From Sulfitobacter geojensis (lineage in GTDB: Bacteria > Pseudomonadota > Alphaproteobacteria > Rhodobacterales > Rhodobacteraceae): a stretch of 64,000 nt of DNA. Below the pieces are notes generated by a model. That model worked only from the letters and a program-made list of their open reading frames with translations, had not been told where the DNA came from and searched no databases. The stretch lies in the NCBI RefSeq assembly GCF_000622325.1, contig NZ_JASE01000005.1:1302001-1366000 (forward strand), given 5' to 3'. How positions within the stretch are numbered: the first letter of the stretch is position 1; each line of letters begins with the position of its first letter. Positions 1-64,000 of this stretch are shown here, in pieces. A program made the position numbers and the translations under genes.

Positions 1-239
1 AGCAAAGTCCGCAAAGCAGACCCTCGCCTTCCGGAAATGCTGCGCGACGCACGAACGGCTGGTATGGTGAAGCTGCGGTGCTGCATCTGCGAGGCGGGTG
101 GAAGGCGGCTCTGGGCCGCTCCCTACAGGGGCGGATCAACCCGCTGGACGCAAATGCTGCGACTGATCTAATGGCGGCTGTGAGCCCAAATTCGACAGTG
201 CCTGAGGATTGGTGACAGGCGTCGGGGGCGGTATCCAGC
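1..239. other. Stretch without a recognisable gene
   Basis: No reading frame here has a plausible start, a ribosome-binding site and a recognisable product. The sequence is GC-rich and runs into the 3' end of the AraC-type regulator gene. It may hold the end of a gene lying to the left of the window, but nothing supports a call. Confidence 0.4.
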
Positions 240-1151
240 TTAACTGCTGCCCTTGTTCGCAAACGCGCCGGGCGACAGGCCCTCGTGACGGACAAAGGCC
301 AGGCCGAAGGCGCTGGCGGACCCGTATCCGACCTTCATGGCGATCTCCGAAATGGTCAGCCCGCCCTGCCGGAGCAAGGTCTTGGCCAGGGCCATGCGCC
401 ATTCGATGGCGTATTGCAGTGGCGCGCGGCCAACCTGCCTGCGGAACCGCTCGAAAAAGCCGGAGCGCGACATGCCGGCGGCCTTCGCCAGTTCTGAAAC
501 GGAAAGCGGGCTGCCCGGCTCGGCGTGGATGCGTTGCAACGCACCCGAGAGCTGCGGATCCGACAGGCCGCGCAGTAGCCCGGGCGGCAGGGTCGTCGCC
601 TGATCAGAGCGCAGGGCCTCGATCAGAAGGACCTCCAGCAATCGCTCAAGGATCAATCCGCGCCCCGGACGGTCGGCGCGGGTCTCCTCGTGGATCACGG
701 GCACCAGGGTCGTCAGGCGGTTCTGATCAGAGACATGGATCATCTGCGGTAGCAGTGACACCAGAAGGCTCCTGGCCGGCGTGTCAAAATGGCAATGCCC
801 GACGAGGGCGCGCATATCGACCGGGGCCTCAGTCGCGCCAAGCCGGAACTGTCCGGGACCGGTTTCAAGCGGCAGGCGGGGCACGTGGGGCGGCGGGGGC
901 ACCTCGCTGGACATGGTAAAGCCCTGCAGATGGGGGATCAGCACGAAATCACCAGCCCTCAGCGTGACCGGATCGCGCCCGGCGACGTGCAGCCGGCACC
1001 GCCCCTCGACCATCGCGCAGTAGAATGGGCTGACCATGTCGTGACGCTCCACCAGCCACTGGCCACCGGCTTCGACCATCTTGGAGATGGAGACCGCAGG
1101 CTTGAGCAGGGTGACGACACTGGAAAGAGGATCTAAGGGGCTGTCGAGCAT
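240..1151 (-). CDS. AraC-family transcriptional regulator (cupin_6 N-domain)
   Basis: This is a 303-residue DNA-binding regulator. The N-terminal half (about residues 15-190) resembles the cupin-like AraC sensor domain, with segments such as VTLRAGDFVLIPH. The C-terminal 100 residues are a typical double helix-turn-helix: LSVSELAKAAGMSRSGFFERF followed by ISEIAMKVGYGSASAFGLAF. The gene diverges from the SDR gene at 1249 with about 97 bp between them. In this family the AraC protein commonly controls the adjacent divergent oxidoreductase, and that is the likely arrangement here. The effector is unknown. Confidence 0.85.
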   Translation of the reverse strand: MLDSPLDPLSSVVTLLKPAVSISKMVEAGGQWLVERHDMVSPFYCAMVEGRCRLHVAGRDPVTLRAGDFVLIPHLQGFTMSSEVPPPPHVPRLPLETGPGQFRLGATEAPVDMRALVGHCHFDTPARSLLVSLLPQMIHVSDQNRLTTLVPVIHEETRADRPGRGLILERLLEVLLIEALRSDQATTLPPGLLRGLSDPQLSGALQRIHAEPGSPLSVSELAKAAGMSRSGFFERFRRQVGRAPLQYAIEWRMALAKTLLRQGGLTISEIAMKVGYGSASAFGLAFVRHEGLSPGAFANKGSS

Positions 1152-1248
1152 CTGTTCGGACGATCTATTAATGATTTTGGACTTCTATGTATACCAAGGC
1201 CGAACGCTGCCGTCTATCTCTCTGTCACACAAGACAAGGAGACCTCAA

Positions 1249-2007
1249 ATGTCCCGTATCCTCATCACCGGTTGTTCCTCCGGTTTCGGTCAGGCCATCG
1301 CCGCGCAGTTCCTCGATCAGGGCTGGGAGGTCATCGCCACGATGCGCAATCCCTCCGTCGAAGGGCTGCCTGAGTCCGACCGCATGCAGGTGATGGCCCT
1401 GGACGTCACCGACCCCGAAAGCATTGCGGCTGCGATTGCCGACGCGGGCCAGATCGATGCGCTGGTGAACAACGCTGGTGTCGGCATGCTCAACGTGCTG
1501 GAAGGCGCTGACATCGCCCGGGCCCGTGAGCTGTTCGAGATCAACGTGCTGGGTGCCATGGCCATGACCCGCGCCGTGATGCCCGCCATGCGCGCGCGGC
1601 GCAGTGGCGTTATCGTCAACGTCAGTTCCAGCGTGACGCTGCGCCCATTGCCTGCGCTGTCGATCTACAGCGCCAGTAAGGCCGCGCTGAATGCCTTTAC
1701 CGAAAGCTTCGCGCTTGAGGCCGCTGAATTCGGCATACGTGCCCGGCTGGTCCTGCCCGGCAGTGCGCCGTCGACATCCTTCGGACGCAATGCAGTGGCG
1801 CGAATGGGCATGGATGTGCCCGAGGCCTACGGCCCCTTCGTGCAGGCCTATTCTCAGAGCCTTCAGTCCGCGACCGAGAAGACCGAGGCGCAGGATGTCG
1901 CTCAGGCTGTCTGGCGTGCCGTCACGGACGAGACCGCGCCCATGAAGCTGCCTGCGGGCGCGGACGCAGAAACCTGGTTCCGCGAAGCCGGACTCGCCAC
2001 GGCGTAA
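1249..2007 (+). CDS. SDR-family NAD(P)-dependent oxidoreductase
   Basis: A 252-residue short-chain dehydrogenase of the classical type. The cofactor motif TGCSSGFGQ is at residues 7-15, NNAG follows, the catalytic serine is in NVSSSV and the YSASK Tyr/Lys pair is present. I chose the ATG at 1249 because AAGGAGA lies 7-8 bases upstream and the protein begins directly with the Rossmann strand (MSRILITG). A longer in-frame extension to 1081 would run through the divergent promoter and is unlikely. The substrate cannot be read from the sequence. It is followed at 41 bp by a broken hydrolase gene that was probably co-transcribed with it. Confidence 0.88.
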   Translation: MSRILITGCSSGFGQAIAAQFLDQGWEVIATMRNPSVEGLPESDRMQVMALDVTDPESIAAAIADAGQIDALVNNAGVGMLNVLEGADIARARELFEINVLGAMAMTRAVMPAMRARRSGVIVNVSSSVTLRPLPALSIYSASKAALNAFTESFALEAAEFGIRARLVLPGSAPSTSFGRNAVARMGMDVPEAYGPFVQAYSQSLQSATEKTEAQDVAQAVWRAVTDETAPMKLPAGADAETWFREAGLATA

Positions 2008-2047
2008 CGCGTCCGATGCTGATATCCCTCTCGAACGAAAAACACCC

Positions 2048-2422
2048 ATGAACAGACTGATCACTCTCTCCGGCTCCCTGCCGACACCAGAGCCTGAGAT
2101 CACCGTCGCCTATACGCCGATCGTTCTGCCGATGCCCGGCCGTCAGCCGCTTGAGCTGCGCCTGACAGCACCTGCTGCCGGGAAGGACCTGCCCATCGTG
2201 ATCCTGTCGCATGGCTTCGGTCCCTCGAACTACATCCCGTCCAAGGACGGCTATGGACCGCTTGTTCAGTTCTGGGCCGAACGGGGCCTGGCCGTCATCC
2301 GAGCATTATCAACCATCGCGCGTTATTCAGGGCAGCAGGTCAAAATAGTTTTTCTGACAGGTGTGGGCCTGCCTGACGTCAGCGGGCCAGAAGCACCTCT
2401 GTCGCCTTGTCAAACGCGGTGA
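2048..2422 (+). pseudogene. Truncated alpha/beta hydrolase (N-terminal fragment)
   Basis: The first 84 codons read like the start of a dienelactone-hydrolase/chlorophyllase-type alpha/beta hydrolase: LPIVILSHGFGPSNY, then GYGPLVQFWAERGLAVI. Family members continue at this point with a QPTHLDS-like segment. Here the sequence switches at about base 2300 to unrelated residues and the frame runs on into the opposite-strand TetR gene. The nucleophile elbow (GxSxG) and the rest of the catalytic triad are absent, so the product should be inactive. The junction near 2300 looks like a deletion or recombination point. Confidence 0.7.
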
Positions 2423-2939
2423 GGTTTTGCTCTGCATGCGCGGCGAGATGTGCTCCTTCGAGCGTGGCGAGGGTTGCGTGTGCTTCCGCTTCAGGGGCGC
2501 TTATCGCTGAAATTGTGCCATCTTGTTTGCCCAGCTCAAACAGGGCTGTGATCCATGTGGTCATCATGGCGCGAAAGGCGACGATCTTGTCTTTCACCTC
2601 ATCCGCAAGGCTATCACGGCTGATGGTGAAAGCCACGCAAAGACATAATGTTTCGCCGCCGCCCAAGGCATTGCGATAGAACGCCACTAAAGCGGCCAAC
2701 CTGTCGGCGGCGTTTTGGTGCGTTGCCTCTATCTCAGTACAGACCTGTTCGACCGATGCGTGATAGCGATCCATCAGCGCGGCGGAAAGCACCGCCTTGG
2801 TGGCAAAGTGGTAATGGATGGATGCCTTGCGGATGCCGGCAGCTTGCGCCAGATCGCCGTAGCTGAACCCGTCGAAGCCGCGACTACGCGCTGCTTTTTC
2901 AGCGATATCCAGCAGTGTTGTTTTGGTATCGGGTTGCAC
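2379..2939 (-). CDS. TetR/AcrR-family transcriptional regulator
   Basis: A 186-residue TetR-type repressor. The N-terminal helix-turn-helix spans about residues 8-50 (FSYGDLAQAAGIRKASIHYHF). The C-terminal ligand domain has no recognisable specificity. The start codon is GTG at 2939. The gene is the last of a four-gene minus-strand run (GST, cupin, FAD oxidase, TetR), only 14 bp behind the FAD oxidase stop codon. It is therefore likely to report on the substrate of that operon and may bind the ACCTA/TAGGT palindrome upstream of the GST gene. Confidence 0.85.
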   Translation of the reverse strand: MQPDTKTTLLDIAEKAARSRGFDGFSYGDLAQAAGIRKASIHYHFATKAVLSAALMDRYHASVEQVCTEIEATHQNAADRLAALVAFYRNALGGGETLCLCVAFTISRDSLADEVKDKIVAFRAMMTTWITALFELGKQDGTISAISAPEAEAHATLATLEGAHLAAHAEQNLTAFDKATEVLLAR

Positions 2940-2953
2940 GTTTGGTTCTACCT

Positions 2954-4009
2954 TTAAGGCCTGTTCAATTGGGTTAACGCATTTTCGGCGGCTTCCAAAG
3001 CCCCTTCAAGGTAGCCGCCAAATTCCGGCGCGACTTCTGTACCGCCAAAGATCAGTTTACCGTCCCATAACCCGCTGAGTGTTGTCGGCAGGCCGTAATG
3101 CGGATGGGCGTAGAGGGGCCTTTGATCCAGCGCGGTGGCGGTAAAGGGATCATAGGCCCAATCCTTGATCGCCAGGCGCTGCGGCGCGCCTGCATCCGGT
3201 CCGAAAATACGTATCAGTTGTGCCGTAATTTGCTGGCGCAGCCACTCTTGATCCTTTCGCGCCTGAGAGGGCACGCCAAGAAAACCGAACAGCGCAAAGG
3301 GGCCGCCTTGCGGGGGTGATGCATCGTGGATTTCTGCCAGAGGACCAAAGCGGCTCATGGCATCGCCCGACAATCCGGCTTCGCGCCAGAAGGGGCGGTC
3401 GTAGATCGCGACGGCCTTGGCATGACCTGCCATCCATGTGGCGATATTTTGCATCGCCTGAAGCGCTTGGTCGGGCAGGGCGGGGGTGTAGGTGATCTGT
3501 GCCGCCAGCCGCGGGGGCAGCGCCAGCACCACGCGGCTGGCCCTCACGGTACGGCCATCGCGATAGGTCGCGGTGATGATGCCGTCCGCGCGGGTCAGCG
3601 TCGTGATCGGGGCGGATAGATGCAGATTGTTTGCGTCTACCTTGGCGGACAGGCCGTCAATCAGCCGGATCAATCCGCCCTCAAGACGAAAGGAGCCTTC
3701 CATCGAGGCAAACCCCTGACCACGTTGGGGCTGCCCCTGCGCGTTCTCAAACATCAGATCGCCTTGGGCGTATTGATCAAACCGCGTCAGCCCCAGATCA
3801 CGGATCAGTTTTGCGATGCGCGGCTGACCGGGCCAGAACCACGTGGGCCCCGTATCGAAAGTGGCACCTTCATGCCGGATTGCCGCGATCCGCCCGCCAA
3901 GACGGTCTCGGGCCTCGGCCAAGATATAGCTGTGGCCGAGATCCGTCAGGCGGCTTGCAAGGGAGAGCCCTGCAAGCCCGCCCCCGATGATAAGGGTATC
4001 GGTGTGCAT
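2954..4009 (-). CDS. FAD-dependent amine oxidase-like oxidoreductase
   Basis: A 351-residue flavoprotein of the flavin amine oxidase superfamily. The FAD-binding GGGLAGLS motif is at residues 9-16, the second-half motif EARDRLGGR is at about 33-41, and a C-terminal FGGTEVAPEFGGYLEGA segment closes the FAD site. It is somewhat shorter than most monoamine oxidases. It starts 3 bp after the ChrR-like cupin gene stop. The pairing of a short flavin oxidase with a cupin and GST suggests detoxification or redox-stress metabolism, but the substrate is not evident. Confidence 0.8.
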   Translation of the reverse strand: MHTDTLIIGGGLAGLSLASRLTDLGHSYILAEARDRLGGRIAAIRHEGATFDTGPTWFWPGQPRIAKLIRDLGLTRFDQYAQGDLMFENAQGQPQRGQGFASMEGSFRLEGGLIRLIDGLSAKVDANNLHLSAPITTLTRADGIITATYRDGRTVRASRVVLALPPRLAAQITYTPALPDQALQAMQNIATWMAGHAKAVAIYDRPFWREAGLSGDAMSRFGPLAEIHDASPPQGGPFALFGFLGVPSQARKDQEWLRQQITAQLIRIFGPDAGAPQRLAIKDWAYDPFTATALDQRPLYAHPHYGLPTTLSGLWDGKLIFGGTEVAPEFGGYLEGALEAAENALTQLNRP

Positions 4010-4012
4010 CCT

Positions 4013-4681
4013 TTACGCCTGCGGCGCCTTTGCAAAGGGCAGGTGGCCCGTTTTGATCCACAATTTGGTACCCTCGGGTCCGCCGACCGCCGACAGGGTT
4101 TCCCCATCCGGCATGCGCAGCCAGTCGTTCTTGTGCAGCACGTCGCCGCCGACAGTGATGCTGCCGTCAATAACCAGCACCTCAATGCCGCCCTGTGCTT
4201 GGGATGTCAGCGTCGCCTCCGCATCAATGTGACTGTAGGTGACGACCTCGCGGTCATCCTTATGCAGGATTGCAGTGGCCACGCCATTAACGGGTGCGGC
4301 CAGTTCTTCCGCCATTGTTTTGCGAAACTGCGTGCGGTCGTCCATATCGAACTGCCACAGTTTGACGAAGATCGTGCAGCCCTCGGCCGAACTGGGGGTG
4401 TGGGATGTGGTGGGGGGATTGCGCACATAGGTGCCGGCGGGGAAATCGCCATGCTCATCCTGAAACACACCTTCCAGCACGATGAACTCTTCACCGCCCG
4501 TATGTGTGTGCGCCGAAAATGCGCTGCCGGGGGCATAACGGACGATGGTGGTGGCGCGTGCCACCTCGCCGCCGATACGGTCCAGCATACGCCGGTCCAC
4601 GCCCTTCATGGGCGAGGCCTGCCATTCCAACTGGTCAGAGTGGACAATTACGGGACTGTCGAAATCTGCATTCAAGTTCAT
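4013..4681 (-). CDS. ChrR-like double cupin protein
   Basis: A 222-residue protein with two cupin modules. The first carries the metal-binding signature [14 protein letters not shown] (about residues 58-71), then [11 protein letters not shown] and SHTPSS, as in ChrR-type cupins. The second (about 130-215) has a weaker signature. The N-terminal zinc anti-sigma domain of true ChrR is missing, so this is not an anti-sigma factor. It may be a small-molecule dioxygenase or sensor. It is co-directional with the GST gene (30 bp gap) and the FAD oxidase gene. AAGGAATTG precedes the ATG. Confidence 0.8.
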
Positions 4682-4711
4682 TGATCAATTCCTTGTCGTG
4701 AAGGCGCGCGT

Positions 4712-5332
4712 TTAACCCGCGATGGATGGCCGCTTGGCGACTTTTGCGCGCCAAGCCTGAAGGTGTTTTAGAGATTGCGGAATGTCTACTTTGGCAAAAT
4801 CCGCAAAGGCCAGCCCCGCAAACGCCGTTATGTCTGCCGACGAAAAACGATCACCCGCAACATAGTCATTATCGGCCAAAACGCCATCGAGGTAAGCCAT
4901 CGTCGTGGCTGCGACCTCTTTTTGCTTATTTCCCCATTCAGCGCATTGGTATGTCTCCAACTCGGCACCCAACCCTGGTGTCGCATGATGGAAATAGGCC
5001 CCGACAGCGTTCAGCAAGCCAGCCTCGGCGCGGGCGTTCATCATTGAAATATGCGCGCGTTGCTTCGGCGTTGTGCCGGTCAGGGAAGGGCCGTCATAGG
5101 CGCCGTCGATATATTCGATAATCGCATTGCACTGCGCGATGTGGGACCCGTCGTCCAGTTCGAGGCAGGGAACAGTCGCATCGGGGTTCATTGCTTTGAA
5201 CGCGTCGGTGCGGTGCTCGCCGTTCATGACGTCTACGGCGATGAACTCCGCGTGATCGGAAACGCCTTTCTCGGCAAGCGCGATGCGCACGCGGGCCGGG
5301 TTTGGAAATCCTTCGATGTCGTAAATCTTCAT
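4712..5332 (-). CDS. Glutathione S-transferase family protein
   Basis: A 206-residue cytosolic GST. The N-terminal thioredoxin-like glutathione-binding half contains MKIYDIEGFPNPARVRIALAEKG and the conserved cis-proline/ATVPCLELDDG segment. The C-terminal helical half has DNDYVAGDRFSSADITAF, the usual N-capping box. The ATG at 5332 is supported by AGGAGA 9 bases upstream. The longer frame to 5395 would run through the promoter and operator. It is the first gene of the GST-cupin-oxidase-TetR operon. Confidence 0.88.
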   Translation of the reverse strand: MKIYDIEGFPNPARVRIALAEKGVSDHAEFIAVDVMNGEHRTDAFKAMNPDATVPCLELDDGSHIAQCNAIIEYIDGAYDGPSLTGTTPKQRAHISMMNARAEAGLLNAVGAYFHHATPGLGAELETYQCAEWGNKQKEVAATTMAYLDGVLADNDYVAGDRFSSADITAFAGLAFADFAKVDIPQSLKHLQAWRAKVAKRPSIAG

Positions 5333-5361
5333 GGGTATGTTCTCCTGAGTTTCATGTCTTG

Positions 5362-5375
5362 ACCTATCAGTAGGT
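5362..5375. promoter_or_regulatory. Palindromic operator in the GST operon promoter
   Basis: ACCTATCAGTAGGT has perfect 5-bp arms around a 4-bp spacer, 30 bp upstream of the GST start. Read on the minus strand it lies between a TTGCGC -35-like element and a GATAGG -10-like element, where a repressor would block RNA polymerase. A TetR dimer encoded at 2379 or at 5568 is the natural candidate. No binding can be shown from sequence. Confidence 0.5.
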
Positions 5376-5566
5376 AGGCAGATTGCGCAAGTCACGAAAT
5401 TGAGAGCACATGAAAGAGGGAAGGCTATGCAAGCATCCCGTCGTGTTTAGGTGCATACGCAAAACGGGCATGGGCGAATTTTATGAAAAGTAGCTGTCAG
5501 GCATCGGGCCCCGCCGAAAGTCGGGGTGCTGCCTTGACATGACCCATCGCACTCAGGCAAATGGGA

Positions 5567-5580
5567 AATGAATATTCATT
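5567..5580. promoter_or_regulatory. Perfect 14-bp palindrome over the TetR start codon
   Basis: AATGAATATTCATT is a perfect palindrome that includes the predicted ATG of the TetR gene. TTGACA lies at 5534-5539. The position fits an autoregulatory operator. It also raises the possibility that this is the promoter end and translation starts a little downstream. Confidence 0.45.
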
Positions 5581-6197
5581 ACTCCAATGGTTCCGATTTG
5601 AAACGCCTAACGCCCGAAGCCACACAGGCAAAAATACGCACTGCACTTGTTGAGGAGGTTGCGAAACAGGGGATCGGTGCAACCTCGGTCGGGGCCGTTG
5701 CCAAACGCGCTGGCATGTCCGCTGGAACGATCTACCTGCACTTCGAGAATAAAGAAGATATGCTTCGGAAGGTCTTTCTTAAAATCAAGGCCGAAATTCA
5801 TACCCTTATGATGTCTTCGGCGGGCGACCCTGACGCCAAATCCATGATCCGCAAAATGTGGTTTGATCTGTTCGGATTTGTGGCGGCCCATCCGATGGAC
5901 TTTATGTTCGTCGAATATGCAGGCGCGGCGCAGATCCTGAGCAAAAAACAGGCGCGAAAAGTAGCGGATATGCAGGTTGAAATCGCAGCACTGATCCAGC
6001 GTGGCATAGATGAGGGCGCGATCGTGGGCATGCCCGTCTCGACGGTTACGACGCTGCTGATTGCCCCGGCAATGCAATTGGCCCGCGCAGGCGTTTTGGC
6101 CAGTGAACAACCTTCTGAAGAAACGCTTGGACTGGTGTTCGAGCGTGTTTGGCTGTCGGTCGCGGCAAAGCCTTTCTTTGGAAACTTACCCGACTGA
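5568..6197 (+). CDS. TetR/AcrR-family transcriptional regulator
   Basis: A regulator of up to 209 residues with a clear TetR helix-turn-helix (GATSVGAVAKRAGMSAGTIYLHFENKED, about residues 37-65) and a helical ligand domain. The 5' end is uncertain. No good ribosome-binding site precedes 5568, and the palindrome overlaps the start. The secreted NTF2-like gene follows 22 bp downstream, so the two probably form one transcript. The convergent methylglyoxal synthase gene ends just beyond. Confidence 0.83.
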   Translation: MNIHYSNGSDLKRLTPEATQAKIRTALVEEVAKQGIGATSVGAVAKRAGMSAGTIYLHFENKEDMLRKVFLKIKAEIHTLMMSSAGDPDAKSMIRKMWFDLFGFVAAHPMDFMFVEYAGAAQILSKKQARKVADMQVEIAALIQRGIDEGAIVGMPVSTVTTLLIAPAMQLARAGVLASEQPSEETLGLVFERVWLSVAAKPFFGNLPD

Positions 6198-6219
6198 CAG
6201 TTCAAAAAGGACGTAAGAC

Positions 6220-7152
6220 ATGAAGAACACTCTAACCTCCCTCGCGCTCGCGACGGTTCTCGGATTTACCACCGCAACAACGGCATTGGCAGATGACATG
6301 ACAGCGACACAGATCAAAAACGGCTATTTGGAACACGGCGCGCTGGCGCAATATCACCGTTGGTATCAGGTCTATGAACGCGCTGAAGGCGGGATCGACA
6401 ATGCATTGGATATCCTTGCCGAAGACGTCGTTGTGACCTCGGGTTTGGGGGTTGCAAACGGGCATGAGCAATATGCGCAGAGGGTAAGCCAGCTTCCACA
6501 AAGCTGGCAAAATGCACACCACGTCCGCGATGTTCAGGTCAGCATCAATGATGACGGGTCAATGGCCCTGACCGCAGATATCACATACCTTAACGCGGGC
6601 CTTCTGGAGGATGGCGGCATTCGGACGGCTGACCTGACCTACACAATGGCACTGGCCCCTACCGATAGTGTGCTGCCCAAATTTACCGAGATTACAATCG
6701 CGCAAAACTCGGATGGTACAGCTGATGAATTCGTCGATGCCTATGCCGAGAATCGCCTGCGTAGTCTGGTACACTATTGGTTAGCGCTGATCGAAGATCC
6801 GTCCCGCAACCCTGAACCCGTTCGTGAAATTTTGGCGGATGGATTTGCTCTTAACTTCTCGTCTGGCGCAATCACCGACTTTGCGGGATTTGAAGCCTGG
6901 CTTGCAGGTCCTGGGTCGCAAGTTGCGGCCAGCACGCATGTTATCAGCGAATTTTCAGTTATGGAAAATGCTGACGGCACGTATGAAATGACTGTTGATT
7001 TCGATTGGGCCGGCATCTTGCCCGATGGAAGCGAGCTGGTGGCGAAGACGCGGCATAACTGGACCGTGAACAACGACGACACTGAACGGTTTGCGCGTAT
7101 CCTGACCGTCGATGTCGAAGTGCTTGAGCCGTTCCGGCCAGGTACTGACTGA
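6220..7152 (+). CDS. Secreted tandem NTF2/SnoaL-like protein
   Basis: A 310-residue exported protein. Residues 1-25 form a signal peptide with a likely cleavage after TALA (MKNTLTSLALATVLGFTTAT, then TALADD). Two NTF2-like halves follow (about 30-150 and 165-300). Both have the helix with HRWYQVYERAEGG or HYWLALIEDP and a curved sheet ending in a W- or F-rich strand. No catalytic motif stands out. An AAAAAGGACG ribosome site precedes the ATG. Its link to the TetR gene suggests inducible expression. The function is unknown; ligand binding or isomerase-like chemistry is typical of the fold. Confidence 0.75.
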   Translation: MKNTLTSLALATVLGFTTATTALADDMTATQIKNGYLEHGALAQYHRWYQVYERAEGGIDNALDILAEDVVVTSGLGVANGHEQYAQRVSQLPQSWQNAHHVRDVQVSINDDGSMALTADITYLNAGLLEDGGIRTADLTYTMALAPTDSVLPKFTEITIAQNSDGTADEFVDAYAENRLRSLVHYWLALIEDPSRNPEPVREILADGFALNFSSGAITDFAGFEAWLAGPGSQVAASTHVISEFSVMENADGTYEMTVDFDWAGILPDGSELVAKTRHNWTVNNDDTERFARILTVDVEVLEPFRPGTD

Positions 7153-7195
7153 TCCGCCGAACGTAGGTCTGACCCCCATTCCCCGGATGTTCTGA

Positions 7196-7600
7196 TTAAG
7201 GCCCGTGGTGAAACTGAGCGATAATGCGAGATGCGGTCGCTTCGTTGATCGCCAGGATCGTGTTGTAAAGAGTTGCAATTCTTAGCAAGGACTTAACGTC
7301 GACGTCGTGGGGCATAGCCGAGAGTGGGTCGATGAAGAAGAACAGAGCATCGAGGCGCCTCTCGGCTATCATCGCCCCAATTTGTGCGTCCCCGCCGAGA
7401 GGCCCGCTTTTAAGGCAGGTAACGTCCAAATCCACTTCGCGGGCAAGCCGTCCTCCGGTGGTTCCCGTGCCGTAAAGATCGAATACAGCCAATGTCGATC
7501 TGTGAGAGCGTGCCCACTCGATCATGGTGTCTTTTTTCAGATCGTGGGCGACCAAGGCGATTGATCGAAAATTCACATCCCGTGTTTCAGAGATGTTCAT
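7196..7600 (-). CDS. mgsA: Methylglyoxal synthase
   Basis: A 134-residue cytosolic enzyme that turns dihydroxyacetone phosphate into methylglyoxal and phosphate. Relative to the E. coli enzyme as I recall it, the key residues fall at identical positions: H19 and D20 in LVAHD, the phosphate loop TGTTGG (45-50), catalytic D71 in SGPLGGDAQ, D91 in FIDPL, and H98 and D101 in PHDVDV. It is about 18 residues shorter at the C-terminus. The ATG at 7600 has GGAGCG upstream and lies inside the end of the GntR gene (14-base overlap), so the two are translated together. Its presence beside a pathway expected to yield DHAP is suggestive. Confidence 0.88.
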   Translation of the reverse strand: MNISETRDVNFRSIALVAHDLKKDTMIEWARSHRSTLAVFDLYGTGTTGGRLAREVDLDVTCLKSGPLGGDAQIGAMIAERRLDALFFFIDPLSAMPHDVDVKSLLRIATLYNTILAINEATASRIIAQFHHGP

Positions 7601-8516
7601 CGTTTCGCTCCGTATCGTGTGCCCAGTTCCGTGCCAGTGGGGATTTGCGCTTGAGGGCACCACTCAGGTGTTGTCGCATCCTGTAAGACGCATCTGCGAC
7701 ATTGCCTGATTCCAGATATGACAGGATCTCCAAGTGCTCGGTGCATTGCTCAATCAGACGCTCGCAGTTCACTTCGGCGCGATACTCCATTAAACGGCGC
7801 ATCCGGTTCACCCTTTGAAGGGCCATGTAGAAAAAGGGATTTCCCGATAGTTTGATAAGTTCCTCGTGGAAGAGCGCACCGTTTTGAAGAAGAGCTTCGC
7901 CAGGTGTGCTGCTTAAATCCATGTTTAGCATGCCTTCCTGAATGCGTCGCTGTTCATCAAGGATCTTGTGATCAAGCTGAAAAGAAGGCTCCAGCATGGC
8001 CGTGGGTTCGATAGCCATTCTAAATCTGTAAATTTCGTCGAATGCCTCTGGTGTCTTGGCCACGGGCAGAAGGCGCCACCCGTATCCCTCTTTGCGTTCT
8101 GCCCAACCTTCGCGAACGGCCCTGACCAGCAGATCTGCGGCTTTGGCTTTGGTCCAGCCGTATCGCTGCCGTAGGAAATGTTCAGCTACCTCTTCGGGGA
8201 TCTGGTTCGTCAGCCAGTCATTCGCAAATGTTTGATAGTCGTCCGTATCTGTTGGTGCCGAATCTGCCAATCCGTCCTGATACGAAGCCGGAAGACTGTC
8301 TGCGACAAAGTAACCTCGGTTGGGCTGTCGGATTAAAACGTCTTGGATCGCCAGGCTTTCAAGTGCCTCTCTTACGGGGGTGCGCGATACACCATAACGA
8401 TCTGCGATATTCTGGGCGCTGATATGTTGACCCCCAGACAGGGTTCCAGAGACGATGTCGTGCAACAACCGATTGGATATATTCTTGGAAAGCTCGCTGC
8501 TTCGTGCTGCCATCAT
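7587..8516 (-). CDS. GntR/FadR-type regulator with an extra central domain
   Basis: A 309-residue regulator. The N-terminal GntR winged helix (about 8-70) has GGQHISAQNIADRYGVSRTPVREALESL. A central segment (about 85-160) contains a second helix-turn-helix-like stretch (WTKAKAADLLVRAVREGWAERK). The C-terminal FCD ligand domain (about 165-290) has FRMAIEP and FHEELIKLSGN motifs. It is longer than the usual 220-250 residue FadR-type protein because of the central insert. It diverges from the TctC operon, is co-translated with mgsA, and is the obvious regulator of both. The start may be 8516 or the adjacent ATG at 8513. Confidence 0.88.
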   Translation of the reverse strand: MMAARSSELSKNISNRLLHDIVSGTLSGGQHISAQNIADRYGVSRTPVREALESLAIQDVLIRQPNRGYFVADSLPASYQDGLADSAPTDTDDYQTFANDWLTNQIPEEVAEHFLRQRYGWTKAKAADLLVRAVREGWAERKEGYGWRLLPVAKTPEAFDEIYRFRMAIEPTAMLEPSFQLDHKILDEQRRIQEGMLNMDLSSTPGEALLQNGALFHEELIKLSGNPFFYMALQRVNRMRRLMEYRAEVNCERLIEQCTEHLEILSYLESGNVADASYRMRQHLSGALKRKSPLARNWAHDTERNDEHL

Positions 8517-8880
8517 GATCTCCAGTGCCGGTCGTAGCTGTTTTGCAGATTGTATCGGTGCTTAAGTATAAGTCCAATTTTTTGGTTTTGCACATGGTAA
8601 AAACCGAAAGGTGGCCGAAGATGGGTTGTTTTCGCCAAGTATTTGAGTCCGCTACGGCTCTCTCGGGCCGGTTTCGTGGGCGTCTTGGCGTCGAGAACGG
8701 CAGCATGAATCCCATGGGTTTACGAATCTCTATGTATTTCAACGTATTAGGTGCCCTTGCTGAGTTGTGGATACCAGAATTTGGCTTTTTGGCATCAAAA
8801 GAGCAAATTTCATTTGGCTTTTTGTGTGCAAATAAGCAATCATAACCCCAGTGCGAGATTCGCACTACGGAGGACAAAAC
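8517..8880. promoter_or_regulatory. Divergent control region of gntR-mgsA and the TctCBA operon
   Basis: This 364-bp intergenic region has no convincing gene. It is AT-richer than its surroundings and contains a 13-bp direct repeat near the TctC side. A possible TTGGCT/AATCAT promoter pair at 8815-8843 points toward tctC. A related AT-rich stretch (TTTTTTGGTTTTGC near 8577-8590) lies near the gntR side. Confidence 0.55.
8779..8824. repeat. Two 13-bp direct repeats 33 bp apart (operator candidates)
   Basis: ATTTGGCTTTTTG occurs exactly at 8779-8791 and again at 8812-8824. The 33-bp period is about three DNA turns, so a protein bound to both would sit on the same face. The second copy overlaps the putative -35 of the TctC promoter. 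GntR proteins usually bind palindromes, so the identity of the binding protein is open. Confidence 0.5.
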
Positions 8881-9885
8881 ATGGGAGGACACAAGATGTT
8901 CGCAAAATACACTCGTATTGGCGCCGTCGCTTTGGCAGTGACTTTTTCTGCTGCAACAGCGTCTACAGCACAGGATTTTCAACCGGAAAGCCCCCAGTGC
9001 ATCGCACCATCCAACCCGGGTGGGGGTTGGGATTTTATCTGCCGCACTACGGCACGCTACTTGTTTGATCTTGGCGTTATCGAAGATTCCATGCAGGTCA
9101 CAAACATGTCCGGTGGCGGAGGCGGCGTAGCCTTTGCGCATGTCACCAAAGAGCGCAACGAAGACAATAACCTGATTGTCGCCGCCTCTATGAGCACCAG
9201 CGCCCGTATCGCGCAGGGCATTTATGAGGGTGCGACCCAGGACGACGTTCACTTCCTTGCTACGTTCGGCGCGGAATATGGCGCGATTGCTGTTCGTGCT
9301 GACTCCGAATTCGAGACATTGACGCAAATGATGGACGCGATCCTCGCAGACCCGCGCTCCGTTGGCATTGCAGGCGGTTCCTCTGTTGGTAGCTTTGACC
9401 ACATCAAGCCGATGCTTGTCGCGCGTGAGGCCGGCTTGGAAGATGTGACCCAGATGAAATACGTCTCGTTCGATGGCGGTGGCGAGGCAATGACGGGGCT
9501 GCTTTCGGGTTCTGTTGAGGCGCTTTCGGGTGACTTCTCCGAGATGCTCGGTTTTCTGGAATCTGGTGATATCCGCATCATCGGCATCATGGCCCCCGAA
9601 CGCCTTGAGAACTTTCCCGATATCCCGACAGCACGCGAGCAAGGTTATGATGTCGTGGGTGCAAACTGGCGTGGTCTTTACATGCCGGCGGGTGCATCGG
9701 ATGAGGCCAAAGAGTTCTGGTCAAATGCGATCCAGACAATGGCGGAAGATCCTGGGTTTCAGGCCACATTGGAAGAGGCTGCAATCGCGCCCTTCAACAA
9801 TTTTGGCGATGACATGCACAACTTCGTTGCAGGAAGCATTGCCGATATCGAAAAGCTGTCCCGTGAGATCGGCATCATCGAATAA
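8881..9885 (+). CDS. TctC-type periplasmic substrate-binding protein (TTT system)
   Basis: The solute receptor of a tripartite tricarboxylate transporter, about 334 residues. It has a signal peptide (FAKYTRIGAVALAVTFSAAT, cleavage after STA before QDFQ). The TctC hallmarks follow: PSNPGGGWDFICR, NMSGGGGGVAFAHV, GSSVGSFDHI and PDIPTAREQGYDVVGANWRG. Two starts are possible. The ATG at 8881 has CGGAGGA upstream; the ATG at 8896 lies after GGGAGGACACAAG. It is the first gene of the large catabolic operon. TctC specificity cannot be read from sequence; known members bind citrate, tartrate, aromatic acids and others. Confidence 0.9.
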   Translation: MGGHKMFAKYTRIGAVALAVTFSAATASTAQDFQPESPQCIAPSNPGGGWDFICRTTARYLFDLGVIEDSMQVTNMSGGGGGVAFAHVTKERNEDNNLIVAASMSTSARIAQGIYEGATQDDVHFLATFGAEYGAIAVRADSEFETLTQMMDAILADPRSVGIAGGSSVGSFDHIKPMLVAREAGLEDVTQMKYVSFDGGGEAMTGLLSGSVEALSGDFSEMLGFLESGDIRIIGIMAPERLENFPDIPTAREQGYDVVGANWRGLYMPAGASDEAKEFWSNAIQTMAEDPGFQATLEEAAIAPFNNFGDDMHNFVAGSIADIEKLSREIGIIE

Positions 9886-9899
9886 AATCTGAAAAATCC

Positions 9900-9927
9900 G
9901 GCCCGGACGGCTTTGGCAGTTCGGGCC
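9900..9927 (+). promoter_or_regulatory. Intercistronic hairpin between tctC and tctB
   Basis: GGCCCGGAC and GTTCGGGCC form a 9-bp stem with one G-T pair and a 10-base loop just after the tctC stop. No T-run follows. Such hairpins commonly protect the abundant binding-protein message or cause partial termination, giving more receptor than membrane subunit. Confidence 0.55.
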
Positions 9928-9952
9928 AATCTCACATCTTGGGGAGGCAAGC

Positions 9953-10384
9953 ATGAGTGATCGCATATTCGGCGGCTTTGGATTGGCCTTGGCCATTTTC
10001 TACATCTGGGCCGCATCAATAATCAAAGACAGCTTTATGGTCGATGTGGTGGGGCCGCGAGCGTTTCCCTATATCGTTGGCACAATCATCGCGCTGTGTT
10101 CGCTGTATTTTATCCTGCGCCCCGATGACGAACCCGACTGGCCACACATGCGAGAATTCACGGAAATCGTTTTCGCTGCGGCGGTGATGTTCGCCTACTG
10201 CTTTGCATTGCCAGAGCTTGGTTTCGTGATCTCCACGATCTTTGCTACGGCCTACCTGACCTGGCGTTTGGGGACCGCACCGCTTTGGTCGCTTGTCGTT
10301 GGCTTGGGCACATCTGTTGGCATTTACGTCGTATTTCACCTGATCCTCGGCCTCGCGTTGGCCAAAGGTCCACTTGGTTTCTGA
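9953..10384 (+). CDS. TctB-type small membrane subunit (TTT system)
   Basis: A 143-residue four-helix membrane protein of the TctB family. Hydrophobic segments lie at about residues 7-22, 38-50, 75-95 and 110-135, and PRAFPYIVGTIIA is typical. GGGGAGG precedes the ATG. It lies between tctC and tctA as in canonical tctCBA operons and would partner TctA in the inner membrane. Confidence 0.88.
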   Translation: MSDRIFGGFGLALAIFYIWAASIIKDSFMVDVVGPRAFPYIVGTIIALCSLYFILRPDDEPDWPHMREFTEIVFAAAVMFAYCFALPELGFVISTIFATAYLTWRLGTAPLWSLVVGLGTSVGIYVVFHLILGLALAKGPLGF

Positions 10385-10396
10385 GGAGGTCAGCGC

Positions 10397-11938
10397 ATGG
10401 ATACCTTAGCACTTCTCGCCGATGGCTTTGCCATCGCCCTAACCCCGCAAAATCTGTTCCTTGCAGTCATGGGGTGTTTTCTTGGCACGCTTATGGGCGC
10501 GCTTCCGGGGCTTGGCCCCGCGAACGGTGTGGCCATCCTTATCCCGATCGCATTTTCACTGGGTCTGGGGCCTGTTGCGTCGTTGATCCTATTGGTCAGT
10601 GTTTACTATGGCGCGATGTATGGTGGCCGGATCAGCTCGATCTTGCTGAACATTCCCGGCGATGAACCGGCCATGATGACCTGTCTGGACGGCTATCCGA
10701 TGGCCCTGCAAGGCAAAGCGGGAGAGGCACTGTCCCTGTCCGGTGTTGCATCCTTTGTCGGCGCGTTCTTTGCCACATGTGGGTTGGTTATTCTTGCACC
10801 GCAGCTGGTCAAGGTCGCCCTGCTGTTTGGCCCAGCCGAATATTTCGTACTCTTTACTGTCGCCTTTGCGACGCTTGGCGGCATCTCATCGACAAATCAG
10901 GCAAAGTCGGCTTTTGCGGCAGCTCTTGGCCTTGGGATTGCAATGATCGGCAGCGACTCGCAGACAGGGTCGCAACGGTTCACCTTTGATCATATCCATC
11001 TATATGACGGTATCGATTTCCTGATCGCCATCGTGGGCCTGTTTGCCCTTAGTGAGGTGTTCATCTTCCTTGAGCATCACCGCGGTGGGGCTGTTGGTTC
11101 GGCCAAGGCCACAAAGGTTGGCCGGATCATGCCTGACTTTGCTATGATCAAGCGTTGTATACCCTCGATGGCGCGGGGCACGGGCATTGGTTTCTTCTCT
11201 GGCGTCCTACCGGGTGCGGGTGCGTCCTTGGGATCATTCCTGGCCTATTCCCTCGAAAAGCAGACCGTCGATCGGGATGGCAAGACCTTTGGCAAAGGCG
11301 ACCCGCGCGGCGTTGCCGCACCAGAGGCGGGTAACAACGCAGCCTCGGGCGGAGCACTTGTTCCCATGCTTGCCCTTGGCGTGCCAGGTTCCGGCACCAC
11401 AGCCGTTCTGCTTGCCGTCTTGTTGCAACTGAACATCACGCCCGGGCCGCTGCTTTTCCAGAAAAATCCGGATGTTGTCTGGGGGCTTATCGCGTCGCTG
11501 TTCATCGCTAACTTTATCCTATTGGCGATGAACATTCCACTGGTTGGCATCTTTACCCGTGTATTGATGGTGCCAACGCGCATCCTGATGCCCATCGTCG
11601 CGATGATCTCGTTCGTTGGCATCTACAGCATCACGGGCTCCAGCTTTGATGTGATGTTGATGGTTGGCTTCGGCATCATGGGCTGGGTCTTGCGCAAGCT
11701 TGATGTCTCACTTGTTCCGGTGATCCTCGGGATCCTGCTGGGCAACCAGATGGAAGTGAACCTGCGTCGTGCCATGACAATCTCGGATGGCGACTGGTTG
11801 ATCCTTGTTGGCAGTCCGCTTGCCATCATCCTTTGGGGCGTCGCGATTACCGGTTTCGTCCTGCCCATGCTGATGGGCCGCCGGATGAAAAAGCGCATGG
11901 AAGCTGCACGCAACGAAGAAGAATTCGTCGGCGACTAA
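10397..11938 (+). CDS. TctA-type large permease subunit (TTT system)
   Basis: A 513-residue integral membrane protein with about 12 helices, the usual TctA length. Signature motifs include GALPGLGPANGVAILIPIAF near residues 35-54, YGGRISSILLNIPGD, and GVAAPEAGNNAASGGALVP followed by ALGVPGSGTTAVLL. It forms the Na+- or H+-coupled channel of the transporter with TctB. GAGGAGG lies just upstream of the start, 12 bp after tctB. Confidence 0.92.
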   Translation: MDTLALLADGFAIALTPQNLFLAVMGCFLGTLMGALPGLGPANGVAILIPIAFSLGLGPVASLILLVSVYYGAMYGGRISSILLNIPGDEPAMMTCLDGYPMALQGKAGEALSLSGVASFVGAFFATCGLVILAPQLVKVALLFGPAEYFVLFTVAFATLGGISSTNQAKSAFAAALGLGIAMIGSDSQTGSQRFTFDHIHLYDGIDFLIAIVGLFALSEVFIFLEHHRGGAVGSAKATKVGRIMPDFAMIKRCIPSMARGTGIGFFSGVLPGAGASLGSFLAYSLEKQTVDRDGKTFGKGDPRGVAAPEAGNNAASGGALVPMLALGVPGSGTTAVLLAVLLQLNITPGPLLFQKNPDVVWGLIASLFIANFILLAMNIPLVGIFTRVLMVPTRILMPIVAMISFVGIYSITGSSFDVMLMVGFGIMGWVLRKLDVSLVPVILGILLGNQMEVNLRRAMTISDGDWLILVGSPLAIILWGVAITGFVLPMLMGRRMKKRMEAARNEEEFVGD

Positions 11939-11988
11939 GCCGGCTTGTAAATGACAACGGCCACAGTGCCGATCTAAGGAGACTAAAG

Positions 11989-13074
11989 ATGCGTATTATG
12001 ACACTGCCCTGTGATGGCATTGGCCCTGAAATCATGGCAGCGACACTTGAAGTCGTCGAGGCCGCCAACACGCGGTTTGATTTGGGGCTAACTTTTGAAG
12101 AGGTGATTTCGGGTTTTGACAGCCTAAAGAAGCACGGGATTACCCTGCAAGAAAGCGTGCTGGACCGCGCACGCAATGAATTTGACGGTGTAATCCTTGG
12201 TACGCAATCGCACATGGACTACCCAGCCTTGGCCGAAGGGGGGCGCAACGTCTCTGCCGGGTTCCGGATCGGGCTGGACCTTTATGCCAACGTCCGTCCG
12301 GCGCGGACCCGCGATTTCATCCCGAACAAGGCACCGGGCATGGATCTGGTGATTATGCGCGAAGCGACCGAAGGTTTTTATCCCGATCGCAACATGTTCA
12401 AAGGGGTCGGTGAAATGATGCCTGACCCTGATATGGCGCTGTCGGTGCGCAAAATTACCCGTCACGGGTCGATGCGGATCTGCCGTGAAGCTTTCAAGCT
12501 GGCTATGCAACGCAAAAAAAAGGTCGCCGCGATACACAAGGCCAACTCCTTCTTGATGACGGACGGGTTGTTTTTGGAATGCTTCCGCGAAGTCGCCAAA
12601 GACTTCCCCGAGGTTGAGACCGAAGAGATCATCGTCGATGCCTATGCAGCACTGCTGGTGCGCAAGCCCGAAGCCTATGATGTGGTCGTCGCGACGAACT
12701 TTTATGGCGATATCCTGTCCGATTTGGCATCAGAGTTGTCTGGGTCACTCGGACTGGCGGGTTCGATCAATGCCAATGCTGAAACAGGCCTGTGCTGTGC
12801 CCAAGCGCAACACGGTTCAGCGCCGGACATCCAAGGCAAAAATGTCGCGAACCCGACCTCGTTGATCCTTTCGGCGGCGATGATGCTGAGCTGGCTGGGC
12901 GAACAGCGCGGTGTTCAGAAACTCATGGACGCGGGGCAAGCCATATCCGAGGCCGTCGACGCAACCATCGACGATCCATCCAAGCGGACACGCGACCTTG
13001 GCGGGAACGTGAACTGTGACGCGTTTGGCTCTCTTGTGGCGCAACAACTCGTGGGCGCAACCATCGCGGCCTAA
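11989..13074 (+). CDS. Isocitrate/isopropylmalate/tartrate dehydrogenase-family enzyme
   Basis: A 361-residue NAD(P)-dependent beta-decarboxylating dehydrogenase. It begins MRIMTLPCDGIGPEIM and carries VRPARTRDF, the conserved REATEGFY and ITRHGSMRICREAF segments, the catalytic-lysine region KVAAIHKAN, and the metal-binding YGDILSDLASEL. A long frame begins at 11833, but TAAGGAGA just before 11989 fixes the start. Family members act on D-malate-like backbones (malate, tartrate, isocitrate, isopropylmalate), and the specificity here is not readable. It is not the housekeeping Icd, which in this group is an unrelated longer type. It follows the transporter and should oxidise the imported compound or an isomer. 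Confidence 0.85.
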   Translation: MRIMTLPCDGIGPEIMAATLEVVEAANTRFDLGLTFEEVISGFDSLKKHGITLQESVLDRARNEFDGVILGTQSHMDYPALAEGGRNVSAGFRIGLDLYANVRPARTRDFIPNKAPGMDLVIMREATEGFYPDRNMFKGVGEMMPDPDMALSVRKITRHGSMRICREAFKLAMQRKKKVAAIHKANSFLMTDGLFLECFREVAKDFPEVETEEIIVDAYAALLVRKPEAYDVVVATNFYGDILSDLASELSGSLGLAGSINANAETGLCCAQAQHGSAPDIQGKNVANPTSLILSAAMMLSWLGEQRGVQKLMDAGQAISEAVDATIDDPSKRTRDLGGNVNCDAFGSLVAQQLVGATIAA

Positions 13075-13085
13075 GGATCCTCCCC

Positions 13086-13137
13086 GCGGGTTGAAGACCC
13101 GCACCAACTGGTGGCGTTGCATCATGCGACGCCACCA
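13086..13137 (+). promoter_or_regulatory. Two consecutive hairpins in the operon
   Basis: GCGGGT...ACCCGC (13086-13102) is followed by a strong stem of up to 14 bp with one mismatch (13109-13137, arms beginning TGGTGGCGT and ending ACGCCACCA). They fill the only sizeable gap after tctA in an otherwise tightly packed operon. No T-run follows, so a processing or stability role, or a weak attenuator, is more likely than a full terminator. Confidence 0.5.
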
Positions 13138-13154
13138 CCCTTTGCAAGCAGAAA

Positions 13155-13823
13155 ATGATGACACCTTCACCACGCATTGCCCTGATCCATGCCACGCGGG
13201 TCGCGATCGAACCAATTGAGGCGGCAGCAGCATCCATTTGGCCGGAGGCAGAAACGATATCAATTCTGGAGGAGGGGCTTTCGGTTGACCGTGCAAAAGC
13301 CCTGTCGCTTTCGACGGAGTTGTCAGAGCGCATCAAGGCGCTTAGCCAATATGCACAAGCAATCCATGCTGACGGGATTCTGTTTACCTGCTCGGCCTTC
13401 GGGCCTGCGATTGCCCAAGCAAATGCGCAAAGCGATATACCAGTGATGAACCCAAACGAAGCGATGTTTGATGCCGCGCTGGCGCAAGGGCAGCGCGTTG
13501 CGATGATCTATACTTTCCAACCGGCCGCAGACGGTATGGAAGAAGAGTTTCGAGAAACGGCCGCGGCACGAGGGATTGCCGCCCGCATCACATCATATTT
13601 TTGCGACGGCGCGCTGGATGCAAAACGGGCAGGCGACAATGACCGGCATAATCAGCTGATCGCCCAGACTGCTGCCGTTATCGAGGGGGCTGATGTCATC
13701 TTGCTGGCGCAGTTTTCTATGGCGGGTGCCGCAGAGGCAGTTCGGCAATCTGTCACCCTTCCTGTGCTCACCAGTCCAGAGTCGGCGATTCAGGAAATGC
13801 GCCGTCGCATTGCCGCGAAATAG
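13155..13823 (+). CDS. Asp/Glu racemase-superfamily enzyme lacking the second cysteine
   Basis: A 222-residue protein of the Asp/Glu/hydantoin racemase fold. The first catalytic cysteine is present in FTCSAFGPAI (C79). At the place of the second cysteine the sequence reads ILLAQFSMAGA, with no cysteine. Two-base racemases need both, so this is more likely an isomerase or decarboxylase (arylmalonate decarboxylase uses one cysteine). The ribosome site is weak and the start could be either of two adjacent ATGs. Its place in the operon suggests it acts on a pathway acid. Confidence 0.75.
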   Translation: MMTPSPRIALIHATRVAIEPIEAAAASIWPEAETISILEEGLSVDRAKALSLSTELSERIKALSQYAQAIHADGILFTCSAFGPAIAQANAQSDIPVMNPNEAMFDAALAQGQRVAMIYTFQPAADGMEEEFRETAAARGIAARITSYFCDGALDAKRAGDNDRHNQLIAQTAAVIEGADVILLAQFSMAGAAEAVRQSVTLPVLTSPESAIQEMRRRIAAK

Positions 13824-13832
13824 AGAGGACAA

Positions 13833-15113
13833 ATGATGCTGATTGGCGTTATTGCAGACGACTTCACGGGGGCGAGTGACATCGCCAACACCCTTGCCAA
13901 AGGCGTGCAGCCCGAAGGTGGGTTGCGCACCGCGCAATATCCAGGTGTGCCTAATGGTCCGGCGGATCCGCAAATCGAAGTGGGCGTTGTCTCGCTCAAG
14001 AGCCGCTCGGCGCCTGTGCAAGAGGCGGTGCGTGAAAGTCTGGATGCGCTGAATTGGCTTAAGGCGCAGGGCTGCAAACAGATCATCTTCAAATATTGCT
14101 CAACGTTTGATTCAACACCTGCGGGCAACATAGGGCCGGTGGCTGATGCATTGGCCGAAGCGCTTGACGCGACCGGGGTCGTGGTGTGCCCGGCTTTCCC
14201 GACCACGGGGCGAACCGTTTACCAAGGACATTTGTTTGTCGGCGACACGCTGCTCAGCGAGTCGGGTATGCAGCACCATCCGCTCACCCCGATGACGGAC
14301 CCGGACTTGCGGCGTTTCTTGCGCCTTCAGACGAAGTCTCGCGTCGGGCACATCCCGCTTTCGATCGTTTCCCAAGGTGTTGAACCCACCCGCGACGCGA
14401 TCAATGGCGCGACGGATCGCTATGTTGTCGCGGACGCTGTCAGCGACGCAGATTTGTTGACGCTCGGGGCGGCCCTTGCTGATGCCAAGTTGATTACCGG
14501 TGGATCGGGAATTGCCTTGGGGCTTCCTCGCAACCTGATTGAGAGCAGAAAGTCGAACGCACGGGCGGCAGATGCGGCCCATGTGAGTGGGCCGGAGGCC
14601 ATTCTGGCCGGGTCATGTTCTGGCGCAACCCGTGGTCAGGTTGATCTGCACGCGCAGGCGCATCCGACCCTGGCCATTGATGTCCCCGGGGTGATGGAGG
14701 ACCGTGTTACGGTCGAAACATTGGTGGCGTTCTACGATGCAAATCAGGGGCGGGCACCATTGGCCTATTCCTCCGGCTCACCTGATGAGGTCCTCGCGCT
14801 CCAGTCGCGGTATGGGCGCGAAGCCGTTGCTGAAAAACTGGATAACCTCTTTGCCGATACCGCTAAGGCGCTTGTTTCAAAAGGATACCGGCGCATTGTT
14901 GTCGCGGGTGGAGAAACATCCGGTGCGGTCGCCCAAGCGGTCACCGACGCTCTGGGCACAGCGGCAATGACGGTCGGGGCAGAGATCGACCCCGGCGTTC
15001 CGATCCTGACCTTGGGGGATGGACCATCTGTGGTGTTGGCGCTCAAGTCGGGCAACTTCGGGGCAGCGGATTTCTTTGCCAAGGCCCTACGGATGATGGA
15101 GGGGCGATCATGA
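13833..15113 (+). CDS. otnK: DUF1537 four-carbon acid sugar kinase (3-oxo-tetronate kinase-like)
   Basis: A 426-residue ATP-dependent kinase. The N-terminal substrate domain begins MLIGVIADDFTGASDIAN and contains KYCSTFDSTPAGNIG and CPAFPTTGRTVYQGHLF. The C-terminal nucleotide domain has LAGSCSGATRGQ and VVAGGETSGAVAQA. These are the marks of OtnK proteins, which phosphorylate 3-oxo-tetronate at O4. The length fits. GAGAGGA precedes the ATG pair. It overlaps the aldolase gene by ATGA, the usual OtnK-OtnC pairing. The usual partners OtnI and LtnD are absent. Confidence 0.85.
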   Translation: MMLIGVIADDFTGASDIANTLAKGVQPEGGLRTAQYPGVPNGPADPQIEVGVVSLKSRSAPVQEAVRESLDALNWLKAQGCKQIIFKYCSTFDSTPAGNIGPVADALAEALDATGVVVCPAFPTTGRTVYQGHLFVGDTLLSESGMQHHPLTPMTDPDLRRFLRLQTKSRVGHIPLSIVSQGVEPTRDAINGATDRYVVADAVSDADLLTLGAALADAKLITGGSGIALGLPRNLIESRKSNARAADAAHVSGPEAILAGSCSGATRGQVDLHAQAHPTLAIDVPGVMEDRVTVETLVAFYDANQGRAPLAYSSGSPDEVLALQSRYGREAVAEKLDNLFADTAKALVSKGYRRIVVAGGETSGAVAQAVTDALGTAAMTVGAEIDPGVPILTLGDGPSVVLALKSGNFGAADFFAKALRMMEGRS

Positions 15114-15751
15114 CCGAGCAGGAAACAGAACTTCGGCATCAGATGGTGCGCCTTTGTAAGTCGTTGTTCGACAGGGGATTTTCGGTAGGCAGTGCAGGCA
15201 ATGTGTCTGCCAAACTGCCAGATGGCATCCTTATGACGCCAACCAATTCGACGCTTGGATCGCTTGAGGCCGACCGGATTTCAAAGGTTGATACCTCTGG
15301 CAAGCATGTGTCTGGGGATCGTCCTTCAAAGGAAGTCTTCTTGCACCAGGCGTTCTATGAAACGCGGCCGCAGGCTGGGGCGGTTGTGCATTTGCATTCC
15401 ACATGGGCGACGGCGCTGTCATGTCTTGCGGATACCGATCCTGATGACTGTATCCCGCCCCTGACACCCTATGTTGTGATGCGTGTAGGGCGGGTGAAAC
15501 TATTGCCATATGTCAAACCGGGGGATCCCAAAATGGGGGATATGATCCGTGATCTGAAGGGTGATTTTTCCGCAGCCTTGCTTGCCAATCACGGCCCTGT
15601 CGTCAGCGGTAAAGATCTGTTTTCAGCCGTTTGTGCGGCAGAAGAGTTAGAAGAAACCGCCAAACTTCTGATCGCACTGGAAGGGCGTAAAACGCGCCTT
15701 TTGACACCCGATCAGGTGACCGAGCTTAACAACACATTCAAAGGACTATAG
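15110..15751 (+). CDS. otnC: Class II aldolase/decarboxylase (OtnC-like)
   Basis: A 213-residue zinc aldolase of the fuculose-phosphate aldolase family. GSAGNVSAKLPDG binds the phosphate, HLHST supplies two zinc histidines, and LANHGPVV supplies a further one. OtnC proteins decarboxylate 3-oxo-tetronate 4-phosphate to DHAP and CO2, and the ATGA overlap with the kinase gene supports that assignment. The product DHAP links this operon to the methylglyoxal synthase encoded divergently. Confidence 0.85.
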   Translation: MTEQETELRHQMVRLCKSLFDRGFSVGSAGNVSAKLPDGILMTPTNSTLGSLEADRISKVDTSGKHVSGDRPSKEVFLHQAFYETRPQAGAVVHLHSTWATALSCLADTDPDDCIPPLTPYVVMRVGRVKLLPYVKPGDPKMGDMIRDLKGDFSAALLANHGPVVSGKDLFSAVCAAEELEETAKLLIALEGRKTRLLTPDQVTELNNTFKGL

Positions 15752-16230
15752 TGCATATGAAAACTGCTGATCTGATCGATGATCACGCCGCCGATTTAAC
15801 CTTGGTTCATTTGCCGTTCCGCCAATTTGGCACCCGCAGTCATTTCGCGGGGCAGATACAGACGGTCAAATGTTTTGAGGACAACACCGAAGTGCGTGCG
15901 CAGTTGGAAACTCCAGGCAGGGGCCGCGTTCTTGTGATTGACGGGGGCGGTTCGACCCGGATTGCTTTGTTGGGGGATATGCTGGCGGAGCTCGCGATCA
16001 AAAACGGTTGGGCGGGCCTGATACTGAACGCCGCAATTCGTGATAGCGCGGATATCAACACGATGGACACACTGGTTTTCGCCCTTGGAACGTCCCCTGT
16101 CAAAAGCGCCAAGGAAGGCTGGGGCAAGGTAGGCACGAAGATCAGTTTTGGTGGCGTCGCCTTTGAGCCTGATGACTGGGTTTATGGGGACGCCGACGGG
16201 GTGCTTTTCAGTAAAAAGAAACTGGTTTGA
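15751..16230 (+). CDS. RraA/HMG-aldolase-like protein
   Basis: A 159-residue member of the RraA family (begins MKTADLIDDH; VLVIDGGGSTRIALLGD). An aspartate in LLGD is followed after exactly 20 residues by the Arg-Asp pair in NAAIRD. That is the metal-binding D-X20-R-D spacing of class II pyruvate aldolases of this fold. E. coli RraA reads VRQ there, as I recall it. It may therefore be a retro-aldolase or oxaloacetate decarboxylase rather than an RNase E regulator. It starts at GTG 15751 (sharing one base with the otnC stop, AAAGGA upstream) or ATG 15757. Confidence 0.75.
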   Translation: MHMKTADLIDDHAADLTLVHLPFRQFGTRSHFAGQIQTVKCFEDNTEVRAQLETPGRGRVLVIDGGGSTRIALLGDMLAELAIKNGWAGLILNAAIRDSADINTMDTLVFALGTSPVKSAKEGWGKVGTKISFGGVAFEPDDWVYGDADGVLFSKKKLV

Positions 16231-17279
16231 AGTCGCATCTTGGTTCATTCGGCGCGATCTTGGCGACCGTTATTCTGGCAGGTGCCGGCGGGTGGCTCGT
16301 TTCTCTGACGGGCATACCTTTGGGGTGGATGATCGGCTCTATGATCGTGACCGCCAGTGCATCATTGATGCAGCTGCCGATACGCAAGCCTGTGCTTTTG
16401 CTGGACGTGGTCCGTGCTGCCATCGGATTGATGCTGGGCGCGGCCTTCACGCATGAACTGTTTGCGTCGTTAGGCGCATGGTGGGTGACCCTACTTTTCC
16501 TGATACTGTTGCTCGGGGTTATGTTCGGTGTCGGTTTTTTTGCCCTTCGCCGCGTTGCGCGTTTCGCCCCGGTGACGGCCGCCCTCTGCGCCATGCCGGG
16601 TGGTATCGCAGAGATGGTCCTGCTTTCAGAGCGTGAAGGCGCAGACCAGGCACAGGTGGCCATTGTCCACGCGCTGCGCATTTCGCTGGCGATTTTGGTG
16701 ATCCCGCTGCTGATTGGCCTGATCGCCACGGTTGAGCCAGCGGCGGGGGCTTCGACCAAGTCTACCGGGCTAAGTTTGACGGACGGGTTTTGGATCGCAA
16801 TCTGTATCCTTGCGGGTCTTTTGGCGCGGGGCAGGGTGCGGATTCCAGCGCCGATTGTGATTGTACCGATGCTGGTCAGCGCAGTGCTGCACCTTAGCGG
16901 TTTGACGGCATTCGACGTTCCCCCAACGATCACCATCGTCATTCAGGTATTCATCGGGATCAATGTTGGTGGGCGGTTTGCAGGGGTTTCTGTGAAGAGT
17001 CTGATGGCAGCACTTGGTGCGGCTATTCTGGTTGTCACATTGCAAATTGGGATCGCTTTTGGCGGGGCGTTGCTGGTCGCGGGCACAGTCGGGGTGAATC
17101 CTGTCGGTCTGGTACTTGCGTATTCGCCGGGCGGGTTGGCGGAAATGTCGATCATCGCGCTTAGCATCGGAGGCGACGTTGCCTTCGTTGGGGTCCACCA
17201 CATTTTTCGGGTCATGCTTGCCTTGGTATTGGCCCCTCTTTTGCTGTCATGGATCATCAAAAAGTCTGAGGGTGGATAA
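16227..17279 (+). CDS. AbrB-family (ammonia monooxygenase-like) membrane protein
   Basis: A 350-residue membrane protein with two repeated AbrB halves and about ten hydrophobic segments. Each half has a glycine-rich GWMIGSMI/PGGIAEM or SPGGLAEMSIIAL motif. The start codon is TTG at 16227, overlapping the preceding stop. The AbrB family name comes from a regulatory phenotype. Many members sit beside TTT or TRAP transporters and probably act in transport of related acids. Here it may be a second permease or an exporter. Confidence 0.75.
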   Translation: MKSHLGSFGAILATVILAGAGGWLVSLTGIPLGWMIGSMIVTASASLMQLPIRKPVLLLDVVRAAIGLMLGAAFTHELFASLGAWWVTLLFLILLLGVMFGVGFFALRRVARFAPVTAALCAMPGGIAEMVLLSEREGADQAQVAIVHALRISLAILVIPLLIGLIATVEPAAGASTKSTGLSLTDGFWIAICILAGLLARGRVRIPAPIVIVPMLVSAVLHLSGLTAFDVPPTITIVIQVFIGINVGGRFAGVSVKSLMAALGAAILVVTLQIGIAFGGALLVAGTVGVNPVGLVLAYSPGGLAEMSIIALSIGGDVAFVGVHHIFRVMLALVLAPLLLSWIIKKSEGG

Positions 17280-19855
17280 TGAAGAATGTATCAGTCGATG
17301 CAGGGGATTCAGGCCTGCAGGTCATAGATCTGCCCGGAATTCTGGGCGAGGCGCTGGTGAATTTACCAATGGTGTTGAGGCTGTTGTGCGAGAACCACGT
17401 AAGGAAGGGTGGCGCGGTTGAGCCGATGCTGGAAGCGATGCGTAATCCGAGCAACAGGGGGTTCGAGTTTTCCTTTCTGCCCAATCGGTTATTGATGCAT
17501 GACACGACCTGCACACCGGCGCTAGCGGATATCGCGGCGATGCGCGATGCGGTCGCCGCCGCTGGTGGTAACCCCGCTATATTGAGCCCGACTTTGCCCG
17601 TTGATGTATCGGTGGATCATTCGCTTGCCGTAGATCAATATGCGAGCGCAGGCGCTTTCCAGACAAATGCCAAGAACGAGTATACCCGCAATGCCGAGCG
17701 CTATGCTTTTATGAAATGGGCGTCTGAAAGCATGGAGGGGGTGCGGGTGCATCCGCCCGGGACCGGGATCATGCACACAATCAATCTCGAACAGCTTGCC
17801 ACCGTGTTGGAGGTTGGCAAAGACGGTGTTGCGCATCCCGACATGTTATTGGGAACAGACAGCCACACGCCGATGATCAATGGCATCGGGATCATGGCAT
17901 GGGGTGTCGGCGGTCTTGAAGCCGAAAGCGTCATGTTCGGCCAGCCGGTATCGCTCGCTGTGCCGAAAACAGTCGGCGTGCGATTGATCGGGTGCCTGCC
18001 CGCCGGAAGCTTCGCAACTGACCTTGCGCTGGAAGTGACGCACAGGCTTCGTGAAATTGGGGTGACTGGCGAATTCGTCGAGTTTTTTGGCCCCGGGGTT
18101 GCGACCCTAAGTGCCGATGCGCGCGCGGTTGTCGCAAACATGGCGCCGGAATACGGCGCATCAACCGGATATTTTCCGGTGGACAAATCAACGGTCGATT
18201 ATCTTGCACGAACAGGCCGGGGTGCGGACCGTTATGCGCTCATCGAGCCCGCGTTTCGTGCCATGGGCCTTTGGTTCGATCCGGATGCCGCACCGGATTT
18301 CGACAGGGTGGTAGAGATCGATCTATCGACCATTGCGCCGATCATCGCCGGCCCACGTCGGCCCCAAGACCGATGCGCGCCCCGCGATGCCCAAGCGCGG
18401 ATAGAGAATGCAATCGGGCGACCTCTTGGACACATCGGCAGGGATGAAAGCTGCCCCCCCGACGGCGCAGTGGCGATTGCTGCGATCACCAGCTGCACCA
18501 ATACGTCTGATCCATCGCTTCTTGTTGCTGCTGGCATTCTGGCACGAAATGCACGGGAAAGAGGACTGACTTCGGCGCCATGGGTCAAAACATCCCTCGC
18601 CCCCGGTTCGCCCTCAGCGCGGGCGTTATTGCAACGGGCCGGTCTGGCCGATGATCTGTCAGCGCTTGGGTTTGATGTCGTCGGTTTTGGCTGCACCACA
18701 TGTATCGGAAACTCAGGCCCGCTGCCGGACGCAATCGAGCTTGCGCTAAATGACGGAAAGGCGGTTTCCGCTGTTCTGTCGGGCAACCGTAACTTCCCCG
18801 GCCGGGTGCACCCCAAGCTTGATCTTGGATTTCTTGCGTCTCCGCCCTTGGTCGTGGCCTATGCCGTGAAAGGCGATTTGAAAGGGGATATTGCGAGGGA
18901 TTCATTAGGGGTTGGAACGGACGGGGAGGACGTCTTTTTGGCCGACATCTGGCCTGATGCAGAGGATATAGCCGTGGCTGTGGCCAAGGCGCAAAGTGCA
19001 GATGATGTGCCCCGCGCCTTTGCCGGTGCAAGCCAAAGTGCGGCCTGGAACAAGATAGATGCGCCAAGACAGAGCCAATTTCCGTGGAACGCGGCTTCGC
19101 GCTACCTCAGGCCCCCGAAATTCGCATCAGCCGTGCAACAATCGCGTCTGGGTCATTACCAGGCAAAGCCACTGATGGTGTTGGGCGACGACATCACGAC
19201 TGACCATATCTCTCCGGCGGGGGCGATCTCTGCGGATAGCGCCGCGGGCAAGTGGTTGGTCTCTCACGGTGCCAAGCGTGATGACTTGAATGTTTACGCA
19301 GCCTACCGCGGCAATTGGGAGGTGATGCTTAGGGGATTGTTCACCAACAAACTGGTGCGCAACTATCTACAGGATGGGTTGGCCCCTGACGATACCGTCC
19401 TCGAAGATGGACGTGTTATGCGGGTGTTTGAAGCTGCGGAGGCGATGGCACAGCTCGGGCAAGATGCAGTGCTGCTCGCGGGGGAGCGGTATGGTACGGG
19501 ATCGAGTCGCGATTGGGCGGCCAAAGGGGTGGCGCTTTTGGGGGTCAGAGCCGTCATCGCACGAAGCTTTGAGCGTATCCACCGTACTAACCTGATCGGT
19601 ATGGGAATTTTACCACTACAAATTGCCGACGATTTTGTCCCGCAATCTGCTGGCGTTTCAGCGTTGGACAACATGGAAATCGATGCGCCGATTGCGAGAA
19701 TAGGCGTCCAGCAAAAGGTGACTGTTCGACGTCATAAACCAAATGGATCAGTGCAGAGTATTTTGTGTCGCGCCGCCGTGGAAACTCGACATGAAGTCGA
19801 ACTCCTCCGAGTGGGTGGTGTGTTGTCTGGTATCCTGACATCTTGCTTGCGGTAA
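17279..19855 (+). CDS. Aconitase-family hydratase with an altered substrate signature
   Basis: An 858-residue AcnA-type protein. The three iron-sulfur cysteines are present: C406 in TSCTNTSDPS, and C472 and C475 in GCTTCIGNSGPL. The C-terminal swivel domain has RYGTGSSRDWAAKG and RSFERIHRTNL. The usual LQDFTGVPAVVDLAAMR segment reads LMHDTTCTPALADIAAMR (about residues 72-89), with His replacing a substrate-binding Gln. ATCGFFPVD reads ASTGYFPVD. It shares one base with the preceding stop. The context indicates a pathway-specific aconitase acting on a citrate-like acid, not the housekeeping enzyme. Confidence 0.87.
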   Translation: MKNVSVDAGDSGLQVIDLPGILGEALVNLPMVLRLLCENHVRKGGAVEPMLEAMRNPSNRGFEFSFLPNRLLMHDTTCTPALADIAAMRDAVAAAGGNPAILSPTLPVDVSVDHSLAVDQYASAGAFQTNAKNEYTRNAERYAFMKWASESMEGVRVHPPGTGIMHTINLEQLATVLEVGKDGVAHPDMLLGTDSHTPMINGIGIMAWGVGGLEAESVMFGQPVSLAVPKTVGVRLIGCLPAGSFATDLALEVTHRLREIGVTGEFVEFFGPGVATLSADARAVVANMAPEYGASTGYFPVDKSTVDYLARTGRGADRYALIEPAFRAMGLWFDPDAAPDFDRVVEIDLSTIAPIIAGPRRPQDRCAPRDAQARIENAIGRPLGHIGRDESCPPDGAVAIAAITSCTNTSDPSLLVAAGILARNARERGLTSAPWVKTSLAPGSPSARALLQRAGLADDLSALGFDVVGFGCTTCIGNSGPLPDAIELALNDGKAVSAVLSGNRNFPGRVHPKLDLGFLASPPLVVAYAVKGDLKGDIARDSLGVGTDGEDVFLADIWPDAEDIAVAVAKAQSADDVPRAFAGASQSAAWNKIDAPRQSQFPWNAASRYLRPPKFASAVQQSRLGHYQAKPLMVLGDDITTDHISPAGAISADSAAGKWLVSHGAKRDDLNVYAAYRGNWEVMLRGLFTNKLVRNYLQDGLAPDDTVLEDGRVMRVFEAAEAMAQLGQDAVLLAGERYGTGSSRDWAAKGVALLGVRAVIARSFERIHRTNLIGMGILPLQIADDFVPQSAGVSALDNMEIDAPIARIGVQQKVTVRRHKPNGSVQSILCRAAVETRHEVELLRVGGVLSGILTSCLR

Positions 19856-20626
19856 CATGATATCCATCGTTCATTAGTTAATAACGCAGCCAATTTGTCC
19901 TGAGAACCTGCTGCGGCGGCCAAAGTTCGTCAATTGCTTTACCTAATTTATTGAATGACCATGATATTGAAGTCACTTTGCGGCAGCGCAAGGTTGCGGC
20001 AATGTCGGCTCTGGGTCGTTAGCTACGTAGCCCTTTCGTCGCCACTTAACCTTACAACGAGCATTGTTTGCGAGTCACCGCCTCGTCAGTTGAATGATGA
20101 AACCCGCTACTGAGGTTGTTGTGACTTTTGGAGCAGCTGTTGCAGACCCTACCGACCAGTATTCTTCTGACCAGTACACGTGCCCCAAGATAAAACTCAG
20201 CCTCGTCACATTTTCTTCTTCGTGCTTTTGGAAACTGGCCAATGTTCTCGTTGAAGCCGGAATGCGGCTGGTGTGAAGGTGGCAAAATCGGAAAACCTCA
20301 CAATTTTGCAAATGCAGATGAGTTTCTGAGATTTGCTGCGGTGTGTATGTAAGTAATTGATTTTATTTCTCTATTGATCGCTGTGGCGGGCAATTTCAGC
20401 ATTTTCCTACCTGCGAGCCGCAAAAAATTCTATGCCGCCGGGTATGGCGCGTTTCCGCAGTGAGAACATCGAACGCACATTCCGAATACGAGCCGGTTAC
20501 AGGCCTCTGAAACGGCCTCCGGTCAACAGCAACTTTTTCTTTTCGGAGAACCTCAGAATGACACGTGAAAACCACGCTGCGCGCAACAGCCCATTGATCT
20601 CACCCCAGTTTTCAGGAGCACAAGCC
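19856..20626. other. Region without a recognisable intact gene
   Basis: About 770 bp of AT-richer sequence after the aconitase gene. Several short frames exist on both strands, but none has a plausible start and family resemblance. The right part (20432-20626) is open in frame with the TniB-like fragment and may be the 3' debris of an upstream transposition gene. The transcript end of the catabolic operon should lie here, but I see no clear terminator hairpin. Confidence 0.45.
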
Positions 20627-20941
20627 ATGGAAGATACGACAACCCCCGCTGCGCAGATCCAGAAACTGCGCAAAATCCATATCCCCACAGAACGCGACCA
20701 TCAGCTCAAGCAGCACATCTACCGCCTGTTCGAAGTCGATAGTGAGGGACAGCAAACAGCACAGCCTTGTCGCTACACTGCAGGTCAGAAACCGGCGGGG
20801 TCATTTTGATTGAGGAACCCGGGGGAGGCAAAACAACCGCCGTACGTACAATTCTCCAGGAAGCTCAGTTCCTTGCGCGCAATCCCGAGACGGGCGCGCC
20901 GAGATACCTCGAAACCGCAGACTGTCCGTCGTCATATAAAA
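20627..20941 (+). pseudogene. TniB-like transposon ATPase remnant (copy 1)
   Basis: The frame at 20627 reads MEDTTTPAAQIQKLRKIHIP and resembles the start of TniB-type AAA ATPases of Tn5053/Tn552-like transposons. After a frameshift near 20770 the sequence continues ILIEEPGGGKTTAVRTIL (Walker A), then ARNPETGAPRYLE. It is cut at about 20941 by the IS3-like element. The C-terminal two thirds of the ATPase are missing. A diverged second copy of the 5' end is at 24046. Confidence 0.6.
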
Positions 20942-20995
20942 TGGGACATCAGAGCGGTTTGAACACTAGAGGCTCTGGCTCGTATGTGTGATTGA

Positions 20996-22018
20996 TTATG
21001 CGGCTTGTTTTAGATGTTGCAAGCGGCGTTGGCGGATTGTCTGTTTCTTAATCTTTTCCCTTTCTCTGAGAATGGCCTTGTCGCGGCCGAAGTAGACGTC
21101 GGCTGGTGTGACGTTGTTCAGGCTCTCGTGGTAACGTTGGTTGTTATAATATTCGACGAAGGCACCGATCTGGCGCTCAAGATCGCCGGGCAAGTAGTAG
21201 TTTTCGAGCAGAACCCGGTTCTTCATGGTCTGGTGCCAGCGTTCGATCTTGCCTTGGGTCTGCGGATGGAATGGTGCGCCCCGAACATGCGTCATTTTTT
21301 GATCCTCCAACCACTTGGCCAGATCGCCGGAGATGTAGCATGAACCGTTGTCGCTGAGCAGGCGTGGCTTGTGACGCACAACCGCCTGGTCGCAACCAGA
21401 CGCCGTCAGCGCCAGTTCGATCGTGTCTGTCATGTCCTCGGCACGCATGTTGGTGCAAAGCTTCCACGCAATGATGTAGCGGCTGTAATCATCGAGGATC
21501 GTGCTCAGATAATACCAACCCCAGCCAATGATCTTGAAGTAGGTGAAGTCTGTTTGCCACATCTCGTTGATGGTCGTGGTTTTGTCTTTGAACTCCTCGG
21601 CCGCTTTAATGACCACATAGTCAGGTGCTGTTATCAGGTCCGCTGCTTTGAGAATGCCCCTCTCGGGGTCATGCTGCGCATAACCCTGTCGGGCAGTGGA
21701 TAAGCTGATGATTCAGAAACAAAATACCGTTTCTCATCAGTGTATTTGACGGCCAGTTCCCGCGTGGTCAGCGCTTCATGTTCCAGCGCGAACTCGATCA
21801 GGTCATCACGACGGGCATCAGGGATGCGGTTCCAGACCGATCCTGGACGTGGGGATCGGTCTGCCAGTCCATCCAGGCCGCCGTCAATATAGAGATCATA
21901 CCATCGATAGAATCGTCGTGCGCGGGATGCCCAGCATGTCGAGGGTTTGTTTCACCGGCAAGTGTGATCCCTCAACGGTGCGGATGATCTCCAGTTTCTC
22001 GGACGCAGGGTATCTCAT
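20996..22018 (-). pseudogene. IS3-family transposase orfB, frameshifted
   Basis: The start ATG at 22018 overlaps the orfA stop (ATGA). The N-terminus reads MRYPASEKLEIIRTVEG. One extra base near 21913 shifts the frame before FYRWYDLYIDGGLDGL. An apparent 41-bp insertion at about 21658-21698 shifts it again after YFVSESSAY. From 21616 the integrase core is intact, with MWQTDFTY, LDDYSRYIIAW, LLSDNGSCY and GKIERWHQT supplying the DDE residues. The 1 plus 41 bases restore the original frame, but stops intervene. Both lesions are inferred against the remembered family consensus. Confidence 0.75.
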
Positions 22019-22389
22019 TCCTCGAACTCCCCAGCCCCTGTCATGCTTTTTTTGAGCAGACGGTTCTCAAGGGTGAGATCGGCAACGCATTCCTTTAATG
22101 CTAGCGACTCCGAGCGCAGCTCCTTCACTTCGGGCGACGTAGCCTGTCGTGCCGTATCACCAGATAACCGGCGCTTGCCAGCTTCCAGAAATTCCTTCGA
22201 CCAGCTGTAATATAGGCTCTCAGCGATACCTTCCCGGCGACACAGCACCGAGATGCTTTCCTCGCCACGCAGGCCCGCCAAGACGATGCGGATTTTCACT
22301 TCAGCTGAATAGGTTTGCCGCGTCTTGCGGCGGATGTTCTTAACCACCTTGTCGGCGGCGTCTTTCGATGTCTGGGGCTTCTTCGTCAT
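22015..22389 (-). CDS. IS3-family transposase OrfA
   Basis: A 124-residue intact OrfA. The helix-turn-helix spans about residues 27-65 (YSAEVKIRIVLAGLRGEES, VLCRREGIAESLYYSWSKEF). A C-terminal leucine-zipper-like helix follows (VKELRSESLALKECVADLTL). The stop overlaps the start of orfB by ATGA, typical of the coupling or frameshifting arrangement of the family. Confidence 0.88.
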   Translation of the reverse strand: MTKKPQTSKDAADKVVKNIRRKTRQTYSAEVKIRIVLAGLRGEESISVLCRREGIAESLYYSWSKEFLEAGKRRLSGDTARQATSPEVKELRSESLALKECVADLTLENRLLKKSMTGAGEFEE

Positions 22390-22499
22390 CTTGATCTCCT
22401 AATCGATAAGATGAACCAGAAATCCTCCGTTATTCAAATCCTCAAATCTGTCCCACGGGTGCTGACGTCAGACAAAAGGAGGCATCAAAGGAGCACGAG

Positions 22500-22991
22500 A
22501 TGAACCGCAGAATACTACTGAAAACCTCGCTGGGCGCATCGCTCGCGATCATTCTTGGACAACACGCAGGAGCACAGACAATGGACGAACAGACACAAGC
22601 CAGCTTTGATACCGTCATGGCCTTTATGGGCGCTATGGGATCGGGTGACATGGAGACCATGGGTAAGCTGATGGCCGATGATATGGTCTGGCACAACGAA
22701 GGCGACGCCTCCCTGCCATGGATCGGCGGCGCGGAAGGCAAAGAAAACATCTTCGCGTTTCTCGGCGTGTTCTCCGAGAACCTGCAAACAACGCTTTGGG
22801 AAAACACGGATGCCTTCGCCTCGGGTGACACGGTGGCCGTCTTTGGCAAGATGAACGGCGTCACGCCTCATTCAGGCAAAGAGATCGGTGAATTCAACTT
22901 TGCCCTGCGCTCCAAGGTCCGCGATGGTCAGGTCGTGCTGTGGCATTGGTTCGAGGACAGCTTTGCGGTGAGCCGCGCCTATCACGGCTAA
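22500..22991 (+). CDS. Exported NTF2/SnoaL-like protein
   Basis: A 163-residue protein with an N-terminal export signal (MNRRILLKTSLGASLAIILG, cleavage near AGA before QTM). It contains a twin arginine and could be a Tat substrate, though the motif is not canonical. The rest is one SnoaL-like domain: helix ASFDTVMAFMGAMGSGDMETM, then LMADDMVWHNEGD, ending VLWHWFEDSF. AAAGGAGCACGAG precedes the ATG. It lies just right of the IS end and 63 bp before the NmrA-like gene, with which it is probably co-transcribed. Confidence 0.78.
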   Translation: MNRRILLKTSLGASLAIILGQHAGAQTMDEQTQASFDTVMAFMGAMGSGDMETMGKLMADDMVWHNEGDASLPWIGGAEGKENIFAFLGVFSENLQTTLWENTDAFASGDTVAVFGKMNGVTPHSGKEIGEFNFALRSKVRDGQVVLWHWFEDSFAVSRAYHG

Positions 22992-23054
22992 ACGAAAACC
23001 CTGTGGCAGAGCCGCCCGAGGCTCTGTCTTCATTCCGAGTAGTGAGGACTTATC

Positions 23055-23903
23055 ATGACGACATATGCTGTAACCGCCGTATCCGGCCAGCTTGGCCGCG
23101 AGATCGCCCGCATGCTTATCGACCTGGCGGGCGATGTACCCGTGATCGGGCTTGCCCGCACGCCCGGGAATGTCACCGATCTGGCGATCAAAGTGCGCCC
23201 GGGCGATTATGACGAGCCCGCACAGTTGGAAACCTCGCTCAAGGGTGTCGATGCGCTGGTGATCGTCTCCGGCATGGCCCCGCCCGAAGACCGCATCCAG
23301 CAGCACCGCAACGTGATCAACGCTGCCCGCGTGGCGGGCGTGCAAAAGCTGGTCTACACCAGCATCGTCGGCCCCGAAGAGGGCACGCGGTTTTCGCCGG
23401 TGGTTCAAAGTAACCGCCAGACCGAAGAGGATATCAAGGCCAGCGGTCTGGAGTGGGCCATCGGGCGCAACGGGATCTATATCGAGCCGGACGTTGAGTA
23501 TATCGAGAGCTACAACGCGCGCGGCGAGATCGCCAACAGTGCGGGGAGCGGCAAATGCGGATACACCACGCGCTCGGAACTGGCCCATGCCTATGCCGCG
23601 CTGCTGACAAAGGATGACCTGAACGGCGGCACATTCGACCTTAACGGTACGCCGATCACGCAGGAAACGCTGGTAAGCTATCTGAACAGCGCCTTCGGCA
23701 CCAACCTCAGCTACCGCGAGATGACGGCCGAGGATTTCGTCGCCGATCGCAGCGCTGAATTGGGCGACTTTATCGGCCCGATCATCGGCGGCATCTACGA
23801 AGGCATCCATAAAGGCGTCTACGACCGCTCCGGCGATTATGCCGCTGTCACCGGGCGTCCACATCAATCGTGGGACAACTATTTTACCTCGCTGACAGCC
23901 TGA
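23055..23903 (+). CDS. NmrA-like NAD(P)-binding oxidoreductase (QOR2-type)
   Basis: A 282-residue atypical SDR. The cofactor motif is TAVSGQLGREIAR at about residues 7-19, then ALVIVSGMAP and NAARVAGVQKLVYTSIVG. It lacks the classical YxxxK pair, as in NmrA and quinone oxidoreductase 2 proteins, which reduce quinones or sense NADP(H). The start follows GTGAGGAC. It lies between the two TniB-like remnants and may have been carried by that transposon or simply bracketed by the debris. Confidence 0.82.
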   Translation: MTTYAVTAVSGQLGREIARMLIDLAGDVPVIGLARTPGNVTDLAIKVRPGDYDEPAQLETSLKGVDALVIVSGMAPPEDRIQQHRNVINAARVAGVQKLVYTSIVGPEEGTRFSPVVQSNRQTEEDIKASGLEWAIGRNGIYIEPDVEYIESYNARGEIANSAGSGKCGYTTRSELAHAYAALLTKDDLNGGTFDLNGTPITQETLVSYLNSAFGTNLSYREMTAEDFVADRSAELGDFIGPIIGGIYEGIHKGVYDRSGDYAAVTGRPHQSWDNYFTSLTA

Positions 23904-24045
23904 ACGCGAAGGAAACTGCGCACAGACCCGTTCAACGACGAAACCCTGATCAAGCGCGCACAGCCGCGCCCCACGAAAGGCAACTGACATGCTTTCACGT
24001 CTCTCTCCTTACTGGCTTTGGGCTCTGCTGGCGCAAGGCAAGGTC

Positions 24046-24126
24046 ATGGACGATACATCCAACCCCGCTGCGTTGATCCAGAAATTGCGTGAAATCCATA
24101 TTCCGACCCAACGCGACCATCAATAG
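24046..24126 (+). pseudogene. TniB-like remnant (copy 2)
   Basis: Twenty-six codons (MDDTSNPAALIQKLREIHIP onwards to DHQ, then stop) match the start of the fragment at 20627 in 20 of 26 residues and 63 of 78 bases. Homology stops at the TAG. The divergence shows these are not a recent duplication but remnants of related transposons, or an old duplication. Confidence 0.6.
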
Positions 24127-24464
24127 TTGGCCAGCGGACCCGAGCCGATGGCCATTTGACCGCCAAGTCGCGTCCATCTCAAATTCTGAGGGTTCCTTGC
24201 AGCTGAATTGAGTGAAACAAGCGAAGTTTCAGCAAAGTATCCCGCGCACGCCGAGCCAGGTGCGGGGAAGACAGGGTTACTCGATAGCGTGGCTGACACG
24301 CTTGGCGGTGCGCGCGTCCGGGCCAGCGTTGTCTGGCCATCAGAGCGTGACACGATCCTGGTCGTCAACGCTTTCAATGAAGTGGCTCGGCTTGTGAAAG
24401 TGCTAGAAGTTTGTGAATATGCAGGGACGATTGCGTCTTAGAGGGTGTTACGGGAGGTTGGAGT
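24127..24464. other. Region without an intact gene
   Basis: This holds a short open frame (24208-24441, plus) with a P-loop-like EPGAGKTG that could be a further scrambled ATPase fragment, but I cannot align it with confidence. The right end carries GGGAGG, which serves the TetR gene. Confidence 0.4.
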
Positions 24465-25103
24465 GTGAGCGCACTTTCTTTTGGACCATTGCGTAGCCGT
24501 GATACACCGCAGCAAGAACGCGCCATACGCCGGGTTCATGATATTCTGCGGGCAACGGCCGACTATCTGGCGACGGACAAGCTGCAAGATTTGTCGACGA
24601 CAGTTATTGCGAAACGTGCCGGCATTCCTGTCAGTTCGATCTATCGGTACTTTCCCAGCCTCGACGACCTTTTGCGGGAACTCTATCTGCAATCGGCAAC
24701 AGAACTGCGCGAGGCGCTTTTTACAATCTTTGCGGACGAACAGACCTATCCGGGGTGGCGCGACAGGCTTGGTGCCGTTTTGACCACGCAACGCAAATAT
24801 ATTGCGCGGCATCCTTATTATCGCCCCCTGCTGATGCGCTTCATGGCCAATCGGGAGACGATCGCTGTCGAAGATGACGACCACGATGAGCTGGTGGTAT
24901 TCTTGCAGGCCCGCTGGGCGCAAGGAGGGGACGGGTTTCACGGTGGCGATCCAGCCGTTGTCGCAAATACGACCGTACAAGTTGCGCTTGCCATGGAAGA
25001 TCTGATCGCGGCCCAGCCGGACCGCGATACATCGCGGCCCTATTCAGCCGAACTTTTCACCATGCTTGAGGGATATCTCGCGCACTACCTGACCGACGAT
25101 TAG
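24465..25103 (+). CDS. TetR/AcrR-family transcriptional regulator
   Basis: A 212-residue TetR protein starting at GTG 24465, with GGGAGG seven bases upstream. The helix-turn-helix is LSTTVIAKRAGIPVSSIYRYFPSLDDLL at about residues 43-70. It converges on and overlaps by 4 bases the flavin dehydrogenase gene, so it may regulate that gene and the adjacent BASS transporter. Confidence 0.85.
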   Translation: MSALSFGPLRSRDTPQQERAIRRVHDILRATADYLATDKLQDLSTTVIAKRAGIPVSSIYRYFPSLDDLLRELYLQSATELREALFTIFADEQTYPGWRDRLGAVLTTQRKYIARHPYYRPLLMRFMANRETIAVEDDDHDELVVFLQARWAQGGDGFHGGDPAVVANTTVQVALAMEDLIAAQPDRDTSRPYSAELFTMLEGYLAHYLTDD

Positions 25104-26755
25104 GCAATTGTGTCCGCGCGGCCGGCCTGCCGTCCCGAGAAGATGCATCCGCCCAAGAACGTCCCTTCAAGCGCGTTGTAGCCGTGATAACCGCCACCGC
25201 CAAACCCCGCGACTTCGCCCGCTGCAAATAGACCCGGAATCACAGCACCCGATGTATCCAACATCTGACTGTTGAGGTCGGTTTGCAGACCGCCAAGCGT
25301 TTTGCGCGTGATGATGTTGAGTTTCACACCGATCAATGGACCATTCGCCGGATCAAGGATTTTATGCGGCTTTGCCGTCCGCTGATAACGGTCACCTTTG
25401 TAATTGCGCGCGGCGTGGATCGCCATCATCTGCACGTCTTTCGTGAACGGGTTATCTACCTGCGCATCGCGTGCGCGAATTTCGGCTTCGATCTTGTCGA
25501 GCGACAACAAATCGCCCGGGGTCAGGCCGTTCATCTTTGCAATCAGTTCGCGCAGCGTATCCGCCACAACAAAGTTTTCCCCATGCTCTTTGAACGCCTC
25601 GACAGCGGGGGTCGCAGCCTTGTTGAAGATGCGCTGCTTCAGGACTTCCTTCCATGATTTATCACGGAAGTCGGGGTTCTGCTCGGAGCCCGAAAGGGCG
25701 AATTCTTTTTTGACGATCTTCTGTGTCGTGATGAACCATGAATAATCAAAACCCGTATCTTGGATCATCTTCAATGTGCCAAGGCTGTCAAAGCCGGGCA
25801 ATCCGGGGGGCGGGAAGCGATTTCCGTTGGCATCAAACCACATCGACGACGGCCCTGGCAAAATGCGAATGCCATGGTTTGGCCAGATCGGGTCCCAGTT
25901 TTTAACGCCCTCGCAATAGTGCCACATGCGGTCCGCGTTGATCAGGTTGCCCCCCGCCGCCTGACTGATTGAAACCATACGTCCGTCAACATGTGCCGGC
26001 ACGCCGGCCACCATTTCCTTTGGCGGCTGGCCTAACCGATCCACCGGCCAGCTTTTGCGTACCAGATCAAAATCGCCGCCGATCCCGCCGGACGTCACAA
26101 TCACCGACGCGGCGCGTAACTCGAAATCTCCTACGATGTCGCGGTTGGTCTTTTGACCGCGTTGCGCTGTGTCAGGGGCCAGAATTTCACCTGCGACACC
26201 TTTGGCGGCACCATTTTCCATGATGATGTTGGAGCAGCGGTGCCGGAATTTCAGGGCGATACGTCCGGCCGCTTCGTGCTCACGTACGCGTCTTTCAAAC
26301 GGTTCTTGCGTGCCGGGGCCCACGCCCCACGTCAGATGGAACCGCGGCACCGAATTGCCGTGACCTGACCCAAAACTGCCGCCGCGTTCAGCCCAACCCA
26401 CAATGGGGAACCAACGCATGCCCTGTTCATATAGCCAAGGGCGCATTTCGCCTGCGGCAAAGTCAACATAGGCCTCTGCCCATTTGCGCGGCCACATATC
26501 TTCTGGGCGATCAAACTGTGCGCTGCCCATCCAGTCTTGCAGGGCCAACTCACGTGAATCGCACACGCCCATGCGGCGTTGTTCGGGGGTATCAATCAGA
26601 CACAATCCGCCGAGCGACCAAAAGGCTTGTCCGCCCAGAAAACCCTCGGGTTCCTGATCAATAATCGTGACCGATTTCCCGCGATCAGCCAGTTCTGCAG
26701 CGGCGACCAAACCGGCCAGCCCGCCGCCCACAATGATGACATCAGAGGTTTCCAT
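25100..26755 (-). CDS. FAD-binding dehydrogenase (3-ketosteroid dehydrogenase-like family)
   Basis: A 551-residue flavoprotein of the FAD_binding_2 type. The GGGLAGLVAAAEL motif is at residues 10-22. GQAFWSLGGL, GGIGGDFDLVRK and the C-terminal AAGEVAGFGGGGYHGYNALEG complete the site. It matches the broad group annotated FAD-binding dehydrogenase, related to 3-ketosteroid delta-1-dehydrogenase and fumarate reductase flavoproteins. AGGAGA precedes the start. It follows the BASS transporter gene by 14 bp, so the transported compound (steroid, bile-acid-like or organic acid) may be its substrate. Confidence 0.82.
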   Translation of the reverse strand: METSDVIIVGGGLAGLVAAAELADRGKSVTIIDQEPEGFLGGQAFWSLGGLCLIDTPEQRRMGVCDSRELALQDWMGSAQFDRPEDMWPRKWAEAYVDFAAGEMRPWLYEQGMRWFPIVGWAERGGSFGSGHGNSVPRFHLTWGVGPGTQEPFERRVREHEAAGRIALKFRHRCSNIIMENGAAKGVAGEILAPDTAQRGQKTNRDIVGDFELRAASVIVTSGGIGGDFDLVRKSWPVDRLGQPPKEMVAGVPAHVDGRMVSISQAAGGNLINADRMWHYCEGVKNWDPIWPNHGIRILPGPSSMWFDANGNRFPPPGLPGFDSLGTLKMIQDTGFDYSWFITTQKIVKKEFALSGSEQNPDFRDKSWKEVLKQRIFNKAATPAVEAFKEHGENFVVADTLRELIAKMNGLTPGDLLSLDKIEAEIRARDAQVDNPFTKDVQMMAIHAARNYKGDRYQRTAKPHKILDPANGPLIGVKLNIITRKTLGGLQTDLNSQMLDTSGAVIPGLFAAGEVAGFGGGGYHGYNALEGTFLGGCIFSGRQAGRADTIA

Positions 26756-26769
26756 TGAATTTCTCCTGC

Positions 26770-27630
26770 TTAGTCCAAGCGACGATAGATAAAAATGACC
26801 GGTATCAGGATCACGTACATCAAGATGCTATACACAGCCGACGGTAACGAATAGGGGCCAAAGCCTTCCGCGCCGCCGATAATGATCGCGGCAATCGCAA
26901 TGCCCAAGGTGCCGTTCTGAATGCCGGTCTCGATCGAGACAGTTTTGCATTCGTTCAGGCTCCGGCCAAGCAAACGGGGCACAAAGAACCCGATCGTGGT
27001 GAGAACCACCACAAGTACCAATGACGCTGGCCCTAGCGCTGGCAGGTTAGCGACGAAAGCATCCCAGTTTGATGCCAAGGCTGCGAAGATGATGATGATG
27101 AATAGCACCGTCGCAATCCGTGTCAGCGTCGGTTCGATCCGCGTCATCGTATCAGGTGCCAAGCGGCGAACCCCCAGCGCCAGGAGAATGGGCACCACAG
27201 TCAGCAGAAACATCGTGAACGCAGTCGAGGCAATGTCGAGATCCGGCGCGTCTGCCCCTAGAAATGTCATAAGCGCAAAGCTAATGATGATTGGCACCGT
27301 CACAACGCTCGCCAGGCTGATAACAGCGGTCAGGGAAACCGACAGCGCAACATCACCCTTTGCCAAGCGCGAGATGATGTTGCTCGTGACACCGCCAGGG
27401 CAGGCGGCGAGGATCATAAAGCCGACCGCCAGTTCGCCGGAAATCCCAAAGGCCCTCATGACAAAGTATGCCGCGACCGGCAGCAGAATAATCTGATGCA
27501 TGGCACCGATCAGAAACGCGACAGGTCTTTGTCCGACACGCAGAAAATCCGCGCCGGTCAGCCCGACCCCAAGTGAAAACATGATAAAGGCCAGCCCAAG
27601 TGGCAGCACCACCGATATTAATATGTCCAC
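26770..27630 (-). CDS. BASS-family (bile acid:Na+ symporter-like) transporter
   Basis: About 286 residues with nine or ten hydrophobic helices and the conserved AACPGGVTSNIISRLAKGD (crossover helix) and ETGIQNGTLGIAIA segments of the BASS family. I chose GTG at 27630 because GGGAGGT lies six bases upstream. The longer frame beginning TTG at 27645 would place this ribosome site inside the gene. BASS proteins move bile acids, pantoate, pyruvate or other organic anions with sodium. Confidence 0.82.
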   Translation of the reverse strand: MDILISVVLPLGLAFIMFSLGVGLTGADFLRVGQRPVAFLIGAMHQIILLPVAAYFVMRAFGISGELAVGFMILAACPGGVTSNIISRLAKGDVALSVSLTAVISLASVVTVPIIISFALMTFLGADAPDLDIASTAFTMFLLTVVPILLALGVRRLAPDTMTRIEPTLTRIATVLFIIIIFAALASNWDAFVANLPALGPASLVLVVVLTTIGFFVPRLLGRSLNECKTVSIETGIQNGTLGIAIAAIIIGGAEGFGPYSLPSAVYSILMYVILIPVIFIYRRLD

Positions 27631-27645
27631 GTTTGCACCTCCCAA

Positions 27646-27998
27646 TGCGACTCGCTTTCGGAATCAGAATATTATTCCGTTTTTACGACAACATCTGTTT
27701 CCACGATATATCTCATGTTGAAAAGCGGGTGTTACGTCACGTTCCCAATGAACGCCTCCTTTCTCTTTGGTCGCCGTCTAAGGAAACCGCAGAAGTCTCC
27801 TTTCGCTACATCGCAAAACCGCATGTCTGGAAGTTTGCCGCTCCTTTTTTTCGGCGGCGTCTGTGGCTTGGAATGAAACACTCATTTCCGATGCCGCAAC
27901 TGGCACGGCATAACGATGCCTGCATCGACATGTATGCCCGCGCAGGATATGATTTTGTTCGGGGTCACACAGGATTAAAAAATGCGGGGGCGTAGGAT
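27646..27998. other. Intergenic region, no recognised gene
   Basis: A plus-strand frame (27600-27995) is open through here and contains stretches such as RHVPNERLLSLW, but it lacks a ribosome site and I recognise no family. The region should contain the minus-strand promoter of the BASS-dehydrogenase pair and the plus-strand promoter of the DUF900 gene. Confidence 0.4.
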
Positions 27999-29135
27999 GT
28001 GGTGATCCCACACCAAAAGGAAACGCAGGGTACTGTGCGAAGGGCAAGGGGTATTACCAAGCTCGTCGGTTTGGCACTGGTTTGTCTGACCTCGGGCTGT
28101 GCTGTCCTTGAGGATCACATCGCCTTTTCCAATGCCGCACCGGTTGGAGCAGTTCAGGAAATTTTTGTCTCCACCGGCCGTTTGCCCAGTGCTACGGATG
28201 TCGACATCAAGCAGGATCGCAGTGCGGCGGTAAAATTCGCCAAATACGAGGTGTCGATCCCGCCCACCCATGTTCTGGGACAGATCGAATGGCCCAAAGG
28301 CGTGGTTGATCTGCGGTCTGATTTTGCTGTTACCGGCGTTGAGGACCTGCGATCCAGCGCGAGAATGATCGCTGCGATCAAGGCCCAGAAAGGCGATGAA
28401 GTCGTTGTGTTTTTGCACGGCTACAACAATACCCCATCAGAAGCGCTGTATCGGTTTGCGCAGATTGGCCACGATTTCCGGATCGAAGAACCGCGCGTGC
28501 TTTTCGCGTGGCCCTCTGCCGGGACCGCCACTGGATATGTCTATGATCGTGACAGTGTATTATTCTCGCGTGACCCGCTTGCGCAGCTTTTGACGGCGAT
28601 CAGCCAGCACACGGACAAAAAAATCACTCTGATCGCACATTCGATGGGCGGGCATCTGGCGATGGAGGTTATGCGCCAACTTGCCCTCACGGGCCAGCGC
28701 AGCGTTCTACGCGACATTGGCACCGTGGTGTTACTGGCACCGGATATTGACCCGGATATCTTTCGTGCGCAGGCGCATGCCATTGGTCGTCTGCCCGATC
28801 CCTTTATCATCATGTCCAGTAGAGGAGATCGCGCACTGAACTTCTCGGCAATTCTTAACATCGGCCGTCATAAGGTTGGTGATCTAAGCCAGGCGGAAGA
28901 TGTGGCTGGATTGAATGTCACTCTTTTTGATTTCACGGCGCTGTCTGACGGATCGAACTTGGATCATCTGGTCCCCATGACCTCGCCTGCGGCGATCATG
29001 GTCCTGAGAGACCTGATTTCCTTTGGTCAACTCGCAGAACCTGATTTGTCCGCTTTCGAAATCGGCGACGATGGCGTCATAAACGCAAGACCGCCAGTCA
29101 TACCAGCGAACGCATATTCGTCGTTATCGCCGTGA
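27999..29135 (+). CDS. Lipoprotein alpha/beta hydrolase (DUF900)
   Basis: A 378-residue predicted outer- or inner-membrane lipoprotein. A signal peptide with lipobox LTSGC (Cys34) is followed by a DUF900 hydrolase domain. It has VVVFLHGYNNTP (oxyanion side), FAWPSAG, the nucleophile elbow AHSMGG, an aspartate in LLAPDIDPD, and a histidine in LDHLVPMTSP. The start is GTG at 27999; a later start would still keep the lipobox. The substrate is unknown; esterase or lipase activity is expected. Confidence 0.82.
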   Translation: MVIPHQKETQGTVRRARGITKLVGLALVCLTSGCAVLEDHIAFSNAAPVGAVQEIFVSTGRLPSATDVDIKQDRSAAVKFAKYEVSIPPTHVLGQIEWPKGVVDLRSDFAVTGVEDLRSSARMIAAIKAQKGDEVVVFLHGYNNTPSEALYRFAQIGHDFRIEEPRVLFAWPSAGTATGYVYDRDSVLFSRDPLAQLLTAISQHTDKKITLIAHSMGGHLAMEVMRQLALTGQRSVLRDIGTVVLLAPDIDPDIFRAQAHAIGRLPDPFIIMSSRGDRALNFSAILNIGRHKVGDLSQAEDVAGLNVTLFDFTALSDGSNLDHLVPMTSPAAIMVLRDLISFGQLAEPDLSAFEIGDDGVINARPPVIPANAYSSLSP

Positions 29136-29328
29136 CGCGGGGCTTGGGCCCCGCCAGACACACTCATATGCATGGTTTTTCAGACCGGGGTGACGTCGAT
29201 CGACGTGCCGGTTTTTGACTGTGCGGGTTGCAGTAAAACCTGCGTGAGGCCGGTTTACGACACCTGCGCGCCGATGCACCGTTTTGATAGGGCGATAAAA
29301 ACTGTCTTATTCGAAAAGGAGACGCAAT

Positions 29329-29619
29329 ATGACGAAACTGGGTGTAATCGCGGCCTGTGCGTTTGTCGTCTGGACAAGTGGCGCTGCCGCACAACAGATT
29401 TCAACTGGAACTGTTCGGGTGCAATCGGGTCACTTTTGCGCTGAAAACAAATGCGTTCGGTTCTCTCCTGATCTGCAATCGGTCTCCATTCAGGGCAGGC
29501 GCCCCGCATCTGTTGCCGACTATAATCTGGCGTCCAATCCGGTGATTTCAGCCGAACAGTTCAGGCAGATTTTCAGCCTTGCCTTGCGGCAGGGGGGCGT
29601 GAACGGAAATCGCGGTTGA
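29329..29619 (+). CDS. Small secreted hypothetical protein
   Basis: Ninety-six residues with a signal peptide (MTKLGVIAACAFVVWTSGAA, then AQQ). The mature part has a cysteine pair in SGHFCAENKCVRFSP that could form a disulfide. AAAAGGAGACG precedes the ATG. I do not recognise a family. Confidence 0.65.
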   Translation: MTKLGVIAACAFVVWTSGAAAQQISTGTVRVQSGHFCAENKCVRFSPDLQSVSIQGRRPASVADYNLASNPVISAEQFRQIFSLALRQGGVNGNRG

Positions 29620-29700
29620 CGGGGCCCAACGTGCCGCGCCGTTTGTCAACTTCCAGCGGTGCAATGCCCTGAGTTGGACATCGCAATGGTCCGCACCGCT

Positions 29701-29742
29701 AAAAAAAATGGCTGTCGACGCCAATTCAAGACGTCGACAGCC
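29701..29742 (-). terminator. Rho-independent terminator of the quinone oxidoreductase gene
   Basis: On the minus strand GGCTGTCGACG pairs perfectly with CGTCGACAGCC (11 bp, 11-base loop) and is followed by ATTTTTTTT. It lies 16 bp after the stop of the minus-strand oxidoreductase gene. Confidence 0.88.
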
Positions 29743-29758
29743 GCTCGTTTCGGCGCGA

Positions 29759-30745
29759 TTAGACGTCTACAACGACTTTGCCGATTGCCTTGCCACTCGC
29801 CAGGCGGTCATAGGCGCTGCTGACGTTTTCAAGGTCAAAGGTCTGTGGGTCCAGCAGCGGTTTCATTGCACCGGCGTCGACGATATCGGCCAGCTTCGCC
29901 AATATCTCGCCATGCTTTTCGCGGCCTTGGCCACTGAGCATCGGCAGCAACATGAAAATGATGTGCAGCGACAGGCCTTTGAAATGCGCAGGTGACAGGT
30001 CCAGCTCAACCAGCGCGACGGTCGATGCGATATGGGCATTCAGTTTCGCAGCCTCGAAGGAATTTGTCATATTGGCACCGCCAACCGTGTCAAAAATCAG
30101 ATCAAAGCCCGCGCCGCCCGTGTGCGCGGCGACGTAATCGGCGACCTTTTCGACGGCAAAATCGATCGGGGTCGCGCCGTAACCCTTGATGATGTCCATC
30201 TGGTTTTCGCCCGTGCCCGTTCCATAGACATCTGCACCGAAATGTTTGGCCAGCTGCACGGCAAGGTGACCAACGCCACCTGCGCCACCCTGAACCAGAA
30301 CCTTTTGGCCAGCCGCGACGCCTGCGCGTTCCAGACCCTCGTACGCTGTGATGCCAACCAGTGGCATCGCCGCCGCTTCGCGCATGGAAATCGACTTGGG
30401 CTTATGTGCAATCAACGCGGCATCGGCGAGCATATATTCGGCCAAAGCGCCCTGAAGATCGGCGAGGCCCCCCGCGCATCCGTAGACTTCGTCACCGACG
30501 GCGAATTTGGTGACGCCTTCGCCGACCGCGTCTACGACACCGGCGAAATCCATACCCAGTACCGCGGGCAGGGCAGGCGACAATGGCAAATCTGACCCCA
30601 TAGACCGGATCATCGTATCAACTGTGTTTACGCTGCTGGCCGCAATGCGGATGACAACGTGACCGGGTGTGACGGTCGGCTTGGGCAGCTCTGCGGCATC
30701 GAATTTTGCATTCTCTCCGTAGGCGGTGATTGTCATGGCTTTCAT
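29759..30745 (-). CDS. Zinc-independent quinone oxidoreductase (MDR superfamily)
   Basis: A 328-residue medium-chain dehydrogenase/reductase. The N-terminal GroES-like domain (GHVVIRIAASSVNTVDTMIR, GMDFAGVVDAVGEGV) is followed by a Rossmann domain with VQGGAGGVGHLAVQLAKHFGA at about 145-165. The zinc ligands of alcohol dehydrogenases are missing, as in quinone and enone reductases that use NADPH. AAGGAA precedes ATG 30745. A strong terminator follows, so it ends its transcript. Confidence 0.88.
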   Translation of the reverse strand: MKAMTITAYGENAKFDAAELPKPTVTPGHVVIRIAASSVNTVDTMIRSMGSDLPLSPALPAVLGMDFAGVVDAVGEGVTKFAVGDEVYGCAGGLADLQGALAEYMLADAALIAHKPKSISMREAAAMPLVGITAYEGLERAGVAAGQKVLVQGGAGGVGHLAVQLAKHFGADVYGTGTGENQMDIIKGYGATPIDFAVEKVADYVAAHTGGAGFDLIFDTVGGANMTNSFEAAKLNAHIASTVALVELDLSPAHFKGLSLHIIFMLLPMLSGQGREKHGEILAKLADIVDAGAMKPLLDPQTFDLENVSSAYDRLASGKAIGKVVVDV

Positions 30746-30903
30746 GGCGCGGTTCCTTCTTGTTGCTTTCATTAGCTTAGATATATTATTCCGGAACGCG
30801 GTAAATTGACGTGATTGCAAGTTCAGTTATCCGAATTTGAATATAATAAATCCATATTTTCAGATGCGGCGGTGCCCCTATGAAAGGGGCAAACGCCGTT
30901 AGA

Positions 30904-31692
30904 TCAGGACAGTTTTGCGGCGATCTCTTGAAGGGTTTGCATCACATCTTCACTGTGCGATTGGTTCAGCGCTGCGGCGTTTGGCTGTGCAAATTGGCCG
31001 CTGTCGTTGTCGAAGTATTTGCCGCTGGCCTCTCCGAAATCGTTCCCTAATGCCGCCTCGCGCAGGATGCCGGCACCGATGCCAAGGTCATTGCCCGCGA
31101 CGCCAAACCCTTCCTTGACCATCTTCGATGCAAGCAACGACCCGGGGTTAACCGCGATCACGGCAGGGCCATTAGGCAGATCTTTGGCCAATTCGCGGGA
31201 CCAGATCGTAATTGCCAGTTTGCTTTGCGCATAGGCGTCCATGTCGCTTAGCTGGCGTTCTCCCCGCAATGCGTCCAGATCGATTTTTGCCTGCGCGGCG
31301 GACGACAGGTTCACGATGCGGCCCTCCTTGGCGATGATCGGCAACAGCTCTTTGGTCAGCACATAGGGCGCAATGGTGTTGACCATGAACCGGATGTCAT
31401 ACCCGTCTTTTGTAATAGCCTTCGGCGCCTTTAGGATACCGGCGTTGTTCAGCAGCACATCGATCTGGCTGTGTTTCTCACGAATGGCGGCCGCCATCCC
31501 GCGTACATCACCAAGGTCTGTGAGGTCGGCAATGAATTGTTCCGTTGTGCCACCAACCTTTGCTGCCGCTGCTTTCAGTTTGTCAGGGTTGCGGCCGTGC
31601 AAAAGAACGGTATGCCCCTCTGCCGCGAGGTTTTGAGCGGTCAAAAGGCCGATGCCGTCGGTTGCGCCAGTGATCAGGATTGTCTTGGTCAT
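30904..31692 (-). CDS. SDR-family oxidoreductase (retinol dehydrogenase-like)
   Basis: A 262-residue SDR with TGATDGIGLLTAQNL, NNAGIL, catalytic Ser in NLSSAAQ and YAQSK. It resembles WWOX/retinol-dehydrogenase-like proteins. It follows the CmcJ-like gene by 34 bp, and both are transcribed away from a LysR gene, so they are probably a LysR-controlled pair. The substrate is unknown. Confidence 0.87.
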   Translation of the reverse strand: MTKTILITGATDGIGLLTAQNLAAEGHTVLLHGRNPDKLKAAAAKVGGTTEQFIADLTDLGDVRGMAAAIREKHSQIDVLLNNAGILKAPKAITKDGYDIRFMVNTIAPYVLTKELLPIIAKEGRIVNLSSAAQAKIDLDALRGERQLSDMDAYAQSKLAITIWSRELAKDLPNGPAVIAVNPGSLLASKMVKEGFGVAGNDLGIGAGILREAALGNDFGEASGKYFDNDSGQFAQPNAAALNQSHSEDVMQTLQEIAAKLS

Positions 31693-31726
31693 TTGTATCT
31701 CTTTCCGGTTTGATTTTCGGGGAAGC

Positions 31727-32512
31727 TCAGGCTGCGTACCGCACTAGGGTCCGGCTTTCGATGCTGCGCCTTACTGTGTTGATGTTTGGGTCTTCGGTCA
31801 TGTCCAAGGCACTGTGCCCGACAGAAGGTAAGCCGCGGTTGTCGTAGATGTTGAAATAAGCGACCTCATCCGGTGTCATTCTGGAAAGGTACACCCATTC
31901 GTGGTTCGGGTTGGCCGCCAATCCCATGATCTGACCGGTGCGGTCAGGATAGATGAGATCAAGCAGGATCCAATCCTGCGCAGCGATGCTTGACGGTCGG
32001 ATAAACCCAAGAGGCGCGGAATTGATCGGGGCGGCAATGGGACGCCAGACGTTGATAAACGCATGGTGACCAGTGGACCAATCGGTGGCCTTGTCTTTTC
32101 CCAAGATGTCGATCAGCCGCTGTTCGGCACCCTGCGGACTGTAATCACTGTGCACATTGCGGGCGGGTTTGCGGCTTGCATCGGGGTCGTCGACGCGAAC
32201 CGTGTGATCAAACACTACTGTTTCGGCAGCACCGATTTCGACGGCCAGCAGTTGCGCCAGTTCGGCGTCATATGTGTGTTGCCAATTCGACTGCTCGTCA
32301 AAGGACCGGATACCGGTGACTGCAGAGGCAAAGCCAACCGAATTTTCCGTGAACGGCAGGGCACCATGATGTTCGCGCACATCGGTGACGTCAACCTGCG
32401 TCGGCGCAAGCTCGGGAGATATCAGTTTGCCCTTGATCCCACCTGCATCAATCTCGAACGCCTGTCTTTCAGTTTTGTGAACGTGATAATTTACTGTTGC
32501 GCGTCGGGTCAT
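31727..32512 (-). CDS. CmcJ/AsaB-like (GA4 desaturase family) oxidoreductase
   Basis: A 261-residue protein of the CmcJ/NvfI/AsaB family. The diagnostic features are RVDDPDASRKPARNVHSDYS (His in the VHxDY motif), FINVWRPI followed by APLGF, and a late histidine in PSVGHSALDM. Related proteins occur in cephamycin 7-methoxylation and fungal tailoring pathways and resemble 2-oxoglutarate-dependent oxygenases. CAGGAGG precedes the ATG. With the SDR it may modify a small molecule. Confidence 0.75.
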   Translation of the reverse strand: MTRRATVNYHVHKTERQAFEIDAGGIKGKLISPELAPTQVDVTDVREHHGALPFTENSVGFASAVTGIRSFDEQSNWQHTYDAELAQLLAVEIGAAETVVFDHTVRVDDPDASRKPARNVHSDYSPQGAEQRLIDILGKDKATDWSTGHHAFINVWRPIAAPINSAPLGFIRPSSIAAQDWILLDLIYPDRTGQIMGLAANPNHEWVYLSRMTPDEVAYFNIYDNRGLPSVGHSALDMTEDPNINTVRRSIESRTLVRYAA

Positions 32513-32577
32513 ACGAACCTCCTGTCCCTGTGTTGAAAACAGAGATAGAACTTTCGTATGCTATATAAAGCCGCTAA

Positions 32578-32599
32578 TTTCGATTTCAGTATTTCGAAA
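32578..32599. promoter_or_regulatory. Inverted repeat in the LysR/CmcJ divergent promoter
   Basis: TTTCGA and TCGAAA arms with a 10-bp spacer lie 12 bp before the LysR start. On the other strand they overlap the probable -35 of the CmcJ gene, upstream of TATATA. The size and position suit a LysR-type recognition site that controls both directions. Confidence 0.5.
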
Positions 32600-32610
32600 A
32601 GATAGATGAT

Positions 32611-33528
32611 ATGGACACGCAAAGCCTTCGCCTTTTTGTACTCGCGAGCGAGACACTGAACATCAGCGCCGCGGGTCGCACCCTAGGCATGGCCCCCGCC
32701 GTGGCAAGCACGCGGATCGCCAAACTCGAACGCAGGGTAGGGGCGGACCTTTTGCACAGGTCAACGCGCAAGGTATCCTTGTCCTTGGACGGGCAGGCAT
32801 TTCTGCCCTACGCACGTGAAATGATTGCGCAGGAAGAAGCCGCACTTGCCGCCCTTGGCAGTGGGCGCACAAAGATCAACGGCACCCTGCGCTTTGCTGC
32901 CCCCAGTTCGTTTGCACAGCTTTACATCGCGCCCCTGTTGCCCGCGTTTATGGACAAATATCCCGACCTCAGGTTGGATTTGCATCTGTCCGACTCCCAG
33001 TTCGATTTGATCGAAGGCAGCTATGACCTCGCCCTGCGCAATTCGGTTCTGGAAGACAGCACCCTCACCGCGCGCAAACTGGCTGACGATACGCGTATCC
33101 TGTGCGCCGCGCCCGCTTATCTCGATCGCTTCGGCGCACCGGTAGAACCCGATGATCTGGGCAAGCATCGCCTGATCGCGTTCAGGGATGCCGAGGCACG
33201 AGGGCTGGTCGCGCCGGACGGAACACGCGTGGTTTTCGACCCAAAGCACGCAGCGCACTGTCTGGTCCTCAATGACGGCCTGACCCAGAAACAGCTCACG
33301 CTTGATGGTGCCGGCATCTCGATCAACTCCCTTTGGGCTGTGCATAAAGAACTGTCGAGCGGACAGTTGATCCGTGTGCTGCCCAATTTCGAAACCGCAA
33401 GCAAACCGGCGCTTTGGCTGATCTACCCGAAAAGCAATGTGGTTTCCGCCAAAGTACGCGTGTTTATGGATTTTCTGATCGAACACATCGGGCGTCGGAA
33501 CAACTGGTTCACAACCGCGCCAAGCTAG
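32611..33528 (+). CDS. LysR-family transcriptional regulator
   Basis: A 305-residue LysR protein. The N-terminal winged helix (LRLFVLASETLNISAAGRTL, VASTRIAKLERRVGADLLHR) is followed by a periplasmic-binding-like effector domain (FAAPSSFAQLYIAPLLPAF onward). It diverges from the CmcJ-SDR pair with about 98 bp between and is the likely regulator of that pair. The effector is unknown. Confidence 0.9.
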   Translation: MDTQSLRLFVLASETLNISAAGRTLGMAPAVASTRIAKLERRVGADLLHRSTRKVSLSLDGQAFLPYAREMIAQEEAALAALGSGRTKINGTLRFAAPSSFAQLYIAPLLPAFMDKYPDLRLDLHLSDSQFDLIEGSYDLALRNSVLEDSTLTARKLADDTRILCAAPAYLDRFGAPVEPDDLGKHRLIAFRDAEARGLVAPDGTRVVFDPKHAAHCLVLNDGLTQKQLTLDGAGISINSLWAVHKELSSGQLIRVLPNFETASKPALWLIYPKSNVVSAKVRVFMDFLIEHIGRRNNWFTTAPS

Positions 33529-33605
33529 GTGCGTTCTGGCAGCTTTTTGTCAACGGCGCTTCGAAAACGGCGGCCAGCAAGGCCGTACAATGGCAGGCGA
33601 AAGCG

Positions 33606-34760
33606 TTAGCGTTCCTTGATCATCGTGCGGGGGCAGAGCACCTCAAACTCGGGGGTGATATATATCAACCCTTCAAGTGTCGTCGGCCACTGTCCGGCAC
33701 CTTGGGCATCGTGCAAGACGTCTGCGGGCAGGGACGTTGCGCGGGCAAAGGCGCGTTCGGCGGGGTCGCCGACCTCTTTGATCATCACACGCAGTGCTTG
33801 GGCCATTGACAGATCAGCACCGGCAAGTGTGCCATCCGCCAACGTCAGTCGACCGTTTGCGCGCAGTATCTGACGCCCACCCAACGTGAAACTGGTGATA
33901 TCAGAGCCCGCGCAGGCCATCGCGTCAGTGACAAGAAACACCTCGGCGGGGCCTGTGTTGGCCGCAAGCGCGGCGCGGATCGTGGCGGGATGCACGTGGA
34001 TCCCATCCGCGATTAAACCGCTGGACGCACCCGGCGTGGCCAGTGTCGCGCCGACCAGTCCCGGTTCGCGGTTTGTCAGCTGGCTCATGGCGTTGAACAG
34101 ATGGGTGCTGCCACGGGCACCGGCAGCGAAGGCCGCGCAAGCCGTTGCGTAATTCGCATCGCTATGGCCGAGAAACACGATGACGCCGGCGTGGGTCAGC
34201 GCACTAATCTGGGCAGGGCTGACGCTTTCGGGGGCGATGGTCACCAAGAGGTTGGGCAGGAGGGCGGCAGCTTCAACCAGCTCTGCGCAATCGGCATCGG
34301 ACATCGGGCGGATCAATGCGGGATCATGGGCACCTTTGCGCGCCACACTCAGATGCGGGCCTTCTAAATGCAGCCCTAGAATGCCTTGTACGCCATCCGC
34401 GATTGCTGTGGTGACGGCCTTGATCGCGGCGGTGGTTTGCGCGGGCGTATCTGTGATCAATGTGGGCAGAAACGCACGGGTGCCAAGGGTCGCGTGGGCC
34501 TGCGCGATGATGCGAAGGGTTGATACAACGGGGGCGTCGTTAAACATCACGCCGCCGCCGCCGTTTACCTGAAGATCAACAAAGCCAGGCGTCAGGACGC
34601 CGCGTTCGAGCCGCCTTATGGCAGTGCCATCGGGCATGGCAGTACGTTCGATAATGACGGGCTGGCCGTTTTCCACCAGCACAGCGTGATCGTTCAGAAG
34701 GCGTACACCGTCAAAAATATCGGCCCCGACAAAAGCCTGCGCCTTGGCGTTGTCGGTCAT
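33606..34760 (-). CDS. nagA: N-acetylglucosamine-6-phosphate deacetylase
   Basis: A 384-residue amidohydrolase that removes acetate from GlcNAc-6-phosphate. It has VDLQVNGGGG, LHLEGPHLS with the metal-binding Glu, FLGHSDA, HLFNAM, LIADGIHV and the catalytic Asp in VTDAMA. The start ATG at 34760 overlaps the kinase stop (ATGA). It forms an amino-sugar recycling operon with the kinase gene. No NagB is seen nearby. Confidence 0.93.
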   Translation of the reverse strand: MTDNAKAQAFVGADIFDGVRLLNDHAVLVENGQPVIIERTAMPDGTAIRRLERGVLTPGFVDLQVNGGGGVMFNDAPVVSTLRIIAQAHATLGTRAFLPTLITDTPAQTTAAIKAVTTAIADGVQGILGLHLEGPHLSVARKGAHDPALIRPMSDADCAELVEAAALLPNLLVTIAPESVSPAQISALTHAGVIVFLGHSDANYATACAAFAAGARGSTHLFNAMSQLTNREPGLVGATLATPGASSGLIADGIHVHPATIRAALAANTGPAEVFLVTDAMACAGSDITSFTLGGRQILRANGRLTLADGTLAGADLSMAQALRVMIKEVGDPAERAFARATSLPADVLHDAQGAGQWPTTLEGLIYITPEFEVLCPRTMIKER

Positions 34761-35638
34761 CAGGGCGCTTGTGCGGCCATTGCGGCCATCGCAAAAGCCC
34801 CCTCCAGCGCGGCGCCTTTCGGAGGTTGGATGTTGCCGCAAAGCGCTGCGGGCAGGTAGGGTGCATAATGGGGACCAACGCCACCGGCAAGGGCGAGTAT
34901 ATCGCCCGATTGAAACCCCAGTTTTGTCAGGGCAATTTCAAGATAAACAGCGCCTTCAGCCATCAATGCTTGTCCAAGCGGATCACCGGCAGAGGCCGCC
35001 GTGATCAACTCCCGCGCGAATTTCGCGAACTGTGAAGGGGTTGCGGCGCTGCTGAACTGCACAAGTCCCATCAGCCCACCGTTTGCAGCACTAACCGTCC
35101 GGCTCAGATCGCTGTGCTCGCGCAGACCGTCTTCGGCAAGAATGATTTCTTCCAACAACCGCCGCCCTAGCCATGCGCCTGATGCCTGATCCGAAAGATT
35201 AAAACCCCAACCGCCAACGGTGGTCATTTGCAAATCCTGTTGACGGGCCACAATTGTACCGGTTCCCAAGGCCACGACAAACCCGTCCGCAGTGCCCAAT
35301 GCGCCGCGCACGGAGGTGGCACGATCCCCCGAAACCGTCACGCGCCCGTAGGGCAAGGCGTTGCTTAAGGCCTGTTCTTCGACTTGCGAATGCGCCCCGG
35401 CCACCCCCAGATGCGCCGTGACCTGATCAAGCGGTGTGTTTCCCAAGCCGGCGTGATCAAGGGCTTGCCCGATGGCCGCGGTAAGATTGCTCACTGCGGT
35501 TTCAAAATCGTTATGGACATTGCCGGGACCCGCACTTGCCTGTCCAAGAATGCCCTGTTCAACAGTGCCCGCCGCCGCGCGGCAACCGCTGCCGCCGCCA
35601 TCCGCTGCGACAATTACATTTGGGGTCAAAGTGTTCAT
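34760..35638 (-). CDS. BadF/BadG-family ATPase, probable N-acetylglucosamine kinase
   Basis: A 292-residue sugar kinase of the BadF/BcrA ATPase group. It has phosphate-1 DGGGSGCRA, VALGTGTIVA and GGWGFNLSDQASGAWLGR motifs, and adenosine ALAGGVGPHYAP. Members of this group phosphorylate N-acetylglucosamine from peptidoglycan or chitin. The operon with nagA (ATGA overlap) supports that substrate. Confidence 0.85.
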   Translation of the reverse strand: MNTLTPNVIVAADGGGSGCRAAAGTVEQGILGQASAGPGNVHNDFETAVSNLTAAIGQALDHAGLGNTPLDQVTAHLGVAGAHSQVEEQALSNALPYGRVTVSGDRATSVRGALGTADGFVVALGTGTIVARQQDLQMTTVGGWGFNLSDQASGAWLGRRLLEEIILAEDGLREHSDLSRTVSAANGGLMGLVQFSSAATPSQFAKFARELITAASAGDPLGQALMAEGAVYLEIALTKLGFQSGDILALAGGVGPHYAPYLPAALCGNIQPPKGAALEGAFAMAAMAAQAP

Positions 35639-35688
35639 GGTTCCCTAATAAACAGCGCCGGCATCAAAGCCTAGTGGTATTGTTCGCC

Positions 35689-36216
35689 TTAAAGGGAGGC
35701 CGCCGCCCGGCTTGCCTGATCGTATTGCCCCGACATTGCCCGCAGACCTGCTGCGATTTCGCGCAGGTCGTCTCCGTCGGTCTCCAGCCGCGACAAGCCG
35801 TCCAGAAAACAGCTTTTGCGAATTGCGCGGTATGCCTCGCAAAGTGCGATTCCGGTTTCCGAAGCGCGGTAAAATACTTCTTTACCGCGCTTGTCGGTTT
35901 CCAAAAGCTCTGATTTCAAAAGCTTGCGCAATGCGTAGTTGACGGTGTGGGTGTCTTCGATGTTGAGCAGAAAGCAAACGTCGGTCAGCCGCTTTTCACG
36001 CCCGCGATGATTGACGTTATGCAAGACAAGGATTTCCAGCGGCGTCAGATCCGCATTGCCCGCAGCCGCCATGCAGCGTGTTGTCCATCTGGTGAAAGCG
36101 TTGAAGGCGATGATCATGCCGAATTCGAGTTCGGACGCCTCCCAGCCTTCTCCTTCGGCCAGATGACGGGAGGAAACGATGCGCCGTTCGGGTAATGGTT
36201 TTGAAGTGTTGGACAT
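35689..36216 (-). CDS. MarR-like winged-helix regulator
   Basis: A 175-residue protein with a MarR-like winged helix (about residues 50-115): LTPLEILVLHNVNHRGREKRLTDVCFLL, THTVNYALRKLLKSELLETDKRGKEVFYRAS. The start ATG 36216 is preceded by GCGAGG. The longer frame to 36303 adds residues with no support. It lies 50 bp upstream of the kinase-nagA pair in the same direction and may regulate it. Confidence 0.8.
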   Translation of the reverse strand: MSNTSKPLPERRIVSSRHLAEGEGWEASELEFGMIIAFNAFTRWTTRCMAAAGNADLTPLEILVLHNVNHRGREKRLTDVCFLLNIEDTHTVNYALRKLLKSELLETDKRGKEVFYRASETGIALCEAYRAIRKSCFLDGLSRLETDGDDLREIAAGLRAMSGQYDQASRAAASL

Positions 36217-36589
36217 ATGGCCTCGCGGTGTAGGGGTCTTGAACGCTAACAATATGCCTGTGAATTGCAAGCGTGTGCTGGGCGTATGAAATGTCACGTT
36301 CAATTCTGGATTGGATCAAAGGGGAGGGAGGGCAGGTCCTGATTGTGTTCGCAAAAGGTGAATGCACGAGAAGTCGCTAACGTAGCGTCAGCCCGCGTGT
36401 TTTGTGAAATCAATATGTTGTGTCGCGCGTACTTTAATCCGCTATATCCACCCTTCCCGCTATGCGAGAACCTCGTGGCTCCGTATATTCGCAACACCCT
36501 GCATTCTGACACAAAAAACAAACTTCCTTGCCGATTCGTTTTTTGTTAACCTCTTGTTAATAAAAAAACTGAGGCAGGTAGTACGAGTA
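36217..36589. other. Intergenic region with a CtrA-type box
   Basis: About 370 bp between divergent genes without a convincing reading frame. Apart from the CtrA-like box and its surrounding AT-rich inverted repeat (36539-36567, 11 of 12 paired), no feature stands out. Confidence 0.5.
36546..36560 (+). promoter_or_regulatory. CtrA-type binding site
   Basis: TTAACCTCTTGTTAA is an exact TTAA-N7-TTAA match with the preferred C after the first half. It sits 30 bp before the ATG of the Hint-domain gene, so it would overlap the core promoter. CtrA in Rhodobacterales controls motility, gene transfer agent and related genes. Confidence 0.65.
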
Positions 36590-37669
36590 ATGAAAACGGG
36601 CTTTCGTGGCACGTTTGTCATCAGCTGGTCGCAAACAGAAATCGACGGCCTTGACGCCGCACCGGTGCAATCGCTCACAGTAGGGGCAGCATGGGCGTGG
36701 CGCGGGGATGCCATCCGGGTGGATGGGCCGAATGACGTTTTGCGACTGGATCAGGCAGACGGTGCAGAAAAATTAAGAAAAAGAGCAGCGCGGATGGTGC
36801 ACCGTTTGGTCGGTGCGGCACTTGAGAAAAAGGATGTGCCAACCCTTTCGGATCGCGAAAAAGAAGCGCTTGAGACAACGCCATTAATGGACAACAGCTT
36901 TGTCGTGACCGATGGCGGCAAAAGCTACACGGTGACCTTGATTGAGGTCGGCGGCGGCAGCCAGCCCTTGTTGATGTTCATGGACGAGATCCCGCCGCGG
37001 GATTGTGACCTTTGGATCGTGCATCACACCTTGGGTTCAACGCCCAATGACTCCGATGGGCAGGGCAGCGGCGGTGTCATTTGCTTTACGCTGGGCACCA
37101 AAATTGCGACACCCGAAGGTCTGATCCGTATCGAAGATCTGCGTGAAGGCGATCAGGTCCAGACGAAGGATAACGGTGCGCAGTCTATCCGCTGGATCGG
37201 AAGCCGCCGGATGAGTGGCGCGCGCCTGTTTGCCATGCCGAAACTGCGCCCCGTTCGGATCAACGCCGGCGTTTTTGGCGATGGCGAGCCGGATGAGGAT
37301 CTGATCGTCTCGCCGCAGCACCGGATTTTGGTGAAGGGCGCGGTGGCGCAAGATCTGTTCAACACACCCGAAGTTCTGGTCGCGGCCAAGGATCTGATCA
37401 ACGGCGATTCGATCACCGTAGATCTCAAATTGCGCGAGGTGACCTATGTACATCTGCTGTTTGACCGCCATCAGGTGATGTGGGCCAATGGCGTCGAAAC
37501 CGAAAGCTTCCATCCCGCATCTGCAGCTCTTAGCACATTGGATGACGGTGATCGGGCACGCCTGTTGGCAACCCATCCAGAACTTGAGTTCGATCCGCAT
37601 ACCTATGGCAGCTTCGCGCGCCGCAACCTGTCGGCGTCCGAAGCGGCGATTCTGGCCCACGCGGCCTGA
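36590..37669 (+). CDS. Hint (hedgehog/intein-like) domain protein
   Basis: A 359-residue protein. Residues about 1-160 have no recognised fold. A Hint_2 domain begins with the nucleophile-like cysteine in VICFTLGTKIATPEGLIRI (about residue 165). It continues DLREGDQVQTKDNGAQSIRW and the SPQHRIL block with the auto-processing histidine, ending ESFHPAS. No signal peptide or intein C-terminal HN is seen, so self-cleavage rather than splicing is expected. Similar Hint proteins are common in Rhodobacterales, with unknown roles. A CtrA-type box lies just upstream. Confidence 0.8.
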   Translation: MKTGFRGTFVISWSQTEIDGLDAAPVQSLTVGAAWAWRGDAIRVDGPNDVLRLDQADGAEKLRKRAARMVHRLVGAALEKKDVPTLSDREKEALETTPLMDNSFVVTDGGKSYTVTLIEVGGGSQPLLMFMDEIPPRDCDLWIVHHTLGSTPNDSDGQGSGGVICFTLGTKIATPEGLIRIEDLREGDQVQTKDNGAQSIRWIGSRRMSGARLFAMPKLRPVRINAGVFGDGEPDEDLIVSPQHRILVKGAVAQDLFNTPEVLVAAKDLINGDSITVDLKLREVTYVHLLFDRHQVMWANGVETESFHPASAALSTLDDGDRARLLATHPELEFDPHTYGSFARRNLSASEAAILAHAA

Positions 37670-37691
37670 TTGTTTTCGTCCAAGAAAACGG

Positions 37692-37715
37692 GGCGGACTT
37701 TTACAAAGGTCCGCC
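37692..37715. terminator. Hairpin between convergent hint and tlpA genes
   Basis: GGCGGAC and GTCCGCC pair across a 10-base loop that can extend by TTT/AAA. It lies between two stop codons. On the minus strand it is followed by CCGTTTTC, a weak T-run, so it may end both transcripts. Confidence 0.55.
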
Positions 37716-37720
37716 GCCTG

Positions 37721-38290
37721 TCACTCTTCTGTTTGGGACGCAATCAGCGTCTTGATGATCTCTTTCGCACTGTCGCTGTCCCACTCGGCGTCTCCGCGCA
37801 AACGGGCGATCTCGCGGCCTTCCGGATCAATTAAAACCGTAATAGGCAAGCCGAATATTCCCATCTGGGACGCGAGCGCCTGTTTCGGGTCCTGATGGCG
37901 CGGCAGGCTGTCGATGCCGGCCTCCTCAAAAAACTTGGTAATGCCTGCGGGCGAATTGCGCCCCGTTGCAATGGTCAGCACCTCGAAATGCTCGCCCCCG
38001 AATTCTTTTTGCAGGGCGTTCAGCTGCGGCATTTCCTTGCGGCAGGGCGCGCACCAAGTGGCCCAGAAATTCACCAACAGGTATTTTTCGCGGTAATCGG
38101 AAAGCGACGCCGTCCCTTCGTCATCAGCCAGAATAAACGCCGCATCCGAAACCGCCTGCGGCGTTTCATGCACCACAAGTTTTTTCATATCGCCCGTGCG
38201 CATCAACAAAATGTCGGGGCCCGCTGCCCATGCAGCATTTGCACCTGTCAAAAGGGCCGTATACACGAGGCCGAACACTAGTTTTCTCAT
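37721..38290 (-). CDS. TlpA-like thiol-disulfide oxidoreductase
   Basis: A 189-residue exported thioredoxin-fold protein. It has a signal peptide ([20 protein letters not shown], then WAAG), a TlpA domain with [18 protein letters not shown] (CAPC active site) and the cis-proline in [11 protein letters not shown] chose ATG 38290 because GGAGGGACAA is directly upstream; the longer frames run into argH. Such proteins keep cytochrome c or copper-site cysteines reduced in the periplasm. It diverges from argH with 22 bp between start codons. Confidence 0.88.
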
Positions 38291-38312
38291 TTGTCCCTCC
38301 GAGGGTTTTGCC

Positions 38313-39704
38313 ATGACTGATAACAGCTCCAACAAAATGTGGGGCGGCCGCTTTGCCGCTGGTCCCGATGCCATCATGGAGGCAATTAACGCGTCCATCG
38401 GCTTTGACAAGCGGATGGCCGCACAGGATATCGCAGGCTCACGGGCCCATGCTGCGATGTTGGCCGCAACAGGTATCATTACCGATAACGATGCTGCCGC
38501 AATTCGGGAAGGGCTTCTCACGATCTTGTCAGAGATCGAGGGCGGAACGTTTGAATATTCGACAGCGCTGGAAGACATCCACATGAATGTGGAGGCGCGT
38601 TTGAAAGAAGTGATCGGTGAACCGGCAGGGCGGTTGCACACGGGCCGGTCGCGCAATGATCAGGTGGCGACGGATTTCAAACTCTGGGTGCGCGATCAGC
38701 TTGACGCATTTGAGGGCGGGCTCATCGCCCTTATTCAAGCGCTTCTTGGACAGGCCGAGGCGGGCGCGGATTGGGTCATGCCGGGGTTTACCCATTTGCA
38801 AACCGCCCAACCCGTCACATGGGGCCATCACATGATGGCCTATGTCGAGATGTTCGGCCGTGATCTGTCGCGGGTGCGCGATGCACGGGCGCGGATGAAC
38901 GAAAGCCCCTTGGGCGCGGCAGCACTTGCGGGCACGTCTTTCCCGATTGACCGTGACATGACGGCCAAGGCCTTGGGCTTTGACCGGCCGGCGGCGAATT
39001 CGCTTGATGCCGTGTCTGATCGCGATTTCGCACTGGAGTTTCTGAGCACGGCGAGCATCTGCGCTATGCACCTTAGCCGATTTGCAGAAGAACTGGTGAT
39101 CTGGTCCTCGGCGCAATTCCGGTTTGTCACCCTGTCGGACCGCTTTTCAACCGGATCCTCGATCATGCCGCAAAAGAAAAACCCCGATGCTGCGGAATTG
39201 ATCCGTGCCAAGGTGGGGCGGATTTTCGGGGCAAACACCGCATTGATGATGGTGATGAAGGGCCTGCCGCTGGCCTATTCAAAAGATATGCAGGAAGACA
39301 AAGAGCAAGTCTTCGACGCCGCCGACAACCTTATGCTGGCCTTGGCCGCGATGGAAGGCATGGTGCGCGACATGACCGGCAACCGGACCGAACTGGCCGC
39401 CGCAGCGGGCAGTGGTTTTTCCACAGCGACCGATCTGGCCGATTGGTTGGTGCGTGTCCTTGGCCTGCCATTTCGCGATGCACATCACGTTACGGGTGCA
39501 TTGGTTGGCATGGCAGAAAAGCAAGGCTGTGATCTGCCCGACCTGACGCTGGCGCAGATGCAAACGGTGCACGACGGCATAAGCGAAGGCGTGTTCGACG
39601 TGCTGACCGTTGAGAATTCGGTGAATTCACGGATGTCGTATGGCGGGACCGCCCCCGCGCAGGTACGGGCGCAGGTTGCGCGTTGGCAGGAGCTTTTGGC
39701 ATGA
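38313..39704 (+). CDS. argH: Argininosuccinate lyase
   Basis: A 463-residue enzyme for the last step of arginine synthesis, splitting argininosuccinate into arginine and fumarate. It begins [14 protein letters not shown] and has [24 protein letters not shown] and the signature [12 protein letters not shown]. The ATG at 38313 has GAGGG upstream. It is followed by an ATGA overlap with a small lipoprotein gene and then DUF2834 and lysA, all in the same direction. Confidence 0.95.
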
Positions 39705-39886
39705 AGTGGGTTGCGGCATTGATGCTTGGCGCTTTGATCGCGGGCTGTGGTGCGGACGGCGAGCCGGTACAGCCGACACGTCATCACCACAACAATCTGT
39801 CCGATACGCGTCAGCAGCACAGCAACTACACCCCCGGCGTTCATGTGTCCGGGCACGTGACGGTCGGTGTCGCAAAGGGGATCTAA
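39701..39886 (+). CDS. Small lipoprotein, histidine-rich
   Basis: Sixty-one residues with a lipoprotein signal ending in LIAGC (Cys22). A short mature part carries HHHNN and further histidines, which could bind metal. It overlaps the argH stop by ATGA, so it is translated in coupling with argH. This argH-lipoprotein-lysA order is, as far as I recall, common in Rhodobacteraceae. The function is unknown. Confidence 0.75.
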
Positions 39887-39887
39887 C

Positions 39888-40205
39888 ATGTCACCACTGC
39901 GCATGGTTTACCTGGCCCTTGCTGCATGGGGCGCGGTCCATCCGATGTATTATTTTATCGATTGGTTCCGAGAAAACGGGTTTGACATCATGGGGATGGT
40001 CGACGCATGGCACGCCAATGCCGCGGCCAGCGGGTTGGTTTGGGATCTGACAATTGCCGCCATCACCCTGACCGTTTGGATATTGGCCGAGGTGGCCGTG
40101 CGGCGCAACTGGCGGGCGTTGATCGCTATTCCGGCGACGTTCTGTATCGGGGTAAGTTGCGGCTTGCCGCTCTATCTATTTCTAAGGACAGCGCCTGTAA
40201 AATAG
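39888..40205 (+). CDS. DUF2834 membrane protein
   Basis: A 105-residue protein with three hydrophobic segments (about 5-22, 50-70 and 80-100) of the DUF2834 type: LAAWGAVHPMYYFIDWFREN and SGLVWDLTIAAITLTVWI. It follows the lipoprotein stop by one base and precedes lysA by 31 bp. The function is unknown. Confidence 0.8.
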   Translation: MSPLRMVYLALAAWGAVHPMYYFIDWFRENGFDIMGMVDAWHANAAASGLVWDLTIAAITLTVWILAEVAVRRNWRALIAIPATFCIGVSCGLPLYLFLRTAPVK

Positions 40206-40236
40206 GGCGTAGTCGAGTTTAAGGGCAAGATGAAGC

Positions 40237-41502
40237 ATGGACCATTTTCTGTATCGTGACGGCGCGCTTTACGCTGAAGATGTCGCTGTTGCCGAAATCG
40301 CGGCGGCGGTTGGCACACCGTTTTACGTTTATTCGACGGCGACGCTGTTGCGCCATTTTCGTCTGTTTGACGAGGCTTTGGACGGGATGGAGCATCTGGT
40401 GTGTTACGCCATGAAAGCAAATTCCAATCAGGCCGTTCTAAAGACACTGGCGCAGGCCGGTGCAGGGATGGATGTCGTATCTGGCGGCGAGTACCGGCGC
40501 GCACGTGCGGCTGGTGTCCCGGGGGACAGGATTGTTTTTTCGGGTGTCGGCAAGACCCGTGATGAAATCCGTTTGGCGTTGGAAGGTGGCATCCGCCAGT
40601 TCAACGTCGAAAGCGAGCCGGAGATGGTTGTGCTTGACACTGTTGCGCGTGAGTTGGGGGTCGTGGCACCCATCACCATTCGGGTGAACCCGGATGTGGA
40701 CGCCAAAACCCATGCCAAGATCGCGACCGGAAAATCAGAGAATAAATTCGGTATTCCGATTGCGAAGGCACGCGAGGTCTATGCGATGGCGGCGGCGATG
40801 TCCGGCCTCGATGTGATCGGGATCGACGTGCATATCGGATCGCAGCTGACTGATTTGGCCCCCTATGAACTGGCCTATCAAAAAGTCGCGGAGTTGACCG
40901 AAACCTTGCGCGCCGACGGGCATAAGATAACGCGTCTGGATCTGGGCGGGGGGCTTGGCATTCCCTATGAGCGGAGCAACGCCGACCCGCCTTTGCCCTC
41001 CGATTACGGTGCCTTGGTCAAGCGGACCTTGGGCCATCTGGGATGCGAGATCGAAATTGAACCGGGCCGGTTGATTGCGGGCAATGCCGGCGTGATGGTC
41101 AGCGAAGTAATCTATGTCAAAGAAGGCGAGGGGCGGCAGTTTCTGATCCTTGATGGCGCGATGAACGACCTGATCCGTCCTGCCATGTACGAGGCATATC
41201 ACGATATTATTCCGGTGGTTGAACCTGTTGCCGGAGTGGAGCCGCAGCCAATAGATATCGTCGGCCCGGTTTGCGAATCCGGTGACACCTTTGCCAAGCA
41301 GCGCCTTATGCCGCCGCTGGCAGCCGGTGATCTGGTCGCGTTCCGCTCTGCCGGTGCATATGGTGCGGTGATGAGCAGCGAATATAATTCACGCCCGCTG
41401 ATCCCCGAGGTTTTGGTGCATGGCGATCAATTTGCGGTTATTCGCGCACGTCCGACCTTTGACGAAATGATAAATCGCGATACCATACCTGAATGGCTTT
41501 AG
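40237..41502 (+). CDS. lysA: Diaminopimelate decarboxylase
   Basis: A 421-residue PLP enzyme that makes lysine from meso-diaminopimelate. The PLP lysine is in YAMKANSN, phosphate-binding segments are DLGGGLGIPY and EPGRLIAGNAG, HIGSQ is present, and the catalytic cysteine is in GPVCESGDTF near residue 350. The length is normal. It is the last amino-acid gene in the argH-lysA run. Confidence 0.95.
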   Translation: MDHFLYRDGALYAEDVAVAEIAAAVGTPFYVYSTATLLRHFRLFDEALDGMEHLVCYAMKANSNQAVLKTLAQAGAGMDVVSGGEYRRARAAGVPGDRIVFSGVGKTRDEIRLALEGGIRQFNVESEPEMVVLDTVARELGVVAPITIRVNPDVDAKTHAKIATGKSENKFGIPIAKAREVYAMAAAMSGLDVIGIDVHIGSQLTDLAPYELAYQKVAELTETLRADGHKITRLDLGGGLGIPYERSNADPPLPSDYGALVKRTLGHLGCEIEIEPGRLIAGNAGVMVSEVIYVKEGEGRQFLILDGAMNDLIRPAMYEAYHDIIPVVEPVAGVEPQPIDIVGPVCESGDTFAKQRLMPPLAAGDLVAFRSAGAYGAVMSSEYNSRPLIPEVLVHGDQFAVIRARPTFDEMINRDTIPEWL

Positions 41503-41538
41503 GGAAATCCTGCCCTGCGCCATAAGGGAGCCAATGCG

Positions 41539-44148
41539 ATGAGCAGTTTTACCCCCAACGACATGCGGCGCGGTTTGGCGAAACTGCGCTGGCCGCTGCG
41601 TCTGACATGGGCCGGTATGTTTGCCGAAGCATTTGTGCGCGCGGTTTGGCCCTTGATGACTGTCGTTTTGCTGGTCCTTGCCGCGTTGATGTTGGGTCTA
41701 CAAGATTCTGTGCAGCTTGAGGTGGTCTGGGCGATTGCTGTGGCGGCGGTCGGTGCCGCCCTTTGGGCGCTTGTCTATGCGCTGCGCCGGTTTCGGATAC
41801 CGTCGAAAGCGGCCGCAGTTGAGCGGCTCGATGCCAGCCTGCCGGGGCGGCCGATTCAGGCGATGCTGGATGATGCCGCGATTGGGGGCGAGGACGAGGC
41901 ATCAATGGCGGTGTGGCGCGCGCATAAGGCGCGCATGGCGGCACGCGCCGCTGCCGCTGATCCGGTGCCTGCGAACCTACGCCTGTCTGACCGCGACCCA
42001 TACGCGCTGCGGTATGTTGCGGTTCTGGCTTTTGCCGTTGCGGTGCTGTTCGGCTCGGTCTGGCGCGTCGGGTCCGTGGCGGGAATGGCGCCGAGCACCG
42101 CGGGGTTGGCCAATGGTCCGGTCTGGGAAGGCTGGGCAGAGCCGCCGCGTTATACGGGGCGGCCGACACTTTATTTGAACGACCTGCCCGAAGGGGCGCT
42201 TGATCTGCCCAAGGGCACGCTGATCACTTTGCGGTTTTACGGCGATGTCGGTGCGCTGACGCTGGCGGAAACCGTATCGGGGCGCAAGACCGGTCTGCCT
42301 GCGGCCTCTGATCCGGCGCAGGATTTTGCCGTTGTTCAGGAAGGTGCGATTTCGGTCGAGGGACCGGGCGGGCGGACATGGGACGTGACCGTGCGCCCGG
42401 ATGCACCGCCGCAAATCGAATTGCTGGGCGAGCCGCAAGTGGCAGCTCTGGGCGAAATGCGTCTGCCGTTCGGGGCGAGTGATGACTACGGCGTAGAGGC
42501 GGGCGAGGCGCGGGTTATTCTTGATCTGGCGGCGGTTGAACGGCGTTACGGATTGCGCACCGATCCCGACCCGCGCGAACAGATTGTCGTTTCACTGCCC
42601 ACGCCGATTGCGGGAAATCGTGCAGCTTTCGAGGAAAACCTGATCGAGGATTTTTCCAAACATCCATGGGCGAACCTGCCGGTGAAAGTGACATTGAGCG
42701 TTCTTGATGCAGCAGAACAACAGGGTGACACCCCCCCGCAAGATATGATCTTGCCGGGGCGGCGGTTCTTTAACCCTACGGCGGCTGCCCTGATCGAAAT
42801 GCGCCGCGACCTGCTTTGGGCGACATCGAATGCGCCGCGTGCTGCACAGGTTTTGCGCGCTGTGTCCTATCGTCCCAAGGACGTGTTCAGCGGTGCGACC
42901 ACGGCACTAAAGCTCAAGCGGGTGATTGAGAAACTGGAGCTGCGCACGCGGTTTGGTCTGGACAATGACATAACGGATGAGCTGGCCGAAGACCTTTGGG
43001 GCTTGGCGCTGGAACTGGAAGAAGGCGTGCTTGCCGATGCGCTGGAGCGGTTGCGCCGTGCGCAGGAGCGTCTGCAAGAGGCGATGAAAAACGGAGCCTC
43101 GGACGAAGAAATCGCGGAGCTGATGGACGAGCTGCGCCGCGCTACCGAAGAATACATGCAGCAGCTTCAACGCCAGCAGGCGCAGGACGGCCAGCAGGGT
43201 GAAGACGGCCAGCAGCAGCAAGGCGAAAACATGCAAATGACGCAGGACGATCTGCAACGCATGATGGACCGCATTCAGGAGCTGATGGAGGAAGGCCGCA
43301 TGGCGGAAGCGGCCGAAGCGCTGCAACAGCTGCAAGAGATGATGGAAAACATGCGTGTCACCGAAGGCCAACCCGGTCAGGGCGGTAAATCCGAGGGCGA
43401 GCAAGCAATGGAGGGGCTCGCCGAGACCTTGAACGAACAGCAAGGGTTGAGCGATCAGGCGTTCCGCGACCTGCAAGAGCACTTCAATCCGAACGCGCAG
43501 GCCGGTGAAAACGATGGCAATGAAGGGCGCAATGGCGGCCAGGGGCGCGGGCAAAGCCATGAAGGCCAAAACGGTCAGGGCGAAGGCAACGGCGAGCAAC
43601 AGGGCCAGACCGGCGAAGGCGGTGAAGAGGGCCCCGGTTTCGGCAAGGGCGAGGAAGGTCTGGCCGAACGGCAACAGGCGCTGCGTGATGAATTGAACCG
43701 CCAAAAGGGGCGTCTGCCTGGACAAGGCACACCCGAAGGGGACGCTGCACGTGATGCGCTGGACCGGGCCGGGCGCGCAATGGATGAGGCCGAACAGGCC
43801 CTGCGCAACCGCGATCTGGCAGAGGCCATCGACAATCAGGCCCAAGCTATGGAAGCCTTGCGCGAGGGGATGCGGTCATTGGGCGAAGCCATGGCGCAGG
43901 AACAACAGAACCAGCAGCCCGGGCAAGGGCAGGCTGAATCAGACCGCCGTGCCGACAACCGTGATCCGCTGGGGCGGGATCAAAGCAACAGCGGCGAAAG
44001 CAGTTCAGACGGGCCGCTTAATCTGGGGCAGGGTGATGGCGGAAAACGTGCGCGCGAATTGCTGGACGAGATCCGTCGCAGATCAGGAGAAACCGCGCGC
44101 CCTGATGTGGAGCGTGACTATCTGAACCGGTTGCTTGACCGCTTCTAA
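41539..44148 (+). CDS. TIGR02302-family membrane protein (DUF4175)
   Basis: An 869-residue protein with two membrane segments near the N-terminus (about 30-52 and 60-85) and a third near 160. A mixed domain follows. A long C-terminal half is rich in Q, G and E and strongly helical, with repeated AxxALQQLQEMM and QDGQQGEDGQQQQGE stretches. This is the alphaproteobacterial TIGR02302 low-complexity family of unknown function. Conservation beside lysA and ftsEX suggests an envelope role. Confidence 0.88.
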   Translation: MSSFTPNDMRRGLAKLRWPLRLTWAGMFAEAFVRAVWPLMTVVLLVLAALMLGLQDSVQLEVVWAIAVAAVGAALWALVYALRRFRIPSKAAAVERLDASLPGRPIQAMLDDAAIGGEDEASMAVWRAHKARMAARAAAADPVPANLRLSDRDPYALRYVAVLAFAVAVLFGSVWRVGSVAGMAPSTAGLANGPVWEGWAEPPRYTGRPTLYLNDLPEGALDLPKGTLITLRFYGDVGALTLAETVSGRKTGLPAASDPAQDFAVVQEGAISVEGPGGRTWDVTVRPDAPPQIELLGEPQVAALGEMRLPFGASDDYGVEAGEARVILDLAAVERRYGLRTDPDPREQIVVSLPTPIAGNRAAFEENLIEDFSKHPWANLPVKVTLSVLDAAEQQGDTPPQDMILPGRRFFNPTAAALIEMRRDLLWATSNAPRAAQVLRAVSYRPKDVFSGATTALKLKRVIEKLELRTRFGLDNDITDELAEDLWGLALELEEGVLADALERLRRAQERLQEAMKNGASDEEIAELMDELRRATEEYMQQLQRQQAQDGQQGEDGQQQQGENMQMTQDDLQRMMDRIQELMEEGRMAEAAEALQQLQEMMENMRVTEGQPGQGGKSEGEQAMEGLAETLNEQQGLSDQAFRDLQEHFNPNAQAGENDGNEGRNGGQGRGQSHEGQNGQGEGNGEQQGQTGEGGEEGPGFGKGEEGLAERQQALRDELNRQKGRLPGQGTPEGDAARDALDRAGRAMDEAEQALRNRDLAEAIDNQAQAMEALREGMRSLGEAMAQEQQNQQPGQGQAESDRRADNRDPLGRDQSNSGESSSDGPLNLGQGDGGKRARELLDEIRRRSGETARPDVERDYLNRLLDRF

Positions 44149-44163
44149 CACCTCTCTGCGCGG

Positions 44164-45006
44164 TTAGTTGGCAGATTCTGTTGCCACCATGTCCAACCAG
44201 CTGAGCAGCGCCGTGATCTGCCCATCCAGCAGCAAGCGCAAATGGTCCACGCCAGCCACATAGTTGGCAAGGATCCCTGCAAGGGCAGGTACCGTCGCTG
44301 CGATCTGCTCCGCATAAACGTAAAGCAGCACAAGCAGTGCGAACAGCACCAGCATGCTAAGAAATCCGCGCCTGAAACCACGCGACTGCTTGCGCGCGCC
44401 ACCGGCACCCAACTCTTCGCGCGTGTCCGGATCGACGCCACTAGGCGTCTGGTCATGGCGCAGGGTTGAATTGATCTCTTCGATATCGGGCAGCAGTTCA
44501 CGGCGCGATGAAATCGCAGCCGCGGTTGCAGCGGCCTCTGCCACCGGTTCGGCCTCGCCACGCAAACGCGCCATCCGCCGTTTTGCTTCCATCGCACGGC
44601 GTTCTTCGCTGTCTTGATCCAACTCGGGCGGAGCGGGTGGTGCGCTGCCCCCGTCCAGCCCCAGATCGGGCTGGCTTTCCAGATTGGTGGACTGGCGTTG
44701 TTTGCGGGCCTCGAATTCGGCTTCGGCCTCCTGACGCAAAATATCGGCCACTGCCGGATCTAGCTGTTTGCGCACCGGTTCTTTCGGGCCGGGGGAAACA
44801 GGCGGCGGTGGCGGGGAAACTTCCTCGTCCGGTTCGGGCGCATCGACACCCAGCGGTGCCTCGTCTTCCTCAGCGGGCATGTGATCCGGGTGATGCTGAA
44901 ACCAGGTTTTGCCGCAATTGGAACATTGGACATCCCGACCGACGGTTGGAACAACCTCGTCAGGCACCTCGTATTGGGCGTCACAATTTGGACAGGTCAA
45001 CCTCAT
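44164..45006 (-). CDS. MJ0042-type zinc-ribbon membrane protein
   Basis: A 280-residue protein. It has an N-terminal zinc ribbon with two CxxC pairs (CPNCDAQYEVPD and CSNCGKTW), then a long proline/acidic linker, and one hydrophobic segment at about 212-235 (RGFLSMLVLFALLVLLYVYA). In related alphaproteobacterial proteins this zinc_ribbon_5 arrangement is of unknown function. It diverges from ftsE. Confidence 0.82.
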   Translation of the reverse strand: MRLTCPNCDAQYEVPDEVVPTVGRDVQCSNCGKTWFQHHPDHMPAEEDEAPLGVDAPEPDEEVSPPPPPVSPGPKEPVRKQLDPAVADILRQEAEAEFEARKQRQSTNLESQPDLGLDGGSAPPAPPELDQDSEERRAMEAKRRMARLRGEAEPVAEAAATAAAISSRRELLPDIEEINSTLRHDQTPSGVDPDTREELGAGGARKQSRGFRRGFLSMLVLFALLVLLYVYAEQIAATVPALAGILANYVAGVDHLRLLLDGQITALLSWLDMVATESAN

Positions 45007-45170
45007 CTGGTGTTCCGCTACTCACTGATAACAATACATATGCACTTTTCACCAGCATATGATCAACAATTCCTTAGTAAAAGCGCTAACTGTTGCCAAA
45101 GTCCAGAACGGACGCATTGAATCCCCAGCGGTGCTGAGGCACAACAGGTGCGGATGGCAAGGATACTCAT

Positions 45171-45848
45171 GTGATCGAGCTGGAAAATGTGGCGTACAGC
45201 TATGGCGGTGGGGAACTACTGTCTGATATTTCGCTAAAACTTGCGCCCGGATCCTTTCATTTTTTGACGGGTCCATCGGGGGCGGGCAAAACAACTTTGA
45301 TGCGCTTGTGCTACGGCGCGTTGCTCCCGACGGCAGGACATGTGCGCCTGTTCGGGGCGGATGCCCGTGGGCTAAGCCGCGATGACATTGCGGTGGTGCG
45401 CCGACGTGTCGGTGTGGTGCATCAGGACGTGCAGTTTCTCAATCATTTGAATGTGACGGAAAACATCGCGCTCCCCTTGACCGTTTCGGGGCGCCACACC
45501 GAAGCGAAAGGCGGTGATCTGGACGAATTGATGTCATGGGTCGGGTTGACCAACCGTGCCGACGCCATGCCGCCGGAATTGTCTGGCGGCGAACGCCAGC
45601 GGGCGGCCCTTGCGCGCGCCGTTATCGTTTCGCCGGACGTGGTGCTGGCAGACGAACCGACGGGCAACGTCGATTGGGAAATGTCACAACGCCTGCTGCG
45701 GCTGCTGATTGAATTGAACAAAATGGGTAAAACGGTGCTGATTGCCACCCATGACCTCAGCTTGATCCGCGCGACCAAAGCCCATGTTCAAGCGCGCGTG
45801 TTGCGCATCGCCAACCGGCGTATTCAACTGGCGGGGGCGGATTTGTGA
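45171..45848 (+). CDS. ftsE: Cell division ATP-binding protein FtsE
   Basis: A 225-residue ABC ATPase with Walker A GPSGAGKTT, signature LSGGERQRAALARA, Walker B VVLADEPTG and the H-loop ATHD. It starts at GTG 45171; the ATG two bases before is immediately followed by a stop. It overlaps ftsX by 4 bases. FtsEX controls peptidoglycan hydrolases at the division site. Confidence 0.93.
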   Translation: MIELENVAYSYGGGELLSDISLKLAPGSFHFLTGPSGAGKTTLMRLCYGALLPTAGHVRLFGADARGLSRDDIAVVRRRVGVVHQDVQFLNHLNVTENIALPLTVSGRHTEAKGGDLDELMSWVGLTNRADAMPPELSGGERQRAALARAVIVSPDVVLADEPTGNVDWEMSQRLLRLLIELNKMGKTVLIATHDLSLIRATKAHVQARVLRIANRRIQLAGADL

Positions 45849-46750
45849 AGTTTGATCTGGCCACATTGCGCGCGCTTATCGCGGGGGACCATCACGCGGA
45901 TCGCGTGGTGCCGCCCTCCGGGTTTACCGCGCAGCTGACTGTTTTTGCTGCCGCTGCGATGGCCTTTCTTGCGGTGTTTGCGCTTGCGCTTTCCTTGGCC
46001 GCGGGCCGTCTGGCGGAACGCTGGGGCGAAGAACTGGCGCGCTCCGCAACAATCCGCATCGTTGCGCCGCAAGACCAGCGTACTGCGCAAACCGATGCCG
46101 CGCTGCGCATTCTGGAAACCACCAAGGGTGTCGCGTCTGCCCGTGCTTTGAGTGACGCTGAACAACAGACCTTGCTGGCCCCGTGGTTCGGCCCTGATCT
46201 GGCGCTGGATGCGCTGCCGGTGCCCCGTCTGATCGAGGTGATCGAGGATGGTGACGGTATGGATCCCGCCGGCCTGCGCCTGCGCCTTGCGGCTGAAGTG
46301 CCCGGCGCCGTGCTTGATGATCACAGCCGTTGGCGTGCCCCGCTGGTTCAGGCGGCCTCGCGCTTGCGGTTGCTGGGGTGGGTATCGATCATCCTGATCG
46401 CGGCCACGGTCGCGGCAATGATCACGCTGGCGGCCAACGCTGCGTTAGCAGCCAATGCGCAGGTGATTGCAGTTCTGCGGCTGGTTGGCGCAACCGATGA
46501 ATATATTGCGCTGGCCTTCATCCGTCGCTTTACGCTGCGTGCCCTATCGGGTGCCGCTGGGGGCGCTGCACTAGGGATGATCGCGGTTCTGCTGTTGCCA
46601 TCGGCGTCGGAAACGGGCGGCTTTTTGACGGGTCTCGGGTTCAAGGGCGCGCATTGGCTCTGGCCGATTTGCATTCCAATTCTGGCGGGTCTTGTCGCCT
46701 TTGCCGCCACCCGCGCAGCGGCCCGCCGCACATTGAGGGAGCTTGCCTGA
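45845..46750 (+). CDS. ftsX: Cell division membrane protein FtsX
   Basis: A 301-residue permease-like partner of FtsE with a start GTG overlapping the ftsE stop. Four hydrophobic segments lie at about 30-52, 175-200, 225-250 and 270-290, with a periplasmic domain between the first two, the FtsX topology. GATDEYIALAFIRRF is a typical loop. It is co-transcribed with plsC-like and PNPOx-like genes. Confidence 0.9.
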   Translation: MKFDLATLRALIAGDHHADRVVPPSGFTAQLTVFAAAAMAFLAVFALALSLAAGRLAERWGEELARSATIRIVAPQDQRTAQTDAALRILETTKGVASARALSDAEQQTLLAPWFGPDLALDALPVPRLIEVIEDGDGMDPAGLRLRLAAEVPGAVLDDHSRWRAPLVQAASRLRLLGWVSIILIAATVAAMITLAANAALAANAQVIAVLRLVGATDEYIALAFIRRFTLRALSGAAGGAALGMIAVLLLPSASETGGFLTGLGFKGAHWLWPICIPILAGLVAFAATRAAARRTLRELA

Positions 46751-47475
46751 TGCTACAATGGATCCGATCGTTGGTATACATCCTTCAGGCGACCATCGCC
46801 ATGCCGGTGATCGGTCTGGTGTTTGCGCCTTGGGCGATGTTTTCGAAAACCGGTGCCTATACGGCCTGCAAAACCTATGCGGCATGGTGCATGTGGTCCG
46901 CGCGTTGGCTGATTGGTCTGCGTTGCGAAGTGCGCGGGGAGGTGCCGCAGGGCGAAGTGTTGGTCGCCGCAAAGCACCAGTCCTTTCTGGACATTATGAT
47001 GATTTTCCACGCTCTGCCACGGGCAAAGTTCATCATGAAACGCGAAATTCTCTGGACGCCTGTGATTGGCCAATACACCAAACGCATGCAGATGATCGCC
47101 GTTGACCGGGGCAAGCGCGGCAAAGCCATTTCCAAGATGATGGAAGATGTGAACGCCGGCCGGATCGAACCGGGACAGATCGTCATCTATCCACAAGGCA
47201 CCCGCGTCGCACCGGGGGCACATGTGGGGTATAAGGTGGGGACGGCGGTTCTTTACGGCCAGCTTGAGCAACCTTGCATTCCGGTGGCAACAAATGCCGG
47301 CTATTTCTGGCCACGGCGGGGGCTGTTCCGCAGGCCGGGGTTGGCCGTGGTCGAGTTTTTGCCACCCATTGCGCCGGGCCTGACCAAAGATGCCTTTATG
47401 AAGCAGTTGGAACAAACTGTTGAGACGGCCTCGAATGCCTTGCTGCACGAAGGGGGCTGGCGACCGGATGCGTAA
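46750..47475 (+). CDS. 1-acyl-sn-glycerol-3-phosphate acyltransferase (PlsC family)
   Basis: A 241-residue membrane acyltransferase with an N-terminal hydrophobic segment, the catalytic block AAKHQSFLDIM (HxxxxD-type, read as HQSFLD), and the substrate block YPQGTR. It makes phosphatidic acid from lysophosphatidate. The start overlaps the ftsX stop (TGATG). Confidence 0.88.
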   Translation: MLQWIRSLVYILQATIAMPVIGLVFAPWAMFSKTGAYTACKTYAAWCMWSARWLIGLRCEVRGEVPQGEVLVAAKHQSFLDIMMIFHALPRAKFIMKREILWTPVIGQYTKRMQMIAVDRGKRGKAISKMMEDVNAGRIEPGQIVIYPQGTRVAPGAHVGYKVGTAVLYGQLEQPCIPVATNAGYFWPRRGLFRRPGLAVVEFLPPIAPGLTKDAFMKQLEQTVETASNALLHEGGWRPDA

Positions 47476-48073
47476 GATCCGCGATATCGACGCTCTTGCA
47501 GCGTTGTATGGCAAACCCGGTGCACCGGCGCTGCGCAAGGTCGCGACGCAAATGACACCGCTTTATCGCAAGTGGATCATGGCATCGCGGCTTTGTGTGC
47601 TTAGCACCGTTGGGCCGCAGGGCACTGACGGTAGTCCTCGCGGCGACGACGGCCCTGTCGTGATGGAAGTGGACGCGCAGACCCTCGCGATGCCCGATTG
47701 GCGGGGCAACAACCGGCTGGATTCATTGCGCAATATCGTTGATGACGGGCGCGTGTCCTTGATGTTCATCGTTGCCGGATCGGCCAATGTTGTACGGGTA
47801 AACGGGACGGCGTTCCTGACAGATGACGCCGCGCTACGGGCGCGGTTCGACAAAAATGGCCGCCTGCCAGCCACAGTGATCGTCATTGAGATTGCCGAAA
47901 TTTACACTCAATGCGCGCGTGCCCTGATACGGTCGGGCATTTGGGCCGGCATTGATGAAAGCGGTGATTTGCCCAGTGTCGGAGAGATACTGGCCGAAAT
48001 GACAAGTGGTGAAGAGGGCGGTGCGCCCTACGATGCCGCTTGGGGGGCGAGAGCGGCCGACACGATGTGGTAA
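47468..48073 (+). CDS. Pyridoxamine 5'-phosphate oxidase-family protein
   Basis: A 201-residue split-barrel flavoprotein (MSMEG_1061-like group), with RLCVLSTVGPQGTDGSPRGD, LAMPDWRGNNRLDSLRNI and GLMFIV-like strand VSLMFIVAGSANVVRVNG. It overlaps the plsC-like gene by 8 bases. The function is likely flavin-dependent reduction of a small molecule; it is not PdxH, which has a different C-terminus. Confidence 0.82.
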   Translation: MRKIRDIDALAALYGKPGAPALRKVATQMTPLYRKWIMASRLCVLSTVGPQGTDGSPRGDDGPVVMEVDAQTLAMPDWRGNNRLDSLRNIVDDGRVSLMFIVAGSANVVRVNGTAFLTDDAALRARFDKNGRLPATVIVIEIAEIYTQCARALIRSGIWAGIDESGDLPSVGEILAEMTSGEEGGAPYDAAWGARAADTMW

Positions 48074-48091
48074 ACTGTCGGGGGTGGTAAA

Positions 48092-48118
48092 ATCGGGTGG
48101 GCTTGTCGCCCACCCGAT
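48092..48118 (-). terminator. Terminator hairpin between convergent genes
   Basis: ATCGGGTGGGC and GCCCACCCGAT form a perfect 11-bp stem around TTGTC. Reading the minus strand the stem is followed by TTTT, so it best fits the end of the lpd transcript, 4 bp after that stop. It may also stop the plus-strand operon. Confidence 0.75.
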
Positions 48119-48122
48119 CGGG

Positions 48123-49511
48123 TTACATGTGGATCGGACCGTCGCCACAGGCCAAAGCCGCTTCGCGCACAGCTTCGGAATAGGTCGGGTGGGCATGGCA
48201 GGTCATTGCAAGATCCTGGGCTGACGCGCCAAATTCCATCGCGACACAGACCTCGTGGATCAAATCCCCGGCACCCGGTCCGATGATGTGGGCCCCCAGA
48301 ATGCGATCCGTTTCCTTGTCTGCAAGAATTTTGACAAACCCGTCACCGGCGAAAACGGCCTTGGCGCGCGCATTCCCCATAAAGCTGAACTTGCCGACCT
48401 TATAGGCGCGGCCCGCTTCTTTCAGCGTTGCTTCGGTTTCGCCGACGTTCGCAACTTCGGGGTGGGTATAGATCACGCCGGGGATCACGCCGTAGTTTAC
48501 GTGGCCATGTTTGCCAGCGATCACTTCGGCGACGGCCATGCCTTCGTCTTCGGCTTTATGTGCCAGCATCGGCCCCTCGATTACGTCGCCGATGGCATAG
48601 ATGCCTTTTGCCGAGGTCTGCCAGTTCTTGTCGACAGCGATTTGGCCCCGCTTGGTCAACTCGACGCCAAGGGCATCAATCCCCAGACCGTCATGCACCG
48701 GTTTGCGACCCGTCGCGACCAGTACAACATCCGCGTCCAGCACATGCTCGCTGTCGTCTTTGCGCAGTTTATAATGCACCTTGGCTTTGGTTTTGCTCGC
48801 CTCGGTCTTCTGGACGGCGGCACCCATGATGAATTCAAGGCCCTGTTTCTTCAACATCCGCTGAAAGACCTTTTGCACCTCTGGGTCCATACCGGGTGTG
48901 ACCGCGTCAAGGAATTCAACCACGGTGACTTCGCTGCCCAGACGCGCATAAACGCTGCCCAGTTCCAGCCCGATCACACCGGCACCGATGACGACCAGTT
49001 TCTTGGGTACCTTGCCCAGTTCCAGCGCGCCGGTGGAGGTCACAACAACCTTTTCGTCAACTTCGACGCCGGGCAGGGACGAAGGCTCGGAACCGGTTGC
49101 GATGATGATGTTCTTGGCCTCGTGAACCTCGTCGCCGACTTTTACTTTGCCTGCTTCGGGGACAGATCCCCACCCTTTCAGCCAGTCGATCTTGTTCTTT
49201 TTGAACAGAAATTCGATGCCTTTGGTGTTTGAGTCGACGGTGGATTGCTTGTAGGTCAGCATCTGTTTCCAATCGACGGAAGGGCTTTTGCCCTTAAGGC
49301 CCATTTCGGCGAAATTATGTTCCGCTTCGTGCAGCATGTGCGATGCATGCAGCAACGCCTTGGATGGGATACAGCCGACGTTCAGGCAGGTGCCGCCCAA
49401 TGTCTCGCGGCCCTCGACGCAGGCGGTTTTCAGACCCAGTTGCGCACAGCGGATGGCGGCAACATAGCCGCCGGGGCCGGAGCCGATCACGATGACATCA
49501 TAGCTGGACAT
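48123..49511 (-). CDS. lpdA: Dihydrolipoyl dehydrogenase
   Basis: A 462-residue flavoprotein, E3 of the 2-oxoglutarate dehydrogenase complex. FAD-binding [17 protein letters not shown], redox disulfide [13 protein letters not shown] and the C-terminal catalytic HAHPTYSE are present. It is the last gene of the suc block, 18 bp downstream of a MAPEG gene and behind sucB. It probably also serves glycine cleavage or other complexes. Confidence 0.95.
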
Positions 49512-49529
49512 GGGGGTTCTCCTTGGGAG

Positions 49530-49925
49530 TTAGATGAGCGCTGCAAGCAGCATAAGTGTGGTGGCAAGAAGGCCTGCAACCCAGATATAAGAACGGGTAG
49601 GAACAAGCCCCTTCGCATAGGCAGGAATATAGGCAGCGCGGGCAATCAGATAAACCCATGCGCAAAATGCAGTGAAACCGGAATTCTGGCCGGACATCTG
49701 AATAACGCCGACTGCGATTGTAAACAGGATTAGGCCCTGAAAGTGATTGTCGAACGCACGGCCGAGACGCGCGGTTTGTTCCGACATCTGGCGGCTGGGA
49801 TCACGGTCACGGGGTGACATGGTATACCCCATGCCCAGTTCCTTATTCGCCGGCACAGCATATAGCGCGAATTGCACGATCTGCAGGATGGCTGCAAGGG
49901 TCAGGACGGTGAGTTCTGGGGTCAT
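49530..49925 (-). CDS. MAPEG-family membrane protein
   Basis: A 131-residue protein with about four hydrophobic helices and ARLGRAFDNHFQGLILFTIAV, typical of MAPEG (membrane-associated eicosanoid/glutathione) proteins. AAAGGAC precedes ATG 49925; the longer frame is not supported. It sits between sucB and lpd, as in several Roseobacter genomes I recall. The function is unknown. Confidence 0.85.
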   Translation of the reverse strand: MTPELTVLTLAAILQIVQFALYAVPANKELGMGYTMSPRDRDPSRQMSEQTARLGRAFDNHFQGLILFTIAVGVIQMSGQNSGFTAFCAWVYLIARAAYIPAYAKGLVPTRSYIWVAGLLATTLMLLAALI

Positions 49926-49977
49926 CAGATGTCCTTTCGCTGTGAACGCGAACGCAGGGTATCGGACTTTCGTCAAG

Positions 49978-50030
49978 GGCGGGGAGACCCCCGCCCTACA
50001 GTCGATCCGTAGGGCGGAGGTTTCCCCGCC
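49978..50030. repeat. REP-like inverted repeat between sucB and MAPEG genes
   Basis: Two arms of about 22 bp (GGCGGGGAGACCCCCGCCC in front, GGGCGGAGGTTTCCCCGCC behind) pair with two mismatches around AGTCGATCC, 8 bp after the sucB stop. Such GTAGGGCGG palindromes recur between genes in Rhodobacteraceae. It could stabilise the suc mRNA or act as a weak terminator. Confidence 0.7.
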
Positions 50031-50037
50031 AGTTACG

Positions 50038-51561
50038 TCACAAATCCATCAACAGGCGGCGTGGATCTTCCAACATCTCCTTGACGCGCACAAGGAAAGT
50101 CACAGCCCCTTTGCCGTCAATGATCCGGTGGTCATAGGACAGCGAGATATACATCATGGGGCGGATCACGATTTCACCGCCAATGACCATCGCGCGGTCC
50201 TGAATTTTCGCCATGCCAAGGATACCGGACTGTGGCGGGTTCAGGATCGGCGCTGTCATCAATGAGCCGTAAACACCGCCGTTGGAGATGGTGAAGGTGC
50301 CGCCGGTCATATCCGCCATGGTCAGCTTGCCGTCACGGGCCTTCTTACCCATGTCGCCAATCGCCTTTTCGATACCGGCAAAAGACATCGTATCCACGTC
50401 GCGGATTACCGGCACCACAAGGCCCGTTGGCGTGCCTGCGGCAACACCCATGTGGACGTAGTTCTTGTAGATCACATCGGTACCGTCGATCTCTGCGTTG
50501 ACCTCGGGAATTTCTTTCAGCGCGTGGCAGCAGGCTTTGGTGAAGAAAGACATGAAGCCCATGCGCACGCCGTGTTTCTTTTCAAAATCGGCCTTGTAGG
50601 TGTTCCGGATTGCCATCACCTCGGTCATGTCGACCTCGTTGAAGGTGGTAAGGATCGCGGCGGTGTTTTGGGCTTCTTTCAAACGGCGCGCCATGGTCTG
50701 TTTCAGGCGGGTCATTTTCACCCGTTCCTCGCGCGCGGCGTCATCGGCGGCAGAGGGTGCACGTGGTTTTGCAGCGGCCGCTGGGGCAGCGGCAGTCGTG
50801 CCCGCCGCGATTGCTTTGGCCACGTCTTCTTTCATCACGCGCCCGTCGCGGCCAGTGCCCGTGACCGCATCGCGGTTGATGCCGGCCTCTGCCATCGCCT
50901 TTTTCGCCGACGGCGCATCCTCGACATCCTTGCCCGTACCGGTGCTTGCCGCTGCGGGCGCTGGTGCGTTTTCCTGCGCGGGGGCAGATGCGGCTGCGCC
51001 CGCACCGGAGGAAATCACCGCGAGTTTGGCGGATGCCTCGACTGTGCTGCCTTCTTCGGCAAGAATTTCGCTCAGTACGCCAGCCGCCGGTGCCGGCACT
51101 TCAACGCTGACCTTGTCGGTTTCCAATTCGCATAGCATCTCGTCCTGCGCGACAGTGTCGCCGACTTTCTTGAACCAGGTGCTCACGGTCGCTTCGGTTA
51201 CGCTCTCGCCAAGGGTCGGCACCATCACATCAACAGATGCACCACCTTCTTCGCGGGGGGACTGGCTGGCGGTGTCATCGGCTTTGGCGGCCTCTTTCGT
51301 TTTGGGGGCGGCATCCGTTCCCGCGTCCCCTTCGGAGATATTAGCCAAAAGCGCGTCAACACCAACTGTTTCCCCCTCGGCGGCAACCACTTCGGACAGG
51401 GTGCCGGCAACGGGGCTGGGCACTTCGACGGTTACCTTGTCGGTTTCCAGCTCACAGAGCATTTCATCAACGGCGACGGTATCACCGGGTTTCTTGAACC
51501 ATGTCGCAACGGTTGCTTCGGTTACGGATTCGCCCAGCGTGGGTACGCGTACTTCGGTCAT
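50038..51561 (-). CDS. sucB: 2-oxoglutarate dehydrogenase E2 with two lipoyl domains
   Basis: A 507-residue dihydrolipoyl succinyltransferase. Two lipoyl domains (about 1-77 and 108-185) each have ELETDKV with the lipoylated lysine. Alanine/proline linkers follow, then a peripheral-subunit-binding domain ([29 protein letters not shown]), then the catalytic core ending in [17 protein letters not shown]. coli SucB has one lipoyl domain. The start overlaps the sucA stop by ATGA. Confidence 0.95.
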
Positions 51562-54524
51562 TTCTTTGATCCTTCAAGTGTCAGCGCCTCGTCGATGAGG
51601 GCGGCTTGCTGTGATTTATGCATGCTGGCCAGACCCGTCGCGGGTGACGCAGCAGCGGCGCGACCGGCATAGGTGGGGCGCGATTGTTTGGCGTTGATAC
51701 GGGTCAGAACCCATTCGATATTCGGTTCGATGAAGGACCATGCGCCCTGGTTCTTGGGCTCTTCCTGACACCAGACCATATCGGCGTTCTTAAACCGCTC
51801 CAGTTCCTTGACCGCGGATTGCGCGGGGAAGGGATAGAATTGTTCGAAACGCAGCAGGTAGACATCGTCGATGCCCCGCGCGTCGCGCTCTTCCAGCAGG
51901 TCGTAATAGACCTTGCCGGAACACATGACGACGCGCTTGATCTTGTCGTCCGCCACCAGCGTCGTGTCGGAATTACCGTGCTGTGCGTCATCCCACAATA
52001 CGCGGTGGAACGACGAACCCGTGGTGAATTCATCTGCCGTGCTGACGGCCATCTTGTGACGCAGCAGGGATTTTGGTGTCATCAACATCAAAGGCTTGCG
52101 ATAGCTGCGGTGCAACTGGCGACGCAGGATGTGGAAGTAGTTTGCAGGTGTGGTGCAATTCGCCACGATCCAGTTGTCGCCGCCGCACATGGTCAGGAAC
52201 CGCTCCAGACGCGCGCTGGAGTGTTCGGGGCCTTGCCCCTCATATCCATGCGGCATCAGGCAGACGAGGCCGGACATGCGTAGCCATTTGCTTTCGCCGG
52301 AACTGATGAACTGGTCGAACATGATTTGCGCGCCGTTGGCGAAATCGCCGAATTGTGCCTCCCAAAGCGTCAGCGCATTGGGTTCGGCCAGAGAGTAGCC
52401 GTATTCAAAACCGAGCACCGCATATTCGGACAGCATCGAGTCGATCACTTCGTATTCGGCCTGACCCTCGCGGATGTGATTCAGCGGGTAATAGCGTTCT
52501 TCGTTTTCCTGATTGATCAGACCGGAATGGCGTTGGCTGAATGTCCCACGGGTCGAATCCTGACCGGACAGGCGTACTTTGTAGCCTTCGGTAAGCAACG
52601 ACCCGAAAGCCAATGCTTCTGCCGTGGCCCAGTCAAAGCCCTTGCCGGATTTGAACATCTCGGCTTTGGTGTCCAACAGGCGACCAACGGTTTTGTGCAG
52701 CGGGAAACCGTCAGGTGCCGTGGTCAGGGATTTCCCGACCTCGGCAAGGGTTTCCTTTTTGATCGCCGTCTTGCCGCGCTGGTATTTCTTGCCGCGCTTG
52801 TCCAGATGTGACCACTTGCCGTCCAGCCAATCCGCCTTGTTTGGGCGGAACTCTTTGCCCGCTTCGAACTCGTCGTTCATCAGTTTCTGGAAATCGGCCT
52901 TCATATCCTCGATCTCGCCCTCGGGGACCAACCCGTCTTTGACCAGACGTTCGGCATAGAGGCTGAGGGTGGTTTTGTGGCCTTTGATCTTTTTGTACAT
53001 CACCGGGTTGGTGAACATCGGCTCGTCGCCTTCGTTGTGACCAAAGCGGCGGTAACAAATAAGGTCGATCACCACGTCCTTGTGGAACTTCTGGCGGAAC
53101 TCCGTTGCGACGCGGGCCGCATGTACCACGGCTTCGGGATCATCCCCGTTGACGTGGAAAATCGGCGCTTCGACCACCAAAGCGTTGTCAGTGGGATAGG
53201 GCGAAGAGCGCGAGAAATGTGGCGCCGTGGTGAAACCGATCTGGTTGTTCACGACGATATGCATAGTGCCGCCGGTCTTGTGACCGCGCAGGCCGGACAG
53301 GGCGAAACACTCTGCCACAACACCCTGACCGGCAAAAGCCGCATCGCCGTGCAGAAGGATCGGCATGACTGCAGTCCGGTCGTGATCGCCCAACTGGTCC
53401 TGCTTGGCGCGGACCTTGCCGATGACCACAGGGTTCACCGCCTCAAGGTGGGAGGGGTTCGCCGTCAGCGACAGGTGCACCGAATTGTCGTCAAATTCAC
53501 GGTCGGAAGACGCACCGAGGTGGTATTTCACGTCACCAGACCCATCGACATCTTCGGGTTTAAAGCTACCGCCCTGAAACTCGTTGAAAATCGCCCGGTA
53601 AGGTTTTTGCATCACGTTGGCGAGGACCGAAAGGCGGCCCCGGTGTGGCATACCGATGACGATGTCTTTGACGCCCAACTGGCCGCCCCGTTTGATGATC
53701 TGCTCCATCGCAGGAACAAGGCTTTCGCCGCCGTCCAGACCAAACCGTTTGGTGCCCATGTATTTAACATGCAGGAACTTTTCGAAACCTTCGGCCTCGA
53801 CCAGCTTGCTCAGGATCGCTTTACGCCCGTTCTTGGTAAACGCGATTTCCTTGCCATAGCCCTCGATCCGCTCTTTCAGCCAACCGGCTTCTTCGGGGTT
53901 GGAGATGTGCATATATTGCAGAGCAAAAGTCCCACAATAGGTGGATTTCACGATGGCAACAATCTGCTTCATCGTGGCCACTTCAAGGCCCAGCACGTTG
54001 TCGATAAAGATCGGGCGGTCCATGTCGGCATCGCTAAAGCCGTAGGCCTTGGGATCGAGCTCGGGGTGGTCCCCCATGTCACGCATGTTCAACGGATCAA
54101 GGTCGGCCGCCAGATGACCGCGGATCCGGTAGGCACGGATCAGCATCAGCGCGCGGATAGAATCCAGCACCGCTGTCTTGATCTGGTCATCGCTGACCGA
54201 AACGCCCTTTTCCGTGGCCTTGGCCTTGATTTTGTCACCGGCGGATTTTGCTTCGGCGGGTTCAGGCCAAATGCCTGTCAGGGCACCCATGGTGTCGCCG
54301 GCAGGGGCGGGGGGCCAGTCATTGCGCGCCCAGGACGGACCGGAGGCTTCGGCCTCGACCGCTTTGCGCTCGTCGCCCATGGCCTGAAAAAACACATGCC
54401 ACGCCTCATCGACCGACGCAGGGTCCGCCGCGTATCGCGCATAGAGCTGTTCCAGATAGGCCGCGTTATCGCCCTCCATAAAAGAGGACGCGTGGAAATG
54501 GTCGTTGGCAGGTTGTTCGGTCAT
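51558..54524 (-). CDS. sucA: 2-oxoglutarate dehydrogenase E1 component
   Basis: A 988-residue thiamine-diphosphate enzyme, normal in length. The N-terminal E2-binding segment is [17 protein letters not shown]. The ThDP and Mg motif region includes [13 protein letters not shown] followed by NNQIGFTT. The C-terminal pyrimidine-binding part has [27 protein letters not shown]. It decarboxylates 2-oxoglutarate and passes succinyl to SucB. It lies 31 bp behind a DUF805 gene's coding end. Confidence 0.95.
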
Positions 54525-54555
54525 TGCGTCACCTTATGGCTGTGCGGGACTTTGA

Positions 54556-55020
54556 TCAGGAGGCGGACACGGGCGGTGGCCCGTAGGTGTTGGTTTCGGG
54601 CTGGCTGGGGCGGGTCAGCCACCAGATGTAGAGGATAAAGATCACAAGGCTGGCGATCGCCAGTATGCCGGAAAGGGCCATCGCGCCCATATTCGGCATT
54701 TCACCCGCCATCATCGCCTCTTCAGTGGGCATCGCGGGGGCGAGCAGCGTGTTCAGCAGGCTGATGCCAAAGGGGATTGCAATGTACCAGCCCGGACGAC
54801 CGGTATCTTGCAAGCGGCGAAACCCCGCGGCGAGGCCAGGACAAAGGACCGCAAGTGAAAAGATCATCCCCAGAGGCCACCAAATCAGCTGGGTGATGAT
54901 GGAGCCGATGATAACCGCAAGGACAAACCACCAATATTCAGAGCGCGAGGCGCGGCCCGAAAATGTGGCGTATTTTTCTGTCAGGCAGGTGCGTACTGCT
55001 GTGGGGAAGTTCATTGTCAT
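54556..55020 (-). CDS. DUF805 membrane protein
   Basis: A 154-residue inner-membrane protein with three to four hydrophobic helices. The DUF805 marks are TFSGRASRSEYWWF at the N-terminus and FRRLQDTGRPGWYI. GGGAGAG precedes ATG 55020. It lies between sucD and sucA. The function is unknown. Confidence 0.85.
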   Translation of the reverse strand: MTMNFPTAVRTCLTEKYATFSGRASRSEYWWFVLAVIIGSIITQLIWWPLGMIFSLAVLCPGLAAGFRRLQDTGRPGWYIAIPFGISLLNTLLAPAMPTEEAMMAGEMPNMGAMALSGILAIASLVIFILYIWWLTRPSQPETNTYGPPPVSAS

Positions 55021-55078
55021 TTTGCTCTCCCGATTGGTGTGTTTCGGTCGGGCAGGATATCCGCCCGACCAAAGGCCT

Positions 55079-55966
55079 TTAGCCTTTTTCGATCGCTTCT
55101 TTGACCGCTTCACCCAATGTTGCCGGGCTGTCGGCCACCACAATACCTGCGGATTTCATGGCTTCGATCTTGTCTTCGGCACCACCTTTACCGCCTGCAA
55201 CGATCGCGCCAGCGTGGCCCATGCGACGTCCGGGAGGGGCGGTGCGGCCTGCGATGAAGCCGGCAGTTGGTTTCCAACGGCCCTTTTTCTTTTCATCGGC
55301 AAGGAACTGCGCTGCTTCTTCTTCGGCGGACCCGCCGATTTCGCCAATCATGATGATAGACTGGGTTTCGTCATCGGCGAGAAACATTTCCAAAACGTCA
55401 ATGTGTTCGGTGCCTTTGATCGGGTCGCCGCCGATGCCAACCGCCGAAGATTGGCCGTAGCCTAGATCGGAGGTCTGCTTGACCGCTTCATAGGTCAATG
55501 TACCGGAACGCGAGACCACGCCGCAGGAGCCGCGTTTGTGGATGTGACCGGGCATGATGCCGATTTTGCAGGCGTCAGGGGTGATCACGCCGGGGCAGTT
55601 CGGGCCGATCAGACGGGATTTGGAACCCTCAAGTGCGCGCTGCACGCGCATCATGTCCAGTACAGGAATACCTTCGGTGATGCAGACGATCAGCGGCATT
55701 TCCGCGTCGATCGCTTCAAGGATGGAATCCGCCGCGAAGGGGGGAGGCACGTAAATCACCGAAGCATTCGCTTCGGTCATGTGCATGGCCTCGTGCACGG
55801 AGTTGTACACGGGCAGGTCCAGATGCTTTTGGCCGCCTTTGCCGGGGGTCACACCGCCAACCATTTTGGTGCCATATGCGATGGCCTGCTCGGTGTGGAA
55901 CGTGCCTTGCGAGCCGGTCAGGCCCTGACAGATAACTTTGGTATTTTCGTCTACGAGTACGGCCAT
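55079..55966 (-). CDS. sucD: Succinyl-CoA synthetase alpha subunit
   Basis: A 295-residue CoA-binding subunit. CoA motif [18 protein letters not shown], nucleotide segment SGTLTYEAV and the phosphorylated histidine in [13 protein letters not shown] are present. It forms the enzyme with SucC, encoded upstream with two small genes between. Confidence 0.95.
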
Positions 55967-56025
55967 TGAGGCGTCTCCTTTGGGTATTGGGTCAATATGT
56001 TGCGATGGGCCAGCGCGCGACAGGC

Positions 56026-56316
56026 TCAGTCGATGATAGGGGTCGAACCGTCATTTACGCTGGACGTATAGTGGTGCCCGCTTGAAGCGTGGCATTTGTG
56101 GGTATGGTGATGGCAGCTGACTGCGGGGGCGGTGTTATCGCCCTGCAGCGCGACATAGGTGCCATTTGCAAGGAAGGAACCGCTCGGATGCACGGCTTGC
56201 GGGCCGTCACGTACCGTCATTTCGCCGCCACCGCAGGCCGCAAGAAAACCAGCGAGGCCAAGCACAACGCCTGTCCGTGCAAAGGAAAAGCGATTGATAC
56301 CGGAAAAAGCGTTCAT
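56026..56316 (-). CDS. Small lipoprotein, histidine/cysteine-rich
   Basis: Ninety-six residues with a lipoprotein signal (about 1-28, FLAAC). The mature part has a potential metal-binding cluster [21 protein letters not shown] precedes ATG 56316. It recalls the histidine-bearing lipoprotein after argH. No family is recognised. Confidence 0.7.
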
Positions 56317-56374
56317 GAGGCGGTCCTTCTGAGATTGTGGATAGGTGTGGCGGAAAGCGGAACGTAAGGAATTG

Positions 56375-56887
56375 TCATTGCGAGGCCCCCAGCCCAAGCC
56401 CGTCATACAGGCGGTCAACGGCCATAAAGGTGCGCGCATCATCGTTACGGGTGCCAATATGGACCACCGCAACACGCCCGCGCAGCAATTTACGCCCTTC
56501 GATCAGCGCTGTGCCGTCTTGGGACTGATGGGTGTCAGGCAGGGGGACCTTGCGACCAAACACTGGCGGCGTCTGCATTTGCTTGCGCAACGCGGTAATC
56601 GCCCGGGCGGTATGGTTGCCGTCAAACGCGACCTCACAGCGCCGTTCCACCCCTTCGGGTGCCTCGGCTGGGCGCGGTTCAAGGCTGTCGTCCCAGAAGG
56701 TCAGATAAAACAGGGCAGCGTCGACGTTCATGTTCTTGCGCGCCTCCGCTTCTGTTTGTCCGGCCTTGAAACACCAGCTGTTGAACACATTGATCGCATG
56801 TCGGGCCGGATCAGCCATAGCGTCGCCCGCCGCCCCCAAAAGGGCAGTCAGGCTAAGCGCATGAGCGGCTGTCAGGGCCGAAGGCAT
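56375..56887 (-). CDS. Hypothetical exported protein of the suc cluster
   Basis: A 170-residue protein with a signal peptide ([20 protein letters not shown], then GDAMADPA). Short motifs [16 protein letters not shown] and [22 protein letters not shown] are seen. It sits between sucC and sucD, a place where homologues occur in related genomes, sometimes mislabelled as a synthetase subunit. The function is unknown. Confidence 0.7.
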
Positions 56888-56909
56888 CCTTGCGTTCCTT
56901 GTTCCGAAC

Positions 56910-58103
56910 CTATCCCTTTACCGCGGCTACGATCTTTTGTGCGCCGTCCTTCAGGTCTTCCGCTGCAATCACATCAAGGCCCGAATTGTTGATAATGTCT
57001 TTGCCCTGCTGCACGTTTGTGCCTTCAAGACGGACAACCAGTGGCACTTTCAGGCCGACTTCTTTTACCGCAGCGACAACGCCTTCGGCGATGACGTCAC
57101 AGCGCATAATGCCGCCGAAGATGTTGACCAGAATGCCTTTGACCTTTGGGTCGGAGGTGATGATCTTGAACGCTTCGGTCACTTTTTCTTTGGTCGCACC
57201 GCCGCCTACGTCGAGGAAGTTGGCAGGCTCGGAACCGTAGAGTTTGATGATGTCCATGGTCGCCATGGCCAGACCCGCACCGTTCACCATGCAGCCGATT
57301 TCACCGTCAAGCGTGATGTAGTTCAGGTCGTATTTGGACGCCTCAAGCTCTTTGGCGTCTTCTTCGGTTTCGTCGCGCAATTCGTTAATATCGGCGTGGC
57401 GATAGATGGCATTGCCGTCAAATGCGACCTTGGCATCCAGTACTTTGAGGTCACCGCTGTCGGAAACGATCAGCGGGTTGATTTCCAGCATCTCCATGTC
57501 CTTTTCAAGGAATGCTTTATACAGCAGACCCATCAGGCCGACACATTGCTTGACCTGTTTGCCTTCCAGACCCAATGCAAATGCGATGCGACGGCCGTGG
57601 AATGCCTGATAACCGGTAGCCGGATCCACAGAAAAGCTCAGGATCTTGTCCGGCGTGTTCTCTGCGACTTCTTCGATGTCCATGCCACCTTCGGTGGAGC
57701 AGACGAACGAAACGCGCGAGGTCTGGCGATCTACCAGCAAAGCGAGGTAAAGTTCGGTTTCAATGCCGGAACCGTCTTCGATGTAGATGCGGTTCACTTG
57801 CTTGCCGGCGGGGCCGGTCTGGTGCGTGACCAAGGTACGGCCAAGCATCTTTTTGGCTTCCTCGGCTGCTTCTTCAACCGATTTGGCAAGGCGCACACCG
57901 CCTGCTTCGCCTGCATCCGCTTCCTTGAATTTGCCCTTGCCGCGGCCACCTGCGTGGATCTGCGCTTTGACAACCCAAAGCGGGCCGTCCATTTCGCCCG
58001 CCGCAGTTTTCGCGTCTTCGGCCTTGAGGACGACGCGGCCATCGGAGACAGGTGCGCCATAGCTGCGCAAGAGGGCTTTCGCCTGATATTCGTGGATGTT
58101 CAT
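56910..58103 (-). CDS. sucC: Succinyl-CoA synthetase beta subunit
   Basis: A 397-residue ATP-grasp subunit with [35 protein letters not shown], the LEINPLIV catalytic segment and [12 protein letters not shown]. It begins the minus-strand succinate segment. A double operator-like site lies about 109-143 bp upstream. Confidence 0.95.
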
Positions 58104-58421
58104 GAAAAACGGTCCCGTTTTTGTTCAAGTCACAGGCAGGCTCGCCAGTGAGTCTTATGGTTCCTATCCAGCCTTGAGTACTTTTTGTCGCATTGCCAGC
58201 AGAAAGCGACATTTGTGATCACACTTGAAAAACGTGTGATCACAAAGCTGCGCAAATTAAGGGGATGGCAAGGAAATACCTGCCCCTTATGGCCAAAACG
58301 GGCACCGGTACTAAAGTAGCTGCCGAGGAATCGCTTTCTCGTCATCACTTTTCCGACCGCAAAAACGGTGCATCAGAGAGTGACGGTGACAACCGGTCTT
58401 CCCCGGTGCCACCGTCGTCAA
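58104..58421. promoter_or_regulatory. Promoter region of the suc block
   Basis: The 318-bp gap between mch and sucC has no gene. It holds the paired TGTGATCACA operators and a low-scoring region towards mch in which I see no clear terminator. Confidence 0.55.
58212..58246. promoter_or_regulatory. Paired TGTGATCACA operators upstream of sucC
   Basis: TTTGTGATCACAC and its exact inverse GTGTGATCACAAA lie 9 bp apart, giving a 13-bp-arm inverted repeat. Each arm itself contains the palindrome TGTGATCACA (58214-58223 and 58235-58244), centred 21 bp apart, two helical turns. This is the pattern of cooperative dimer binding by a GntR- or LacI/MerR-type regulator. No T-run follows, so it is not a terminator. 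Confidence 0.65.
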
Positions 58422-59453
58422 TTACAAGGGCATCAAGGCCCAGTAGTCCAGGTCAAGCAGAACATCGGGCAGGTATTTGCCGTCTTCCCCCCGCAGGGCA
58501 AAGGGATCGCCGCCTTTAGTCGCCACCAGCCGCAGGCGGATCGCGCCAACGCCCGGTGCGTCGGTTTCGGCCTTGTCGATCACTTCGGACCACGCGCGGA
58601 TCGTATCGCCCGCAAGACAGGGGTTCGCATGTGCGCCGCCGTTCAGGCCCACGATCATCTGCGCATTTGCCAGACCGTTGAATGACAACGCGCGGGCCAT
58701 GGAAATGACGTGGCCGCCATAAATCAGGCGGGTGCCATCGGGACGTGCAGACGTGTCGAAATGCACTTTGGCCGTGTTTTGCCAGAGGCGGGTCGCCATC
58801 ATATGTTCGGCCTCCTCGACGGTCACCCCGTCAACGTGGTCGATTTGTTCGCCAATTTCGTAATCTGACAGCCGGTGCGCTTCGCCCGCCAAGGTGAAAT
58901 CATAGTTGGTGAAATCAAGGCCCTTGGGGATCACCAGCTGATCCGCACTCAACGCTTTTGGCAGATCGGGGACGACGGTTTCAGGGGCGGGGGCATCGAC
59001 ATTGCGTTTGCGCACCATCACCCAGCGCACATATTCCAGCACCGGTTCGTCATGTTGGTTCAAACCGGTCGTGCGCACATAGACCACACCGGTTTTGCCG
59101 TTGGAGTTCTGTTTCAAACCAATCACTTCGGATTGGCTGCGCAGGGTGTCACCGGGCCAGACGGGGGCCAGCCAGCGGCCCTGCGCATATCCCAGATTGG
59201 CCACAGCATTCAGCGATACATCCGGCACGGTTTTGCCAAAAACGATGTGAAACGCGATCAGATCATCCAGCGGGCTGAAGGGCAGGCCACTGGATTGGGC
59301 AAACTGGTCGGATGAATACAGGGCATGCCGCGCCGGATAGAGCATGTGATAAAGCGCGCGCTCGCCCATTTTTACAGTCCGCGGGACCGCGTGATGCAGG
59401 GTTTCGCCAACGGTGTAGTCTTCGAAAAAGCGCCCGGAATTTGTCTTGGCCAT
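58422..59453 (-). CDS. mch: Mesaconyl-CoA hydratase (ethylmalonyl-CoA pathway)
   Basis: A 343-residue double MaoC-like (hot-dog) hydratase that interconverts mesaconyl-CoA and beta-methylmalyl-CoA. FFEDYTVGETLHHAVPRTVK opens the first domain. FDTSARPDGTRLIYGGHVISMARAL carries the second-half hydratase segment. The length and the position next to a malyl-CoA thioesterase-type gene and sucC fit Rhodobacter mch. The start overlaps the DUF1737 stop (TGATG). Confidence 0.9.
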   Translation of the reverse strand: MAKTNSGRFFEDYTVGETLHHAVPRTVKMGERALYHMLYPARHALYSSDQFAQSSGLPFSPLDDLIAFHIVFGKTVPDVSLNAVANLGYAQGRWLAPVWPGDTLRSQSEVIGLKQNSNGKTGVVYVRTTGLNQHDEPVLEYVRWVMVRKRNVDAPAPETVVPDLPKALSADQLVIPKGLDFTNYDFTLAGEAHRLSDYEIGEQIDHVDGVTVEEAEHMMATRLWQNTAKVHFDTSARPDGTRLIYGGHVISMARALSFNGLANAQMIVGLNGGAHANPCLAGDTIRAWSEVIDKAETDAPGVGAIRLRLVATKGGDPFALRGEDGKYLPDVLLDLDYWALMPL

Positions 59454-59656
59454 CAATGCGCCCCTAATTTGGTGTCGGGCGTATAGGTGCCTTCGACTTC
59501 TTTTACGACCGACTGGCCACAACGCATCAGGCCGGCCTTGTGGTCCCATGTCTGGGTTGGAGAGCCGTAAAGTTCCCAGCCCTTGTTCAATGCCTCTGTC
59601 ACCTTGTGACAAAAGGCGGACGTGTCTTCTTCTGACAGGAAGCGGTAGAGTTTCAT
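59453..59656 (-). CDS. DUF1737 protein
   Basis: A 67-residue soluble protein with KLYRFLSEEDTSAFCHKVTEALNKGW and LYGSPTQTWDHKAG, marks of DUF1737. It lies 10 bp behind the NnrU gene and overlaps mch. The function is unknown; this small gene accompanies mch in related genomes I recall. Confidence 0.82.
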   Translation of the reverse strand: MKLYRFLSEEDTSAFCHKVTEALNKGWELYGSPTQTWDHKAGLMRCGQSVVKEVEGTYTPDTKLGAH

Positions 59657-59666
59657 GGTTGTTTCC

Positions 59667-60224
59667 TTAGCTCGAGAACGGCGAGACGCCGAGCCACAGA
59701 TGAATTGCGGCGATAACGATGAACATCACCAGCGTGATCACTGAAAGGCGGATATAGGTGGGACGGCCGGCGGGGGCAGGGGGCGTCCAGTCGGGTTCGG
59801 CGCGGTTGATCAGGATTACACTGCCCACGGCCCAAGCCAGCAGACCGCCGAACAGGATCACCGAAGCCAGATCACCGTTTACCAGCAAATGCGCTGCGGC
59901 CCAGATTTTCACGGCCGTCAGTTGCGGATGGCGCAGTTTGTACGCCGGCCACGCCTTGGCCCCTTTGGCTGCCGACGAACCATAGACCCAGAGGGCCAGC
60001 ACCATCGCAAGGTTATTGAGGTGTTTCAGGAACATCGGCGGATGCCAGACGGGAATGAACGCCGCCATCCGGTAACCGATGATCATCAGTACAACCGATG
60101 CAAGGATCGCCACTGCGATCATCCCCTTGCCCGGCATGCCCAAAGCGGCGCGCGCATCGGGTTTCAGGCGCTTAAACCAATGTGCGCCGGTCCAAAGGAT
60201 CAGGCCGATGATCAACAGGATCAT
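59667..60224 (-). CDS. NnrU-family membrane protein
   Basis: A 185-residue protein with about five hydrophobic helices and the NnrU features LGMPGKGMIAVAIL, HPPMFLKHLNNLAMVLALW and LRHPQLTAVKIWAAAHLLVNGD. NnrU was named for nitrite/nitric oxide reduction, but no such genes are nearby. It resembles isoprenylcysteine-methyltransferase-type membrane proteins. It lies 4 bp behind the lyase gene. Confidence 0.82.
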   Translation of the reverse strand: MILLIIGLILWTGAHWFKRLKPDARAALGMPGKGMIAVAILASVVLMIIGYRMAAFIPVWHPPMFLKHLNNLAMVLALWVYGSSAAKGAKAWPAYKLRHPQLTAVKIWAAAHLLVNGDLASVILFGGLLAWAVGSVILINRAEPDWTPPAPAGRPTYIRLSVITLVMFIVIAAIHLWLGVSPFSS

Positions 60225-60228
60225 ATGT

Positions 60229-61086
60229 TCACTCCGCGTTCAGGGCTGCAATTGCATCCAGTTTTGCCAGAGTTTCACGGGCGGTGGCAACATGAAGGTT
60301 TTCGACGATCTTGCCATCCACCACGGCAACGCCCTGGCCGGAGGCTTCGATCTCTTCCAAAGCGGCGATTTGACGGCGGGCCAGATCGACTTCTGCTTCC
60401 GAGGGGGAAAATGCGGCGTTGGCAACATCCAGCTGCGCAGGGTGGATCAGGGTTTTGCCGTCAAACCCCATGTCGCGTCCCTGATCACACTCAGCCTTGT
60501 GGCCTTCGTCGTCTTTGAACGCGTTATAAACACCGTCGATGATCGCGCAGTCATGCGCTTTGGCGGCCAGCAGGCACAGACCCAAACCGGCCATCATGGG
60601 CAGGCGGTCAGCGCGGAACCGCGTTTGCAGGTCTTTGGCCAGATCGTTGGTGCCCATTACCATGGCTTGCAACTGCCCATGTGCGGCAATCGCGGCTGCG
60701 TTCAGCATTGCACCGGGCGTTTCCATCATCGCCCAAAGCGGGATGTCGCCCACTATTTTCGCCAATGCATCCAGATCCGCAGGGCTGCCGACCTTGGGTA
60801 GCAGAATCGCATCGGCACCCATTGTCGCGGCCGCGGCAGCGTCCTCCGCGCCCCAAGGGGTATCAAGACCGTTGATGCGGATCACTTTGAAGCGGTTGCC
60901 GTAGCCGCCGGTTTCAAGCGCGGCAGCAAGCGTTGCGCGGGCGGCTGGCTTTTCATCAGGTGTTACCGCGTCTTCGAGATCAAATATGATCGCGTCGCAG
61001 GAAAGACCGCGCGCCTTGTCGAGTGCGCGCTCTTTGGAGGCGGGAATATACAGCACAGAGCGCAGCGGGCGGGTGATCTTGGACAT
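60229..61086 (-). CDS. mcl2: CoA-ester lyase, probable (3S)-malyl-CoA thioesterase
   Basis: A 285-residue HpcH/HpaI-fold enzyme. LRSVLYIPASKERALDKA, IFDLEDAV (metal-binding acid), LLPKVGSP, MMETPGAML and FDGKTLIHPAQLDV are typical of the CitE/Mcl family. The length and placement with mch match Rhodobacter Mcl2, which hydrolyses malyl-CoA, rather than the longer Mcl1. The first codons follow GGAGTTCACC upstream of ATG 61086. Confidence 0.85.
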   Translation of the reverse strand: MSKITRPLRSVLYIPASKERALDKARGLSCDAIIFDLEDAVTPDEKPAARATLAAALETGGYGNRFKVIRINGLDTPWGAEDAAAAATMGADAILLPKVGSPADLDALAKIVGDIPLWAMMETPGAMLNAAAIAAHGQLQAMVMGTNDLAKDLQTRFRADRLPMMAGLGLCLLAAKAHDCAIIDGVYNAFKDDEGHKAECDQGRDMGFDGKTLIHPAQLDVANAAFSPSEAEVDLARRQIAALEEIEASGQGVAVVDGKIVENLHVATARETLAKLDAIAALNAE

Positions 61087-61416
61087 GGGTGAACTCCGGT
61101 TGGGTCATAATGTTGCGCGCAAAGGGCCATTTTTTTCGGAATAGTTCAAGCTCAATTGTGCCGCAATGCAGCAATGATCAAATTTTGCGTGTTCGACCTG
61201 CGCTGCGGACGCTTGATTAACCATTACTTCAGTCCTGTTACGCAAAGTGTCTGCCATCGCACCCACTGGGGAGAGCCGTTCCGGCAAGACCGTCGGACAT
61301 AAGCGGCAAGGGCGCGTGATCAGATATCATAACCTGGGCCACCCGGGTCCCGCCGGAAAAATCCGGGGTTGGTCCGAGGACCTTCGGGTGCGGTCTTTCG
61401 AATGAAGGCACATAGG
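61087..61416. promoter_or_regulatory. Intergenic region upstream of mcl2
   Basis: A 330-bp region between divergent genes. It has a poly-T/A stretch near 61125-61131 and an imperfect palindrome TGCCGCAATGCAGCA (61159-61173, 6 of 7 arm bases paired), 73 bp before mcl2. That resembles the TGC-rich site of the polyhydroxyalkanoate regulator PhaR. No gene is seen. Confidence 0.4.
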
Positions 61417-61749
61417 ATGAATAAAATTGGGAAAGTACTCAAGCTGGGCGGATTAACGGCTGCGGCGGCTTTGTATCTGGCAACGACGACGGATGTCGCG
61501 GCACAAAACGGGCGAAATTGCGCGCCGCGCGAGGCTGTGATGGATCGGCTGGCTGAGAATTATGGCGAAACACGACAATCCATCGGACTCGGGTCCAACA
61601 ATGCCATGGTGGAGGTATACGCCTCTTTGGAAACGGGCAGCTGGACGATCACGGTGACCTCACCCGGCGGGCTGACCTGTTTGGTGGCCTCGGGGCAATC
61701 ATTTGAAACTGTCGCCGATGTCCTGCCCGCGAAGGGGAATGACGCCTGA
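61417..61749 (+). CDS. Exported hypothetical protein
   Basis: A 110-residue protein with a signal peptide (MNKIGKVLKLGGLTAAAALY, cleavage near VAAQ). The mature part has two cysteines (NCAPREAVMDRLAENYGET and GGLTCLVASGQSF) about 60 residues apart. An upstream ATG at 61402 is possible. The family is conserved but unnamed in Rhodobacteraceae as far as I recall. A strong terminator follows. Confidence 0.72.
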   Translation: MNKIGKVLKLGGLTAAAALYLATTTDVAAQNGRNCAPREAVMDRLAENYGETRQSIGLGSNNAMVEVYASLETGSWTITVTSPGGLTCLVASGQSFETVADVLPAKGNDA

Positions 61750-61786
61750 CGACAACGAACAATTGAACAAATGGATGTTTAAGGGG

Positions 61787-61809
61787 CGGGCCGGTTGGCC
61801 CGTTTTTTT
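61787..61809 (+). terminator. Rho-independent terminator
   Basis: CGGGCC-GGTT-GGCCCG followed by seven T residues, 37 bp after the stop of the exported hypothetical protein. It also lies just beyond the convergent TSUP gene end. Confidence 0.88.
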
Positions 61810-61816
61810 GTCTCTC

Positions 61817-62572
61817 TCAGGTCAGCCCGTCCCAAATCAGCTTGCCGCCGGTTGCCATCAGCAAAACATAAGTCAGCGTGAAAAACAGCCGCTCCGGCAC
61901 AAGGACATGGGCCCGTACCCCCAGCCACGTGCCGAAAATCGCGAAGGGGGCGAGAACGATATTGGCCAGAAAAGTCTGCGTGGTGAACATGCCGAGCACA
62001 GCATAAGGCAGGAATTTTAAAATGTTGAGCACCCAGAACACGATCACCGTGGTCGCCTGAAACTGGGTTTTGCTTAGACCGCGGCTGAGCAAAAAGAACG
62101 CAGCCGGCGGTCCACCCGCATGGCTGATAAAGGTGGTGAACCCCGTCAAAGTGCCAAAGAAAAAACCGGCACCATCCGGCATTCGTGTCTTGGCCATTCG
62201 CACAATGCCCGTCGCCAACGCCACCTGCCACAACACGAACGCGACCGACACACTGCCAATCAAAAGGCGCAGTAAATCCGGTGACGCCACGCGGTACAAA
62301 AGGATGCCCGCCACGATGCCCGGCAATCCGCCAAGGATCAGTAATTTTGCGTCCGCCACGCTCCATTTCCCCCAGTAGGGTTTCAGCGATGAGACGTCGA
62401 TCAGCATCAGTAACGGCAGCATGATTCCAAGTGCCAGTTCGGGAGGCACAACCAAGGCAAGGATCGATGCTGATGCAAAGGCGGCCCCTGATCCAAAACC
62501 GGCCTTTGAGACGCCCGCAAAGATGACTGCCGGACCGGCGACGCAGAAAAAGAACAGATCAAGATTTAGCAT
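61817..62572 (-). CDS. TauE/SafE (TSUP) family permease
   Basis: A 251-residue membrane protein with about eight hydrophobic helices, with GFGSGAAFASASILALVVPPELALGIMLPLL and FGTLTGFTTFISHAGGPPAAFFLL, marks of the sulfite exporter TauE/SafE (TSUP) family. Members move sulfite, sulfoacetate or related anions. It diverges from the PRC-barrel gene. Confidence 0.88.
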   Translation of the reverse strand: MLNLDLFFFCVAGPAVIFAGVSKAGFGSGAAFASASILALVVPPELALGIMLPLLMLIDVSSLKPYWGKWSVADAKLLILGGLPGIVAGILLYRVASPDLLRLLIGSVSVAFVLWQVALATGIVRMAKTRMPDGAGFFFGTLTGFTTFISHAGGPPAAFFLLSRGLSKTQFQATTVIVFWVLNILKFLPYAVLGMFTTQTFLANIVLAPFAIFGTWLGVRAHVLVPERLFFTLTYVLLMATGGKLIWDGLT

Positions 62573-62647
62573 GTCGTCAATTAAAGCCGTTCTTTTTGTT
62601 AAGTTTTCGCGGAACGAAAATTGAGCAGCGCCGTTGTTAAGTCAGAC

Positions 62648-62662
62648 GGATGATTATCATCC
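62648..62662. promoter_or_regulatory. 15-bp palindrome before the PRC-barrel gene
   Basis: GGATGATTATCATCC is a perfect palindrome (7-bp arms, one central base) 24 bp upstream of the start, just before AAAGGAG. It would lie in the 5' leader or at the transcription start and could be an operator. Confidence 0.5.
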
Positions 62663-62685
62663 AAGACACTAAAGGAGTACTAGAT

Positions 62686-63555
62686 ATGAAACGCTTTCTG
62701 AGCACAACTGCAGTCCTTTTGGCATTCTCCGGCGCGGCATTCGCGGACGCCCACGCATCGAACTTTGGCACCGTACAATTCGAACAGGATGACTTCTTTG
62801 CGTCCGACCTGATCGGCATGCGGATCTACAACAGCGAGAGCCAGATCGAAGACGGGTACACGATCAACGACGGTGGCGAAACCGAATGGGATGACATCGG
62901 TGAAATCAACGACATCATCGTAAGCAAAGATGGCGAAATTCGTGCAGTCGTATTGGGTGTTGGTGGCTTTTTGGGCCTCGGCGAACGTGACGTGACTGTT
63001 TCAATGGACGCAATCAAGGTCGTACAGGAAAAAGACGACGCCGATGATCGCTTTCTGGTCGTGACCACGTCCAAGGAAATTTTGGAAAACGCGCCAGTGT
63101 TTGAAGCAGACATGGACGACGACATGGCCGAAAACAACGATAACATGGCCAAGGACGACGCCGTAGAGAAAGACATGGCAGAGTCAAAGGTGGATGACAC
63201 AACAGCCATGTCCAACGACTCAGCTCTGGTACGTCCGATGATGGAGCGCGACGGTTATGCCGAAATCGAACCGGTAGAAGTCGAGCAACTGACGGCGGAA
63301 AAAATTCAAGGGTCGTACGTTTACGGTGAGAACGACGAAACCGTCGGCGAAATCGGCAGCCTGCTGATGAATGACGACGGCAAGGTATCGCAGGCCGTGA
63401 TCAACGTGGGCGGTTTCCTTGGCTTGGGCGAAAAACCTGTCGCCGTTAGCTTTGAGAAAATCCAGATCCTGAAAGGCGTTGATGGCGACGACTACCGCTT
63501 CTACATCGACAGCACTCAGGAAAAACTGGAAGCGCTGCCAGAATACGAAGACTAA
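62686..63555 (+). CDS. Exported double PRC-barrel protein
   Basis: A 289-residue exported protein. A signal peptide (MKRFLSTTAVLLAFSGAAFA, then DAHAS) is followed by two PRC-barrel domains with near-identical cores (VLGVGGFLGLGERDVTVSMD and VINVGGFLGLGEKPVAVSFE). They are joined by an acidic, Met-rich linker (about 145-185). AAAGGAG precedes the ATG. PRC-barrels bind proteins or RNA; periplasmic ones of this type are common in alphaproteobacteria with unknown role. A strong terminator follows. Confidence 0.83.
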   Translation: MKRFLSTTAVLLAFSGAAFADAHASNFGTVQFEQDDFFASDLIGMRIYNSESQIEDGYTINDGGETEWDDIGEINDIIVSKDGEIRAVVLGVGGFLGLGERDVTVSMDAIKVVQEKDDADDRFLVVTTSKEILENAPVFEADMDDDMAENNDNMAKDDAVEKDMAESKVDDTTAMSNDSALVRPMMERDGYAEIEPVEVEQLTAEKIQGSYVYGENDETVGEIGSLLMNDDGKVSQAVINVGGFLGLGEKPVAVSFEKIQILKGVDGDDYRFYIDSTQEKLEALPEYED

Positions 63556-63581
63556 GCGCTCGTTTCCTTCCAATTCTAACC

Positions 63582-63607
63582 AAAGGCCGCCTTTTTAGGC
63601 GGCCTTT
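63582..63607 (+). terminator. Rho-independent terminator after the PRC-barrel gene
   Basis: AAAGGCCGCC and GGCGGCCTTT pair perfectly over ten bases around TTTTTA, ending in TTT, 26 bp after the stop. Confidence 0.85.
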
Positions 63608-63615
63608 GACGTTTC

Positions 63616-63636
63616 TACCGCAGGGCTTTTGCGGTA
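63616..63636. promoter_or_regulatory. Inverted repeat upstream of mdh
   Basis: TACCGCA and TGCGGTA are perfect 7-bp arms around GGGCTTT, about 100 bp upstream of mdh. It may be an operator, but part of it lies just after the terminator and no binder is known. Confidence 0.4.
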
Positions 63637-63717
63637 TGTCAGGCGCAGTAAGCAAAGGTAGGAAAACCACGCAACTTGCAGGCTGCTGCGCATTTCGTTA
63701 TCTCGGCGGCAAATTAA

Positions 63718-64000
<283 letters not shown>

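Follow-up and report, generated by a model that had tools for sequence, protein, structure and literature searches.

The operon analysed here, located in a 64,000 nt window of Sulfitobacter geojensis contig NZ_JASE01000005.1 (operon coordinates are counted within this window), has in our estimate an even chance of serving the GntR-linked catabolism of a hydroxylated acid of the citrate type, in which an Iso_dh-family dehydrogenase (idh) and a racemase-fold protein (rac) would feed the OtnK/OtnC pair and the route would end in DHAP; many relatives would probably use a lactone as well. If this is true, the operon represents another way into the OtnK/OtnC route, and testable functions can be assigned to the idh, rac, and acn genes.

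Profile searches recovered all twelve genes listed by an earlier, sequence-only reading, each in the family it had stated. The genes tctCBA-idh-rac-otnK-otnC-rraA-abrB-acn share one direction (plus strand), with gntR and mgsA divergent (minus strand). The regulator gene gntR (7587..8516) is of the GntR/FCD type, with PF00392 and PF07729 above cut-off, and overlaps by 14 bases with mgsA (7196..7600, start placed at 7600), which encodes the DHAP-consuming methylglyoxal synthase (NF003559, 171.6 bits at a cut-off of 84; TIGR00160, 150.9 bits at a cut-off of 146.9). On the other side, 364 bases separate gntR from tctC (8881..9885; PF03401, 72.8 bits), the solute-binding protein gene, whose start was placed at 8881 (mechanical ORF start 8851). 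Together with tctB (9953..10384; PF07331, 72.6 bits) and tctA (10397..11938; PF01970, 498.3 bits), it makes up a tripartite tricarboxylate transporter, with gaps of 67 bases between tctC and tctB and 12 bases between tctB and tctA. After a further 47 bases, idh starts with the ATG at 11986; the mechanical TTG at 11833 would run into tctA. The gaps then amount to 80 bases (idh/rac) and 9 bases (rac/otnK), and the remaining genes overlap by 4 (otnK/otnC), 1 (otnC/rraA), 4 (rraA/abrB), and 1 base (abrB/acn). The product of abrB (16227..17279) is a PF05145 membrane protein (249.3 bits; TIGR03082, 195.1 bits at a cut-off of 94.7).

The gene set is more than chance, because the same set returns in other genera and classes. 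The comparison covered 31 other loci from alpha-, beta-, and gammaproteobacteria with idh at 61–96% identity. Of the best 80 of 573 relatives, 53 (approximately 40% identity) were not used further, except for three that served as references, and flanks were fetched for 20 of 40 idh places. Among the 31 loci, rac was found at 24, otnK at 20, otnC at 16, and acn at 13, counts which ignore relatedness (two loci are from Pantoea and seven from Rhizobiaceae). All otnK loci (20/20) and all acn loci (13/13) held rac, and otnK was present at 12 of the 13 acn loci. In G592, which belongs to another class, idh, otnK, otnC, acn, rraA, and rac lie within one 32 kb stretch. Besides Rhodobacterales, the cluster occurs in Sinorhizobium, Ensifer, Rhizobium, Agrobacterium, Shinella, Pantoea, Cupriavidus, and Paraburkholderia, where large plasmids carry it (18 of 32 plasmid records were examined). 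This distribution hints that plants or the sea may contain an acid that has been overlooked.

The earlier interpretation of the operon was supported in part: the co-inherited catabolic unit, the dehydrogenase with oxidative-decarboxylase residues, and the kinase and decarboxylase of the oxo-tetronate families all stood. The DHAP end point gained from triose-phosphate genes, namely mgsA here and, close to idh in four of the 31 relatives (L062, L262, L264, and L266), tpiA, pyk, or GAPN; L264 has all three, with otnK absent. Some loci speak against a single linear route: idh occurs with ALDH-cupin genes in L060, L066, and L069, where the fetched DNA contains neither otnK nor rac, and in L297 the acn variant is accompanied by tctCBA and gntR alone. 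In total, otnK was missing from the DNA fetched for 11 of the 31 loci, some of which are cut by contig ends. Since some relatives hold idh or acn without OtnK, the cluster may comprise two branches. These could even be unrelated and merely have a common transporter and regulator, acn-RraA (with or without idh) acting on a tricarboxylic acid and rac-otnK-otnC on a tetronate-like acid made elsewhere. The ALDH-cupin loci, the acn variants of L297 and L298 with no idh, rac, or otnK in reach, and the rac-otnK-otnC genes of L161 without idh point in this direction. However, the co-occurrence of rac with every otnK and of otnK with nearly every acn in the idh set, together with a second, distinct Iso_dh clade (B) that likewise goes with otnK, at loci without rac, makes unrelated branches unlikely.

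The products of otnK (13833..15113; 3-oxo-tetronate kinase family, NF043035, 522.7 bits at a cut-off of 350) and otnC (15110..15751; NF043034, 313.6 bits at a cut-off of 250) are, like that of mgsA, above their NCBIfam cut-offs. OtnC is of the Aldolase_II type (PF00596 is its only match), which accompanies the 3-oxo route in the account given by PMC12540250. L-threonate and D-erythronate are degraded via LtnD-OtnI-OtnK-OtnC (Zhang 2016, as described in PMC12540250). As far as that description extends, the window shares with this pathway OtnK, an Aldolase_II-type OtnC, and the expected end product DHAP, but it has Iso_dh and rac in place of LtnD and OtnI and adds a tricarboxylate-type transporter, an aconitase, and RraA. 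A three-step threonate bypass uses 2-OtnK and an F_bP_aldolase-type 2-OtnC (Guo 2024, as described in PMC12540250); within the same description, the window resembles it in having no OtnI and differs in its Aldolase_II-type OtnC and in having no LtnD.

LtnD and OtnI are indeed missing from the operon, as had been noted from the sequence. Each gene falls in a family other than LtnD, which was likewise found at 0 of the 31 relatives, and one relative carries an OtnI-like gene (204.7 bits, below the cut-off of 325). However, a classical LtnD-OtnK-OtnC-OtnI set is present elsewhere in the same genome (contig C2, L181). Its OtnI also scores under the cut-off (290.4), and therefore this cut-off is no clean test. 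The sequence-only reading had named as evidence against itself a kinase and aldolase that belong to a separate, already described tetronate route; with the classical route located elsewhere in the genome, this is not the case. A threonate or erythronate operon of the usual kind, some of its genes displaced, would explain why OtnK and OtnC belong to the families of that pathway, but next to the classical set and the absence of LtnD from all 31 relatives it is very improbable. Among 83 scored OtnK loci, which are part of the OtnK places found, an A- or B-type Iso_dh was present at 7 of the 24 loci without OtnI versus none of the 59 with OtnI.

For the product of idh (11986..13074; PF00180, 264.5 bits), each of the 18 NCBIfam models listed gave a score under its cut-off, and no equivalog cut-off among them for isocitrate, isopropylmalate, homoisocitrate, or tartrate dehydrogenase was reached. 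Arg119, Arg129, Arg153, Tyr160, Lys230, Asp283, Asp307, and Asp311 (E. coli Icd numbering) are kept in 31/31 clade-A idh sequences; these are residues of Iso_dh oxidative decarboxylases, the Arg triad and Tyr being those of the malate-type enzymes. At places 113 and 115, where isocitrate dehydrogenase employs Ser and Asn for the gamma-carboxylate, idh has Asn and Ser instead, a swap which may still bind a polar group. Because of these residues and the gene context, we propose that idh would act as an oxo-tetronate-forming oxidative decarboxylase and stand in for LtnD. The public records examined label it only 'isocitrate/isopropylmalate dehydrogenase family protein'.

The rac product (13155..13823; PF01177, 57.2 bits) has the Asp/Glu racemase fold, and its AlphaFold model reached a pLDDT of 93.2. 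One Cys is invariant in 30/30 homologues, other columns hold Cys in at most 7 of 30, and the two active-site Cys of Asp/Glu racemase were not found in these homologues. Because of the single conserved Cys, a two-base racemase is unlikely, and we propose an oxo-tetronate isomerase as its putative function. The idea of a plain OtnI substitute was weakened, as L276 (clade A) and L163 have both rac and an OtnI/hydroxypyruvate-isomerase-like gene (both under NCBIfam cut-offs); rac was in reach at 2 of the 59 OtnI-bearing OtnK loci. Of 24 rac places, 20 were fetched. In public records examined, rac appears as 'aspartate/glutamate racemase family protein' or 'arylsulfatase'.

Arylmalonate decarboxylase is among the fold neighbours of rac, and the fold does not separate isomerase from decarboxylase. 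Together with the single Cys, this would suit an arylmalonate-decarboxylase-like rac beside an idh that acts on 2-C-carboxytetronate, a substituted malonate, to give 3-oxo-tetronate directly. The L-ascorbate pathway comprises a beta-propeller, an amidohydrolase lactonase, and a PdxA-family decarboxylase, the last of which was reportedly described by Stack and Gerlt in 2020 and would be the model for idh. Set beside that pathway, the relatives show likeness in their beta-propeller lactonase, their amidohydrolase, and an NAD-dependent decarboxylase of branched hydroxy acids, whereas Iso_dh takes the place of PdxA and the route ends in OtnK/OtnC. We regard PdxA-like action as improbable, since the Arg triad and Tyr of malate-type enzymes are conserved in idh and acn would be left without a role.

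In the preferred route to DHAP, the acid would be imported by TctCBA, as its transporter family suggests. Iso_dh would oxidise an alpha-hydroxy acid bearing a beta-carboxylate, with CO2 lost from that carboxylate, to an oxo-tetronate, and rac would most likely convert the 2-oxo into the 3-oxo isomer, as OtnI does in the known pathway. Judged by family membership, OtnK would phosphorylate 3-oxo-tetronate, OtnC would decarboxylate the phosphorylated product to DHAP and CO2, and MgsA could draw off DHAP. As a substrate, 2-hydroxymethyltartrate, HOOC-CHOH-C(OH)(COOH)-CH2OH, fits as the simplest candidate, being a one-step precursor of 2-oxo-tetronate by canonical Iso_dh chemistry. Pentaric acids were rejected because this chemistry requires a carboxylate on the carbon adjoining the oxidised carbinol. 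Itatartarate would yield 4-hydroxy-2-oxobutanoate and no oxo-tetronate, and was retained solely with a view to a possible branch through acn and RraA. The open-access literature yielded no paper on 2-hydroxymethyltartrate and, among the matches listed, no such pathway. Tentatively, we suggest an undescribed pathway, found across alpha-, beta-, and gammaproteobacteria and on many large plasmids, that would degrade a branched acid with hydroxyl groups, for example 2-hydroxymethyltartrate, together with its lactone. It would bring three new activities, an Iso_dh that makes oxo-tetronate by oxidative decarboxylation, a one-cysteine oxo-tetronate isomerase of the racemase fold, and an aconitase variant for a 2-substituted acid of the citrate type; this full version is possible, yet on balance doubtful.

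The divergent aconitase of the sequence-only reading proved to be a variant of the AcnA type (17279..19855). It is above the broader model NF009520 (1102.2 bits at a cut-off of 905), but misses the equivalog cut-offs for AcnA (TIGR01341, 880.1 bits versus 945) and for AcnD, the 2-methylcitrate dehydratase (TIGR02333, 701 bits versus 1419.85). In the sequence tree, the variants form a clade of their own, separate from AcnD, although Q89H, T216P, V97L, and the loss of Arg725 are common to 16/16 variants and 7/7 AcnD; position 89 is Gln in 32/32 ordinary AcnA (30 of 43 places plus E. coli AcnA and the AcnA of this genome). An acn fragment of L273, the frame-broken AcnD of L311, and one weak kinase match in L244 were left out of the counts. 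An Arg-to-His change at R699 (human IRP1 numbering), a substrate-binding position, was seen against two reference AcnA and withdrawn as a diagnostic, the column being His in 16/32 and Arg in 9/32 ordinary AcnA. The product of rraA (15751..16230), of the RraA/hydroxy-oxo-acid aldolase fold, is above the RraA model NF006875 (202.3 bits at a cut-off of 136) and below the putative-aldolase model NF009134 (183.1 versus 196). Fisher tests, which ignore relatedness and pool L258 and L164 in two table entries, gave p = 0.059 for acn with rraA and p = 0.48, no association, for the idea that acn and amidohydrolase offer two different ways in. The acn variant and RraA may make up a second branch that takes a related acid of the 2-substituted citrate type. 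No role on 2-hydroxymethyltartrate could be assigned to acn, which public records examined label 'aconitate hydratase AcnA'.

Alternatively, the operon could act on hydroxycitrate, known as garcinia or hibiscus acid, or on the corresponding lactone. The ring would be opened by lactonases, acn would dehydrate or isomerise the acid, idh would form 3-hydroxy-2-oxoglutarate, and RraA or cupin-ALDH would finish, with OtnK/OtnC acting on a downstream 4-hydroxy-3-oxo acid. Q89H and T216P, shared with AcnD, an enzyme that acts on a 2-substituted citrate, agree with this, as do the tricarboxylate-type transporter, CitMHS in 5 of the 31 relatives, lactonase-like genes in many, and the reduced tctCBA-gntR-acn set of L297. 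However, 3-hydroxy-2-oxoglutarate has no simple route to DHAP, and OtnK and OtnC score above the cut-offs of oxo-tetronate families, which renders hydroxycitrate rather unlikely.

Upstream of tctC, two candidate GntR operator copies (8783..8805 and 8816..8838, no strand assigned), each with 1 mismatch, are the only matches in the window at up to 2 mismatches to a pattern derived from these same loci. It also occurs between acn and gntR at four Rhizobiaceae loci (3, 2, 2, and 0 mismatches). The motif was absent upstream of idh at 14 other loci tested, two of them alphaproteobacterial (4 to 9 mismatches), as well as upstream of gntR in L262 and between ALDH and gntR in L267; at the Rhodobacterales loci outside the window, shuffled sequences did equally well in 4 to 11 of 100 cases. 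No Rfam families were found in the window. The idh-rac gap contains two stem-loops (13086..13137, plus strand; 13086–13102 and 13109–13137) with a fold z-score of −4.22; the genome has no second copy of the pair, only short chance matches, and two similar stems are also present in L036, L056, and L059.

On the forward strand, the genes follow each other in the order tctC, tctB, tctA, idh, rac, otnK, otnC, rraA, abrB (PF05145) and acn (AcnA-type), with gntR and mgsA divergent and gaps from rac to acn of 9, −4, −1, −4 and −1 bases. OtnK (522.7 bits, cut-off 350) and OtnC (313.6 bits, cut-off 250) both qualify for the 3-oxo-tetronate families, and MgsA passes both methylglyoxal synthase models. 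The Iso_dh-family dehydrogenase Idh reaches the cut-off in none of the 18 listed NCBIfam models. The aconitase scores below both the AcnA equivalog (880.1 vs. 945) and the model of the 2-methylcitrate dehydratase AcnD (701 vs. 1419.85), and passes the broader NF009520 (1102.2, cut-off 905). Profile matches, gene gaps and recurrence confirmed the gene set and layout described in the sequence-only reading and extended them to relatives. Directly right of the operon lies an rve integrase-core transposase fragment (20996–21616, reverse strand).

A search for idh relatives in 248 genomes of the family gave 35 at E ≤ 1e-50 (four at 86% or higher, the own copy included), and further ones were taken from GTDB contigs (best 80 of 573) and plasmids (32 records). 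In 31 loci besides the window, with idh identities of 61–96%, genes were counted within the fetched DNA: gntR 26, rac 24, otnK 20, otnC 16 and acn 13, followed by amidohydrolase 12, ALDH 10, cupin 10, tctA 8, abrB 8, rraA 6, beta-propeller 6, ABM 6 and CitMHS 5, and on the triose-phosphate side mgsA 4, pyk 3, tpiA 2 and GAPN 2. These counts ignore relatedness, and absences weigh little because several loci end at contig ends. Every one of the 20 loci with otnK and of the 13 with acn contained rac, otnK was present in 12 of the 13 acn loci, and ALDH and cupin occurred together in 10 of 10. An OtnI-like gene was found in one locus and LtnD in none of the 31. In a genome of another class (G592), one contig (326000–357900, L258 and L164) carries idh, otnK, otnC, acn, rraA, rac, beta-propeller, cupin and ALDH. 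Among annotated plasmid records, tpiA adjoins otnK-otnC in L262, pyk and GAPN adjoin otnK in L266, and L264 holds tpiA, gpmA, pyk, GAPN and ppc, otnK being absent from the 12 kb covered on each side. Seven of the 31 relatives, L065 (PF00497), L258 and L262 among them, encode a solute-binding-family protein, which is perhaps a cytoplasmic enzyme since it has no obvious signal peptide.

At three places in the own genome, an OtnK scores above the cut-off. One (L181, contig C2) is the classical L-threonate/D-erythronate set, with LtnD (425.6, cut-off 350), OtnK (554, cut-off 350), OtnC (290.4, cut-off 250) and an OtnI-like isomerase below its cut-off (290.4 vs. 325). In another (L182), OtnK-OtnC is paired with an Iso_dh of a different kind and a Gfo/Idh/MocA-like protein that scores below its cut-offs; a TRAP transporter and a protein of the metallo-beta-lactamase fold beside them were named by eye from sequence. 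The window operon therefore does not supply a missing half of the threonate route.

In a maximum-likelihood tree of 86 Iso_dh sequences, the window Idh belongs to a clade of 30 rows (support 100/99), 22 of which have otnK in the fetched DNA. The six L182-type enzymes (module B) form their own clade (100/99), which lies outside the group of 65 holding the others; they group with the DmlA clade, a placement for which the program warns of possible false joining of long branches. At least three changes of the otnK label are needed on this tree. OtnI lay within 8 kb of 59 of the 83 OtnK loci scored, none of which had an Iso_dh of the window type (A) or the module-B type (B) and three of which had a DmlA-side one; of the 24 loci without OtnI, seven had an A- or B-type enzyme (L182, L208, L226, L230, L242, L249 and L258). 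Module B, with OtnC in reach in four of six loci, is possibly another undescribed route into OtnK/OtnC. In its six loci (L182, L208, L226, L230, L242, L249) otnK adjoins each Iso_dh; a Gfo/Idh/MocA-like protein occurs in all four with neighbours read (L182, L208, L230, L249), and lactonase-like genes were seen by eye in L182, L208 and L249. A clade of 21 neighbouring that of the window Idh has a TcuA or OMA-tautomerase-like gene in 17 cases. There, L269, L271, L274 and several of L041–L055 are accompanied by TcuA/TcuB tricarballylate genes and 4-oxalomesaconate tautomerase (491 bits in L269, cut-off 440), a possible tricarballylate or aconitate system.

At positions with roles in E. coli Icd, all 31 sequences of the window type (clade A) keep Arg119, Arg129, Arg153, Tyr160, Lys230, Asn232 and three Asp, and carry Asn/Ser in place of Ser/Asn at 113/115. 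Tyr160 is Phe in all six module-B sequences, and neither rac nor OtnI was in reach of these six loci. Since Tyr160 protonates the enol after decarboxylation, module B might let the enediol go as a 3-oxo acid, and clade A would yield a 2-oxo acid and require an isomerase.

The proposed isomerase is Rac, of the Asp/Glu racemase fold. Its 30 homologues have a single invariant Cys, in TCSaFG, any other column having Cys in at most seven. No solved structure matched its sequence at E 0.01. An AlphaFold model from ten sequences (pLDDT 93.2, pTM 0.88) has hydantoin racemase, allantoin racemase and arylmalonate decarboxylase among its nearest folds, which leave the reaction undecided. A more remote protein that shares this Cys motif adjoins a PLP-dependent aldolase (GntG family) near otnC-otnK in L245 (7851–11744), a set with neither LtnD nor OtnI. 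The rac-otnK sets of L162 and L163 are another variant without idh; their surroundings include a gene resembling FMN-type lactate dehydrogenase (below cut-off), a LacI regulator, a beta-propeller and a ModA-like protein in which no signal peptide was obvious by eye. In L234 and L238, mgsA adjoins otnC-otnK, and none of LtnD, OtnI, rac and Iso_dh lies in reach.

With regard to the substrate, 3-oxo-tetronate is HOOC-CHOH-CO-CH2OH, and Iso_dh enzymes convert HOOC-CHOH-C(R1)(R2)-COOH to HOOC-CO-CH(R1)(R2). With 2-oxo-tetronate as product, this chemistry makes 2-hydroxymethyltartrate, HOOC-CHOH-C(OH)(COOH)-CH2OH, the precursor. This C5 dicarboxylic acid, able to form a gamma-lactone, would fit the transporter and the lactonases found in relatives, and would leave the aconitase without a role. 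Hydroxycitrate would better accommodate aconitase, lactonases and citrate-type transporters, but no path from it to DHAP could be drawn.

The aconitase variants number sixteen: that of the window, those of 13 relatives, and two more reached by a search with acn itself. They group in a single clade that excludes seven AcnD and two ordinary AcnA. Of the columns on which 31 or all 32 ordinary AcnA agree, forty are changed in 15 or more of the 16 variants. At five of the forty, the variants have the AcnD residue (K43R, Q89H, V97L, T216P, I231L), and Arg725 is absent from both; at most of the 40 they differ from AcnD, so the likeness is limited. We take it as hinting at a citrate-type substrate with a substituent at position 2. 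A change at R699 was withdrawn as a diagnostic after failing the control against 32 ordinary AcnA. Besides the window, only two variants were found in 398 genomes at E ≤ 1e-250. The one in G504 (L297) has only tctCBA and gntR beside it, making tctCBA-gntR-acn a minimal unit, and the best Iso_dh there reaches at most 38%. The G464 variant neighbours an MFS-like stretch and a beta-propeller lactonase, with idh (58%), ALDH and cupin about 35 kb away.

We infer a hydroxylated citrate-type acid as the substrate class, the exact compound being putative. That the operon converts such an acid via Idh, Rac and OtnK/OtnC to DHAP is a reading on which we are evenly divided, our confidence having been lowered because the AcnD likeness is thinner than first taken. 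The sequence-only proposal of an undescribed pathway from an imported hydroxy acid to DHAP is partly supported: the operon is a recurring variant of the OtnK/OtnC route, its substrate staying putative. As far as searched, this variant is so far undescribed: no title among the matches listed in the open-access literature describes the gene set, and a description elsewhere is possible, as most subscription journals lie outside; the names hydroxymethyltartrate and carboxytetronate were likewise not found in that literature.

Two candidate GntR operator copies (8783–8805 and 8816–8838) are the only sites in the window at up to two mismatches. Seven Rhizobiaceae loci have a similar motif upstream of idh (2–4 mismatches; 0–4 of 100 shuffles equally good), and four have it between acn and gntR (3, 2, 2 and 0 mismatches; 18, 1, 4 and 0 of 200 shuffles). 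Of 484 control stretches, each 250 bases long and drawn from these loci without removing the known sites, 8 had up to two mismatches. Because it was derived from these same loci and is absent from 14 others tested, the motif serves as supporting evidence only. The idh-rac gap contains two strong stem-loops (13086–13137, fold z −4.22), with no T-run downstream and no Rfam match. They were not found in L057 and L058; similar ones occur in L036, L056 and L059 and partial ones in L038 and L037, and they perhaps form a processing or stability element.
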